This document shows positions 1 to 64,000 of a stretch of 64,000 nucleotides of DNA, piece after piece. The DNA is taken from positions 20,868,001 to 20,932,000 of the forward strand of contig OY756964.1 in the NCBI GenBank assembly GCA_963580455.1, in the 5' to 3' direction. The position numbers and the translations under genes were made by a program. The DNA comes from Euonymus europaeus (taxonomy: Eukaryota > Streptophyta > Magnoliopsida > Celastrales > Celastraceae). The notes beneath the pieces were generated by a model. That model did no database searches. It was not told the origin of the DNA and was given only the letters and a program-made list of their open reading frames with translations. Position 1 is the stretch's first letter. Every line of letters starts with the position of its first letter.

Positions 1-213
1 CTAGCGTTAACTTTACCTGTCGCAACTGCAATTGTGGAGAGAGTATTTTCAGCTATGCAGATTGTGAAGAAGCGATTACGGAATCAAATGGGAGATGAAT
101 GACTCAATGATTGTTTAGTTACATACATCGAGAAAGAAGTGTTTGCTCAAATTTCTAATGAAGTTATTATGCAATATTACCAAAATATGAAAACTCATAG
201 ATTGCAATTGTAA
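1..213 (+). pseudogene. hAT transposase C-terminal dimerisation region (fragment)
   Basis: Frame 1 from the first base reads the typical C-terminal end of plant hAT transposases: a Leu-Pro-Val-Ala-Thr-Ala stretch, then Val-Glu-Arg-Val-Phe-Ser-Ala-Met and Lys-Lys-Arg-Leu-Arg-Asn, the hallmark of the hAT dimerisation domain. A TGA at 100-102 interrupts the frame where related proteins read through. The same frame resumes with Leu-Asn-Asp-Cys-Leu-Val-Thr-Tyr-Ile-Glu and closes at a TAA at 211-213. The rest of the gene lies left of the window. The element-like end at 390 downstream supports a transposon origin. The family is clear; the copy is broken. Confidence 0.8.
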
Positions 214-390
214 CCGTTGAACAATTTATATATATAATTTTTAATTACTTAATTAGTTAGATTTTATTGATTAATATTTGTAATTGAGTTATACTTTGAT
301 CTTGTGCTTGAATTTAAACCCCAAAAATTTTTTCGAGACGCTGCCCCGAACCCCGCCCCCACCTTAATCTAGAAGCTGGGTCCGCCCCTG
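1..390 (+). mobile_element. hAT transposon, right-hand end
   Basis: The transposase fragment is followed by 180 bp of non-coding sequence ending in GCTGGGTCCGCCCCTG (375-390). Its reverse complement begins CAGGGGCGGACCCAGC, a common terminal inverted repeat start of plant hAT elements. The left end lies outside the window, so the 8-bp target duplication cannot be tested; the eight bases after the end are GTTACAAT. Confidence 0.7.
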
Positions 391-1166
391 GTTACAATGC
401 AGCAAATGAATTCTCAATGCCTAAGCGTCATTATCTTTTTCACAAACATATATAACCTTCAGTCTCTATCTCTAGTGGTGGAATCCATAAATTTTGTAAT
501 TTACAGACCCGCACAAAATGCACACTTTTAAAGTTAATGTCAGTGGGACCCACTATTTGGGTCCCACAGCCTCTGCTTTCTAATTTCTATAGATATAAAA
601 AGCTGAGTCCGTAACTTGCTGTTATAGAGACGTCCGTATATGAGCAAGCTTCATACATATATCATGTGGACAGAGACAATGAAAGCATACAACCCACGCC
701 CACTTGCCAATATTTGGGAGTTTGTTTGTATTATCTGTCTCCTTGGATTCGCTGCTTGTGGTTATGGAGTATATGGACAGTTGATGGTATGAATATATAT
801 TAATTTCTAAATTTGTTGACATGCAAATCCTTGTTAATATTTTATATTAAGCTGGCTAGCTAGCATTAGGGTTTAGTGCAAGGAAGCAACCAAGCTCCTT
901 CTAATTAAACCCTAAATCATGTGACTTATCCTATCGAGCAGAAAGAGAATCATGCATATCTTATATATATATATATATAATGATTTTTTATATAATTTGC
1001 AAGACAGTAGACAGACAGTGCGAATAGTGCATAATTGTAGGAATGAAAAGAATGATGTTTCGAAAGGTCGGGCCACAAGCGTGACAATATTTTTTGGTAA
1101 ATGCTGTGCTGTATAGCATTTGCCGTTAAACTTAGCTACTTGTGCTGAAATGGGGGGAACTGGTAC

Positions 1167-1220
<54 letters not shown>

Positions 1221-3087
1221 TAATTGGGAGACCTTGCAAGAGTCGCATTTAACTAACTTGGAAGGGTAAGGGACCTGCACTGCACGTGGAGTGGGGAATC
1301 ACGTGAGATGAACTCGTGCGGCTAAGTCACGTGATGGTTCCGTAGCAACATCTCACGCACAGTCAGTACGGGATTATTAAAGGACAGAGTTAGGTTTGGA
1401 CTTCGAGGTGTGCTTGGCACGTGAGAGTAGGCGAGGCGTATCTCAATTTTTATTTTATATTTATTTTGTCTAATGTCATCACAACTTGATACGGTGTATA
1501 ATATATGATTTGCTTTAATGTAAAGGGACTCCCAAATAAATTTACCAATATAAACTAAGGATAATTTTTGGATACCAATATTTGGGGTAGTTATCATTTT
1601 TGCAAAAGAAATTATGATAAACCCCCAATTTATAACATTCATTTCATTCTTAATGAAATAATCTTGTTTATAAATAAAAATACATATAAAATTCATGTTG
1701 GGAGCATTTTGCCCTCTTAATGGGACCCTCCGACTTGATCTGGATGAAATTTATCATTTCCCAATTTTACAAACTCTCAATTTATGAACTCATTTTATCT
1801 CTAATTCTATGATATATTAAATAGTTATTAATTATAAACACATGTACATGAATCTCTTAATATCCAACATTTTATATTAAATAAAAATCATTCAGGGGTC
1901 TCAATTATTTTCTGAAAACCAATTTTAATAGGTGAACTTTAATTTTTTTCATTTATTAAATATTTAGGGAGCTCAATCATTGAATGAAAACAATTTCTAC
2001 GTTGAAATGGATGACACGTATTAAAAGACTTTTAGTTGATTAATTTTTTAAAATAAATGCAGGTAAAAGCGGTGGAGTCGGTTTTGGCGGTTTAGATATG
2101 AGTGATGGGAGCGTTTGTGCCGGCCACGTGGCATGCGTTGGGAGAGTTGGCCGTTTAAGTTTTAACGATGGGGCCTTGACAGGCTGGTTGACAGATTTGT
2201 AGTACCGTTCGTTCCTGACGCTTCCTACTCTTCTTTGTCGTTTATGTGCCAGCTCAGCTTTTTTGCTCGTTCATTTGTGTCTTCATTTATGATATGAACA
2301 AAATATCTTTTTACAAAAGCATATGCTCTACAGCCTGGCTTCATCGTACGCTTCCATCAACCTCCCCAACCCACTTCCGTAAGAGCTTCTATAAAACTTC
2401 CATAAACGGTCCATTATATTTCAAATATACTAATGTTAATTATTATTAATCTTAATTAGGGCAATTCGAGTGGCACAATTGCTATGAATTTTTCAAAAAA
2501 TCAGTTGAATCCCACCTTTATATTAAGTTTCACTTACTTATTCATAAAACACGTTTTTCAACATAATCATATCAATAAAACACATTTTTTAACATAATTT
2601 TTTTATTTTTTATTTATAAATATTCCAAATATCAAACATCAACATCATTTTTAATTTTTTTTCTATCATTTTTTTTCACTTTTTTCTATCATTATACTCA
2701 TATTTAAATATAATTTTTTCAAATAACTTTCCCAACACTCTAAAATTTTAAGTGTTATAAAACATTAATCCATTACATTAATTTTTTCTATAAATTATTC
2801 TCCTATTATTATTATTAAATGTTCTTTTTTTTAATTAAAAAAAACAGAGAGAACTGGAAAGCTTTTCCGTTGGCGTGAAATTGACGGAGTTAGTATGGTG
2901 ACAACTACACGTAATTCAAAAAAACTATGAGAGAGCTGATTATACGTGTAAGTTTGAAGGCGTTGAGGCGACGCGTGTCAAGTTTACAGCTGTATGCTAG
3001 TAACTGATTTGCCTGGAAGAATCCCCACTCTCAACCGCTTATGATCGGTCACTCCAACTGGCTTAGCCAGTCATCCTTATCTCTTCC
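391..3087. other. Intergenic region upstream of the MYB gene
   Basis: AT-rich DNA without a supported gene. It holds an AT dinucleotide run near 962-979, a long ATT microsatellite (1168-1217) and several low-complexity T- or A-rich stretches (2580-2850). Short open frames at 622-822, 1322-1696 and 2246-2449 resemble nothing I know and have non-coding composition. The last few hundred bases presumably include the MYB promoter. Confidence 0.6.
1168..1217. repeat. (ATT)n microsatellite
   Basis: An uninterrupted trinucleotide run of about 50 bp (roughly 16 to 17 units of TAT/ATT). A run this long is likely to be length-polymorphic. Confidence 0.95.
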
Positions 3088-3096
3088 ATATATATA
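3088..3096 (+). promoter_or_regulatory. Probable TATA box of the MYB gene
   Basis: A CATATATATA stretch lies about 190 bp before the MYB start codon. It is followed by a pyrimidine-rich stretch and a leader rich in CT that would make a 5' UTR of about 150 bp. This is the only strong TATA-like site in the proximal upstream region. Confidence 0.5.
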
Positions 3097-3286
3097 CCCC
3101 CTTCACTATGAATCACTCTAGCTTCTCAATTCAGAAGGCGAGGCCTCTGCCTCCACCACCTTAACTTCTCTGTAAAAAAAAATTGTAGCCCCAATTTTGG
3201 AATTTATCTAATTTTCTTTTGTCCTTCTTAGGTTTTTTTTTTGAAATTGTAAGATTAGTGATTGTATTCTCTGAATCGATCAATTC

Positions 3287-4252
3287 ATGGCTTCTGCATC
3301 GAAGAAGGAGATGGATCGGATCAAGGGACCATGGAGTCCCGAAGAGGACGAGTTGTTACGGAGACTGGTTCAGAGCTACGGACCGAGAAACTGGTCACTG
3401 ATAAGCAAATCGATTCCTGGTCGATCCGGTAAGTCATGTCGACTGCGGTGGTGCAACCAGCTCTCGCCTGAGGTTGAGCACCGGCCTTTTACTCCCGAAG
3501 AGGATGAGACCATAGTCAGAGCCCACGCTCGTTTCGGAAACAAATGGGCTACAATCGCCCGCCTCCTCAATGGCCGTACCGATAACGCTATCAAGAACCA
3601 CTGGAACTCCACCTTGAAGCGCAAATGCTCCTCCCTCTCGGAGGACCTAACTGATGACTTGCATCCAAACCAGCCTCCTCTCAAGAGATCCGCAAGTGCG
3701 GGTGCGGGCACAATAATATCGGCTCTGAACTTGAACGCGGGTAGCCCATCCGGATCCGAATTGAGTGATTCCAGTTTGCCTGGTATGTCATTTTCATCCG
3801 TATACAGACCTCTGGCAAGAACCAGCTCGTTCGTTCCCATGGAATCGTCTTCTTCTGTTACGGATCCGCCTACCTCGCTCAGCCTCTCGCTTCCGGGATC
3901 CGATTCGTGCGAGGTTATAAACCATACCCTCGGGTCAGGATCCATTCATGGTTCGAGCGTGGCGGAATTGGTACAATTACAGATTCCGCCAGCACCTGTA
4001 CCCTTGAATCAAGAGGTGGGAGCTGCACAAACTCAAACTAGGCAAAACAATGAGTTAGGGCTTGAGAAGCAGTTCTTCAATGAAGAGTTCTTGGCAGTTA
4101 TGCAAGAGATGATAAGGAAGGAAGTAAGAAACTACTTTTCTGGGGTTGATCAGAACGGTCTTTGTATGCCAAATGATGCTATTAGTATCGAGAATGCTGT
4201 GGTTAGGAGGATTGGAGTTAGCAAGATCGACTGGGGGAAGATTAGTCACTAA
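3287..4252 (+). CDS. R2R3-MYB transcription factor, subgroup 22 (MYB44/MYB70/MYB73/MYB77-like)
   Basis: Nuclear DNA-binding regulator of 321 residues on a single exon, as is usual for subgroup 22. Repeat R2 spans about residues 14-59 with Trp at 16, 36 and 55. Repeat R3 spans about 65-113, with Phe68 in place of the first Trp and Trp at 87 and 106, the standard plant pattern. The short basic stretch KRK follows R3. Downstream are three subgroup-22 features: the [12 protein letters not shown] motif (152-163), an LSLSL-type EAR repression motif (about 197-202) and the C-terminal [19 protein letters not shown] motif (266-284). In Arabidopsis this subgroup acts in abscisic acid, auxin and stress responses, and the EAR motif recruits co-repressors; transfer of those roles here is inference. 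The start chosen is the first ATG before R2. The exact paralogue cannot be fixed by eye. Confidence 0.95.
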
Positions 4253-4943
4253 CCAAAAGTGAATCCTGTTAATTCAACTGAGTCGTACTTAGATGGGAGA
4301 GGAGGATGAGGAGTGAACGATAAAAACTTGCTCTGTTTTTTCGTTTATTTTTTGGTCTCAGTTAATCGTTTGTTATACAGAGTTATAATTTGAATGGGTG
4401 TACAGAGTAATGAACTGGGGAATGAAGAAGAGGGGTACTTTCAGCGGAATTTTGGGGTAGAGACGTAAACAAATTTTTGTTGTGAAACAAAAAATAAAAT
4501 ATGAAACTTTGTTCTATGGACTGCTTTTTGGCATGGATTATGATACCCTAACAATTGAAGTAATGATAACCACATTAGCAACTAAAAATTGCAGAGAATA
4601 AATTTATTGGGATTTTAGTAGTAAGCTGATGAAGGACATACAACCACTTTTGTTTGTCTCTGTTGTGGAGTGTTTGAGAATGAAACAGACCTCTGCCTTT
4701 GATTTTTGTTTTCTTTAGGTAGTTTGGACTACTACTATTGTTCTTGAGATCATTTGGCGATAATCTTGAAGATTTAAGGCATGCAATACTTGAGATTGAA
4801 CTCTGTAGTTCAAGCCACTGTTTTGTTGATGGATCATAATTGTCATGAATTGGCTCGTATATAGTCTTATCTTTTGCCATTGTATATTGTTCTGTATTCT
4901 TCAACCTTTTGGGTTAGAGGAGATGCTGAGAAGTTTCCGGCCT
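4253..4943. other. MYB 3' flank
   Basis: Probable 3' UTR and downstream DNA of the MYB gene, AT-rich with no further gene. A 109-codon open frame on the minus strand (4575-4904) resembles no known family and is probably chance. It ends just before the Mutator-like element. Confidence 0.5.
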
Positions 4944-4952
4944 GATCTTCTT
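4944..4952. repeat. Target site duplication of MULE-1, left copy
   Basis: GATCTTCTT directly precedes the left inverted repeat and is repeated exactly at 13979-13987 after the right one. Nine bases is the size typical for Mutator-like insertions. Confidence 0.95.
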
Positions 4953-5065
4953 GGGTTTTTTGGAAAAATGACCCCCCTTTTCATAATATTTGGAGATCTA
5001 ACCCCACCTCTCATTCTATCTAAAGTTTAACCCTTTTGTCAAAGGAAAAGACGCTGCTGCCCTTA
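4953..5065 (+). repeat. MULE-1 left terminal inverted repeat
   Basis: 113 bp starting GGGTTTTTTGGAAAAATG. It matches the reverse complement of 13866-13978 except at two positions (one C/A near 4977 and one C/T near 5032, by eye). Long, highly similar TIRs are typical of autonomous MULE families and normally contain the transposase binding site. Confidence 0.95.
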
Positions 5066-5899
5066 CACGTCTTTTGATGCACGTTCCCTCCAAGAAAACC
5101 CTAGAACCCATGAAAACCAGCCTGCAGCTTGCTCGGCTCTTCCTCTCTCTTCCTCCATGTCTCGCACCTCTCAAGCTTCGAAGTGAGGTAGATCTCTCAC
5201 CTCGTTCAGCATCTGTCTCCCAGAAAGGATCCTAACCTCTGGAACAAGGACCGAACGCAAGCTCCGTGTTCGATTGGACTAACATACCAGTGCTCAACGT
5301 CATTTCTATGTGTCCAGCACTCCATCCTTTCTCGGACTACTTATCCAAAGCTCCGAAGCTTCATCTGTCGTTGGACATCTTGTCCTCAGTTTTTGTTTGC
5401 CTTCTAATTTTGTTTTGAGGAGGAATATCACTAAACTAAGGTTAGTCTGGTGCATTTGGTTTTGAGAACTGTCATACAACCGAACGATACAAAGTGAAAT
5501 ATTTATTTGATAAATGCATGTATTGTTCATCCAGAAGTAGTTTCGTTCAGAAAATTTTTTCGTTGACAAGTAGCTTTAACAATCGTTGACAAGTTGTTTT
5601 ATTCTCGTTGAAATGGGTTAATGTTTTCGTTGAGAAATATGTTTAAGCTTGTTTATCTGTCTTTTTTTTTTCGTTGATAAATAGTTTTATTTTCGTTTAT
5701 ATATGTCAATTTTTTCGTTGGGAAATATGTTTGAAATTATTTTCGTTTATCCCAGATAACCATTTGGTTGATAAATATCTATATACTTTTTGTTTAGAAC
5801 TATATGTATTTTTGGTTTATAATTATGTTCATGTAAGTGTTATGTTAAGGACTGTGTATAAATTTTTCGTTGACTACTTGTTATCTTTGTGATTCAGAA
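5066..5899 (+). other. MULE-1 leader of the transposase gene
   Basis: No supported protein. The first 270 bp are less AT-rich and CT-rich, as in a transcribed leader. From about 5554 onward the sequence becomes T-rich and is studded with variants of CGTTGATAAA and CGTTGACAAG on the + strand (for example 5671-5681 and 5768-5775). The run ends at a TTCAG-type acceptor just before the ATG at 5900, so part of it may be a 5' UTR intron. Confidence 0.55.
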
Positions 5900-7746
5900 A
5901 TGGAGGAGGTTAGCATATTGGTACGCTATTGTGGCTCTTGGGAACGGGTTGGAGTCAGTTATGCGTATAAAGGTGGGAAGAGTAAGGGTTTGATCATTCC
6001 AAATGATATTTCGTATGACCAATTATTGGATATGGTGTATGAATTGACGGGAAAAGATCGTGAAACATACAATGTTCAATTGAAGTACATTTACAATGTC
6101 CATGGTCCAACTGAGCCCGTTGAGATTGAGAGTAATAAGGACGTCCGCTTCTTCGTTTGATGCAATAGCGACAGGAGCATACCTGGAACATCTCTATGTG
6201 TTACAGTCACTGATAGAGACGTATCTGACGATGCTAATGATCTGGAATTTGATTTGAATGACTACCGATATGATATTGGGTTTACAGATTTGGTGGATGA
6301 TCCGGCCGAAGTTGGATGCAGCAGGAACATGGAGGATCTTAATGATCCTCAAATACATGGATCAGAATTTAACGCAAATTATCATTCAGCTGGTGGAATC
6401 GACGCTTCTAATTCTATTAGTAAGTCACAAAGTTGTGGTAATGCGATATCCTCCAACCAACATCTTGTACTTGATGATGCATCTACCATTTTGAAAGTCG
6501 GAGAAATATTTCCAGACAAAAAGAGTCTGTTAAAAAAGTTATGCATTCATGCTCTTCATTTGCACTTTGAATTCAAAGTGCATAAATCGACAAAAATTCT
6601 TTTTGTTGTTAAATGCAAAGTAGATGACTGCAAGTGGTGGCTTCGAGCAACCAGAGTTAAGGATACATCTTTTTTCATGATCAAGGTATTTCGGGATAGC
6701 CATTTGTCTTCCTCTTGTTTTGAATATAATAATGCTCGACAAGCGACAGGATAGGTTGTGGGAGAATGCATCAAATCTAAATATGAGGGAGTTAGCTGTA
6801 TTTACAGGCCAAAGGACATTGTGAAGGATTTCGAGAGAGTGCATGGAGTTGCCATCAGTTATGATAAAGCTTGGCGGGCAAGGGAAAGTGCACTACATTC
6901 ACCGCATGGTACGCCGGAACAATCTTTTGCAGAATTATCTTCATTTTTTGCAAAATTGGAATCAAAAAATCCAGGTACAGTAACACATATTAAGTCTGAC
7001 TCTTGCAATCGTTTCAAATATTGCTTTATGGCACTTGGTCCATCGTTAAGAGGTTTTCGTACTTGTATAAGACCTGTAATTTGCGTCGATGGAACTCATT
7101 TGAAGGGTAAATATCGTGGAACATTATTCGTTGCCACATGTTTAGATGGAAACAACCAGGTATATCCTTTGGCTTTCGGGGTTGGTGATTCAGAAAATGA
7201 TGATGCGTGGCAATGGTTTTTTGAAAAATTGAATGCAGCTATTGGATGCATTGAATCACTTGTTTTCATTTCGGATAGAAATGGTAGTATTGAAAAAGGA
7301 ATTCGTAGAGTGTTTCCTGATGCCAAACATGGTATTTGCATGTATCACCTTGGTCAGAATTTGAAGGCAAGAAAATTTAGTGACTCCGTCATCCCTGTAT
7401 TCTACAAGGCAGCCAAGACATACAATCAGATGGAGTTCCACCAGATTATGAACCAGATACGTAGATTTGATTCAGGTAATGTTTTCAATTATTTGACGGA
7501 AGCAGGTGTTCACAAATGGTCTCGCGCTTATTTTCCCGGAGAACGGTATAATATCATGACTATCAACATTGCTGAATGCCTGAATGGAATATTAAGGGAT
7601 GCTCGCAGCTTACCTATTACAAGGTTGATGGATCATTTGCAATCTTTATTACAGCGATGGTTTCATGATAGACGCTTAGTAGCTGTTGAGATGAAAAGCG
7701 AGTTCACGGACTATTATGATAAAGTATCTGAAGAAAGAAGGGACAG

Positions 7747-8304
7747 GTATGTAATTTTCAGATCATTATTTCATATTTTATCGTTGACAAACTCTCGTTG
7801 AAAGTACTTATCGTTGATAAATGGGTCAATTTTTGGTTGATAAGTTCGTAATTATGGTTGATATCCGAGTCACATGCCAGACATGTCTGAAACGACCAAG
7901 TCATAAGGTTGATAAACTCTCGTTGAAAGTACTTATCGTTGATAAATGGGTCAATTTTTGGTTGATAAGTTCGTAATTATGGCTGATATCCGAGTCACAT
8001 GCCGGACATGTCTGAAACGACCAAGTCGTAAGGTTGATAAACTCTCGTTGAAAGTACTTATCGTTGATAAATGGGTCAATTTTTGGTTGATAAGTTCGTA
8101 ATTATGGCTGATATCCGAGTCACATGCCGGACATGTCTGAAACGACCAAGTCGTAAGGTTGATAAACTCTCGTTGAAAGTACTTATCGTCGATAAATGGG
8201 TCAAATTTTGGTTGATAAGTTCGTAATTATGGTTGATATCAGAATGTTATAATTTATATAACTAAGTGCTCTTCTACTGTTATGTTGTTATAATAAATTT
8301 ACAG
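7747..8304 (+). other. Transposase intron filled by tandem repeats
   Basis: A 558-bp intron between the DDE core and the SWIM finger. Donor AG/GTATGT and acceptor TTACAG/A keep the frame. Most of it (about 7784-8240) is a tandem array; the last 60 bp are an AT-rich acceptor region. Confidence 0.85.
7784..8240 (+). repeat. 125-bp tandem array carrying GTTGATAA
   Basis: A 125-bp unit repeated about 3.6 times; the landmark TCGTTGATAAATGGG recurs at 7811, 7936, 8061 and (as TCGTCGATAAATGGG) 8186. Each unit has up to three GTTGATAA cores plus GACATGTC, a short palindrome. Units 2 and 3 are nearly identical, so the array expanded recently. It lies entirely in the intron. Confidence 0.95.
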
Positions 8305-8758
8305 AGCCAGAGTAATGACTGTAGAGCCTATTACTATACATTCTTTTCTTGTGAAAGACGGTGATGTTGGAGGACAAGTAGATTTGTCCAGTAAATCGTG
8401 CACTTGCAGAGTTTTCGATCTCGATCATATGCCATGCGTCCACGCTTTTGCAGCATGTAGAGCTAGAAAGATACCAACAGTTCCCTTGTGTTCGCCTTAC
8501 TACCGTACAGACATGCTTGTCCTTGCGTATGCAGAACCAGTAAACCCTGTTTTGAGTTCAGAAAATAGTGTATCGGTTGATGACGTCAGAGAGTTGCTCC
8601 CACCAGAAACTAAGAGAAAAAGCGGAAGGCCGAAGAAGAATCGAATACCGTCGTCCGGAGAGCGAAAGCCTAAAAGAAAATGCAGTCGCTGCAATCGAGA
8701 TGGTCACAACCGTCAAACATGCAGTGAGCCCATTAATCTGCAATCTGGCACGTCATAA

Positions 8759-9029
8759 TCTGTATTCGTATTCGTAGGTAATTATTTTAAAGGATATTTC
8801 TCCCTGGTTGATAACTAATGTTATATATATGTAGTTGATAACTACTTTCTCGAATTTGTTATATGTATTTTCGTTGATAAAAATAGATGTGTGGGTTGAG
8901 ATGTGTCGTTAAGCACATTTATTTCTCGTTGATATTTTTCTAAAACTGTCCACAATCAACACATAACATAACAGATTAACAAATCACTGTCAAATATTTT
9001 GCTTCAAATGTACATAAGCATAATCAAAA
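8759..9029. other. MULE-1 centre between convergent genes
   Basis: 270 bp between the stop codons of the convergent transposase and protease genes. It holds three further + strand GTTGATAA copies (about 8806-8882), then AT-rich DNA where both transcripts probably end. The orientation of the motif switches between here and about 9650. Confidence 0.7.
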
Positions 9030-9630
9030 CTAACTACCCAACATCACATTTTTCCATGTCTCCACAGCGAATTTTTTCCTGAGAAACTGCATGTCCTGAG
9101 CCTTCAACATCGTAATGTCCTTACCAGCACTTAGAATTTCAATGATTTTAATGCAGAAAATACCACAGTCGGAACTGGAAAAATTAAAAGAAAAATAGTG
9201 GATGTTAGTTATGACGTTGGATTTTTATTGTATTTCAAATAAAGTTACGCAACACTTACCCATTATCTTGCTGCGGAACATCAGAGGGACGCTCAACTGG
9301 CCATGGAGAGCCGTCAACGATAATACTTGCACGCACTAGAATTATAGGAATTAATTCAGATAATGGCTTCATCTCGGTGTTGAACTTCTCCTGTCTTGTG
9401 TGTTTTACAAGAGAGTCATAGCAAACAATCTTCTTCTCAACCATATCGATGCAACCAGCAGCCCAATGATCAGAAGTAATATTTATTGGAAAATAAATCT
9501 TTTCCAACTTCGACCAGGATTCAGTTCCCCTCTTTGATCCGTTGACAAAAGATAAAAGACGATTGTCATTGTCCCATTTTAATGGATTTGTGTCTTCTAG
9601 ATATAGTTTATGTCTGATCTGGACATATGA

Positions 9631-9843
9631 CTGGAAGTAATAGAAATTTGTCAACCAGAATAAACGAGAATGAAGTATTTTATCAACCAGAATAAAAGAG
9701 AATGAAGTATTTTATCAACCAGAATAAACGAGAATAAAGTAGTTTATCAACGAGAATAAAGTAGTTTATCAACGAGAATAAAGTAGTTTTTCAACCAGAA
9801 TAAAGTAGTTTTTCAACCTATATAAATGAGAATAATGACTTAC
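9631..9843 (-). repeat. Intron with 32/22-bp tandem repeats
   Basis: This protease intron (donor GTAAGT at 9843, acceptor TTCCAG at 9631) is largely a tandem array of TCAACCAGAATAAACGAGAA-like units. About three have a 32-bp spacing and several more a 22-bp spacing, most carrying TTATCAAC on the + strand. The unit differs from the 125-bp array in the transposase intron, so the arrays arose separately around the same core. Confidence 0.85.
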
Positions 9844-10299
9844 AAAGAACGTGGTATCCATAATCGCACATTTTTGTGTGAAAATATCTGCATTTCCAGC
9901 TAATCTCTTACGTATTATATCCATAGCCACATCAAGATGCTGAAGAAAGATGTAAATCATCATACATTTGTAATTAAAAATAGTATGACAAAATGAAGAA
10001 CAATACGTACCGTATCCAATAACCATTTGCTTTGGTCCATCACAGTATCGAACCATTCTTTCGTTGCATCACATACATTGACATCTATGGTCTTATCCTT
10101 GTTCACGGGATTCATGTAGAATTCATCCATTTCTATTTCCCATTCTTTTGGGTATTCTGAAAGTGGGTTAAATTCTAGAAATTGTTGCGGCTTTCTCTTC
10201 TTCTTTGTGGGATCAACGTACGGTGACACCTGATAGGGGCCCCTCTTTTTTATCTGTTTACCATGAACACCAGTGTTTTCAGTTGCCAAGTTTGCCAAC

Positions 10300-10960
10300 A
10301 ACTGCAATTTCTCGTCATCTGTTTCTTCATCATCAACTGCTTCACCAACCTGATCCTCTGTCTTCTGAACTTCAGCAACAGATTCCTCAACCTTATCCAC
10401 TGCAGATTTATCGACCTCATCAGCAGATGATTTTTGGACCTTATCAACCTCAATACCTTCAGCAGCCTCACCATAAGCGTCTTTATCAACCTCCACACCT
10501 GTGTTATCAACCTCAATATTAGATTCATCAACCTCACCTACAGCTGCTTTATCAACATTCACAGTAGTGTTATCAACCTCAATCTTTCCTTCAGCAACCT
10601 CACCAACAGCGGCTTTATCAACCTTCACACCTGTGTTATCAACCTCAAAATTTCCTTCATCAACCTCACCCACAACAGTTTTTTCAAACTCCACAGCTGT
10701 GTTATCAACCACACCCACAACGTTAACAACTTCTTTTGCATCAGACTTCTCAACCTCATCCACAGCAGAGTTGTCAACCACGTCATTGATATCTTCTTCA
10801 AATCGCTCACCCATAACAGATTTATCAATCAAATCACCAGATTCTTTATCAACCGTAGCATCGGCGTCTTTATCAACCTCAGACTTCAAACTATCAACCT
10901 CGATAGTGGAGTTATCAACCTTAACAGAAGTGGTGTCAACCTCAACATTCACATTATCAT
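10300..10960 (-). repeat. In-frame repeat coding for Val-Asp-Asn/Lys units
   Basis: Within exon 2 of the protease gene the protein repeats units such as EVDNTGVKVDKAAVGEVDE about every 20 residues, very rich in Val, Asp and Glu. At DNA level many Val-Asp-(Asn/Lys) triplets use the same codons, GTT GAT AA(C/A), which is the GTTGATAA motif of the non-coding DNA. The segment looks like motif arrays made translatable in the minus direction. It separates the basic region from the protease domain and is predicted disordered and acidic. Confidence 0.85.
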
Positions 10961-11830
10961 CCTGATGAAACTTATCAGATGTTTTTTCCGTCTCGTACAT
11001 GGCATCCTTATTCTTATCATGTGGGGCAATGTAAAATTTCCAGAATCATCGTCAGTAGATTCAGATGATCCATCTTTTACTTGCCCAGCAATATTCGAAA
11101 CTACCTTATCTAACTCTCTTTTGGAGTTCTCATCCAGCTCTTCTTTCTCCCCTCCTCTATTTTTCTCATCCCCCTGTTTGAAATCTGTATTTTTACTATA
11201 TCCAGTCCTTCGCTTTTTCTCAATGTTTTGGCGCAAATTTTGTAGTGCTATGCGTTTCTTGCTCTCTAGATCCGCTGCCTCTTTTAGCGGACTCCCCTTA
11301 TCCTGCATCAATCGTGTGCTCCTCCTAAGTTGTTCTGTCTGAATACGCTCCCCCCTTGGTTTCCTTACAACCTTTCTTACAGTCTTCCTCTTCTCCATTA
11401 TCTTTGTCTCATCTACTTTTCCGCTGTCCTTCTTGGATGATGACCCCATGTGAGCAGATTTTGAGACAGAAATATCCCTCACAACCATCTTTTCTTTCAT
11501 CTGTGAATTTTTCAACTCTAAAATTTCCTGCTCAACCTTTTCGAGTCTTACGGAGATATCATCAATCTTATTTTCGAAAATGGAAAGATTTTCCCTTACC
11601 ATTCCATTGATCAAGGCACTCACCCTCAGTCCCAGCTCCGTAGACTTCAAATCATCCACAATTTTGGCTGGATCTTCATTAGGTTCTGACCTGTTCAGTC
11701 TTTTTGCCTTATTCTTCAACATTTTTTCTTTACTCGACCTCTTCACTACAACTTCAGTGTCAACCATCAAATTACTTGTGTACTCAAGAGAGGCCTCCGC
11801 CTCTGTAGGAACCATATCAATCACTTCCAC

Positions 11831-12020
11831 CTGAGTAAGAAGACCTTAAGTTATCAACAAAAATCATGTATATTATCTACGGAAAATATTATACTATAAA
11901 CGAAAAATACTGCATTATCAACGAGAACAACTATGTTATCAACGAGAACTACTAAGTTATCAACAAAAAATACTAACGAATCAACGAAAACCATTAAGTT
12001 ACCAACGAAATTTTTTTTAC
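11831..12020 (-). other. Protease intron 1 with motif copies
   Basis: Intron with donor GTAAAA after Gly-Leu-Lys and acceptor TACTCAG before Val-Glu-Val. It holds four exact TTATCAAC copies followed by AAAA or GAGAA, and near variants. Confidence 0.8.
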
Positions 12021-12890
12021 CTTTAATCCTTCAAGCAACTCAATAACAGTCTTCGATTTTGGTGCTTTTGTAGATGTCCACTTTAACATCCTCGGAATCA
12101 ATGTGACATCAACACAGTTTGCTAGATTTTCAGCAATGGAAGGAACAACCTCGTATGCCCATATCTGGAAGGCTAGAGGAAATCCTTGAAGATTGTACCA
12201 CTCGAATTCCGTTCTTGATTTCTTCAACTTGTCGGCGCGTCCAACAAGTGAATTACTAAGTTGTTCCACTGTTTTCTTGTAGCACAAAGTACCCCAAGGA
12301 TACTTGTTGAAAGAGTCAAAATGCTCAACCAGCCTGAAAAAATCAACATCAACAAGCAGCTTCGAATCTCTACCCAGAAGCACAGTCTCAAGAAAGTAGA
12401 CTAGTGCTAGTTTGACCACATCGTCTGGGTCATCGCATTTCATGAAAACTTTTTGTAACTCCGCACAAGATATAGAAAATCTTCCTCCAAAATATTTTTC
12501 TTGCAACCCAACCTCAGGTTGCCCACCATACTCTTTCTCTACCATTTCTAGGAATTCAGACATCTCTGGAATGGCATGACAATTCAGGCCTGTTATCATG
12601 TTGAATTCCCGTATGGAAAAAATAGTCTTATGTCCACCAATATTAAATATCATCCTCCCAGCCTGTTCATCCTCATCTGATTGCACCTGTCGTAAAAGTA
12701 TTTGGTGAACAATCTGAGCAGCCCATTTGATGTTTTTCAAATGGATGAACTGGCCGAAGCATGATCCCTTAAACGTTGTAAGTTGATCATCGTTCAACTT
12801 ACTTTTGATGTCGCTAAGGGTTTCAAAAACCCTTGCGAAAGACAAAACCTTAGCACCGAATCTCTTAGTTGGAGGAATTTTGAATTCCAT

Positions 12891-13865
12891 TTATGAACTC
12901 TGCATACAAACTCATGTGGTTATGAGGCCAAAAATTAAGTTATCAACCTAAGTAAGAAAATCTATAAACCTAAAAATAAGACATTTTATCAACATAAAAA
13001 TCTGTGTTGTCGACCTAAGTGACAAGAATAAACAAATAATACACAAAAAATTAATACAGTTATCAACTGAAACTTTGGGTTAGTTATTACATAAATACAT
13101 GCACTTGGAGATTGCAAAATTTATCAACGAAAACAAATATTACAAAAGTTATCAACCTAAACAAATCTTTACCAACGTACAAAAACAATTTTCTAAACGA
13201 GAAAATTATACGGTTATCAACGAAAACAATGAATTACCATCATGTATAAATAAAGTTATCAACGAAAACTTAATATTGTTATCAACGAAAATTTAATACT
13301 TTAATCAACGAAAAGTATGAGTTATCAACGTTAATATGTTTCTTTCTATTCCCGAAAAATAATACACTTATCCACCAAAAGTATAAAACTTTCACTCAGT
13401 AACTCAGAAAACACTCTCATATAATCAAATAAAGGAGAGTTGTATGAGTGTGTATGAAACATCAGTTGAAATCTTTCATCATAAAAGCATCTAACGCACA
13501 CACGAGAACTATCGATTTTCCAAACGAAATGTAACAGATAAAACAAATGTAACAGATAAACCATCAACATAAGCCAATAATTTAGGGCAAAATGAACCAA
13601 CAGTGACACCATAAGATACAGAAGATAAATGACAGTACAGAAATAAAGGAGATGAAACTAACCTTGCTTCGTAGTCTCTCTTGTTCGTCGCGAAACAAGT
13701 ATACCCACCGAAGTTCGTCGAAATGATGTAACCAGAGGAAGAAGAAGAAGGAAGGAAGAAGAAGGAAGAAGAAGAGTTGTCGAAATGAAAAACAAAAAAC
13801 TGTTGAAATGACGTAAAACCGCATCCCAAGGCAGTTACTATTCATATTTACAGTTTTTTAATGTT
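12891..13865 (-). other. MULE-1 leader of the protease gene
   Basis: No supported protein. About nine exact TTATCAAC copies lie between 12940 and 13330, most followed by GAAAAC or CTAA, spaced irregularly at roughly 30-60 bp. Further right is a GAA/GGA-rich stretch (about 13735-13780, read as CTT-rich on the gene strand), as in a transcribed leader. The layout mirrors the leader at the other end of the element. Confidence 0.65.
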
Positions 13866-13978
13866 TAAGGGCAGCAGCGTCTTTTCCTTTGACAAAAGAG
13901 TTAAACTTTAGATAGAATGAGAGGTGGGGTTAGATCTCCAAATATTATGAAAATGGGGGTCATTTTTCCAAAAAACCC
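13866..13978 (-). repeat. MULE-1 right terminal inverted repeat
   Basis: 113 bp, reverse complement of 4953-5065 with two differences. It ends in CCAAAAAACCC and is followed directly by the second copy of the 9-bp duplication. Confidence 0.95.
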
Positions 13979-13987
13979 GATCTTCTT
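13979..13987. repeat. Target site duplication of MULE-1, right copy
   Basis: GATCTTCTT, identical to 4944-4952. Confidence 0.95.
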
Positions 13988-14679
13988 CGGGTCGAAGATA
14001 GACTTCGTTGGAAATGGAGTCCATATGTATCAATCAAATCCAGGCGTGTATATCGAGCTAGGTTATTGGATCAGGTTTGACCCAACTCGATGTTTTTGAC
14101 ATCTGGAGGGAGCCAATCGATAATTATTGTGTTAGAGCATCTTCAATGATGCTTGATTATGTATGAGAATGTTTGTTTTTGTTGATGGAATTTTATTGTA
14201 ATATGTGATGTGGTCATGTGTAACTTATTTTTTATAAAAAATGTGAAATTTAGTGTTGATTTTGGTGTAATATTGTTGAAAAATAGATAAGAAACTTCTA
14301 AGATTTGGAGGTTTTGTTAACGAAGAACGAAAATGCTAAGTATCATAACAAAAAAACATCCCAAAAATGTTCTAATAGAGACATTTTTCATGAATTTAAA
14401 TTTTGAATGCTGAATTTACCTCTAAATCTTATGGTGTATATGTTATCACATAGGAATATAGAGAATATGAGATGTTTTATTTTGGGATAACTAACACCAC
14501 TAAATGAAGAAAGAGAAAAATATATATAAATTTGTGTCTTACTGATGTGACTGCATTATTAAAAATGTATTTTGATCATGTAAATGAGTATGCGACTTAA
14601 CATTTTATATGATATTGGTGGGTTCCAATTAAAAAATTTAGAAAGCTTGAAATTGAAGTACTACTGTACTTACTTTTAA
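13988..14679. other. Intergenic AT-rich DNA
   Basis: No gene supported. The stretch from about 14133 (GAGCATCTTCAATGATGC) onward resembles the ends of small non-autonomous DNA transposons, but I could not find a matching opposite end. Confidence 0.4.
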
Positions 14680-16107
14680 CAGAGGCGAATCTAGTTTAAA
14701 ATCATTGGGGGATTGTATTTTTTATAGAGCAGTGTTAAACAACCCAAATTTTTATAGCTCAATATTAACCCAAGTCTACATGACATGCTTTGTAAACATA
14801 TGAGATGAAAAACTAAAATTTTAGAAAATAAAATATATTTTTTGAAATTTCACAGCATATATATATTTTTTTTTATTTTTTTTAAATGAAAGTTTAAAAC
14901 ACTTTATTTCTTAAAATAAATATTAGATTTCGAAAAAAAATCCAGTATCAATAAGTAAAAACTATCCAACAAGATCCATCACCGATAGGTTTTATTCAGT
15001 CATTTTTAATTACATTATTTTTTGTACTAATATGTGAATTACGTAAGTTTCAGTGTTTATTTATAGGTACTGATATGGGCTCGTACATCGATTTTCATAC
15101 GGTAACCTAAACTATAAGTGTTAAACCCTAAGGGGAACTAATACGCTAAACCCTAACGGGCTCGTGTATCGAATTTTCATGTTGTAACCTAAACAATAAG
15201 TGTAAACCTCAAGGGGGACGAATTCGCTAAATCCTAACGAACTTGAGTATTGAATTTTCATGTTGTAACCTAAAAAACTTGGATTTACTACTAAAATCAT
15301 AAATGTCCCAAGTGCTAAACTTTAGCTATTAAAACTTAACGGGTTAGGATACCAAACATAATTTCAATAAAAATGCAAAAAATGACAAATATATATTCTA
15401 CTATCATAGTGTCACAAAATTTCGACTCAAATAAACAGTTTACACATCATATTTAAAAGCCGCAATAAAAACTATTGAGAATGAGTTTTATTAAAAATAT
15501 TTTTACTCGCTGAGTTCGAATATGTAATTTTTTTTTCAAAACCTAACATGTATTATTAAAATTTGTTTATTAAAAAATAAATAAAAAATGTGCTTAATTA
15601 ATTTTTGAAAAATTCCAACATGACCCACTTACATGGAGTGTCATGTAGACTTAAATTGAGTTAGGCAAATAAAAGTTGGATTCTAAAAACATTTTTGTTT
15701 TTTATGTAATGGGCTTTAGGTACCATAGACTCATGCAAAAAAGAAAATAAGCCTCCAATGAAAATTAATTTAGCTTCCAATGAAATTGTGAGATTAGAGG
15801 TGTCTTCGTTTTTAGTCTCACTGCTCTATAATTAGAGATTTTTCTGCTTTTTCTAATTTTCAAGCTATTCTATATATGTCATTTTTTAAACCACAATTCT
15901 TTACAAAAGAAATACAAAACTCGAAAGTACGGACTTGAAACTATTATTACTAATGATATATTATGGTGATATGTAGTATTTTATTATTTGAAATTTATAA
16001 TTATTGATTTTCATGCCATAAAAATAATAATAAAAAATCGGAGGCGTTGAACTTGTACCAAAACCCCTCATGCCCCCAATGAATTTGGATCCTGGATCCA
16101 CCACTAG
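14680..16107. mobile_element. Non-autonomous hAT-like element
   Basis: The left end reads CAGAGGCGAATCTAG and continues to CATTGGGGG. The reverse complement of the right end reads CTAGTGGTGGATCCAGG and continues to CATTGGGGG. These diverged inverted ends match the CAGnGGCGGA pattern of plant hAT transposons. The 1.4-kb interior is AT-rich with no transposase and includes an 81-bp tandem repeat. I see no clear 8-bp duplication, so the exact ends are approximate. Confidence 0.6.
15077..15290. repeat. 81-bp degenerate tandem repeat with telomere-like AACCCTAA
   Basis: About 2.5 copies of an 81-bp unit beginning GGGCTCGT(A/G)(C/T)ATCG, at 15077, 15158 and about 15239. Each unit contains GTAACCTAAAC and one or two TAAACCCTAA-like blocks that resemble the plant telomere repeat. 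The third unit is the most diverged. Confidence 0.8.
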
Positions 16108-16237
16108 TTACTGGGTTTCGGATCTCTGGGTTATCGAGCTATTATGAGGCCCATGTCTGTACTACCTTTCTTAAAATAAAAATTAAAAAGAGAGATAAGA
16201 TTACCTCTTCCAAACTAGCATGCAATTTTTTCTGCAG

Positions 16238-16457
16238 GAAGGATCATCGTGCCAGATTGCAAAATGCTAAGCGTTCTCGCCAACTGCATAAAATCCAGCA
16301 GTCAGCATTACTGGAGGAAGCCACAACGTCATCTGGATTCTCCACCGACAGGTCTGAACCTCATCGCGGTACGTCCACAGGACTAAAGTTGGGTTTATTA
16401 CAAGAGAAACAAGGGTCTCAGAACAAAAAAATTGGAGCTAGAAGTTGGTCTGAGTGA
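16238..16457 (+). pseudogene. Orphan C-terminal exon, unidentified
   Basis: A polypyrimidine tract ending TTTTTTCTGCAG precedes an open frame of about 73 codons that ends in TGA at 16455-16457. The reading begins Lys-Asp-His-Arg-Ala-Arg-Leu-Gln-Asn and contains LHKIQQSALLEEA and TGLKLGLLQEKQGS, so it is basic, helical and then Gly/Ser-rich. Composition and splice site look like a genuine last exon, but no partner exon is recognisable upstream, where a hAT element lies. I do not recognise the family. It may be a relic of a disrupted gene. Confidence 0.4.
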
Positions 16458-17029
16458 CCAAAAAAATGTTCCAAGCCAAACGAAAACTCTGCCGGAATTT
16501 TACCACCAGATACCGTTATATAGGTTCATCAAACCCCGCAAATGCCTCTTTCCTAAACCCTGCAACTTAATTTCAGGGCCATAAACAGTGGTGAACTTTC
16601 CTAGTGAACATCAAAATTCAAAACGAAGAACGTTAAAACTTTCATGGAAATGGGGAGGAGACTAGTTCTTCATTGAATCCCAACAGCGAATACTTTGAAT
16701 GTCCCCTCAATTGCTTTTTCCCCATCTCTCTCTAACACTTGTGGTCAGTAAATAAATTACTCAAGGATCAGCTTCCCACCCATAACTTCCTCAGCAACTA
16801 GACATCCAATTTGTAATTCATATGCATTCGTGGTTAGAATCGCAAATTCTGCTAATAAATAACATTGTGATTACTGTTTCCTGCTTGACAGAGCATGTGT
16901 ATAATTCGAGTCGTACACAAACCTCTCTCTTTCAACTCTCGTCAAGAAAATCTCTTCAACATCAAGAAAGCAACAGCGCTAAGACACACAGCCGAACACT
17001 ACCTTGTTCTGTTGTTCACCAACACTAGC
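16458..17029. other. Intergenic, no gene seen
   Basis: Possible 3' UTR of the orphan exon, then unannotated DNA up to the 3' end of the receptor kinase pseudogene. Short open frames at 16822-17028 and 16895-17380 (+) are antisense to the kinase relic and not coding. Confidence 0.5.
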
Positions 17030-17968
17030 ATCCATGTCTTATTGCAAATAGCAATCGCCATGCTGTTGTTGCTGCTTGTCATTTTCATGGCTTATAAGCA
17101 TCTCAACAACTTGCCTCATAGTGGGTCTTACATCTGTCTTCCACAACACATTTCAGAGCCACAGCAACCAGAATTTCCGTACTTCCCGTCATATACTTAC
17201 TCCCTGTACCTTGGGTCTATGATATCTGTAATTGACGATGACCCTGAAATGGCAACGTTCATTTTCCATCTCACCCATGTAGCCATTCCTTTGTGCTGTA
17301 TCCCCTCCCTGTCGTCCGTTGAATTGAGTCCTGCTGCTGGACTCTTTCCCGTCACCAGCTTCATTACAACAATTCCATAGCTCAAGATGTCCACCATAGA
17401 GGTTATGGGAAGACTGAGAATCCACTCAGGAGCCATGTAACCTCTGGTCCCTCTAATCCTAGAAAAGCTTGCAATGTTTAAACCACTTCTACTCTGCAGC
17501 TGAGACAGCCCAAAATCTGACACCTTTGGCTGGTAATTGGAGTCGAGGAGTATATTTTGAGGCTTTACATCACAATGCAGAACCCACTCTAAGCATTCTT
17601 CATGTAAATAACCCAGGCATTTGGCACTAGTGCCAACAGCAATGTCAAACCTCCAATCAAATGATTTGGAATTAAGATTTTCTGCCAAGCATCCATGCTA
17701 CATCTACTCGTAAACCAGCCCTCAGCACAATATCACTGAGTTGCTTGAAGATGCCTCTGTATACAATTCGTCCTGCACCCCTTCCAATCACTTTGCTAAA
17801 ACCATGTGTCGCCTTTTTAAGCTCTACATATTTGACTCTTTTCAAACCAGTTGGTGCTAGAAAGTAGCCTTGCATTCGTGCTCCACTGCTCTGACTTGCT
17901 GTGATAAGGAAGTATGTCACGAAAAATATGCCAAATAGCTTCATGTGAACATGATATTCCAACGGCCC
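17030..17968 (-). pseudogene. ZmPK1-like (G-type lectin) receptor-like kinase, truncated and broken
   Basis: Minus-strand pieces read the juxtamembrane and kinase parts of a ZmPK1-type S-domain receptor kinase. They are a membrane stretch (FGIFFVTYFLIT), then TSQSSGA-like sequence, YVELKKATHGFSKVIGRGAG (glycine-rich loop, mutated), catalytic HCDVKPQNILLD (about 17560), DFGLS and GTRGYMAPEWILSLP. The region between the glycine-rich loop and the Trp-Gly-Tyr-Cys-Ala-Glu motif is deleted, which removes the invariant Lys and the C helix. The sequence after it has a frameshift and two stops (TAG twice, where Tyr and Glu are expected). A TAA follows IIDPRYRE, and the C-lobe relic (VALKCV-like) continues out of frame to about 17035. 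The extracellular domain is absent. Clearly non-functional. Confidence 0.85.
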
Positions 17969-18554
17969 GGAAAGACCAAAGAAACCATAGCAAAACCCAT
18001 TTGGCTATATAATTTGAAAATAAAAGATGATGACAACAATAATTCATATAGGTCACATGGCAGAACTGTCAACACCAAGTCACAGGCAGGACCATCAAAT
18101 GCAAAAACTTCAAAGTCTTCAACAGAACAAACACCCACCAGGCTTCTAGAAGAAAGCACCATCCAATTCCCAACATAAATTCTTTGAACAAACATTTAGC
18201 ACAAAAAACAATACCAAAAAGGCAAAAAGACATGGGTCGTGATCAAACAAACGGACAACAGAGAGAATCAATACCTGAGACCTAATTCTTGTCAAACATA
18301 CAAAAGCACTCGTGGTTTCAACACATAAATGACAAAAACATACTACATACTTTTAAGAGAGATGGAAACAGAGAACAAACCAGGATAAAGCTAGTCTTGA
18401 CGATCAAATCTGTGATAGATTCTAGGGTTTGAGGACCAAATCCATAAGTCGATTTGCAATGTGAAGACATCACACATGGATTTGACATCACTGGGTAGCA
18501 GCCCACTACACTCCAAAAGGCCAGCAACAACCTCAACTTCGACATCACTCCCTA
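17969..18554. other. Intergenic, no gene seen
   Basis: Possibly degraded upstream sequence of the receptor kinase relic (short out-of-frame hydrophobic pieces on the minus strand to about 18060); otherwise nothing recognisable. Confidence 0.4.
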
Positions 18555-18710
18555 GAAGCCCGGCCTGTCACATTGCCACGCAAATTGGCTACCACTGCCC
18601 ACAGCCCAGCCTGTTGCAGTGAAGCATTGCCCATCAGCCCAACCTGTCGTAGTGCAACATTGACTAGCAACCCAATCTGTTGCCATGCAACACTGCTGCT
18701 CAGCAGCACA
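18555..18710. repeat. Imperfect ~33-bp tandem repeat
   Basis: Four diverged units of about 33 bp with the core CCCA(A/G)(C/T)CTGTTGC...TGCAACA, for example at about 18602, 18637 and 18670. The open minus-strand frames here (Cys/Thr/Gly-rich) are a by-product of the repeat. Confidence 0.55.
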
Positions 18711-18977
18711 GCTAGCACAGGTCCTCGACCCTTCACCATGCACCATTAGCTAACCTTGTCCATACTCCATCACATCATGCACGTTAGGCCACTAACAATA
18801 GAGCTGTTGCCTTAGACACACTTCCTACAAACCCGTCATTTCAGACCTAGCTTCTGACAAAAATTGATGCTTGTCTTGCCCCAACACTGAGCCGGAATAT
18901 CAGACCAGTCCCCGACACAAACCTGCTACAACTCCTCCCCAATGGCAAGTCTGACTTGCACCCCAAATGGTCCAAGT

Positions 18978-19007
18978 GACACGTGTCTTTCAAGTACACT
19001 ATATAAA
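18978..19007 (+). promoter_or_regulatory. Promoter-like G-box plus TATA box
   Basis: A perfect palindrome GACACGTGTC (G-box core CACGTG) at 18978-18987 lies 12 bp before TATATAAA (19000-19007). A CT-rich leader follows (19030-19085). The arrangement looks like a plant core promoter or the U3 part of an LTR. No convincing coding sequence follows; the 19087-19405 frames are weak. Confidence 0.4.
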
Positions 19008-19797
19008 CGAAACCCTCCAATGTTGAGAGGAGATTCTTTTTCCTCTCTCTGGCTCAGATTTTCTTGAACTTTTCTCTCTCTCTTCTTTGAGAACCAGGAA
19101 CATTCAGTGCAAACCTTCTTACCCATTTTTCCCGTGTACACTTGCAAACCTTCAAACTACAAATATCATGCCACCGCAGTCAACATCTGCATCCCCACAC
19201 ACCTCTTTTGGCCTTTGCTCTGCACCCCACCGACATCAAGGATCTTCCAATTGTCACTTTCCACAAGTTGCTAGTGGCCCACCTCGATAAGTCTTTCATT
19301 GTAGATTCCAGCACCTACATATGTTACACTCAAAAGTCACAATTTTACTCAAATTTTCACATTTCTCAAGTGCAACCAAGTAATCAACCAGTGTCGAAAA
19401 AGTAATCTAAGAGCTATTCAGTTGTGCTGCTCAACTTTACATGCAATAATTTCTTAAATATTTACATACCTATAACCAAAAAAAAGTTAACTGCCTTTTC
19501 AGGATTGGCTTTCTCATTTCAATACTTTGTTCCTAAAGGAGGTAAACTATAAGATGTTACATGTATTCCAGAGGACCATGGTTCTGTGATGAAAACTGCA
19601 CCAGTCAATTTTAATGTATCTTATACATAAAACAAACACTCAAGGGTTGTTAACTAAAGCCATGAATTGAACATAATGGAAACTTCAAGTTCCAGTCATG
19701 CATTAGCAACAGGATACTAAAAAATGCAGCTGCAACACTACTGATTTCAGGAGTAATCTGAATTTCATAAGTCATGCAGGTCTATTGTGAAGATTAC
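19008..19797. other. Intergenic, no gene supported
   Basis: CT-rich leader-like DNA followed by AT-rich sequence. No recognisable MRG exon lies downstream of the one at 19798-19930, so the C-terminal half of that gene is missing here. Confidence 0.5.
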
Positions 19798-21300
19798 CTT
19801 CCCCAAATGCGTGATGAATTCCCAATCATCAACTAATTGCTTCTTTACTGCAAGTGGAATCTGGACATTCACGACTTTTTCCAAGGATGTAGTGCCCTTT
19901 TCCAAAACAGTTGACAAAATTATATAAATACAACGCCAACTATCAATACATAAATTCTTAGCCCATTCTCAAAACAGATAATCATAATGCACCTCCATTA
20001 GATGATTACATATATTTCTGAGTCCAGACGTAGAAAATTACCAGAAAATAAAAGACAAGGATGCATTCATAGGCTCATTGGAAGTCTATCATGAGGAGAT
20101 GAGATGGCATAATCAAGAGAGTCATTCTTCCATTTCCTCCCCCAAGTAACTGCACACATTTACACAAAATAGCTAAAAAATTGATTAATCGAACAAAATG
20201 TCTTCCCGTAAAACATAACCCAAAATATTACCAAATATGCAAAATGAGATTCGAAGGAGGAGAAGTTCCATAGATATGTAATGATAAGGACATTTTTCAA
20301 GAACTAATATAGGTTCTTCTTTGGAAGAAGGTACCAAATGAAGATAATAAAACCTAAAATAAGTCATTCCCAAATATTTAGTTCACTACAATCAATGGTT
20401 ACAAATAAATAGCATTATTACTGTTTATATGATTCTAGATCATAAGGAGCTTACAACCACAATTTAGTCCATTGCTTTCCCCATTATACATGTCAAATGT
20501 CTAAATAAACAAGCTTAAGGGCTTAACACCAAGTGGGATATAGTTTAAAAGGGTTTTGCATGTGTGTGGTATTTGTTTTCCTGATTCTTGATAGAATATT
20601 GACATGTGACAAAAAGAGTGGTATGACGAAACGTAATTGGTACACTATTCATTGAATAGGAAATAAATCAGCAAGAGAATAAACCCACCTGCTATAACTT
20701 TTTAGTTTGGTCTATGATGCCTGCCCTGGCCTTGGAATCTTATCTGCATCCTGTTTTTCATGACTTATTGTTTCTTTCATCAAACGCTCCTTACCTAGCC
20801 ATTCATCCCAAGTGTTGGACAAATTGAATGCTAAAAGCCTAAAAAATTATGACGCTTTAATAATTAATACTAGCACAATAAGCAGTAAAGAAAAAAGGAT
20901 TATGCACACTCTTCCGCCCAATTAAACCTTTTGACATCATTTGAGCATGAAAAAGACAATGATTTCGATTTCTTGCTAGTGGAGGTACTGATCATGCCAA
21001 ACCAAAAAAATAGCTTCACATGCTTGACCCGTCCCTCCATCATTCTCTTCCCTTGGTTTTTGAACAGTTAGGTAATGAAAATGAAACGAAAAGCAGAACA
21101 AGGAAAGACTGAAAGAGAATACCTTGGCTTCATAAAGCTGATTACTGTGAAAAGCGAGCACCTTCTCATCTTCTGAAAACGATTCAGAGCGAGGCGGAAT
21201 GAGACATTCGTCGCCAGTCTCGGTTTTACAGTCGATTTCGGTATTGGTGTTTCGTTAGCAGAACCGTCTGCAATGGAGGTTCTCATTGTTCTTATACAAG
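19798..21300 (-). pseudogene. MRG-domain chromatin protein (MRG1/MRG2-like) gene fragment
   Basis: Minus-strand pieces match the plant MRG (EAF3/MRG15) family, which reads H3K36 methylation through a chromodomain and joins NuA4-type acetyltransferase complexes. The chromodomain start FSEDEKVLAFHSNQLYEAK (about 21123-21180) ends at a GTATTC donor (21122). A decayed piece follows at about 20985-21075, whose acceptor appears mutated. TWDEWLGKERLMKE, the chromodomain core, is at about 20725-20820. EKVVNVQIPLAVKKQLVDDW, the start of the MRG domain, is at about 19798-19915 with a GTAATC donor. The Tyr/Trp cage region is damaged. No ATG shares the first exon's frame and the rest of the MRG domain is absent. 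I read it as a truncated, decaying copy; a rapidly evolving paralogue is less likely. Confidence 0.7.
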
Positions 21301-21654
21301 AACAAACAATGTCGGAGAATATCAGGGGCTGAGTTAATGGGGGGTAGTTCATTGCTATTAATTAGCTAAGGATCCGCAAATCCCGGTGACTGGAGATTAC
21401 TGTATTTGGATTTTTTCCGGGGAATTAGGGTTCAGAAAATCATCAAGTGGCGACAAGTTCCGGGAAATTTTCAAATTCTCCTTGTTTGGTAACGAACCTA
21501 ATCTTATCTTCAAGTCGAATTACTGTTTCCCCCGAGCCGTGCCCACAAGCTCAGTCGACCGCCCGTCTAGGTGAAAATAAAAATTGAGCATATGCAATGA
21601 TTTTTTTTTTTGGTCTTTTTGTTGTTGTTGATAAATGAATAATGTATTAAAATG
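21301..21654. other. Intergenic, no gene seen
   Basis: Upstream side of the MRG relic. A 62-codon + strand frame (21386-21574) resembles nothing known. Confidence 0.4.
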
Positions 21655-21921
21655 TACCCCTTCCGTCTCATTTTAATTATTTTTTATTTTTTTTTGGATG
21701 TCCCAAAATGTATGTCTATTTCAATTAATAAAAGCTATTTTTTTATTTTTTCCTTATTTACCATTAACTTGAAAAGCTCAATAATCATGCACATTAATTA
21801 TAGTGTCATAGTATTTGTTATTATAAATAGGAATATAAACGTCAAATTGAAAGAGAATTAAATATTTTCTTAAATTGTGTGAAAAAGTGAAGGGGACAAT
21901 TAAAATGGAACGGATGGAGTA
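21655..21921. mobile_element. Stowaway-type MITE (copy 1)
   Basis: A 267-bp AT-rich element flanked by TA. The left end reads TACCCCTTCCGTCTCATTTT; the reverse complement of the right end reads TACTCCATCCGTTCCATTTT. The CTCCnTCCGT(C/T)CC-like ends and TA duplication are characteristic of Tc1/mariner-derived Stowaway elements. Its right 95 bp closely match 37280-37373. Confidence 0.85.
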
Positions 21922-22906
21922 TTATTTTGCTAAAATGGTTTTATTAGGAGATGTATTATACTATTATTGTATTGATATGGCTTTATTGATAGTCGTATTT
22001 TGTGGATGTAGCAGAATATGTGTCTTGATTTTTGTATAATAGATGTTAGATTAATATTGATGATTTTGATATAGTTTTATTGGGCAGATCAAAAAATTGA
22101 TGGTCTCGCTAATATGATTATAGAGTAAGAAATAATGTATAGGGATTTATGTTTTGTTAATGTGACTCTTTTGAAAAACGTATGTTGCTAATGTAGATGA
22201 ATTTGTGACTTGACTTTTATGTAATAAAAAAAAATCAGTTTTAATTTTAATGGAGAGAGAAAGTTGGCACCATGGTAGGTGATATTAATGGAATTGATTG
22301 AAATTTAAAAAAATATTTTTTCTTTTTAATCCTGAAGACCTGAGTCTCCCGTCCACACGCATTAGACAATTACAATAACTTTGAGACATGGTGAATTGCG
22401 AAATACATGTACAAGTTTCTAAAAAAGGAAAAAAAATGAACAAACCTTCAGTACTGATCGTCCATGACAATGTGAAGCAGTCATAGACAGCTTGAGGATG
22501 TGATTGAATCTTACAATATTAATTAACAGCTGCCGATTAAGAGGGTTAGGATTATAACTTTGTAAGAACAGTTAGATATATAGTTGGACAGGGTCGTGCA
22601 TTTGCTCCAAAAGATCAAAATCATTGACAATAGTTGTGATTGATGCAAGTCGAAATTAGCCCCAATACATTCATAGAATCAATACAAATTAATTAATGCA
22701 TCGATCGGACTACCTTGGTTGGGAGAAATTGGCTCTTTAGTTACAAATCACGTCGATATACATACGGCTTAAACCTAATTGATGTGGAATATAAATCTTA
22801 ACATCGACTCTTGGAATTAAGAATGACTAGCAAGCTAAAATTAAATTTTTACAAATAAATAGAATGAAGGAATTGGCATGTATATTAGAACAGAGCTCTT
22901 TTAATT
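21922..22906. other. Intergenic, no gene seen
   Basis: AT-rich DNA with no supported coding sequence; the right end includes the probable 3' UTR of the PIP peptide gene. Confidence 0.5.
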
Positions 22907-23176
22907 TCAGTGTCCCTCACCACCAGCGCTTGGACCAGAGTTGTCGTTCTTCCCGACGGCATTAGTGAATGCATGACCCTCTCCTCCGTGGCTTGGACCT
23001 CCAGTTTTAATCGCTTCAATGTACAACTCATCGAACATAATCTCAATCCCTTTGTTTATATTGCCAAGTGAGTTACGATTGAGGGGACGAGCTTCCGATG
23101 CGAAAATGGAGGAGCTGATCAGGAGAAGGAGAATGACAAAGAAGAACTTGAGAGACCCGTAACTGATTGTGGCCAT
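22907..23176 (-). CDS. PIP/PIP-like secreted peptide precursor with two SGPS-GxGH motifs
   Basis: Precursor of 89 residues on one exon. Residues 1-27 form a signal peptide with hydrophobic core FFFVILLLLISSSIF and a likely cut near Ala-Ser-Glu-Ala. A variable pro-region follows, then two copies of the PIP motif: GGPSHGGEGH (59-68) and SGPSAGGEGH (80-89), the second ending at the stop codon. In Arabidopsis PIP1/PIP2 are induced by microbial patterns and signal through RLK7; PIP-like members with two motifs are known. The start is set at the ATG that begins the signal peptide; the frame is open further upstream, but those codons would bury the signal. A TATA run lies about 90 bp upstream. A role in immunity or development is inferred from the family only. 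Confidence 0.85.
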   Translation of the reverse strand: MATISYGSLKFFFVILLLLISSSIFASEARPLNRNSLGNINKGIEIMFDELYIEAIKTGGPSHGGEGHAFTNAVGKNDNSGPSAGGEGH

Positions 23177-23262
23177 TAATGAATCAGCTGGAAGAGTTAG
23201 TTGCTTCAATGAAGATATCGCTAATGTCTTCGTGTTTATGTTTATGGCGTCTTCTTGTTCTT

Positions 23263-23279
23263 TTATATATATATATATA
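23263..23279 (-). promoter_or_regulatory. Probable TATA box of the PIP-like gene
   Basis: On the minus strand CTATATATATATATAAAA lies about 90-100 bp before the start codon, the right spacing for a short 5' UTR. Confidence 0.6.
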
Positions 23280-24871
23280 GCGGCAGCCAGTAATGTTTGG
23301 TAGATATGGGAGACTTGTACTCTGACCAAATATGAGACAAAGTGGCATAAAATTGCCCCATTTGAACACGTGGTGGCATCTGTGCTTACTTTCAAATGAA
23401 TGAGGACGTCAGACCTTGCATAAGCATAAAAAACCAATACAATAGAAATGGAGAGGATGGTGCATATATCTCAGGTACATGCATACTATAACGATTACTA
23501 CATATAACAAAAATTTCATTATGAAATTGTATATAATATGAGACTGCAAGGGTCAAGAGTGGCTGTGCACTACCAAAAGGGCATGGATGGTTCCCCGAAC
23601 ACGAGAGTCAATGCAGATGGTGAATTGGTGATCATAGTCCATAGAAATCTTGCGTGATATGTTTTGGTCAATTTATTTCTAGTCATAACTAGTGAATATG
23701 GAAAAAGTGTATTGGCTAAGGGGCAACAAACACGGTCCGGTTCGGATTTAAATATAAAAAATATCGTTTAATTTAGTTGTTTAGACTTTCATCTATGTTC
23801 TACAATATGGCCTTGACTACCAGATTGACAACATTTTGTTTGTCTAAATTCGCTGCTCCCTATTTAGTATTTACATCGGTGAGAATGTTTGACAAGCGAC
23901 TTGGATTCAAGGTTTGGAATTCCTAGATCTAAATTCGGTGACTTCCTCACCGATTGCGTAATGATATGATTTTTTAATGTTTTCTGAAAAATGTGACTTC
24001 TACCTACTATACTGACTTGTGATAAAACAAAATAAAAAGGACCCTTAAAAAGGAACTTGCTAAATTTTTGACAAAAATAAAACTTTTGTCCCTTAACTAT
24101 ACCAATGGTTGGAGGAGATGGAGGGGAATGACAAAGTTAAATAGGGAATATGAACTACTATTGAAGGAGAAAGAAGATATTGAGACCATGAGAGGGAAAG
24201 TGAAATGTTTGGAAAGAAGTTGGGAATAGTGGACTTAGGATTTATGATTTTACATAGTTTAGTTAAAAAAAAAATTGCACATTATGATATAATAGGGATA
24301 TATCGTTGTAACTTGGCATATTTTAGTCACGTAAAATTTGTCCGATTTACTACATAGATGCCACATGATTTTTTCGACGATTTTTTACTTTAGGGATAAA
24401 GGAAATATTTTTTGATAGTCGAGAAATAAAAATGAAAACAATACTTTAAGAACAAAAATAAATTATGGTGTATCATTTGGATGAAAAATATTCTTTTCCC
24501 TAAATTTTCTTTCAGATTCTTTTCATGTAAGATAATTAAAAGCTATCCCCCATGGGAAAAGGGACATGCCAACTCGACAAGGCATAAATACTCTCCATAT
24601 CAATTTTATATCACTAGCTAGTCGATAAAGGGACAAGTAGACAGTGACAAATCCAGAAAATAAATTAAGGGGGACTTGGTTAGTGTATAGAGTAATGAAT
24701 TTATAGAAAGGAATCAAAAGATTAATGGAAGGTTCACAGGCAGAGCCCCGATTTCTTGTTTTTTAGGACATTTGGGCTTGAACATTATAATTTTAAGCCT
24801 TAGTTTATATGAAATGAGTTTACTTTTAATTTTTAAGGGAGCATGCAAGGAGGTACCAGTAGTACTGGTGA
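23280..24871. other. Intergenic, no gene seen
   Basis: Presumed upstream region of the PIP gene, then AT-rich DNA. A hAT-like end (CAGTGACAAATCCAG then AAGGGGG, about 24640-24672) may mark another small hAT relic. A short coiled-coil-like frame at about 24123-24230 (KEKEDIETMRGKVKCLERS) is an unidentified fragment. Confidence 0.4.
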
Positions 24872-25024
24872 GAATGCATATTTCATGTGCGAAGAAATGA
24901 CAACAAGGCTGCACATTCTCTGGCAAATAGGGCTCTTTCGTTGGTGGAGACGCAATCATGGGAAGCTATTGGTCCTCCAGGCTTGATGTCTATTGTGAGT
25001 AGCGATAAGCTTCTGTTTTTTTAA
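24872..25024 (+). pseudogene. RNase H-like (RVT_3) fragment of a LINE-type reverse transcriptase
   Basis: An open frame of about 50 codons reads FHVRRNDNKAAHSLANRAL, the C-terminal part of the plant RNase H-like domain (HVRREgNxxAHxLA). It continues with SWEAIGPPGL and ends at TAA 25022-25024. The frame is closed by a stop just upstream and nothing else of the element is visible, so it is a short relic. Confidence 0.6.
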
Positions 25025-25868
25025 TGATTTGCAGCCATATGGAAGTTTCTGGTGCTCATATTCCATTCTAAGCTACTTTTTTTGATGACTCTGTTATTCG
25101 TGAGTTATGTCCGAGATGTGTTAGGACTTGCTCATGTACTGTATGGTGGTGTTTCCACCATGTGTAAGCCGAATTGTTTCGCCTGCATTCAATGGAAGAA
25201 AAGTCCCAGCTATAAACCTGGTTATCTCAAAGCCAAACCAAATATTCACAGGAAAGCAATGTTTAATAACATTTGGAGCTTGTTGGAGATGACAAAAGTC
25301 AAGGCACACCTACTTAACAAATGCCAGTCCACATCTCCCAGAAAAATGTCTATACTAAAAGACAAACTACTACTCCTATACAGATCTAAATCCCAAAACA
25401 AACTCTAAACCTTTGTCCATTACAATCAGGTCGAGTAAAGGGCCAAAGAGAGAGTGTGGGTGTCCTTTAGTCCAGTTGCAGAGAGACATTTATTGTAACT
25501 TGGACTCTCTTCTGGTTCTTTCTACTTGTGCTTATCCTCCACAAAAGCATCCACTCCCAATACCCTAACCACCGCCTTCCTTGTTTTCCTGCATAAAATG
25601 TCATTGCTCTACTTTCCTGAGAAATCCTAATTCCAAACACCAATTTTTTCAAGAAATAAGAGATTTCATCGTAATAATACTATTATAGTCAACCCCATCC
25701 TTGGCAAATCAAACAACAAGTAACTCACAACGATATATGATACAGATCTTATCAACAACAACAAAAATCCAGATTAAATACAAACAATCAAAAACCGAAG
25801 CTAAATTAGGTTAATAGGATACACTGCATACTGCTATAGAGTTCATAATTTCACGATGAACTATTTGC
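25025..25868. other. 3' flank of the F-box gene
   Basis: No gene supported. A 118-codon frame at 25052-25408 (+) resembles no known family. The part next to 25868 is the likely 3' UTR of the F-box gene. Confidence 0.45.
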
Positions 25869-26420
25869 TCATCTGTTTCTATTACCGAAATTCATCTTCT
25901 CATAGTATCGAATCGAAAGCAGGGACAAAGACAGATGGACTTCGTCCTTGCCCCACCGTGTTGACGGCTTGGCGCCGATCATAGGGGCCAAAGGACCCCA
26001 GCTTGACGACGTTGAAGGAGCAGACAGCGGCGGCGTCGAAGAAGATTGGGGCTTCGAAAGGGGCCAGAGGTAGAGAGAGTGGAGTCGACGGAAGCCGCCG
26101 AGAGCGAGGACCACGGATCTAAGCTGTTGGTTGCCGCAACCGATATTAGGCGAATGTTTGGTACAGATCAGCTCCCAGAGGCGCTCATCCAGGGCTGTCA
26201 GATGCCACTGGCGGTTCACACAAGCCGCACGACCAAGAGTCCTGGCGTCAACGTGCTTCAACACCTCAAACAACAAGTTATCGTCTAAATGCACAAATCC
26301 GGTCTCCTTATTGACCCCCTCTTCTTCGTCACCATCGTGGTCTTGCTTTATCCTTTTCATCTTACTATTAGCGTCATCTCCAATCACCGGAAAATCGCCG
26401 CCGGTGAGAGTTCGTTTCAT
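25869..26420 (-). CDS. SLY1/GID2-like F-box protein of gibberellin signalling
   Basis: Intronless gene for 183 residues. The family subunit binds SKP1 through the F-box and delivers DELLA repressors to the SCF ubiquitin ligase when gibberellin is perceived by GID1. The F-box spans about residues 42-85 (FVHLDDNLLFEVLKHVDART through DERLWELIC). The GGF motif is at 108-110 inside QLRSVVLALGGFRRLHSLY, and the LSL motif with IRYYEKM is at 163-176; both C-terminal motifs are needed for DELLA binding in SLY1/GID2. All expected blocks are present. It is longer than Arabidopsis SLY1 (151 residues) because of a Ser/Pro-rich linker at about 125-155. Nucleotide use is GC-richer than its surroundings. The start is the only ATG before the acidic N-terminus. 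Confident at family level. Confidence 0.93.
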   Translation of the reverse strand: MKRTLTGGDFPVIGDDANSKMKRIKQDHDGDEEEGVNKETGFVHLDDNLLFEVLKHVDARTLGRAACVNRQWHLTALDERLWELICTKHSPNIGCGNQQLRSVVLALGGFRRLHSLYLWPLSKPQSSSTPPLSAPSTSSSWGPLAPMIGAKPSTRWGKDEVHLSLSLLSIRYYEKMNFGNRNR

Positions 26421-28413
26421 GACGAAAAGAGAGAGACAGAGAGCGATGCTGAAATGACCGGAGTGTGCGTATTTGTTTCTGATATGGGAAAACGAGTGGG
26501 TTGGGTTTGGGTGAGGGGTTGGAAGATATGGGGGCCTAGTTTTGGGTGATTACGAAAAAGACAAAATAAGACATGAATGCGGTATCCAAGCTTTCTCTTA
26601 TTTACTAATTTACCCCTATTCATATTCTTTTCTTTTTTTAAGTCATTGACGGACACGGACATTTAAATATTTAATAGACTCTAGACTTCTAGTTTCCTAC
26701 TATCGCTGGGCTGGGCTTTAATGAAACTTTAGGAGAAATATGGGCCAGCCTGTCGAAGTAAAACAAAGGGCCCATCAGAATATTGGATTTTGTAAAGCAT
26801 CTCCATGGACCAAACAGATCGAACCGTTACTGCAATCTAGCCATCAGCAAATAGCTCATGTAAATGGCACAAATTATGGATATTGGATATATGAAGGTAA
26901 CTTAAAAAAGCACTCCAAGCAGGGGATAGGGCCATGGGGGGCTGCAATCATCCTAAATTTAGGCTCAAATGTGTATTTTAATTATATCGCAATCATTCAT
27001 ATGATTCAATTTTCTCAATTTCTTTCTCATTTATAACATTTACCCTCCAAGCAGATACACAAAAAGAACAAACTGCAAAACTTAATTTCTTTTCTTAGAA
27101 AAGTAATGGGTAGCTAACCTATTCGTGCACGATGACAGAAACTTGGTCAGTTTAGTTATCCAACCATGAAATTTCACGTAGAAAATATAACAAAAACCCA
27201 GTAGCAGGCTTGTAGCTTTTTAAAATATTTTTCAAGGCCAACCTCCCCGTAATGCAATTGGGTTTAGCATTAGGCAAAGATGCCCTTAAAATGTCACTCC
27301 AGCAAACCATGACTTTTGCAGCTGAGAGAAGACAAAGAAAGGATTAGCTATAAAGGGCTAAAATACACCCAACAAATAAAGTTTAAGCGTTAGAACCAAA
27401 AGAAAATGCCAACTGCGGAGTAAAGCTTCCAGCAAGCCTATAATTTGGTGAGTCCATCAACAAATTTAAACAAAGAAATAGTGTGCTGGGGGGCCGTAAA
27501 AAAAAATGATTCTGAGAAGATAAAACAGGAAAAGAAAACTTTAATTAGCAACCAACAAAAAGGTAAGAAAGCATGAAACTACGAATCCTTGTGTTTTTCC
27601 TTCAACTACAACACTAGGCTGGATTTTCAGATGATTGAATTTGAGAACTAGAATCTAGAGCAAAGACATTCAAAAATAATTGATAACCAATAAGGTTTGG
27701 CCACGACAAATGAGTTGCAACCTCAATCTAAATTCTAAACAAACAGTGCCACACACATTCAAGATATTCAATTAATAAGAGCGACTTGGAATTAATGTGA
27801 TCCATAATGCAAGGAGATAATAAAGATGCATGCAATCTTGACAATCAATCCAACACTTAAGAAATTAGTCTACGAAACCAGTGGCACATACCTTATAAGA
27901 AATTCATGCACAAACTTCAAAATGCTGAATCACATCTATTTAGCTCCAGAGTGCATATAACGTGGCACAAACATAACATAATGCATGTCCAACCAGTAGT
28001 AGATTACCATGTCTGAAACAAAAACTGATCATAATATAAACTCCACTTCTTAATCAAATCCTTGAAAGGAAAATAGAATTCTTAATAAATGCCACCCAAG
28101 TTGTATGAACATATTCCTTTTTATTGCTGATACTCCATATTAAAAAAAACCAGTAAGAAGTAGTGAGTCTGTAAGGAACATAGTTTGATTAACACGTGTA
28201 GGAAGAAAGATGCAATGCAATGCAATGCCAGCATGAAGGGTCAACCAGAGAAGAGAAAGTCCATCAATGAAGAAACGAGGCTATTCATCTCATAACTGGT
28301 GACATGATTCCATAATTATATATTCATAAGTAAATACCAAAAACATCTTTAGGAGCTCCCTTCAAGTGAACGTCGTGGCCAACTTCTTTCATAAAATCAA
28401 GAGAACGATGGTC
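26421..28413. other. Intergenic, no gene seen
   Basis: Upstream region of the F-box gene followed by AT-rich DNA up to the retrotransposon. Near the right edge (28340-28413) the minus strand can be read as a short open stretch with plausible splice sites that continues past the retrotransposon at 32977. Confidence 0.45.
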
Positions 28414-28418
28414 AATGC
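28414..28418. repeat. Target site duplication of copia-1, left
   Basis: AATGC, repeated at 32972-32976. Confidence 0.9.
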
Positions 28419-28646
28419 TGTTGATGCTAGTGAATTGCTGTCTTTTATGTATTTTGTTGTTATTTGGTCTTTCTGCCCATGCCAGGGGCTTTTATGTATT
28501 TTCCTTTTATCTTGTTTAAGGCTTGCCGTGTCTGGTAAGTTGGAGTACTTTTGAATGAAAAAATATTTTGAAGGTTGTAGGAGCTCTCATCTGAGTGCAT
28601 CTGAGCATCTTGTATCAGTGTTTTTTGTGTGAAATACAAGCTAACA
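28419..28646 (+). repeat. copia-1 left LTR
   Basis: 228 bp, TG...CA bounded, by eye identical to 32744-32971. Confidence 0.95.
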
Positions 28647-28647
28647 G

Positions 28648-28660
28648 TGGTATCGAAGCC
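28648..28660 (+). other. copia-1 primer binding site
   Basis: TGGTATCGAAGCC starts one base after the LTR and resembles the initiator tRNA-Met complement (TGGTATCAGAGCC). Confidence 0.8.
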
Positions 28661-28692
28661 AGGTTGTCAAACCTGTGTCTTGAAGAAAATCA

Positions 28693-31600
28693 ATGGCGTC
28701 GTCGTCCAGTGATCGAGTTATGTCACTCATTCCAGTCTTTCATGGTGAGGACTACACCTCCTGGAAAGTTAAAATGAGAACGTATTTGATGTCTGAAGGA
28801 CTTTGGAATATTGTTGTAACTGGGTATGAAGAACCTGAAGATGAAGAAACCCTAGATAGTGCGAAGAAGAAGCAATTAGAGAGCAATCGAGTCGTCAATG
28901 CTAAAGCTTTGTCACGGCTTCAAAATGGAGTGGGGGAGGCGATCTTTCCACGGATTATTAGGGCTTCTCTTGCTAAGGAAGCTTGGAACATTATTGCAAA
29001 GGAGTTCGAAGGAGATAGTAAGACTATTCTTATAAAGCTGCAAAATTTGAGGCGTGAACTTGAAAATTTACGGATGAAAGAGTCTGAATGTGCTAAAGAT
29101 TTCTATACAAGGTTGATTAGTCTTGTGAATCAAATGAGAACTTTGGGAGAAGAAGTGTCAGATGAAAAACTAGTCCAAAAAATGCTTATTAGTCTGCCTG
29201 AACGGTACGATGTGGTTGTAGCTGCGATTGAAGAATCCAAAAATCTCTCAACTTTGAAACCAGAAGAGTTAGTAGGCTCTTTGGAAGTTCATGAACAACG
29301 AAGGCTTAGGCGTGGTGATCACAACCAACAACAGTCTCAATCTCTAGAAACAGCCTTTCAAGCTAATCTGTCGTTGAGGGATGATGCAAGAAAGGGAAAG
29401 CAAACAACTTGGCGAAATCAAGGGAGTTCAGAATCTGGTTCTAAGGCTCCATGCGATATTTGCAAACGTCTCAGTCACGTAGCTGCTGACTGTTGGTTCA
29501 AAGGCAAGCCTCAGTGTCATTTTTGTAAGAGGTTTGGACATGTTCAAAAAAACTGCAGGCTTAAGACAGAAAATAAGGCAAATGTAGCTGAGTGTAGCCC
29601 TGATTCAAGAGGAGAAAATCTTTTCTATGCATCTCATCTGGATGTTCAGAATAACTCAGAAGCCTGGCATTTAGACAGTGGATGTAGCCATCATATGTCT
29701 GGTTGTATTGATTTCTTTGAGAGTCTGGACTACTCTGTCAAAATCAAGATCACCTTAGGGAATGGCGCTGTGGTGTATTCAGCTGGTAAAGGCAGGGTTA
29801 AAATTTACTCCAATGGCGAGTTAAAGTATATTCCAAATGTATTGTATGTACCTGAATTGGGGAGTAATTTATTGAGTGTTGGGCAGATGATGGAGAAAGG
29901 ATACAAGCTAGTTTTTGAAAATGGTGGTTGCAAGATTTTTGATAGTCCGAATTCAGAGAAAGAGTTGTTGTTTGTAAAAATGGAAGATCGAAGAAATTTT
30001 CTGTTACATTTTCCCAATAGTAGCGAAGTGGCATTCAAGGCTACTACACAGAATGATGAAGCAAAGTTGTGGCATAGAAGACTTTGTCATTTGAATTCTC
30101 ATGATCTAAAAAAGTTGCAGCAAAAGAAGATGGTGAATGATTTACCAGTTTTTGATGAGGACACTCGTGTGTGTGAAGGGTGTTTGATGGGTAAGCAACA
30201 CAGGAACTCTTTTCCAAATCAGGGATCCTGGAGGGCTAAAGAAGTTCTAGAATTGGTCCATTCGGATGTCTGTGGCCCCATGCAGGTACCATCATTTAAT
30301 AAATGTAAGTATTTTTTGACATTTATTGATGATTATTCAAGAATGTGCTGGACCTATTTTATTAAAGAGAAGTCAGAAACCTTTGAAATGTTTAAGCAAT
30401 TTAAAGCCTTGGTGGAGAAGCATAGTGGGAAGCAGATCAGAAGAATTAGAAGTGACAGGGGTGGTGAATATACTTCTGAGAATTTTGAGAAGTATTGTCT
30501 TGAGGAAGGGATTTGGAAACAACTCACTGCTGGCTATTCTCCTCAGCAAAACGGGGTTGCTGAGCGAAAGAATAGAACAATCATGGAAATGGCTAGAACA
30601 ATTTTAAATGAAAAACATCTTCCCAAGGTGTTCTGGGCTGAAGCTGTTCACACAGCAGTGTATGTGTTGAATTTGTGTCCTACAAAGGCCTTGCATGGTC
30701 TGAATCCATTTGAGGCCTGGAATGGAGTTAAAGCCTCTGTCAATCATCTTAGAATTTTTGGGTGTGTATGCTATATACATGTTCCAGCTGCTAAACGGTC
30801 CAAGTTGGATCCAAAGAGTAAAAAATGTATTTTTGTGGGTTATAGTACTCAGTCAAAGGCCTACAGGGTGTTTGATGTTGAAACGCAGAGATTGCTGATA
30901 AGTAGAGATGTTGTTTTTGATGAGGAAGCAGTTTGGGAGTGGAACTCAAATGCTGAGACCTCTACCATGGGTCCTATAGAAAACTTGCTTGAGCAAGAAC
31001 AACCAAATGATGTTGATGATGTTGAGACTGTAGAGCCTGAAGTTCAGGACCATGAAGAAGATCATGTTGTAAGTGACCATGAAGAAGATCATGCTGTAAT
31101 TGACCAAGACCCTCATGATGGTAACTCTGATGTAGATTCTACTCCTAGAAGATATAGACGAATGTCATATATCTATGAAACTTGCAATATGGCTGTTCAA
31201 ACACCTGAAGGGTTTTGTGAAGCCCAAGCTAATCCTGTTTGGAGCAAAGCAATGAAAGAGGAGCTTAGCATGATCGAAAAAAATAATACATGGGAGCTGG
31301 TGGATAGACCAATGGACAAAGATGTAGTAGGTGTTAAGTGGATCTACAAGACAAAGCTTAATTCGGATGGGAGTGTGCAAAAATTTAAAGCTAGGCTTGT
31401 TGCCAAGGGATTCACACAAAAACCAGGTGTTGATTTTCATGAGACTTTTGCCCCAGTGGCGAGGTTTGAAACTATCAGACTTATCCTCTCAGTGGCTGCT
31501 CAATTACGATGGAAGGTGTATCAACTTGATGTTAAATCAGCGTTCTTGAATGGAACTCTAAATGAAGAAGTCTATGTTGAACAACCTGAGGGGTACTTGG

Positions 31601-32749
31601 TTCAAGGGGGAGAGGATAAAGTCTACAAGCTTAAGAAAGCTCTTTATGGCTTAAAGCAAAGTCCTAGAGCCTGGTATTCTGAGGTTGACAGCTTTTTTCA
31701 GTTAAGAGGTTTGAAGAGAAGCAAGGATGAGTGTACCCTTTATAGTCTTAAGGAGGGAGATTCTGTGCTTGTGATTTCTATCTATGTTGATGACCTGATT
31801 GTGACTGGGAATAATGAAAATCAGATTCAAGCTTTTTAAGGAGAGCATGATGAAGAAATATGAAATGGTTGATCTTGGTCTTTTGAAGTATTTTTTGGGA
31901 GTGGAGGTTGAGCAAAATGATAAAGGTATTTTTATCTCTCAGTCCAGTTATGCAAAGTCAATTATCTCCAAGTTTAAAATGGAAGAATGCAACTCTGTCG
32001 TGGTTCCATTGGCTGTGAATGAGAAATTTCAAAAAGATGATGGTTCTAAAAAGGTTGATGCTAATTATTATCGAAGTCTCATTGGAAGTCTGCTCTATTT
32101 GACTACCACAAGGCCAGATATCATGTTTTCAGCAAGTCTCCTATCTAGATACATGCAGTCTCCAAGTCAGAATCATCTAGGGGCAGCAAAGAGAATTTTG
32201 AGATATTTGAAAGGAACTCTTTCTTATGGAGTTCAATATGAGGCAGGGAAGAATTTGATTTTGTCTGGTTTCTGTGACAGTGATTGGGCAGGTTGCATAG
32301 ATGATATGAAGAGCACTTCTGGGTTCGTTTTTAGTCTGGGATCAGGAGCTTGTACATGGATTTCAAAAAAGCAAAAAACTGTTGCCTTATCCTCAACTGA
32401 GGCAGAGTTTGTTGCTTCATCCAAGGCTGCTTCTCAAGCTGTTTGGATTATGAAAATTCTAGATGATCTTCATGTGAAGAAATCTGCCACAACTGAAATA
32501 TTATGTGATAGCAGGTCTGCGATTGCAAGTGCTCGAAATCCTGTTAATCATGATCTTACTAAGCACATCAAGATCAAGTATCTGTTCATTCGGGATGCTA
32601 TTCAAGATGGGTCTGTTACATTGGAGCATTGTTCTTCTCAAGAGCAGTTAGCAGATATTTTAACAAAATCTCTTCCAAGAGATAAGTTCTGTTTGCTCAG
32701 AAATCGACTTGGTGTCATTCCTCTGGCGCAATTCAAGGGGGAGTGTTGA
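28693..32749 (+). pseudogene. copia-1 gag-pol polyprotein, one frameshift
   Basis: The first frame (28693-31839, 1,048 residues) holds a UBN2-type gag, two Cys/His knuckles (about 29452-29555), an aspartic protease site (HLDSGCSHHMSG, about 29668), a GAG-pre-integrase HRRLCHL, the integrase core (HSDVCGP ... RSDRGGE) and most of the reverse transcriptase up to YVDDLIVTG. A T-run at about 31832-31836 carries one base too many; the frame then stops at 31837-31839. The remaining reverse transcriptase and RNase H (SDSDWAG, LSSTEAE) continue in another frame from about 31814 and stop at 32747-32749, just inside the right LTR. Everything else looks intact, so the break is probably recent. Confidence 0.95.
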
Positions 32750-32971
32750 TGCTAGTGAATTGCTGTCTTTTATGTATTTTGTTGTTATTTGGTCTTTCTG
32801 CCCATGCCAGGGGCTTTTATGTATTTTCCTTTTATCTTGTTTAAGGCTTGCCGTGTCTGGTAAGTTGGAGTACTTTTGAATGAAAAAATATTTTGAAGGT
32901 TGTAGGAGCTCTCATCTGAGTGCATCTGAGCATCTTGTATCAGTGTTTTTTGTGTGAAATACAAGCTAACA
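32744..32971 (+). repeat. copia-1 right LTR
   Basis: 228 bp, matches the left LTR by eye, preceded by the purine tract CAAGGGGGAG and followed by AATGC. Confidence 0.95.
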
Positions 32972-32976
32972 AATGC

Positions 32977-33944
32977 ATCCCTATCTGGGAAGGATCCCCA
33001 TTCTCAAGAGGAAAGAAAAATGACAAATGCAAATTTGCAAGCCGAGTTAGGTGGGCCCACAAAAGATAAAATAAAATATGCATTCTTTATGGGCGTATTG
33101 GTTGGAAAAAATGTATACAGTAACACATTTGTTTTACCCTTTTTAGAGGTGACTTTAAAAGGCCCAACCCAAAATATTACTACATTTGTTTAGGGACTAA
33201 GACTTCGTGAGCAACTTTTAAAATGTTATTTTTAAAAAGTCGGTTGTTTGTCATAAAGTCGGTTATTAATTTCACGATACATAGTCGAACTAATAATGAT
33301 TTTAGAATTTTTTTAAGTCGATTAATCGAGTCGGACCGATAATTAGCCCATAACCAACGGACCTGGCCTAAGCTTTAAGACTGCATGGTGGAAAATTGGA
33401 AATACATCCCGTGCATCTGGGCGACAACCCGGATGAACGAATTTTATTTCTGAAAATATTCTGTCATTTTGCATTCAAACTCATGACTTCTAGATGAGAC
33501 TAGCTAGTTGGATAAGTCGGGCCGGGACTCACCCCCTCAACATAAAAAAGTCATGGCTTCATTATTCAAGTTCAGGTGGGAGGGGGAGATCATTTTGAGA
33601 AATAAAAGAATCCGTGAAAGTGCAAAACCAATGCGTACAATGTCTCATGGGTGTACATCACGGCCATATATCCATCAATCCAATTACGATTCCAGATATA
33701 GAATGCATGCCAGGATATCTAAAAATTGGATGTAGATATATACATACATATATATATATTTACGTATACAACATATATTATATTACATGTTTACTTCAAA
33801 TATCCGAATTAACGAAGATGGATTCATTGTCCAGATAGTACAAGGACTGCACCACAAGCTGCACCATCAGTTACAAAGTTGATAACAATGGAGCTTCTCT
33901 TGTTAGCATGAAACCCCGTTTCCAAGTTCAAAGCTTTCAAAGTT
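32977..33944. other. Intergenic, no gene seen
   Basis: AT-rich DNA with small AT dinucleotide stretches near 33740-33780. The right part is the 3' flank of the CLE gene. Confidence 0.45.
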
Positions 33945-34172
33945 TCAGCGATTGTGGAGAGGATCCGAGGCATTTGGGACCTTTCTCTTGTTTGAAAACA
34001 AGTCAAAGGAGCGCCTCAACTGTTGGCGTTGCTGCCTCTCATGACTACTACTCGGTGGCTGCTGGTTCTGCAAGCTAACACCCATTATGTCCTGCTTTTT
34101 CTCTCCTGAGACCAACGCCAGAATCAGAAGAATCACAAGCAATCTCACTCGCAAAGACCCTTGAGAGTGCAT
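33945..34172 (-). CDS. CLE-family secreted peptide precursor
   Basis: Single-exon gene for 75 residues. Residues 1-23 are a signal peptide (core RLLVILLILALVSG). The middle is polar and Gln/Arg-rich with no conservation expected. The C-terminus is a CLE motif, RKVPNASDPLHNR (63-75), ending one Arg after the dodecapeptide core. Mature CLE peptides are arabinosylated, secreted and sensed by CLV1/BAM-type receptor kinases to control meristems or vasculature; which process applies here is unknown. The motif keeps Arg1, Val3, Pro4, Asp8, Pro9, His11 and Asn12, but has Ala at position 6, where Gly is almost invariant, and Ser at 7. The start is the ATG at 34172; codons before it lack an ATG. Confidence 0.85.
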   Translation of the reverse strand: MHSQGSLRVRLLVILLILALVSGEKKQDIMGVSLQNQQPPSSSHERQQRQQLRRSFDLFSNKRKVPNASDPLHNR

Positions 34173-37052
34173 TATTCTCGTGTGTTTGGACAAGAAAGAG
34201 AGAGAGCTTTCTTTGCTTATTCTAAGAAGGAATGAAAACTGAAATGCACATTATGGGTCCAGCTAGCTTGATAAAAATAAAACAAGGCACACCCCAAAAA
34301 AGCCATTTGGCTTTGTCCGTTTGAGAGAGAAAAAAAGCTGGAGAAAGAGTTATTTAGTACACCCTGCAAACAAGGGACACGACTCACGATGAAACTTTTT
34401 TCTTTTGCTTTTTGCTTACCATCTTTTGTCTTTCACGAGAACTTTTCAAGCCATTTTGCTTTTATGTTCTCTCATAGATCAGTCCCTAATGAGGATTGAA
34501 GACAGACACACACAGACATAATAGATCCAATTTAAAGGCGCATATTGTATACAAATCTTGGCTCTTGTGCTTTTTCATTCTTTGTCGGATTTGGAAACTA
34601 GTCAAATTTTAGTTTCTTCATAGCTGCATCGTTTAGTGACAGAGAAACCTGTGTGTATATATATCTATCTCTATACGAGGGGCTATAAAGTATCTGAGTA
34701 TCATCAGTACTATGATTTGTTTAAAGCATCTTTGAGTAGTCAAATCACCATGCGAGACCATTGGTCCTTCCCAATGGCCTTTGAATTTTGATTTTCAGTT
34801 TTCTTTCCGTGACTGATGGATTACCTTCTCTTTTGCATATTATTCTCTCTTTTCATTTTATGATAAAAATGTGCAGGTTAGTGGTCTTTTTCTAACGAAT
34901 TGATGAGTAATCTCTTGTGAGGTCAAAGTCCTGCGCTCTGTATGAGCTGCATTGCATGTATATTTCGCTTATTATGTTGGAAAGTGAAATTGTATCCTCT
35001 GTACTAATGTATCGTTAGTGGACATCCAATTTGACTTGAAAAAAAGATGACCAAAATGTGCTCTTTCTTAGACCCAACCAACAATATTGGCCAATTCAGA
35101 GCTTGTAATCCATGCCAATTGGGAGTTGATGTAAATAAGCATTCTGTGCCTAAAATGGGCACTTCCACTTCCTGCTTTGTTTGTTTTCTGACAGACATTG
35201 TTGTCATCTTAATCATGTTTCTTCATTTTCTTTAGACATGTAATTTCCTACATGTAGGGCGATAGTCGAGTGCATTTGAAGCTCTAAATAAAGTTGACGT
35301 TTTGCATGAACAATATTAGTGACAGAGGGATGCGTTTCACCGATTTTAATTCGTTAAGAACATCTCTCATGCTTGTAAGAGAATCAAGATCAATCTGCAC
35401 TACAAGACAAGCCAACCCCTGAAATCTTGTCCATGCATTAATATTCATGCTGTATTTCCGGATTTATATGTTTGTTATCATCGCTATTCGCTTGGATCGT
35501 CCATTTATCGCCACAGCTCAAGGCCAAGCGCTTCTAGTTTTTTGGTGTGGAAACACTGACCGAACCGAGTCAGTGTTGAGATCCAGTTCACCGATGCCCA
35601 TAAACATATCTCCTGCCATTGATGGAAACAGACGACAATTCAGACACGAAGATTTGTTTGAGATTGAAAATTTTTCTGAGAGTGTAATAGGATCAATACT
35701 GCATCGAGATAGGTAGCTTTTGGCTTTGAACCTTCCCTAGTGAAAGTCTATTGGACTTACTTAACTAGTCAGTGGATTGATGCCTTGAACTGCCAGTTGT
35801 TACTATAAGGCCAGTCAATAAACCTCACACAACACTAATCTAATTCATAATTGGTTCTCGGTTGTGTTCATTGTTTCGGTCATGAACGTCTTGGGTTTAG
35901 TGAGTGCTTTAGAAAATATCATCTTTTAAATATTTTCATAGAGTCGGTCTTACTCTTCACTCAGATAGGTGACGTCCTATCAAGAGTATTCTCTAATACT
36001 CCACTTATATATGTATAAGATATAAGAATCATTAAAAGCATAGCTTAATTTTAACACGCTTCTTAGCAATACTTGGGGCATCCAAGGAATGGGATGGAGT
36101 GAAACTCCATGCTGCTCACACTTAATTTATTCTCAACTTATGTTTTTCTATTGAACCTAGTCCAAGGGATCTCCAATTGTTAGGTTAAGTTTTAATCAAG
36201 ATAGTTTATTGAGTTAAGGCTTTTAAGCCCATCCCCCTCGATGCACAGTCTGTCACCTCTCTACTCAACCTTTATGTAAATGGATTCACTAGGTTTTCTT
36301 TAGACTTCACAAAGTCTAAGGAAATTATTCTAGTAGAGAGTAACTATCTTATAGTATTATGTCTACGACGAATGTGTCTAGACTTACTGTTTATATATCA
36401 AATTTTGTGCTTTAACAATTTCAACTTAATTGTCACAATAAATGTAAATTGCAGACATAGATTTTGGCCATATATGAATGTAGTCCAAAAAGTGACAAAG
36501 TCACTCTGCTTCTTCAGTTATTAATCAATAATAAGGGGGAAGCGGTATTACAAAAATATTAAATGAATAAAACATGTAATTATAAGGAAAATAGCTGCTT
36601 ATGTGAGAAAATATTTTTTGGTTGGACATATGTGTCCAACTTTAATGGGACCATCACTTATAAACCATTTCCCATTCGAGAAACCCGATGGTCCGATATT
36701 ATTGTTTTTATTGGTCTGGGTACGACGGTAAAATAAAAATAAAAAAATAATGACACCGGATTTAATTTACTATAATTATCGGATTATCGAGTTTCTCAGT
36801 GAGGCGATGTTGGAGCAAATTGTCAAGCCAGCCCTCCCAACTCCCAAGTCCGAAGTCTTAAACCTTGCGGATTTGGGTTGGGTTTGAGCTTGGAGCACGG
36901 CTGTGTTTGTCCTAATCAGTGTTACAAAAAAGGCCGGCCCAGGACGCTGTGGGGGGTGCCTGAGGGCACTCCATCACTTGGCCCTCATAATGAATTTAGA
37001 CATTTAATGGATGATGACAGCTATCAAAATCTGATCGAATATTTAATTTCAG
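34173..37052. other. Intergenic region between CLE gene and MITE
   Basis: No gene supported over 2.9 kb. 35740-36420 reads like transcribed repeat or LTR-derived DNA but I found no bounded ends. Short frames at 35004-35235, 35447-35716 and 36878-37147 are not recognisable proteins. Confidence 0.45.
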
Positions 37053-37373
37053 TTCCTCTGTCCAAATCTTATTTGTCTTATAATAAACACACCATTAATT
37101 TTTTCACCTTCCGTTCAAGTCACATTTCGCAGCTAATTTCTTTATAATAAATAAATGAGAAATAAAAAAAAATACATCGATAATATCATAACCTGGTAAT
37201 ATCCTTTAGTCTCACACCTTATTTATACCCTTAACTTGAAAAACTCAACAATTAACTCAACAATCATGCACATTATAAATAAAAGTATAAAGATCAAATT
37301 GAAAGAGAATTAAATATTTTCTTAAATTGTATAAAAAAATGAAGGGGACAATTAAAATGGGACGGAGAGAGTA
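37053..37373. mobile_element. Stowaway-type MITE (copy 2)
   Basis: The left end TTCCTCTGTCCAAATCTTAT and the reverse complement of the right end TACTCTCTCCGTCCCATTTT are related, and the right 95 bp closely match copy 1 (21825-21921). Left boundary approximate. Confidence 0.65.
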
Positions 37374-37763
37374 TATATTAAGTCTTGTAATGAAATATTT
37401 GGATGGTTTAGATCTTAAGACCGGACTCCTGTATATTCCAATCTCTACTAGTCCCGTTTACCAAACGCAGCTTACCGATCGATTGATTGTTTTCATGTTT
37501 CTTAGCTCCTATCTACCAACATTTTTTATTTTATTTTTTCCCTTTTGACTCAAATGGAATATTGAAATTGAATGAATTTATGTTTCGAGAAACGATACTT
37601 TCTAAGTGGAGGCAAATCACAACGACCACCTAACATTCTTAAAAGCACTTGCCATTCAATTACCCGCCAATCACCCTAAAAACAGCAACATAGACAACAC
37701 AATTCATCACCCTCCAGTCCTCCACAAACCCCACCATCCTTCCCTTTCCTTCCCAAATCCGCC

Positions 37764-39512
37764 ATGTTCAGGCCAGTCTCAGCTCCTTCTCCTCCAGTAG
37801 ATTATTCTCACACTTGCTGTTTGCGATTGTTGGCTCTACTGACACTATGGATATGTGGCATGTAATTCTTCCACATCTTCTGTTGCAATTTTTTGCTCAA
37901 TTGATCATTCGTTCTGAACAAAACTTATGGTTGATTTGCAGTTACTGTGAGTATCCGATATGGGTATTATGCGGATTGTCGAATGGTGCTCGGACCGAGT
38001 TCATCGAGGTTAATGGTGGCAAGTTCTTTGTTTGTAGAGCAGGTTCAAGTGAGAGATGGAGAAAAGAAAGGGGCTGTTCTATATGGGTTCTCTCAGAAAC
38101 CTGAGCTCAGTGGTGAAACTAACTGGAGTGCATCAAGTTTCCTGATTGTTGAATCGTATAATCGTGAGGTACTGTATTTATTATGTGATTACAGATTCTG
38201 TATTTCAATTACTATGAAACACAATCTCTAGAATTATTTTTTGTTTCCTGGTTAGGGTTTTTATTTATGGTTGAATAAGGGTTCGAGGATTCGAATGAGA
38301 TGGGAAGCTCCGGCGAGTAGTTTAAGTCTTCTGCAAATGGTTATTATTAAAGGTGCCTTTTAGTCCTTCAAATTTTTAGGCTTGTTGAGCTTAGAATCTG
38401 TACAATAATATGTAAACCTGCTTCTGCAGGCGAGCGAAAATACGAAACTGTAATTCCCAAATCTGCAAGCTCCCCTGTTGCTGTCCAGCTTGACAAACCA
38501 TTGAAAGGTAACCGGTTTTCAACGGAAATTATACTGAATTTGTTGCTGTTGAATTTTGAAGAAACCAAATGAATAATTTGCTCAGGCAAGGAAGCAGAAT
38601 TCACGGCAGAGGAGGGCGATAAGTACTACATTGGCATGATTAACGCAAATCCCACAAGTGTAAAAATGGCAATGAGTGTGAATGTGACATCAAAGACATA
38701 TGATGTAACAAAGGCAAACCATGCATGTTCAACATTGAATGGATCATGCCGGCTGAGACTGCTATTTCCAAAGACTCAATATGTTGTTCTGACAACTCCA
38801 AACAATGTAAGCCCTCCTTGTTTCTCTAATGATTTTTTTCATCTGCCAATCTGCTTTCTTCGCAAGATTGAACTTGTCAATGAATCAATGGCAGGATGAT
38901 TTGGGAGGCTGGGACATTGGGCTAGCTTTTATTGCTCGAGTGATAACGTACATTGCTATTCTAGGTACAAAACGAGACATATGCTCATTACTAGATTCTT
39001 CGGTTCTCGCCAAACTAGAAATCGGATTAATTTTATTTCACATTTTTCAGGATTTATCTCTATTGCTATTTTCGTGATATTGAAATACCTAGGAGCCTGT
39101 GATGGAGATACTACTGTGGTGGACACATCAGTAAGTGCAATATCCGAGACTGATCCTATAATGCCGGCTCAGAAGCCTATTCCCTTCACATACGGAACAA
39201 ACGAAGAAGATGAAGAATCAGGTTCATCTAATAGTTCTTCAGAGGATCTATATGATGCAAAATTATGCTCAATTTGTTATGATGAACAGCGCAACTGCTT
39301 CTTCGTTCCTTGCGGTCACTGTGCCACCTGCTATAATTGTGCTCAAAGGTAATGTAATTTTGCCAAACAAGTATCACCTATTATTCAAACTGCAAATCTA
39401 TTGATGAATATGCGAAAAATCACGATTTTGCAGGATTATGGAGGAGGAGAACAAAATGTGTCCTATATGTCGAAGGCTAATTCACAAAACAAGACGATTG
39501 TTTAGCCCATAG
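37764..39512 (+). CDS. APD-like transmembrane RING finger E3 ubiquitin ligase (8 exons)
   Basis: Exons by GT-AG consensus and phase: 37764-37854, 37942-38168, 38256-38352, 38430-38507, 38586-38806, 38895-38964, 39051-39348 and 39434-39512; 386 residues. The N-terminus has a membrane segment (CCLRLLALLTLWIF). The lumenal part has the family's signature blocks: RYGYYADCRMVLGP, LYGFSQKPELS...NWSAS, and GFYLWLNKGSRIRMRWEAP. A second membrane segment is about LAFIARVITYIAILGFISIAI, split by intron 6. An acidic linker leads to a C-terminal C3HC4 RING: CSIC, CFFVPCGHCATC and CPIC, the last in the final exon. Arabidopsis APD1-4 act in pollen mitosis II, so an endomembrane ubiquitin ligase is inferred. 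All zinc ligands are present. Exon 1 (start and donor GTGGCA) is the least certain; the rest is firm. Confidence 0.85.
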
Positions 39513-42334
39513 AAGGAAAATTATTCGAGTTTGGGTTTGCATTTGCCTTCTTTTATGATAGTGTTGGGAAATTTTAGTTTACTCTGCCTAGCTCAAGAAT
39601 ATGCACATGACATTCTATTAGTTACTGATAGACCTATGTGGAAATGTAAGTATAGAGTCTTGGCAGTTTGAACTTTCCCTTCCAGGGAGGAATAGCTGGT
39701 TCAGAGATATTTGTTATGAGAGTACTGTATTCCAAAATTTTATCATTCTACCTGTATGTCTCCACTCTCCAGTTTACATTTACTTTGATGCACTTGGCAC
39801 ATTGAAATCATTGCCTGCTGAGTTTAGTATGATATGATTGAAGACAAGAACTTCATCCCTGCATTTTTTTTTTGCCCAAAAATGCTGCACTAGAACTAAG
39901 AAAACAGAATTGCCAATGCTACTAGAACTTCATCAATGCGACAATTCAATAATCAATGCCAATCCTTCAATTGTCTGAGTCTACTCTTCTTGAAAAAAGA
40001 ATTGGTATTGTTACAAGTTTGGTTACAAGTGTAGCCTTGGAAACCTCAATCTACAGTTTCTTTATGCCCTTCTTCACCTTTCTTTGTTTTCTCACAAAGT
40101 TGTTCCTTCACTACAACAAGAACCTCCCACCAAGCCCTGCTGTCTCTCAGATGATTACCACACATATGAAATCATCAGAGGCATGGTCCTGGGGAGCTCC
40201 ATTACTCAATATACTTAGAAATAATCGAAAAAAGATTCACTTTTTAAATAACCATGATTGAGTAAACACCACTGAGGCCTTTTATCGAACACCTGATATG
40301 CCGTTTGATTCCGAAATACAACCAGACGGAAAACTGACGCCACTACCAGCAGCCCATTAAGGTTAACAACAACATTGATGACACCATATGTGTTTTTGCT
40401 TCCTGAAGTTAAAAGTTAGATTTTGTATTAACAGGGGATGTTGTCAGCTGGTACAGACTCTTTCATTTGAAACTATGGAGTGAGCTCTCTCGCTTCTTCT
40501 AAACAGTCCAGAGGCTCTCGTTAAAGCATAGTCTGAACTTGACAATCACATATTCACATTGGACCAATTGACGAATCCGATCTGCCCAAACTATCATATC
40601 CCCATGGCATCATCAAGGAGACATCATCAAGGAGACACTCCGAATGTACCCCGCCGGCCCACTTTGTTAGATATCCCAGGCTTTAAGCCTTTAAAGTGTA
40701 ATATATAAGCAGGTATCTTCCTCCTCTATTGAGCCTTTTTAAAGGGGTGAGTTGAGCTTTTTTGACACATTTATGATCCCACATGGGTAGTAGAAGATTG
40801 CACAGTTAGAGATCTCCAAGTCCCACGTGGCACTAAGCTATTGGTAAATACATGGGCCATACAAAATGACCCCAAGTTCTGGTGAACAGCCCAGAATGTT
40901 CAAGCCTGAGGGCATCAAGGGAACAAAGTGGGTCACGTTGTTAAGATTTGGAGCTGGAAGGAGAGGGTGCTTAATTGCTTATAAGGGAGGGCTCTGCAAT
41001 AGAGATGATTGGGTTGGCTTTGGGATCACTGATTCGGTGCTTTGACTGGGCTAGAGTTGGCAAGGAGATGGTGGATATGGGTAAAAGAGCTTGGGCTTAT
41101 CATGCCCAAAGCTAACCTTTAATGGCAAAGTATAGGCCGCGCCTAAACATGATCAGCCATCTATCTCAGCTCTGAAAAAACCCTTCTAGAGACGGCTGAA
41201 GAATTTGAAATTCCATTTGCTCTCATTCCTCTTCTTACCCTAGTGTCCAGGAGCAGGTCATGGGGGTCTTTTGAAAATATCAATAATATTGTTCATTTAA
41301 GATTGTTCGATTCTTGATGATATATGAAGCCTACACCATTTTGTTCGTTCTCAAATCTAGCAAGCGAGTTTGAATCCAACTCACATAAATAAGGGAAAAA
41401 ACCTTGTTGTAGTTAAGAGGGAGCTTTTACACATATATACCACTCAGAAGTCTTTGACTTTACTGATGTGATATTTCGTGTCTTTACATAATCGGCATAC
41501 TATAGTTTCTTTATGGTAAAATTAACTACTTGCTTGTCTTTGGTGAGTTTCTTCCTGTATAAATAATTGTATAGGGTGACTAATCTGGTAGAGTAGAGAA
41601 ATACTTAAACAAACACGTTTCTGTCAAACATAATTGTTTGCTGCTGGCATTGTTATGGTGAACTCATCATTTTAAAGATTTTTTTATCTCTCATTTAGGA
41701 ATTGTCGCCATTGATTTTTCATTCAAAGATACTAAGTGCTTGTCAAGTGTTCATCCCCTGTTCATGGTACATTGGTTCCTCTGTTCATATATTCTCCACG
41801 ATGTCTATCTCGTATGTATTATTGGATTCAGAAAGCATCATGCCTGTGACTGTGAGTTTGTTCAAGTCATGGGGAAATTAAAATCCTGCTGTGTTTCGTT
41901 AGTCTTGGGAAATCGCTCCTTAAGGGAAGTAGTAGGTTGAGAACATTCTCGGTACTGTAGGCAATATTGTTGTAACTATCTCACAATCAAGAACACACAA
42001 GCACAAGAAATCAGCAAAAGAAAATTTGAACACGATGATTTTACATGGTTTGGCCAGAACGTGCCTGCGTACACGGAGGAGCTCCTGATTCTTTTCACTA
42101 TGAGAAAAAACGACATAGTCAGTACAAGACTCAATATAGGACTTCTATAGTAACCATAATATTTCTCTTATACAATTACAAAAATACCTCCATATATAAA
42201 AGGAATCCCAAATTTCCCTGCAAAACCTTCAACTTTATCTTTCGACTTTAAAGTTCAGTACATCATTATAATTATAATGAGCCACATATCAAAAATATCA
42301 GGAAGATAGGTCTAGTGCTTTTTCGTCCTATTCA
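39513..42334. other. Intergenic region
   Basis: No gene supported. 40660-41100 and about 41990-42240 (ACATGGTTTGGCCAGAACG, CACGGAGGAGCTCC) have the look of LTR or TRIM remnants common in plant genomes, but no paired ends were found. Frames at 39956-40261 and 41740-41940 resemble nothing known. Confidence 0.4.
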
Positions 42335-42503
42335 TGCTTGGATGAGAGGGACTCAAATGACTTCACTTTGAATCTCAACCATCCAAGTGAATTATAATAA
42401 TTACACAATATAAATTAAGACCTCCAACTTGAATGGTTGAGACTCAAAATGAAAATAATTTCATGATAAAATTATTTCAGCCCCTCCCATCCCATCCATG
42501 CTG
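42335..42503. mobile_element. Small foldback MITE
   Basis: About 165 bp almost entirely inverted-repeat: GGATGAGAGGGACTCAAAT on the left matches the reverse complement of ATTTCAGCCCCTCCCATCC on the right, and TTTGAATCTCAACCATCCAA matches TTGAATGGTTGAGACTCAAA inverted. The transcript would form a long hairpin. Ends approximate. Confidence 0.6.
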
Positions 42504-42655
42504 GTACTGATATGCCAGTGAAGGAGGATAAGAAAATTCTTTCTTGTCGCCTGCTTTGTGAACGTTGGAACTTTGAAATTTTATGTGGAATCTTGTAAAT
42601 TTTCTTTTGCTTTGAATATTCAATTTCTTAGACACAATAGAGGTAGTAGCTCTTA

Positions 42656-44020
42656 GAGCACTTGCAGCAGTTTCCCTATCTCTATCCCTATGTTAACAGT
42701 TCGCATCATCACTTTTCAGGATAGGGAGTCAGTTTCAGCTATACGCACCCAGCAATGTCCCTATATTGATTCCCTAAATTTTGAATTTCGAAATTTGACA
42801 TTTAAAATTTAAATGTGTAACGGTAACATTTTTAAATAGTACAACGGTCATATTTTTGAATTTTGAATTTCAAATTTCGAAATTCAAATTTTGAATTGCA
42901 AATGACATAATTGTAATTTTGTTAAAAAGTACAACGACTATATTTTTAAATTCTATATAAGATGTGGTTTTCTTCCATAAAATTCATTCAACACTCACTC
43001 TCAAATTTTGATTTATTCTTCTTCATATTCATCTCAATTTCAAAATGTTTCAATTTTTTAGGAGAAGATCTCAACAACTCCTTGACTCCACTGAAGAAGA
43101 TGTTCTACAAGCAAATTCTCTGACTATTGCAGGAGAAAGTATAAAGTTGAACTAGATGTGTAAGCAAGTTTAAATAGAAAATTAATTGCTGAAACAAATT
43201 GCATAGACATGCACATACATGTGCAGAGGAAACATCTAGTTCAGAGGAAACTTTTAGTATGCAGAGGAAGTGGTACTTGTTCTAAAACTCTTGCTTATTG
43301 AAAGAGGCAAAAAAGGATAAACATCTGAAAACTTAGTTCACAACCTAGATTTAAACTGAATCAAATTGCTTATTGAAAGAGGCAAAAAAGGAAGAAGTCC
43401 GAAGGCTCAACCATGGGTTCGGTAGATGATTGGAATCTCACTTCATCGACATGGGCAATCTCACTCCAACAAGGCTTGTAAACAACAAATAACAAACTCA
43501 GCCACAAATAGCAAACTCTAATTTACTGGCAGAATCGAAAATATCTATAACAAATACTATCTCAAAAAAATAGTTCACAAACCCTAAAATTAAAACTCCA
43601 AGCATGCCCAAAGAAGGATTCTAGACAAACCTTGATTGCTTCAACCGAACGCTGCTTCTCAAAATGGTAGATCGAGAGAGACAACGAGAAGAGAGAGAGA
43701 GAAAGACGGTCGGAGAAGAGGAAGACGAAAGAAGAGGGTGAAGAGGGAGGAGAACAAAAACGAAAAAGAGAGGAGTTCGGGCTTCTCGTTCTTTACGGAA
43801 AATTCATTCCGTCAAAATAAGTATACGTGTCAAAATAATAGACACACACATAATATAAGGACCGGTCTTTCCTACTCCCTCAAGCTGGGGACTCAAAATA
43901 TATATAAGGAATGAGATAGGGAGTAATTTAGGGATAAGGATACTGCTGGATAGATAAATTTTTAGATAATCCTTAAAATTGGGGATAGGGAGTGTTATAG
44001 GGATACTGCTGCAATTGCTC
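42656..44020. mobile_element. Non-autonomous PIF/Harbinger-like element
   Basis: 1,365 bp bounded by inverted repeats GAGCACTTGCAGCAGTTTCC (left) and, inverted, GAGCAATTGCAGCAGTATCC (right), flanked by TTA on both sides (42653-42655 and 44021-44023). A TTA/TWA 3-bp duplication is diagnostic for the PIF/Harbinger superfamily. Inside are a short leader-like ORF and a GA-rich stretch (43670-43780); no transposase core is present. Confidence 0.8.
43045..43155 (+). pseudogene. 36-codon ORF inside the Harbinger-like element
   Basis: Starts MFQFFRRRSQQLLDSTEEDV and stops at 43153-43155. Its place after a TATA-containing leader (TATATAAGATG at about 42954) suggests a truncated N-terminus of an element protein, but I cannot match it to a known transposase. 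Composition is coding-like. Confidence 0.35.
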
Positions 44021-44023
44021 TTA

Positions 44024-44720
44024 AAGGACCCGGGACTGCTAGGATCCCTACAATTTTTGTTCAACCATTCACTTTTTGAAAATTTTATTAATATATTTAA
44101 TCTACAGAATCCGCAGCAATTAATGTGAGTGCTCTTAATGCCATCTATTCTTGGAATGAGAATCAAATTATCTTTACTTTTGAAAAGGCCGTTTTTGTCA
44201 ATGTTAATTATGTTATTAAGTATCAATAATTAAGCCCTAAAAAGTTGGCTTTCGTTTCTTTTTCCCAATGAAAGAGATTAGTAAATCCTTATTGGCTTAA
44301 TTACTATAATTATTTTACTTAACACTCTCATTATACATAGAGCTGAAACAATAATCATACAATGACCATGCAGTAGCAGGCAAGCCCTATTTGGCTATTT
44401 CCTTCTGTTGACCCAGTAGCAGCATGCATTTCCATTTCTATTTCCATTTGTAGTAAACTTATTAATTTTAATCTGCACAGCATTACTCTTATGCTTCCGT
44501 CTTTTTTAGAAATGTCAAGAGTCAATTCAGCAGCCACGTCTAGTCTCTGTCATCTAATAGCTTTTGACGTGCTTCCCATTGGACGACAAATTTAGGAATT
44601 TTGAATTGCAATTAAAATTTTATTGGACTTTTTAGGTTTTGGGCTTTGATTTAGATTGGGTTGTGTTTAGGTTTGGGCTTAAATCGTTTACTTTTTGTGC
44701 CCATCGAACAACATTTTTTT
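44024..44720. other. Intergenic, no gene seen
   Basis: AT-rich DNA; open frames on the minus strand (43804-44226, 44355-44537) are not recognisable. Confidence 0.45.
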
Positions 44721-44949
44721 TAGGGATACATTTGATAAGAAGGTAATAAATATGAGTGTAATATATTATTAGAATAACTATTACTCACCTTTCTCCATTG
44801 GTAACAGTTACACGCAAAATATGAAAAATATCGCATAAAAAAATTATTAGGGTAAATAATATACATGCCTACAAAATATGAGTATTTATTTATCTACGTA
44901 TTTTTAATTACTCTTGTAATCATTACACCCTTATCAAACACATACTAGG
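44721..44949. mobile_element. MITE-like inverted repeat element
   Basis: The left end TAGGGATACATTTGATAAGA and the reverse complement of the right end CTAGTATGTGTTTGATAAGG match over about 27 bp. The 230-bp interior is AT-rich. Superfamily not decided; no clear duplication. Confidence 0.55.
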
Positions 44950-45106
44950 CGTAATAGCTAGTCTTTAATATTAGTTATAAAATTGTAACTAATATTTTTG
45001 GTTTTATTAAAAATTAAAAATTAGTTTTAATTACTTGCTTGTATAAAGTTTTGTTTGGAGGAGAGAAAAATATAAGTTTTTGACAACAAGTTTTTCTAAT
45101 CTTTCT

Positions 45107-45577
45107 CTTCCTCCTCTCCTCGTTCCTTGTTTGTCTTCCTCCACTCCTGAGAGAGAGTATTAAGGTTCCGAATTCAACATTATGCTATGGATCATGCTAT
45201 TACAGTGAGTGAATAAACCAGAGAGATGATATTGTGAGAGCTACGAGGACATCGTACAAAGGCAGACAATAAATCACCTTAAGGTCAGAGGTGTAAACCT
45301 TGCCTCGATTATTCCTTTTTCGAAAGGTTTTTCAAGTATCTATTCCTCCTCTCCTCATTCCTTGCTTGTCTTCCTCCACTCCTAATGAGAGTATTAAAGT
45401 TCTTGATTCACCATTCGTTATGGATCGTGCTATTATAGTGTGTGATTGAGTAGACCTGAGAGATGATATTGCGAGAGCTGCGTGGACATCACACAAAGGG
45501 AGATAATAAATCACCTAAGGCCAAATGTGTAAACCTTGCCTCGATTATTCTTTTTTCGAAAGGTTTTTCAAGTATGT
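45107..45577. repeat. Tandem duplication of a ~235-bp unit
   Basis: Two diverged copies in direct tandem: TCCTCCTCTCCT(C)(G/A)TTCCTTG recurs with a 235-bp offset, as do GAGATGATATTG(T/C)GAGAGCT and CCTTGCCTCGATTATTC...CGAAAGGTTTTTCAAGTAT. Similarity is high but not perfect. Not coding. Confidence 0.85.
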
Positions 45578-46431
45578 ATTTAGTTATTTATAAACTAGTA
45601 TATTATTTGATTATAGTGTGTAAACTTTATTAACCGTGTGATTATTCAAATATCAGCATATTCAAACTTTGTAGATTATCAGAACTAACAAAATTACAAT
45701 TTTTTTCTTTTCTCATTGTTCTCTTCAAATACTATAACAAGTAGAGAGTATTAATATATAGAGAGAATCTGAATTTCCAAAGCTGAAAGTATTCAACCCA
45801 ATGAAATGGTGCGTCCAATATAAAGAAATAAAGTACGGTTCGAATTTAGGATCGTATCAAATATCTACAGGATAAATTTATAACGCATCATTCTCATTTA
45901 TGAAAGAAAAGAAAATAATATTTCATTTCTATTTGTGTATTACTGTTTGGTACAAAATTTACCATCAATAAATTGACCTAATCAATTTTTTTTGGGCTAT
46001 ATCGTTTGGGTCATCTACAATGTAACAAAAAGCAAAGTAGTAAATTTCCATATAACACAGTCTGTATATTTGTATGTATGGAAGAATATTAATTTTTGAC
46101 ATATATAGTCAAAATTGATTATTGAATTTATAATCTAACACTAATTATGTTGTATTTAATGGTCTCGTGCGTTTGGATTGATACGTTTGACATCAAAATT
46201 CATGATATATATGACATTCACAATCATGGGCGGAACATAAGGCCCTGTTTTTAATTTTTTTTATAATTATATATTTAAAATAAGGTTTTTATTAGAGGTA
46301 TTAAAGAAAATGTTCTCAAAAAAAATATGAATCTCTAATGAACTCACATTATAACATAATTAATGGATTCAAATAAAGTCCAAAGTTTTAAAGAAACTCG
46401 TTGATTAATGGGCTTAATTTTTGTCTCAAGA
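45578..46431. other. Intergenic; possible outer hAT end
   Basis: AT-rich. At about 46227 the sequence GGGCGGAACATAAG resembles a hAT end, and a matching inverted GGCGGAATTAAAAA lies at about 52947-52963, beyond MULE-2. If both are real, MULE-2 sits inside a hAT relic. Confidence 0.35.
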
Positions 46432-46440
46432 TCACCACCC
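46432..46440. repeat. Target site duplication of MULE-2, left
   Basis: TCACCACCC, repeated at 52663-52671. Confidence 0.9.
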
Positions 46441-46530
46441 GAGTTTTTTTCCTAGAATAGCACTCTCAAGGAAAGTAATCCCCATAATAGCACCCCCAAG
46501 CCTATGTGGCACATCCAACCCTAATACATG
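46441..46530 (+). repeat. MULE-2 left terminal inverted repeat
   Basis: About 90 bp, matches the reverse complement of 52575-52662 with about ten differences and small gaps. Confidence 0.9.
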
Positions 46531-46806
46531 ATTTTTTTGTCAACAACAGAAGTCAGACAACCAAACCCTTTTTTACAGAAACTCTCTCGCACAGCCCAAG
46601 TTCATCGTCAATTCTTGCCCTAGCCTGTCCCAGGTAAGTTTGGTTGTTTTTTGCTCTCCTAAAATTTCTTACTTTGAATGCTTTAGATTAAATGGATTGT
46701 CTGATTTCTATAATCGGTGGTCCCAATTATATTACTACTGCAGTGTTAGGTTGCTCAACTCTGGACATGCACATGATTTATTTGATCTAGTGGTTATATA
46801 TGCAGA

Positions 46807-46811
46807 TTGTG
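46807..46811. repeat. Target site duplication of copia-2, left
   Basis: TTGTG, repeated at 51808-51812. Confidence 0.85.
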
Positions 46812-47068
46812 TATGAAGAAATGAGATTGAATCTATCAAGTTCTTGATAGAGAAGAAACGAGAGAATATCAAAGAAGAAAATAGAAAGAATTCTTCTTCA
46901 AGTTTCATTAAGAAGTTGTATCTGATACAAGTGCTATATATATAGCTATTCTACCTATCACTCTATAACAACCTTCTATAAATAGTAAGTCCAATTATAA
47001 CAGATTAATCATCTAGAATAGACTAGTATAATCTGTAAATACATAAACTATAATCTGCATTTGTAAAA
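46812..47068 (-). repeat. copia-2 3' LTR
   Basis: 257 bp, by eye identical to 51551-51807. It includes TATA-like ATATATATAG on both strands. On the element strand it follows the purine tract. Confidence 0.95.
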
Positions 47069-47080
47069 CTCCCCCTCAAG
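47069..47080 (-). other. copia-2 polypurine tract
   Basis: On the minus strand CTTGAGGGGGAG directly precedes the LTR; it overlaps the end of the gag-pol reading frame. Confidence 0.8.
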
Positions 47081-50000
47081 ATGAATATATGTTCAGCATG
47101 TTCATCTTGCCAATAAGAGAAGCAAAAACTTGAACTCCTAAAGGTTTGGTAAACACATCTGCCAACTGACTTGCTGAAGGTACATGTGCTGTAGAAATAA
47201 TCCCTTCTTGAATCTTATCACGAACCACATGGCAATCTATCTCAATATGCTTAGTACGTTCATGAAAGACAGGATTTTGAGCTATATATAGTGCAGCCTT
47301 ATTGTCACAGAAAAGCAATGCGGGCTGAGTATGTAGGATCCCTAAATCTTTAAGCAAGTATCTCAGCCATACAATCTCACATGTAGCTACAGCTAAGGCC
47401 CTATATTCTGCCTCAGCAGAAGATCTAGAAACAGTACTTTGTTTCTTTGATCTCCAAGAAATCAAAGAATTTCCAATGAAAGTACAATTACCAGTAATGG
47501 ATCGTCTAGTATCTGGACAACCAGCCCAATCTGAGTCCGAGAAACTTTTAATCTGCAATGGACTGTTAGAAGGAAAGAAAAGACCTTTTCCAGGAGAAAG
47601 TTTAATGTATTTGAGAACCCTATAGGCAGCTTTCATATGTATCTCAGTAGGCTTGGCAAGAAACTGACTCAATTGCTGGACAGCATAAGAAATGTCAGGC
47701 CTGGTAGTTGTAAGATATAACAATCTTCCAACAAGTCTTCTGTATTGAGCTACATCTGAAAACAAAATATCTGATTCTTGTGCCTGAGCTAACTTGACAG
47801 TGGTGTCCATTGGAAACAAGACAGGTTTGCATCCCAGATAACCAGAGTCTTGAAGAATATCTAAAGCATATTTTCTCTGACAGAGAGAAATTCCAGATTT
47901 GGATCTTGCTACTTCAAGTCCAAGAAAATACTTCAAGGTGCCTAAATCCTTGATTTTAAATGCATCATGCAATAGACTTCTGATAGTGTCAATCTCAGTA
48001 ACATCACTACTAGCAAGGATGATATCATCCACGTAAACAAGTAAAATCAGCAAAGCTGAAGAAGGTTTTCTTCTGAAAGTGAATAAAGAGTAGTCTGCCT
48101 TAGACTGATGAAAACCATGAGAAAATAGAAATGTGGATAACTTTGAAAACCATTGTCTTGAAGCTTGTTTTAGACCATAGAGGGATTTATTCAGCCTGCA
48201 AACTGGATGAGAAAACTCCCCCTGAATTGACAGACCAGGAGGTAAGGACATGTAAACCTCCTCTGTCAAATTCCCATGTAAAAATGCATTGTTGACATCC
48301 AATTGATAAAGATGCCAGCCGTGAATGGAAGCCAATGCAAGAACTAAACGAATGGTAGTCATTTTGGCCACTGGTGAGAAGGTATCCACATAGTCTATAC
48401 CATACTCTTGAGTATAACCCTTTGCAACCAAACGGGCTTTAAACCTTTCAACTGTACCATCAGAACAATATTTGATTCGGTAGACCCACTTGCAGCCTAT
48501 AGGATGTTTTCCAGGAGGCAAAGAAGTAATGGTCCAAGTATTATTAAGAGCCAAAGCTCGAAGTTCAGTTTTCATAGCATCACACCAAACAGTATGCTTA
48601 GAAGCCTCGATATAAGAAGATGGTTCAGTATGTGAAATGACTTGTAATGCAAAATGCTTATGTGTGGGAGTCAACTGATTATATGAAAGAGAAGAAGACA
48701 AAGGATAAGGAGTACAATCAGAAGATGAAGATAAAGAAATGTTTTTGGAAAGTAAAGCAGTATGGAAATCCTTCAGATAAGAAGGAGGCTTGACAAGTCT
48801 GGTAGATTTTCTGAGTACTTGTGGAGGAATAGAAGAAGATGGAGAAGGTGAGATAGAAGGAGTAGATGTAGAAACAGGTTCTGAAATGGGAGGGTTGAAA
48901 ATGGCAGGTTCTAAAATGATAGGAGATTGGAAAGGTGCAGAATGATGAACAGGTGGTAAATTTGAGGTATTTGAAGGAGAAAAAATAACAGATGGAGAAT
49001 CAGATGTGAGGGTAGAGAGTAAAGATGGATTAGCAAAAGGAAAAACCTGCTCATGAAAAATTACATCTCTGGAAAGAAAAATAGAAGCAGTGGAAAGATT
49101 GTATAATTTGTAGCCTTTAACTCCAACAGGATAGCCAACAAAAATACAAGGGACAGCTCTAGAATCAAATTTGGTTCTATGTCTGTGTAAGGTAGAGGCA
49201 TAACATAAGCAACCAAATACTTTGAGGTGAGAATAAGTTGGAATTTTTGAAAAGAGTTTCTCAAAAGGAGTAAGATTGGAAAGCAAAGGAGTAGGTGTCC
49301 TATTTATGAGGTAAGTAGCAGTAAGAATGCAATCCCCCCAAAATTGCAATGGTAAATGAGACTGAAATTTGAGAGCTCTAGCAACATTTAGGAGATGTTG
49401 ATGTTTACGTTCAACAACACTGTTTTGTTGAGGAGTCTCAACACAAGTTTTTTGATGTAAAACACCTAGACTAGCATAGAAAGCAGTTAAGGAAAATTCA
49501 GGGCCATTATCACTTCTAATGGTTTGAATTTGAGCATGAAATTGTGTTGAAACCATGTGAAAGAAGGCTTTCAGATGACTTTGAGTTTCAGATTTGTTTT
49601 TCATCAAATATGTCCATGTGCATCTAGTGAAATCATCGACTATGCACAAAAAATATTGGTGTCCTTGATATGTTGGGATAGAATAGGGGCCCCATATATC
49701 ACAGTGAATAAGAGCAAAAGGAAGTGAAGTAATACTACTGCTGTGTGAAAAAGGTAATCTTTTTTGTTTGGCAAGAGGACAAATAGTACAAAGAAAATCT
49801 TTATTCATAGTGACATGAGAAACATTATTTGATAACAATTGAAAACGAGAACTAGACAAATGTCCTAGTCTATAATGCCAAAGATCAAAATGATCACAAG
49901 TATGAGAAGAAGTAGTCTGAACAGCAGCAACAGAAGATGGAAATAATGGAAAATTATGTGGTGATGGACCATCCATGAGGTGGAAAAGTCCTCCATACTC

Positions 50001-51485
50001 TTTACCCCATCCAATCATCATCCATGCCGGTAAAGCCTGAATGAAACAATGATGGTTAAAAAATATGATAGAAGTAGAAGTGGTAGTCGTGAGTTTGCTC
50101 ACAGAGATAAGATTGAAAGAAAAAGAAGGCACACACAAGACATTATGCAAGACAAGGTGGGGAGAAATATGTACTGTGCCAACATGTGTTACTGGCACTG
50201 TGATATTGTTAGGCAATTGAACTGATCTTGTAGTAGTGCTCTGAATGGAAGTGAACAAGGAGATGTCACATATCATATGATCCGTAGCACCAGTATCAAG
50301 AATCCATGTGGATTTGAGATTGCAATATGAAGCCTTTGTCAAGAGAGCAATATATAAAGTGTCAGAAATACCTGCCATAGCAGTATTGGCAGCAGCAGAT
50401 GGTGCCTGAGAAACACATTCCTGAGAAGATGTTTTGGCAGAGAGCATAGCAATAAGATGCTGGCACTGCTCTTGAGTGAAAGGAAATCCAGATGTGGTTG
50501 GTGCAGGGACAGAATCAATAAGTTGCACACTATTAGCAGATCTTGAATTCTTTCCTTTGGTGAACTTAAAATTTGGAGGAAATCCATGCAATTTGTAGCA
50601 TTTATCTTGACTGTGTTCTGTCTTTCCACAATGTGAACAAGTAATTTTACGAGATGCAGCAGAAGAATGTGGTTCACTAGATGAGGCTTTGGAATACAAA
50701 GCAGCAGAATCAATTACTGGACTAGCAGATCCAGTGTGAAGAAAATCTTTCTGAATTTCTGCCTGACTGACAGTGGAGAATACCTTGTTAACTGAAGGCA
50801 GTGGATTCATCAGGAGAATATTATCTTTGAGAGTAGTATAATTGTCATTAAGACCATTCAAGAACTTCACAATGAAATCTTCATGTTGATATTGAGCAAT
50901 TTGTGGTAACACATCACAAACACAAGCTGGAGTGCACTTACAAGCAGGAATAGGTCTAAATTCCATGAGTTCATCCCACAAAGTTTTCAGTTGTGTGAAA
51001 TAAGTACTAACAGAATTGGATCCTTGATTGAGAGCAGCGATTTGTTGCTGTAATTGTGAGATACGAGCTCGATTTCCTATAGAAAAACGTTCTTCAAGAT
51101 CTAACCAGAGTTTGCGGGCAGATGTGTGATAGGCAACACTGCCTGCAATATCTTTAGAAATAGAATTGACAATCCATGATTGGATCATGCTATTACTAGC
51201 AAGCCAGTATTCATGAAGAGGATCTGTGACCAAAGGTTCTGCTACAAGACCATTAACAAAACCTAATTTTCTTTTGGCTTGTAAAGATCGGGTAACTGAC
51301 CTCTTCCAAGTATTGTAATTATCAGCAGTAAGCAGTTGAGAAGAAAGGATTTGATTTGGATGATCTCCATGTTGGAGATGGAAAGGACTTGTAGGATCTT
51401 CTGAAGGCAGCAACTGATGAGATCCAGAAACAGTAGATCGCATTCCAGAATTGGTTGAAATAGCAGCAAACGAAGTAGGATCCAT
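47076..51485 (-). CDS. copia-2 gag-pol polyprotein, uninterrupted
   Basis: 1,469 residues in one frame. In order: a UBN2/retrotran-gag region (first 260 residues, with NQILSSQLLTADNYNTWKRS-like start), one CCHC knuckle (CSHCGKTEHSQDKC), aspartic protease (WILDTGATDHM), GAG-pre-integrase (HYRLGHLS), integrase core with its Asp-Asp-Glu set (HCDIWGPY, RSDNGPEF, QQNSVVERKHQ), a Ser/Pro-rich linker, reverse transcriptase (WVYRIKYCSDGTVERFKARL through YVDDIILAS) and RNase H (DSDWAGCPDTRRS, SSAEAEYRAL, ELxDN-type LFCDNKAAL). No catalytic residue appears lost and there is no stop or frameshift. It stops just inside the purine tract. The start is the ATG 65 bp after the primer site. Confidence 0.95.
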   Translation of the reverse strand: MDPTSFAAISTNSGMRSTVSGSHQLLPSEDPTSPFHLQHGDHPNQILSSQLLTADNYNTWKRSVTRSLQAKRKLGFVNGLVAEPLVTDPLHEYWLASNSMIQSWIVNSISKDIAGSVAYHTSARKLWLDLEERFSIGNRARISQLQQQIAALNQGSNSVSTYFTQLKTLWDELMEFRPIPACKCTPACVCDVLPQIAQYQHEDFIVKFLNGLNDNYTTLKDNILLMNPLPSVNKVFSTVSQAEIQKDFLHTGSASPVIDSAALYSKASSSEPHSSAASRKITCSHCGKTEHSQDKCYKLHGFPPNFKFTKGKNSRSANSVQLIDSVPAPTTSGFPFTQEQCQHLIAMLSAKTSSQECVSQAPSAAANTAMAGISDTLYIALLTKASYCNLKSTWILDTGATDHMICDISLFTSIQSTTTRSVQLPNNITVPVTHVGTVHISPHLVLHNVLCVPSFSFNLISVSKLTTTTSTSIIFFNHHCFIQALPAWMMIGWGKEYGGLFHLMDGPSPHNFPLFPSSVAAVQTTSSHTCDHFDLWHYRLGHLSSSRFQLLSNNVSHVTMNKDFLCTICPLAKQKRLPFSHSSSITSLPFALIHCDIWGPYSIPTYQGHQYFLCIVDDFTRCTWTYLMKNKSETQSHLKAFFHMVSTQFHAQIQTIRSDNGPEFSLTAFYASLGVLHQKTCVETPQQNSVVERKHQHLLNVARALKFQSHLPLQFWGDCILTATYLINRTPTPLLSNLTPFEKLFSKIPTYSHLKVFGCLCYASTLHRHRTKFDSRAVPCIFVGYPVGVKGYKLYNLSTASIFLSRDVIFHEQVFPFANPSLLSTLTSDSPSVIFSPSNTSNLPPVHHSAPFQSPIILEPAIFNPPISEPVSTSTPSISPSPSSSIPPQVLRKSTRLVKPPSYLKDFHTALLSKNISLSSSSDCTPYPLSSSLSYNQLTPTHKHFALQVISHTEPSSYIEASKHTVWCDAMKTELRALALNNTWTITSLPPGKHPIGCKWVYRIKYCSDGTVERFKARLVAKGYTQEYGIDYVDTFSPVAKMTTIRLVLALASIHGWHLYQLDVNNAFLHGNLTEEVYMSLPPGLSIQGEFSHPVCRLNKSLYGLKQASRQWFSKLSTFLFSHGFHQSKADYSLFTFRRKPSSALLILLVYVDDIILASSDVTEIDTIRSLLHDAFKIKDLGTLKYFLGLEVARSKSGISLCQRKYALDILQDSGYLGCKPVLFPMDTTVKLAQAQESDILFSDVAQYRRLVGRLLYLTTTRPDISYAVQQLSQFLAKPTEIHMKAAYRVLKYIKLSPGKGLFFPSNSPLQIKSFSDSDWAGCPDTRRSITGNCTFIGNSLISWRSKKQSTVSRSSAEAEYRALAVATCEIVWLRYLLKDLGILHTQPALLFCDNKAALYIAQNPVFHERTKHIEIDCHVVRDKIQEGIISTAHVPSASQLADVFTKPLGVQVFASLIGKMNMLNIYSS

Positions 51486-51537
51486 TATCGCAGAGATTGA
51501 AAATTGTTGAATCGAGAAACAAGATTAGAATCGTCCT

Positions 51538-51550
51538 TGCTTCGATACCA
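51538..51550 (-). other. copia-2 primer binding site
   Basis: On the minus strand TGGTATCGAAGCA begins directly at the LTR end and resembles the initiator tRNA-Met complement. Confidence 0.8.
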
Positions 51551-51807
51551 TATGAAGAAATGAGATTGAATCTATCAAGTTCTTGATAGAGAAGAAACGA
51601 GAGAATATCAAAGAAGAAAATAGAAAGAATTCTTCTTCAAGTTTCATTAAGAAGTTGTATCTGATACAAGTGCTATATATATAGCTATTCTACCTATCAC
51701 TCTATAACAACCTTCTATAAATAGTAAGTCCAATTATAACAGATTAATCATCTAGAATAGACTAGTATAATCTGTAAATACATAAACTATAATCTGCATT
51801 TGTAAAA
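51551..51807 (-). repeat. copia-2 5' LTR
   Basis: 257 bp, matches 46812-47068 by eye; flanked on the right by the TTGTG duplication. Confidence 0.95.
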
Positions 51808-52001
51808 TTGTGCAGGACATGACTTTGCCTCTTATTTTCTTGTGTTCATTTTCTGATGTATTTTTCATGGCTTCCTTGTCCACGTAGTTCTAGTTACTGT
51901 GCTCTTTTAGTGTTTTTTGCTTTTTGGTTTTGTTTTAGAACTGTACCATTTCTCCACCAATTTGGTGGCTCATGCTTATCAGCACCTTTGCTATGCTTTT
52001 G

Positions 52002-52199
52002 AGCAGGCAGATCAGTACCATTTCTCCACCAATTCGGGCTAGAGGTAAAAATATGCGGAGGAATATCAAAGGTCGCCCAAAATCAACTCGTATTCATAAC
52101 GAGATGGACGCTAGAGATGGTAGTCGCAAGCCTTCGGTGTGTGGATTATGTGGAAATACAGGTCATAAACAGCGTTCTTGTCTAAATAGTAACCAATGA
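52002..52199 (+). pseudogene. C-terminal remnant of a MURA transposase in MULE-2
   Basis: A frame of about 65 codons reads ISPPIRARGKN, then GRPKSTRIHNEMD and a zinc knuckle CGLCGNTGHKQRSC (CX2CX4HX4C), stopping at 52197-52199. This is the usual tail of plant MURA proteins. A CAG acceptor (52004-52006) may begin the exon. No DDE core or SWIM finger remains. Confidence 0.7.
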
Positions 52200-52574
52200 A
52201 GTAATTTGTGATTTTATTACATTTTACCTTTTCAATTTGTGTTTTTAAATCTAATGCGGTGTTTTTTTTTTTGGCATGGCAGGTTGGTGGATATGCAATT
52301 GTTGAATGTTGCAGTTAGAAAGTGTGGAGCAAAACTTATTTATTTTATTTGATGCTAAATAAAGCTATTGCTGTATCAATTAACTGCAAACAAAAAAGTG
52401 GTAATTATACTCTGTCCCCATACTCTCAGACACTCTCAGCTTTTACGTTTTACGAGAGCTTATACTCTATCAATATACTCTGATCCAAACGAACCCAAGT
52501 ATGCTAAGTGGCTTGGCTTTGTTGTTTTTAGGTTTTGGATCAATTATTCATTCAATGGAGGCTATGTTATTTAA

Positions 52575-52662
52575 CATGTGTTAGGGTTGGATATGTCACA
52601 TAGGCTTGGGATGCTATTATGGGAATAATTTTCCTTAAGGGTGCTATTCTGGGAAAAAACTC
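52575..52662 (-). repeat. MULE-2 right terminal inverted repeat
   Basis: About 88 bp ending GGGAAAAAACTC, followed by TCACCACCC (52663-52671). Confidence 0.9.
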
Positions 52663-52671
52663 TCACCACCC

Positions 52672-53890
52672 AAATGTTTTTTTTTCTTTTTCAAAACCAC
52701 AATACATAATTAACCTAATTTTTGCATGATTGTTCATATCGAAATCATAAATGATTTCTATTCAATGAAAGATTGTCAAGTACAACTTAAATGGTTTTTA
52801 TTTTGTTATCAATTGGACATTTTCTATTTAAAATTTTGATATTTAAATTAATGACTATATGAATATTTATTTACTGAACATCTTTTAGTAAAAAATCTTC
52901 AAACCAAATTTCTTCAGTCAAATTTTGGCCTCCCTTTTATAAATTTTTAATTCCGCCACCATTTAGAAACAAAAAATAGAAGATATATTCACCAATTTTT
53001 AAGATCAATAGTGATATGTCAATCTCAATAATTTTCTCGTTTTTCATTATCTTTTGAAAACAAAAAATGTGCTTGGTAAATAATAGAATACGCATAAATT
53101 GAAAATAAAAAAGAAATTGATAGAAAAAATGGAAATGATAAAAAATCATTTTTGAAATAGAAAATACAAGTCTTCGGGTTCCCCAATTGTCTCCATCTCT
53201 CCCATTCGATCTCGACATTTTTTATTCTCTTTCTTTTTTTGTTTCATCATGTGCTTTCAACAGCAACCACCACATAACTTTCGATTGCCGAAAATAATCA
53301 TGGTTAATTAATACATTGATAAAATAACAGAAAATAAATAATAAATAAATTTTCTCTCGCTTGAAACCCAACATATATTTTTCATTATTTACAAAACAAA
53401 AAAGAAAAGAAATAGAAATAGAAAACAGAAACAGAAAATAAACCTGATGGACCCTAAAAGCTTGTTTAGGAAGCAAAGAAAGAAACATAAACATAAAAAC
53501 AAAAAAAGAGAAGACCAAAGTCTTTCGCTTTCTATTGGTCAGCGAGAAAAATGGTTTTTGAGGAAGACAGAGATACCCCGGCACACACGCGCCTCTCCCT
53601 CTCTCGCATGAAAAGGCAAAGTTTGCTATAAATTGCATGCACAGCAGAGTGTGAACAGAGCACTGTTGCATATTTTTTGCACTGCCGCATCACTCCGATA
53701 GTATATAGACAGTGGTAGTCTTTCACTCTGTCTCTCTCTCTTGCTCGCGAATTTCTTTCCCGAAATTTATCACTTTTTATCTCTCCGATTTTGTAGACTC
53801 CAATCCTCCAATCTCTCCCTAGACATAAAACTCTCTTATCGCACCAGCAAGAACCCCAAAACCCTTTTTTTTTTCTTTTGCTTTGTTGTC
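52672..53890. other. Intergenic and Pumilio promoter/leader
   Basis: AT-rich DNA with no gene; the minus-strand frame at 53222-53671 is low-complexity Phe/Leu-rich chance sequence. A TATA-like AGTATATAGAC lies at about 53699-53709, 180 bp before the Pumilio start, followed by a CT-rich leader (53720-53890). Confidence 0.5.
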
Positions 53891-56800
53891 ATGGAGAGGA
53901 GACTCTTTGACCGATCTACTTCTACCGGTAACTCAACCGCCTACACCTACCCATTCTTTGATGTTGAAGAAACCCTAGCACCATCTCTGGCTGGTCTGAA
54001 TCTTAACACCCAGCCCGATTACTTCTTCAACGACGATCTTCGTATGCGTGCGCCATCGACTCCGTTTCTCGACAATGCGTATTTGCCAGATAACTATTAT
54101 AATACCATTCCTGGTACCATTGCCGCGATGGCTCCTGGTTACGACGCCGTTAATGGCTGGGATAATTTATTGATTGAACAGTATTTGAACCGGAATCGGA
54201 ATCGGAATGGGTTTGATATCAGGGGAGGAGGAGGAGGAGGAGGGTCGATTCCGTATTTTATTCCGAACAGATCGGTTTTAAATAGCCCGAATAGTCTGAG
54301 TGGTGGGTTGTACAATAGGGCGTGGTTTGAGCCTGTGGATTTGGATCTTTTGTCTGTAAGGAATTTGAGGGGTACAATTTTGTCCTTGGCGAAGGATCAA
54401 AATGGGTGCAAAATATTGCGCAAGGCTATAGAGGGCGGAAGAGATGAAAATGAAATTGATATGGTGTTAGTGGAGATTATTGAACATCTGGGTGAGTTGA
54501 TGGTGCACCAGTTTGGGAATCACGTTGTTCAAAACCTTTTGGAGGTTTGTAATAAGAACCAATTGAACCGGATTGTGTCCAAGATTACTGAGACCGAACA
54601 TCAACTAGTCAACATATGCCTTGACACTCATGGGTATGTGTGTTTGGATCTATCACTGATAGTCTGATTCACTGTGTGTGTTTTTAATATACATTATTGC
54701 ATAAAAGGTTAATTATGTTTTTGGGGTTTTTATTTTATTTGATTAATTTTGTTTGTTTTTTGTGCTTGCTGTTGTAGAACTCGTGCTGTACAGAGACTGT
54801 TGAGGCATCTTCAAACCCCTGGGCAAGAAGTGACTATGATCATGTCTGCAATAAGCCGTCATACTGTTGCATTGACTAAAGACATGAATGGCCATCATGT
54901 TATCCAGCATTGCTTGAAATATTTCACAGAAGAAGACAATAGGGTAATGTTTAATTTACTCTTCCATTTTTCTTGGTACAACAATATTTTAACAATGCGT
55001 GTTATGGATTTTGTCTTCTGCATGACACTGTTCAAAACTTTTCATAAATACTTTGTTCATGCAAGGTGGGTACTACTGCTTGTCTCTGGCAGGCAATTAT
55101 AAAGAATACATCATATATAGTTTCATCATTTTTTTGAATATAGTAACAATGATAATACTAATATTCTTAATTATTTATTCCACTCCATTGTAATCAAATC
55201 ATATACATGATAGTTACACCATGAAGAAGAAAAAGTCTTCTTCTCTGCCCCTAAAATGCTTTAGAAACCCGTGGATCATGTGGGCCAAATTAACAATTTT
55301 ATTTTATATTTGTTGAGAGAAATTTCATACAAGTGCTGAAGGTTCATTAGTCCCCTCAAAATCAGAGCAAACTAAGGTATCTCAACTCAAGTCTACAAAA
55401 ATATTTAAACCAGCAGAAGAGTTTGTTGAAATGCATATTAAACTATTTATGTTGGTGTGGTTAAAGATGCACGTGGATACTTATAATTTTCAAATTTATT
55501 ATTGTTTCTTGGTGAGAATTCTAGGCTGCTATATTGGTCACTCTTTAAACTACTGAGTTGCCTCAGTCATTTGACATGAATTGGTAACTAGTTGATCACA
55601 TCTCTCCGTCTGCTTTGCTGGGTTTCACTTGACAAGGCTGTAATCCAAAATTCTGGGTTTGGATGATCTAGTGCTTGAGATGAAGGGTTACATACAAAGT
55701 TTTTCATAATATCTCTTGACGTAACGTTACTCAATGTGACTCATCTGGGCTTTAGGGGATTGAAAAATTGCATACTGTTTGAAATTCCTATATTCTTGTC
55801 AGTATTTTGGGTATCAGGTCAATATTGCTGCAAGTTGTATTGAGGCCTTAGTTCAAATATGTTTTTGTGATCTCATTTTTCCATAGATTTTCTGTTTTTA
55901 TGGAACAAATACTTTTCTGGTAGGAAAGCATTAAAAATTGCTTTACAACCAGACGGCCTGTGCTACAAAACTGATTTAGAACAAAAGACACTATTTACAT
56001 TTCAAATATTGCAAATGATGGCAACTGCATAATTTTTTGAGCCTTACTCTCTTTGGCATTTGTGGTTTTAAGTTTATTCACGAGCTCTTATTCTTATTGC
56101 ATCAAGGTTATAAGCAATTAAGCAGGATAAAGTTTATTTTCTTGCATATAGAACTTTTCTGGTCAATTCAGTTAACTGAAATTGAGGCAAAGTTCCAGTT
56201 TGACTTTGCGCTTTATAACAATCAAGTCTGATGAAAAATAATAGTAATAAATATAAAAGAAGTTTACTTGTTTTTGGCAAACTACAATGAAGCACACCTG
56301 AAATGCATATTTTGTGAGTGATTGTTGACAGAGGGTGTCTTATACTTCCAGTTTAGGCCCTCAAACTAGTCAGTTCATGCTACTCATTTGTGTATCTAGT
56401 TATCTACAACTTGAGAGGATCCCTGACTTGTGAAGGCTCTCCTTTTTTCCAAGTCATGATAAGGTTGCTAAAATAACAAAATATTCCTGCATTAATGCTT
56501 GGGTCCATTTTTTTTAGGAAGTTAAAGAATTTTGTGATCCAAAATAACTATATTCTAGCTGTGGATGAACTCCACTAACAAGAAGATATCATAGTAATAG
56601 ATGGTGGCAGTTGTGTTTGTTTTTAAAAAAAATTCAGATCTTTAATATTCCTATTCTTGAATAAATAGAAATGGTTGAAGGGGTTCCGTTCAATTACTCC
56701 TTCAGAATTTTTTTATTTTATGTTAGCATCTATTGCTTGGAACTTTTCCTATTCTCATTTTTTGTGTCCTTCCCTCAGTCCCTTATTTTGCAATAAGGCA

Positions 56801-58026
56801 TGATTACCTCACTGACAATATTGTCTGAACTCTGAAACATGATCTTGGGTAGAATTATTAGAAGCAAAACTCTTAAAGAATTCATTTCTGCATATGATGT
56901 AGCTATAATCTGCATATAAGGTCAAAATAAACAGGCTTTACAAAAGTTGAGCTCCTGAGTTCCAGTGTTGTTGAACCTCTACTAATCATTCTCTTCCCCC
57001 CTTTTGTTTTTGCTAAACGTTGTAGGATATGGTTTCTAAAATAGTTATTGCAGAAGAAAATCTAACTGTTTTTAATTGGCAGTATCTTCTTCGTGAATTG
57101 GCACACGACTGCTTTGGAATTGCAACAAATAAAAGTGGGTGTTGTGTACTGCAGCAATGTGTGGAGTCCTCTAGTGCTGAAACCAGAGATCGTTTGGTGG
57201 CCCAGATTATTTCCCATGCACTCCCTTTAGCTGAAGACCGTTATGGGTGTGTGCTTTTCTAGAACTTTATTTGTGGTCTGATTCCTGTCTGGATAAACCT
57301 GAACTTAACATGTTTTTGGTGTTATTTTTCCCTTTTTCTGTAGAAATTATGTGGTGCAGCATTTGTTGGGCTTGCGGATTCCCCAAATCACTGAAAATCT
57401 TCTCAGACAGCTCAAAGGCAGTTATGCAACTCTTTCATGTAACAAGTATGGCAGCAATGTGGTGGAGAAGTGCTTTTCAGAATCAGAAGAGGAACAATGC
57501 AAAAGGATTATTGTGGAATTGCTTTCCAATCCAAATGTTTCTATGCTTCTTTTTGATCCTTATGGGAACTATGTCATCCAATCAGCATTAAGGGTAGCTA
57601 AGGTTAGATCTTTTTTTTGGGTTCTGCTGTCTTATATTTACATTGTTAGGTGCACCGGTAAACTGGATTTGATGCAAAGTAAGAGGCTGGCCATAATTGC
57701 TCTGCTGTCTGGATTTGATTGATTGTGCTTGCGCATATACCTTTCTAATGATTATGGTGAACGATACTGACTGTTTTCATGACGATAAATGTAATCTGTA
57801 GGTTTGGTCATCATGCATCTTGCACGCCTTCATTAATTTTCCTATTTATGTAACTGTTGAGAACCTTATCTATTGGTCACGATGTTTCTGGATTATGCAG
57901 GGGCTTGTCCGCGATGAATATAATCTATTGAATCGTTTATTGAATCTTGTCCGTATAAGCTCTCCAATGATGCGCTGTAATATCTATGGCAAAAAGGTGC
58001 TTGATTCCTTAACCAAAAAGAGGTAG
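53891..58026 (+). CDS. Pumilio (PUF) family RNA-binding protein, 5 exons
   Basis: Exons 53891-54633, 54778-54943, 57083-57246, 57344-57602 and 57901-58026; phases agree and the product is 485 residues. The N-terminal ~150 residues are variable and include a poly-Gly run. The C-terminal ~330 residues form the Pumilio homology domain of about eight helical repeats, visible as recurrent blocks: AKDQNGCKILRKAI, HQFGNHVVQNLLEV, LDTHGTRAVQRLL, DMNGHHVIQHCL, NKSGCCVLQQC, RYGNYVVQHLL, NKYGSNVVEKC and DPYGNYVIQSAL. These modules bind mRNA 3' UTRs with one base per repeat and repress or localise the mRNA. The size and short N-terminus fit the Arabidopsis APUM7-12 group, but I do not assign a number. 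Intron 2 is long (2,139 bp). The ATG at 53891 is preferred because the codons before it read as leader. Confidence 0.93.
54944..57082 (+). other. Pumilio intron 2
   Basis: Donor AGG/GTAATG, acceptor TTGGCAG/T. AT-rich, 2.1 kb, with no coding sequence seen. All other introns are below 310 bp. Confidence 0.85.
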
Positions 58027-61000
58027 CAACAGATGGTAGCATGTATGAATACGAGGGTGGAGGCAACTCAAAACATTTTACAGTCTTATTAGTCTTGGAT
58101 GTCTGCAGGAATATGTTAATTTAGGAGTTGGCAGATTGACTTGGCAACTGTTGTTCCCTGCAAGGTTTTGGTTTCGTGTGTTTGTACTCTGTAAAGCCTC
58201 TTGATTCTCCTTAAAAATTGCAGAGCGTGCAAGGTTGTAGCAATAGGACAGAATGTGACGGGTAATACATAAATTCTAAGAGTCAGGAATGTACAATTTA
58301 GCATTGGAGGGTAGATGATATAAATGTTTTAACCTTTACATGCATAGAGAATTCTGTCTCTTGATTTTTTTACACAATATTCTCACTTCTGTTTCTTATT
58401 GTAGATTATATCATGGCTGGTTAGAATTTGTGTAAGCCCTAGCATGCTTGATGCCCCTATTTCCATGCAACTTAACCTGCTCTGCTAAACTTGGTTTCTG
58501 TCTTGAATAACTGATTAGCAATCCAAATATAAAAACTTCACATATTGTTATGAACTTTAAACATTGACATATTAGGTGTTGAAAATACAGGTAGTGTGAG
58601 AATCTTATTTAATACTTACATTTTTGTACCAATTTTTTCTATGTGGGTAAACATATCACAATTTGAATAGCAATCCAATGAGAGATTTTGGTTCAAATTA
58701 GTATTAAAATATGTTGGTTCATATAAATATACAAATTTGATTCATGATATTGATCTTATAACCCAAGAGGTCATGGGTTCAAGAGTCGCGGGAGACAGAT
58801 GTTTTTCTGAAATAAATGCGTGAGGGAGTGATGTACCATGTGGTACTGAAAGCTTATAATTCTTCAGTGGGCGAAAAATATCCACCACGGAAACCATTAT
58901 GGGCGTGACCATGCGAGCACTCGCTATAAAAATGTCCGGGTTTAGCCATACCTACTACACTTAGGGTGATGGTGGCATATGCTTCACCGAGTTGAGCCTA
59001 ACCAACAACTTCTTAGAAATTATGCAGAGGTCGCACTACACGCTACTAGAACTTGCGACCACCACTGAGAAGAGTGTTTACTAATTGGATTATTCCTTAA
59101 AAAGCTGCTTCATATGTTGTATTCCGTGTTTGTAAAATCCAAACTAGACGGGAACGAATACTTGATTAAAAGCTCCTTGAAGACGAACAAATTTTCAATT
59201 CTCACTGCATCTCTAAGATCACACTTCCATTCACTCTTATTATTGAATACATAGCTTTTTTTACTAATTTAAGCGATGTCTGTTAGGTCTTTCTCGAATC
59301 TCATAGTCAGCCAACCATACTGACCCGTTGAGGTGAGATTTTGCTGGTCTTCCAGTTGGTGAGTGAAATGCCCGTTCAAGTCATTGGGACTGACACTGCG
59401 CTGCGTTTGGGCCTATTGATCCCAATGAGGCTTGTGACTTGTGAGCCTATTAATACCTGGGCCTGGGGCATATTGGATCCTTTTCCGCTGGTCCGAGTGT
59501 TTATTGGGCTACCGTAGCTAATTGTGCCTGTGTACCTCTTTGGCCCGTTAGGCCTTGGACTGATAATTGTATTTTGTATTGGTCGTGGGACGTTGGGCTG
59601 AATTCGGGCTTAGTCAACACTAAATACCAAATTTAACCCCTAAAATCATAATCAATCCAATTGAGTTGTTGGCATCAAGTCAAAAGCAATGGGCATGATG
59701 TTGTTAATGTAATGGATTAATGCCTAATTGGTTGTCACATGAATCATGAGTCTTTGTCCCTCAATAATTTTTATGGACTATAATACCCTTATTCCCATCA
59801 TATAGACATTTACCAACCAATGGTTTCCAAACAATAGACCATAGACAGTCACAGAAAACATAAGATAAGAAAACCAAACCCGGCCGGTCCCCTTGATTGG
59901 CGATGAGATTGAGCACTAGTGTGCATGCAAAAGTAAAGAAAATGGACCAATTAGGCACATGTGATGAATTCAGGCAAGTTTGGCTACTTTTGCCTTTTGT
60001 GTTGCGTCCTTGTCAATTTGTCAAAGAACAAATGTATGAAACACAAGTCATGCAAACATGCGGTTAATTGGTTGATGAAACCATAAACTAAGCTACCTTG
60101 TGCAAATCAAATTGTAAAGCCAATGCGAGTACTTTGCACATAAAAGAAAGACGTTGATAATATCCTCTCACGTCATTTGCTTTGAATATATGCATGTCCG
60201 GACTTTGTCGTAGAAAAACTATAGCGGAGTTCGTTGTAGCATCATTTAAAAGGTTCAATTTTAAAAATTATATTTATATTTAGATCAATTTTTCAAATTA
60301 AATAATATTTTTTAATTTCGAACAACAAAAATATTGATGGATTCGAAAAAAAAAAAATTGAGCTCTAAAGAGCAGCATGCAACGACCACTATTATAGTTT
60401 TTCTAGAAAAACCTGGCCACTTAAAAATGTATATATAAAATATTAGATGTCACTTTGGAAGAAAATTAATACAAAATTGAAATTAAATTATAACGTTAAC
60501 AAATGATTGTTTGTAAAACATAATTATTTTAATATCATCATTTTGTGAATTAGACATTTATTTTAGCACCAAATAATAATTAAAAGGGAAGAGATAAGCA
60601 TTATCATGGCCTCTGCCTGATCCTTGCATGCTTCGCCGCATGATGTTTGTTATTATTATATTGAAGTTTATATTTTTATTCAGTATTTACATTATACTCT
60701 TTTGACTGTACAATGACATTCCTGACCGTTACTAAACGGCAGCAGTGCCGTACGCTCTACCGTTTCATCTGGGATCACGAGAGAGCAATTTTCCGTCGTG
60801 AAAAAGAAAGATCGTCATAAGACGGGAAACTCTGTGCTTTACTGTCGTAGTCCAGAGAGGAAGAAAAAAAAACACAAGAAATAATGGGACAAAATAATCG
60901 AAAACAGAACAAACAGAAAAGTACGTCAAACGACGTAGTACTGCTCGCCACTGCTACTTTTCCCGGCAATAATTTTACCAAAATTATTTCTTCTTCAGGT

Positions 61001-61168
61001 TTTAATTGCTTTTCGCAACAAATCCACAAATTCTCTTGCCACATTCACGTTCTCTCTCCCTTCTCCACTCTCTCTCTACTTTATCACTGACGCTTGCTCT
61101 CACTCTGCCTAGTTGCCTTGCTTTCTTCGTTTTCATCTCTGGGTTTTGTTGATTCAGTTTGTTGTCAA
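58027..61168. other. Intergenic region
   Basis: Pumilio 3' flank and repeats. About 58755-59090 contains GAGGTCATGGGTTCAAGAGTC, which includes a pol III B-box-like GGTTCAAGAGTC, so a tRNA-derived SINE relic is possible. 59280-59640 looks repeat-derived. The frames at 59761-59958 and 60775-61090 are not recognised; 60770-61168 is the likely promoter and leader of the DUF620 gene. Confidence 0.45.
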
Positions 61169-63351
61169 ATGGAGAGAAAACAGGGGTTCTTTTCGACGCT
61201 AAAAGAGGAAGTGGTTAGAGGGCTATCGCCGGGGAGGTCCAGGTCGAGGTCAAGGGCGCAAAGTCCGGCGAGAAGTGGGTCACCAATGTCGGGTCTTCTA
61301 AGGCGGAGGAGGGGTCAGGGCCACCACCACCGCCACATGCCGCAGCCAGAGCAGTTAATGGCGAGATCTGGAAGTCTGAGGCCTGCAGAGACTTTATCCC
61401 CGCTGAAGGAGGGTCCGGATCCGGACGGGAATGACGGTGGAGATTCAAGGATGGAGGGTAGATGGGGCCATTGGATGAAGGAAAAGCTTTCCAGGACACC
61501 AGCAGTTGCTAGCTCAGCCTTCAAGCGGTCCGATCTGAGGCTGCTGCTGGGTGTCCTCGGTGCCCCTCTCGCGCCTGTACACGTTTGCACCGGCGACCCT
61601 CTGCCTCATCTCAGCATCAAAGATACTCCAATTGTTAGTCGCTTTCTTCTTCCACAGTTTATTGAATGAGTTTTACTGTTAATAGTGGGACAAATTTGGG
61701 GGGTAAACACCGTTATCTTGGGGAATGGGTGCTATAGGTTTCTGCTTTTGATTGTGATATATGAAAAAATTAAAAATGCGACTCTACTACTTATTGATTA
61801 CCGACTGATGTTGCTTTTTTTTTTATTATCGTCACCCGCTAGTCTTTCCTGTTCACTTAGCTGGTAGAGTAACTTCTGAGCATGTTTATTTTATTATTAG
61901 AGGACGGTTTGCTAATGTGGGTGGGGGGTGGCGGGGGCGTGGTCGGGGGTTTGGGTTTTATTTCTTAAAATATTCCAGTTGTGAATTGTGGTGTCTGTGC
62001 AATTGATTGTAGATGAGCGAAAAAAGAGTAGTTAGTGTGTTTGGGATTTTTGCTCGTAGATATGGTGTCGGAATTGTGTCTGTAATGTGTTTCTTGTTGG
62101 ATATGCAACATTGAAATAAAGTGAGAATTTATTTACAATATGGATGGATACTTCTTTAGCAATTAGCATTAGTCCTACTCTGAGTTGTCATTTTAATTCA
62201 TTTGCATCTGTAAAGACTAAATACCCTACGATACTGCAATAAACCATCAGAAATGTGATATTTGTGGGTGTCCTGTTTCAGGAAACTTCATCTGCTCAGT
62301 ATATATTGCAGCAGTACACAGCAGCATCAGGAGGGCAAAAGCTTCAAAACTCTATTCACAATGCATACGCTATGGGAAAAGTGAGGATGATAGCTTCTGA
62401 GTTTGAGACTGCCAACAAGGTGACTAGGAGCCGGAATTCCTCCAAGGCTGCAGAGTTGGGCGGCTTTGTTCTATGGCAGATGAATCCAGACAAGTGGTAT
62501 GTGGAGCTTGCACTTGGTGGCAGCAAAGTTCACGCTGGCTGCAATGGGCAGCTTGTGTGGAGGCACACACCATGGCTTGGTGCGCATACTGCAAAAGGCC
62601 CTGTTAGACCACTACGACGTGCTCTTCAGGTGAAGAGCACTGGACTCAGTACTTTAATTGCTTGCCTTGTTGCAAATGTTTGGGTTCTTAGAAAAGACTT
62701 GGGATTCAAACTTTATTCTTTTGGCAGGGTCTTGACCCAGGAACAACTGCAAGCATGTTTGCAAATGCAAGATGCATTGGGGAGAAGAAGATTGATGGAG
62801 ACGATTGCTTTATCCTCAAGCTTTGTGCTGATCCGGCCACACTGAGAGCTAGGAGTGAAGGGCCAGCTGAGATTATTAGGCATGTCTTGTTTGGCTACTT
62901 CAGCCAGAAAACAGGGCTCCTTGTTCATCTTGAAGACTCCCATTTGACTCGCATCCAAAACAGTGGAGGTGATGCTGCTTACTGGGAGACAACGATCAAC
63001 TCATTTCTTGATGATTACAGGCCAGTGGATGGAATAATGGTTGCTCACTCAGGGCGCTCTGTTGCAACCCTTTTCCGCTTTGGAGATACTGCAATGAGCC
63101 ACACCAGGACCAGGATGGAAGAAGCATGGGCAATAGAGGAAGTGGCATTCAATGTTCCTGGCCTGTCAGTTGACTGTTTCATCCCTCCTGCAGAACTAAG
63201 ATTCGCATCTGTGAGCGAAACCTGTGAGCTTTCGCAAGTTCATGGGGTAAGACCTGCTGTCCCTGCACCAGCTTATCGTGCTAAAGTTGAGTTTGAGAAA
63301 CGTCATGAAAATGGTGCTAACCATGCTGCTTGGAGGGGTCAGCTAAGCTAA
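61169..63351 (+). CDS. DUF620 family protein, 3 exons
   Basis: Exons 61169-61633, 62282-62629 and 62728-63351 join in phase 0 and give 478 residues. The N-terminus is basic and Arg/Ser-rich (SPGRSRSRSRAQSPARSGSP), then MEGRWGHWMKEKLSR. From about residue 110 the plant-specific DUF620 domain follows: LRLLLGVLGAPLAPVHV, SSAQYILQQYTAASGGQKL, FVLWQMNPDKWYVELALGGSKV, the WRHTPWLGAHTAKGPVRPLRR block, and in exon 3 GLDPGTTASMFANARCIGEK and PAEIIRHVLFGYFSQKTGLL. Length and domain order match the family. No biochemical function is known to me. Intron 1 is 648 bp. The start is the first ATG of the conserved MERKQGFF start. Confidence 0.92.
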
Positions 63352-64000
63352 GTTATCAGCTTTTCCACTTTTGGACAATGTCGCTTCTAATTTGTAAATA
63401 GAGCAAAGTCATTGACATATTTCAAGAGTTTTGGTTTAATTTATACTCCTGTTGGGGAATCTCAGTATTGGAGTCAGGGCTTGGGCTAGTGATGACAGAG
63501 CTATCAAGTAGGCTTGTTTTCCATATATATACCTTTCTATATATGTCGGGGAAGTACTGAGGTTGGAGCATCCTTTGCTTGTAGAATTCTTGTAAGCAGT
63601 TTGATGAAGGTATTAGATCATGGTAGATCATTTTTCATATACAGAAACCTTGTAATACCGTTATTTTGGTAGTTCCACAATGAAGAATTGATGTGTAAAC
63701 TTTTATCAAGAGCCAACTGCTATTCTGAAAGTTGGGTATCTCCTCTGTTATTGAATTATGTCACTTTCTATTGCCCTTTTCTCGACTGGAGACATGTTCC
63801 TAAGAAACAATTCGAGCTTTTGAGAGGAGAGATCAGCTGGGCAGAGAGTCGCGGTTCGAGCTCTCGGTCAACTTGCAATGTGTGAAAAAACATTTGAAGC
63901 ATTAGCTTTGTATGAAGAGAAGGCAACTAAATTATCCATGCAAATAGCCTCTACTTGCCTTGAATTGATATATGATAGCTTTAAGGGTGTGAGAGAAAGA
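63352..64000. other. 3' flank of the DUF620 gene
   Basis: Probable 3' UTR then intergenic DNA. Near 63835-63870 the sequence AGAGTCGCGGTTCGAGCTCT includes a B-box-like GGTTCGAGCTC, a hint of tRNA-derived sequence; no full tRNA fold was found. Confidence 0.4.

Follow-up and report, generated by a model that had tools for sequence, protein, structure and literature searches.

Why should a single octamer, GTTGATAA, be repeated tens of times within one MULE, and always on the sense strand of the gene nearby? In the window, the whole 64-kb stretch of DNA analyzed here, counting on both strands gives 47 exact copies, of which 43 are inside the MULE at 5673-13329 and four are elsewhere. A preliminary description of this DNA had put the number within the element at about 43, and had regarded an element-wide polarised array as unfamiliar for a MULE; such an architecture is, however, known from VANDAL MULEs, in which VANC proteins bind motifs of this kind (PMC5735166). 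Our best reading is that the window element represents a new VANDAL/KIU-like family. By analogy with Arabidopsis VANDAL MULEs, the array is very probably a family-specific target to which the element's own VANC-like protein would bind.

The element and its two genes

The element spans 9,026 bp (4953-13978). Its left terminal inverted repeat (TIR), of 116 nt (4953-5068, + strand), is 97% complementary to the right one with which it pairs (13863-13978, - strand), and the element is flanked by matching copies of a 9-bp TSD, GATCTTCTT, at 4944-4952 and 13979-13987. Long TIRs, a TSD within the 8-11 bp range and MuDR-type transposase domains identify it as a MULE. The preliminary description was thus correct that a complete 9-kb MULE is present, but not in placing it at 5554-13345; the element is structurally complete, though its transposase frame carries an in-frame TAG (6752-6754). 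This TAG is absent from the corresponding segment in 13 of 15 full-length copies in the same genome, and in one other, L017, no match to the probe segment was found. The MURA-type transposase gene itself (5901-8758, + strand), located by domain matches and with approximate exon limits, encodes DBD_Tnp_Mut, MULE and SWIM domains (PF03108, 1.3e-12; PF10551, 5.3e-23; SWIM, 2.8e-07), a weak CCHC domain and, at the N-terminus, a weak PB1-like match below Pfam's cut-off.

The gene on the minus strand (9030-12890), spliced by eye into six exons from the sequence alone, gives an open frame of 1,075 aa, with its stop codon checked. Exon 1 (12021-12890, - strand; E 1.4e-22) encodes DUF1985, the domain expected of the second gene of a VANDAL element (PF09331, 7.9e-22 in the spliced protein), and an Ulp1/C48 protease is encoded from the last part of exon 3 through exon 6 (PF02902, 2e-36 at 867-1066 of the by-eye model). 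The protease domain has an HW...D...DCG pattern, the HW and DCG regions of which align to yeast Ulp1 (1euv). Ulp1 and DUF1985 together in one gene are characteristic of KIU elements, and the predicted layout corresponds to that of the VANC/KIU proteins of VANDAL MULEs. The closest protein relatives found are from Tripterygium.

Distribution and conservation of the motif

Fifteen of the 43 copies in the element lie to the left of the point at which the two genes converge, all on the + strand (5673-8873), and the other 28 lie to the right of it, all on the - strand (9680-13322), with none in the opposite orientation; as the preliminary description had claimed, every one of the 43 is in the sense of the gene that contains or adjoins it. 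The one-mismatch scan against flanking DNA that it had proposed gave the same picture: the left half of the element has 12 one-mismatch sites on + and 2 on -, and the right half has 22 on - and 2 on +, whereas strand bias in the flanks is not clear (+/-: 4/6 on the left, 29/23 on the right). A chance origin is ruled out, in agreement with the enrichment claimed earlier, by 100 shuffles of the window (mean 3.72 copies, sd 2.17, largest 10, versus 47 observed) and by 1000 order-2 Markov versions of the element (mean 0.89, maximum 6). Genome-wide, there are 370 triple clusters, versus one for a reversed control pattern, and not all of these belong to the window element's family.

Thirty-two of the 43 copies are non-coding, with 29 in predicted introns. 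On the transposase side, two exact copies and several near ones lie in a 5'-UTR intron predicted by splice-site scan (5441-5897, + strand), 10 lie in a predicted intron (7747-8304, + strand; all on +) that consists largely of 3.7 copies of a 125-bp tandem unit, and a motif scan places three directly 3' of the stop codon (8807-8880, + strand). No exact copy lies in the transposase exons, consistent with the preliminary description, although one-mismatch sites do fall within these exons, on + at 6605 and 8576 and on - at 7446 and 7560. In the VANC-like gene, all on the - strand, there are nine exact copies in a 5'-UTR intron predicted by splice-site scan (12900-13662), four in predicted intron 1 (11831-12020; 21-bp tandem unit) and four in predicted intron 4 (9631-9843; 32- and 22-bp tandem units). 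The remaining 11 are in-frame in exon 3 (10011-11006, - strand), the one coding exon that had been said to hold copies, where they read GTT GAT AAn and encode Val-Asp-Asn/Lys, with adjacent spacings of 21, 24, 42, 45, 66 and 144 nt.

Spacings between motifs, with duplicates removed by hand, favor a 10.5-bp phase for the non-coding arrays of the window (mean cosine 0.46, p 0.0016, 19 spacings), for L056 (0.64, p 0.0001, 13 spacings) and for the pooled non-coding arrays (0.33, p 0.0005, 49 spacings), but not for L058 (0.07, 10 spacings), L059 (-0.24, 7 spacings) or the coding exon (0.18, 6 spacings); this is suggestive only of helical phasing. Helical phasing was reportedly described as a VANC property by Sasaki et al. 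in 2022.

Related copies that lack the motif would, according to the preliminary description, speak against the array, yet motif and polarity are kept in all 15 full-length copies examined in this genome, with 0 of 639 motifs breaking polarity. The motif-richer strand is that of the DUF1985 match in 15 of 15, and the 9-bp TSD is identical in 14 of 15 (it is offset by one base in L024). Motif number in the left half varies from 6 to 19 between copies, and element length varies too. L013, a 1.6-kb internally deleted copy, retains its TIRs and eight motifs, and L025, a second short copy, retains only two motifs. Across the 14 copies besides the reference, variable non-coding sites are rarer in the motif (3/232) than at other internal positions (86/1895; p 0.0085, with p values overstating independence because the copies are related). 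Over 14 diverged loci, differences affect 81 of the 1295 non-coding motif bases that could be aligned, as compared with 1012 of 8075 others, with a small gap in the most diverged, L047 (16/85 versus 124/559) and L050 (15/108 versus 138/677).

Within exon 3, third codon positions were compared across aligned cells: 0 of 113 differ for the motif valines, versus 33 of 308 for other valines, and for the motif aspartates the count is 9 of 113, versus 35 of 204 (pooled from 12 of 14 loci, leaving out L010 and L011, which have no differences at all). The absence of change at the motif valines argues for constraint at the DNA level. In the window copy, valine is encoded by GTT in 18 of 21 Val-Asp pairs, versus 15 of 31 other valines, a bias that may come partly from repeat descent. 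A test of whether the exon 3 array simply follows the non-coding motif gave a mixed outcome, with L047 discordant. Nine sense GTTGAGAA sites in this diverged relative comprise six in exon 3, one in intron 1 and two slightly upstream that could not be mapped, and its eight GTTGATAA sites comprise three in the leader, two in intron 1, two in exon 3 and one unmapped. Given that its exon has mostly GTTGAGAA while its leader retains GTTGATAA, the coupling of motif and protein is not a simple one.

Related families and known systems

The expectation that motif and polarity would persist in related MULEs of the genome holds for the full-length copies; in sampled sister families the motif is different and only the sense is kept. 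Among the matches listed, DUF1985 MULEs carry GGTTGAGAA, GGTTTAGAA and GGTCGTGCC in gene sense, making at least three other motifs in the same genome, and six elements have a strand switch of their motifs where the two genes converge. Three of four sister-gene pieces have a different strong motif wholly in the DUF1985 sense (sense/antisense 14/0, 12/0 and 9/0); the fourth, L057, yielded none in an initial k-mer scan and has GGTTGAGAA-like sites solely near its end. GGTTGAGAA is abundant in the genome (3643 pairs versus 41 for the control).

In Arabidopsis thaliana, the motifs bound by VANC21 are short, family-specific, alike in orientation and located in non-coding DNA, and VANC6 uses other motifs (Hosaka et al., 2017; PMC5735166). 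The window element resembles VANDAL21/Hiun in being a MULE with a transposase and a DUF1985 protein, in its dense, family-specific, same-orientation and mainly non-coding motifs in introns and leaders, in tandem units of changing copy number, in the tandem peptide repeats known from VANC variable regions, and in having relatives (three of the four sister pieces) with other motifs (PMC5735166). It differs in its motif, GTTGATAA rather than YAGTATTAY, and in its Ulp1 domain, 116-nt TIRs and 11 coding-exon motifs. We found no description of a motif strand switch at gene convergence in the Results and Discussion on VANDAL21 (PMC5735166). VANDALs usually have no TIRs or degenerate ones, unlike the 97% matching TIRs here, but their lack is not strictly defining, since some elements related to VANDALs do have TIRs (PMC6446971). 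KIU (Kaonashi-Ulp1) VANDALs share with the window element a VANC-type gene with an Ulp1 protease domain (PMC13317346, citing Sasaki et al., 2022), and their recognition of non-coding motifs is reported to be limited to their own kind (PMC13317346). KI-MULEs likewise have a ULP domain in reverse orientation to mudrA, but they and Vandals are described as non-TIR (PMC2528002). ULP-containing TIR-MULEs of melon and grapevine also combine TIRs with an Ulp1 domain, which may run with or against the transposase; motif arrays are not mentioned in the passages that describe them (PMC2528002). Sense-strand arrays in four motif families (one complete, three among the matches listed), where readable mostly in predicted introns, together with 11 exon 3 motifs that have conserved synonymous positions, go beyond the published accounts examined.

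Proposed target arrays and alternative explanations

In the model we propose, the DUF1985-Ulp1 protein encoded on the minus strand would recognize the dense GTTGATAA arrays that both genes carry in their introns and leaders and, once bound, would remove silencing marks there, such that the transposase and VANC-like genes stay expressed. Since related MULE families use other motifs, each VANC-like protein would un-silence its own family alone. For binding, methylation loss and the matching of motif to protein we extrapolate from what has been published on VANC21 and VANC6. Counting against the VANC-target model are the 11 of 43 motifs that are coding, where VANC21 motifs are mainly non-coding; the long TIRs, where VANDALs are usually non-TIR; the discordance of L047; the small conservation gap in the most diverged loci; and the poverty of motifs in L025 and L057. 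By itself, this model leaves the sense-strand placement unexplained. It is possible, although we think it rather less than likely, that anti-silencing of the VANC type depends on direction and is coupled to transcription, and that the Val-Asp-Asn/Lys repeats of exon 3 represent the target motif in translation, maintained by DNA-level selection. A fixed orientation of binding might, for instance, be required to keep bound VANC out of the way of the polymerase or to let it act downstream of the enzyme. A target motif written into the VANC-like gene would explain the tandem peptide repeats of VANC proteins.

Among the binders listed in the preliminary description, a protease partner or silencing factor accords with the VANC-like DUF1985-Ulp1 gene, whereas the transposase, suggested there by analogy with hAT and CACTA elements, does not fare well. 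Arrays that point inward from both ends of an element encoding a MuDR-type transposase could be taken for subterminal transposase-binding repeats, but the outermost exact motifs are ~720 bp and ~650 bp inward of the two ends, and the arrays, far from being confined to a subterminal zone, run through much of the element toward its center, in introns and exon alike. Moreover, families that still share 57-70% identity in the transposase core have different motifs. On position and motif turnover we reject this reading, according it very little probability. Even less credible is a host transcription factor. GTTGATAA contains GATAA, which could be read as an I-box/GATA-factor site, and this core is present in the window element's family; motifs without GATAA in sister families of the same genome lead us to reject such a factor.

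Two further alternatives address the polarity. If the motif acted in transcripts, as a signal for splicing, export or small-RNA escape, it would be expected on the sense strand, as are all 43 exact copies (29 of them intronic by prediction) and the other motifs of the sampled sister families. Nonetheless, a motif that changes between families is hardly compatible with a splicing or export factor common to them, and VANC21 of Arabidopsis binds its motif in double-stranded form (PMC5735166); an RNA-level signal is therefore improbable. The arrays could instead be functionless intron repeats produced by tandem slippage, with a polarity inherited from a few founding sites. Indeed, most arrays are tandem units (of 21, 22, 23, 28, 32, 44, 66 and 125 bp), tandem duplication preserves orientation, and GGTTGATAA, GGTTGAGAA and GGTTTAGAA are one or two bases apart, such that polarity could be an old inheritance. 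Against this, what units of different length share is chiefly the octamer or something close to it, and the octamer is better conserved than the remaining positions, the synonymous valine position of exon 3 included, making a slippage by-product distinctly improbable.

With a clear predicted target in GTTGATAA and at least three other DUF1985-family motifs in one genome, co-evolution of motif and protein becomes testable inside that genome. Sense polarity across families and the coding-exon array offer two concrete clues, both to the way VANC binding clears silent marks and to the reason why VANC proteins carry peptide repeats.

Structure of the element and its motif array

The MULE (window 4953-13978) is bounded by 116-nt terminal inverted repeats (97%) at 4953-5068 and 13863-13978, both flanked by the 9-bp duplication GATCTTCTT. 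Its plus strand carries a MuDR-type transposase gene, the frame of which is interrupted in the window copy by a TAG at 6752-6754. On the minus strand, six VANC-like exons, chosen by eye among splice-like boundaries, join into a single uninterrupted frame that encodes 1,075 aa and terminates at 9030; the predicted spliced protein contains DUF1985 (7.9e-22) and Peptidase_C48 (2e-36) domains, and its C-terminal part aligns with yeast Ulp1 across the HW and DCG regions. About 0.7 kb to the left lies an intact open frame of 321 aa (3287-4252), named R2R3-MYB-like by eye, and to the right a tandem repeat with a spacing of 81-82 bp (15091-15299).

The window holds 47 copies of GTTGATAA where 3.72 are expected (sd 2.17), and 43 of the 47 fall within 5673-13329; order-2 Markov versions of the element (n=1000) contained a mean of 0.89 and a maximum of 6. 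Within the element, 15 copies on the plus strand (to 8873) are followed by 28 on the minus strand (from 9680). One-mismatch sites in the element share this polarity, with 12 of 14 and 22 of 24 on the expected strand; those in the DNA flanking the element have no clear strand polarity. All 43 exact motifs are in the sense of their host gene, including three directly 3' of the transposase stop that have the sense of the gene they follow. Two lie in the predicted transposase 5'-UTR intron, ten in the predicted transposase intron, nine in the predicted VANC-like 5'-UTR intron, four each in the predicted VANC-like introns 1 and 4, and 11 in VANC-like exon 3; thus, 29 of the 43 are within predicted introns. 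In both leaders AAG|GTTAGT is the best-scoring donor, and a predicted acceptor lies directly 5' of the start codon.

Conservation of the array among related copies

Searching the genome (443 Mb, 30 contigs), we excised 15 full-length copies, the window copy among them, and two short ones. Pairwise identity among copies averages 99.4% (lowest 97.5%), and the 9-bp duplications are perfect in 14 of the 15 full-length copies, with a 1-base offset in L024. The transposase segment lacks the TAG in 13 of these 15 copies; it was not found in L017. Strand separation is perfect in all 15 (194 plus-strand motifs, then 445 minus-strand, none out of order) when copies are oriented by motif majority, an orientation that agrees with the DUF1985 match strand in every case. 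A further 30 loci with partial DUF1985 matches (L026-L055) include many pieces of the same copies; 29 of them carry motifs on a single strand, and the remaining one, L044, has ten on the plus strand and then six on the minus strand. Minus-strand motifs also occur in flanking DNA beyond the element, one in L007 and three in L008. Genome-wide, there are 370 triple clusters of GTTGATAA versus one for the reversed control, part of them outside this family (e.g. C3:12669571). A second type of repeat unit with GTTGATAA (GTTGATAACCATCATGTA...) is found outside the family at L008 700-1000, C3:12669571 and C3:12674911.

Among full-length copies, with the reference copy excluded and exon limits approximate, variable sites number 3/232 in non-coding motifs versus 86/1895 in other internal non-coding sequence (p 0.0085), and 0/88 versus 177/5452 in coding sequence. 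Across 14 diverged loci, covered mainly in the VANC-like half, motif and other mismatch rates are 6.3% versus 12.5% (non-coding) and 3.0% versus 11.0% (coding), although the gap is smaller in the most diverged loci (16/85 versus 124/559 in L047); pooled p values are indicative only, because the loci are related.

Exon 3 encodes 21 Val-Asp pairs, of which 11 are exact motifs read as GTT GAT AAn. At the third codon position, motif valines show no difference in 113 aligned cells and other valines show 33 in 308, a result that retention of the DNA word would predict; the difference is less clear for aspartate (9/113 versus 35/204). Counting against retention of the DNA word in the exon, L047 (DUF1985 identity 72%) has mostly GTTGAGAA in its exon and GTTGATAA in its leader, with eight GTTGATAA and nine sense plus one antisense GTTGAGAA in all. 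L055 has 12 and four, respectively, and these two loci may be intermediates between two motif families.

Motifs and strand in sister families

Searching the genome with the DUF1985 exon yielded many further matches at 39-53% identity, and the Pfam model added more (150 scored). From these DUF1985 MULEs we sampled four 2.6-kb pieces (L056-L059). GGTCGTGC occurs 14 times in L056, and GGTTTAGA 12 times in L058 and nine times in L059, all in DUF1985 sense with none antisense; L057 has GGTTGAGAA-like sites at its end only. In the three pieces with readable leaders (L056, L058 and L059), donor-like and acceptor-like sites flank the leader array; in L058 and L059, which have one motif in common, these sites were identified by eye. 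Genome-wide pairs or triples number 466 versus 64 for the reversed control for GGTTTAGAA, 3643 versus 41 for GGTTGAGAA, and 2250 versus 0 for GGTCGTGCC.

For strand, we took 300 cluster places among the matches listed (the first 100 for each of these three motifs, from contigs C1-C4) and 15 DUF1985 places picked near clusters, each with a span reaching 1.5 kb upstream and 9 kb downstream; the 195 of the 300 that fell inside spans were scored and the other 105 were not. A repeat with 49 DUF1985 places of C1-C4, covering all 100 GGTTTAGAA places and only a subset for GGTTGAGAA and GGTCGTGCC, mainly array ends, gave the same 13 spans. Two of the 13 contain only a neighbouring element's matches: C3:10718690 only the four of C3:10711005, and C2:2887403 only seven upstream matches on the opposite strand. 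In all 11 others, VANC-sense matches come first and opposite-strand matches, if any, lie only beyond them, among the matches listed. On the same matches, a strand switch is observed in five spans (C1:10140788, C1:20625151, C1:27742559, C2:23135188 and C3:9835803), resting on one opposite-strand pair each in the last two; a sixth was seen by eye in element C2:2878382-2886113, around the transposase at C2:2883809. Seven spans contained one of the eight transposase matches considered, and in all seven this match and the DUF1985 gene converge. At least 36 transposase matches, among the matches listed, are unbroken over a frame of 819 aa, with identical scores for many of them, which suggests a recent burst; matches of this type at C1:27746633, C2:2883809 and C9:22515266 adjoin GGTCGTGCC arrays or L056.

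Relationship to VANDAL/VANC systems

In both architecture and anatomy, the window element matches the VANDAL/VANC system. Binding of VANC21 to YAGTATTAY has been shown in vitro as well as in vivo, its non-coding targets are marked by dense motifs "in the same orientation", its target units show copy gain and loss, the motifs of VANC6 differ from its own, and tandem peptide motifs are frequent in VANC variable regions (Hosaka et al., 2017; PMC5735166). Ulp1-bearing VANCs (KIU) likewise recognise motifs of their own kind, according to a review (PMC13317346); two other papers describe non-coding regions as also targeted by RdDM (PMC10398659) and a ULP domain oriented opposite to mudrA in KI-MULEs (PMC2528002). 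Gene-sense motifs in this genome start GGTY (GGTTGATAA, also CGTTGATAA; GGTTGAGAA, GGTTTAGAA and GGTCGTGCC), and AGT lies within the published VANC6 (AGTTGTCC/AC) and VANC21 motifs, compared as printed rather than by gene sense. It is possible that an RGT core with a variable part is common to both.

We infer that the VANC-like protein of the window element binds the motif and counteracts silencing. The element represents a new VANDAL/KIU-like family, ordinary in kind, that has a predicted target array of its own. Less ordinary are the sense polarity across four motif families (three of them sampled), partly covered by the printed "same orientation" and perhaps more fully by a 2022 paper, the location of arrays mainly within predicted introns, and the motif array within a VANC-like exon.
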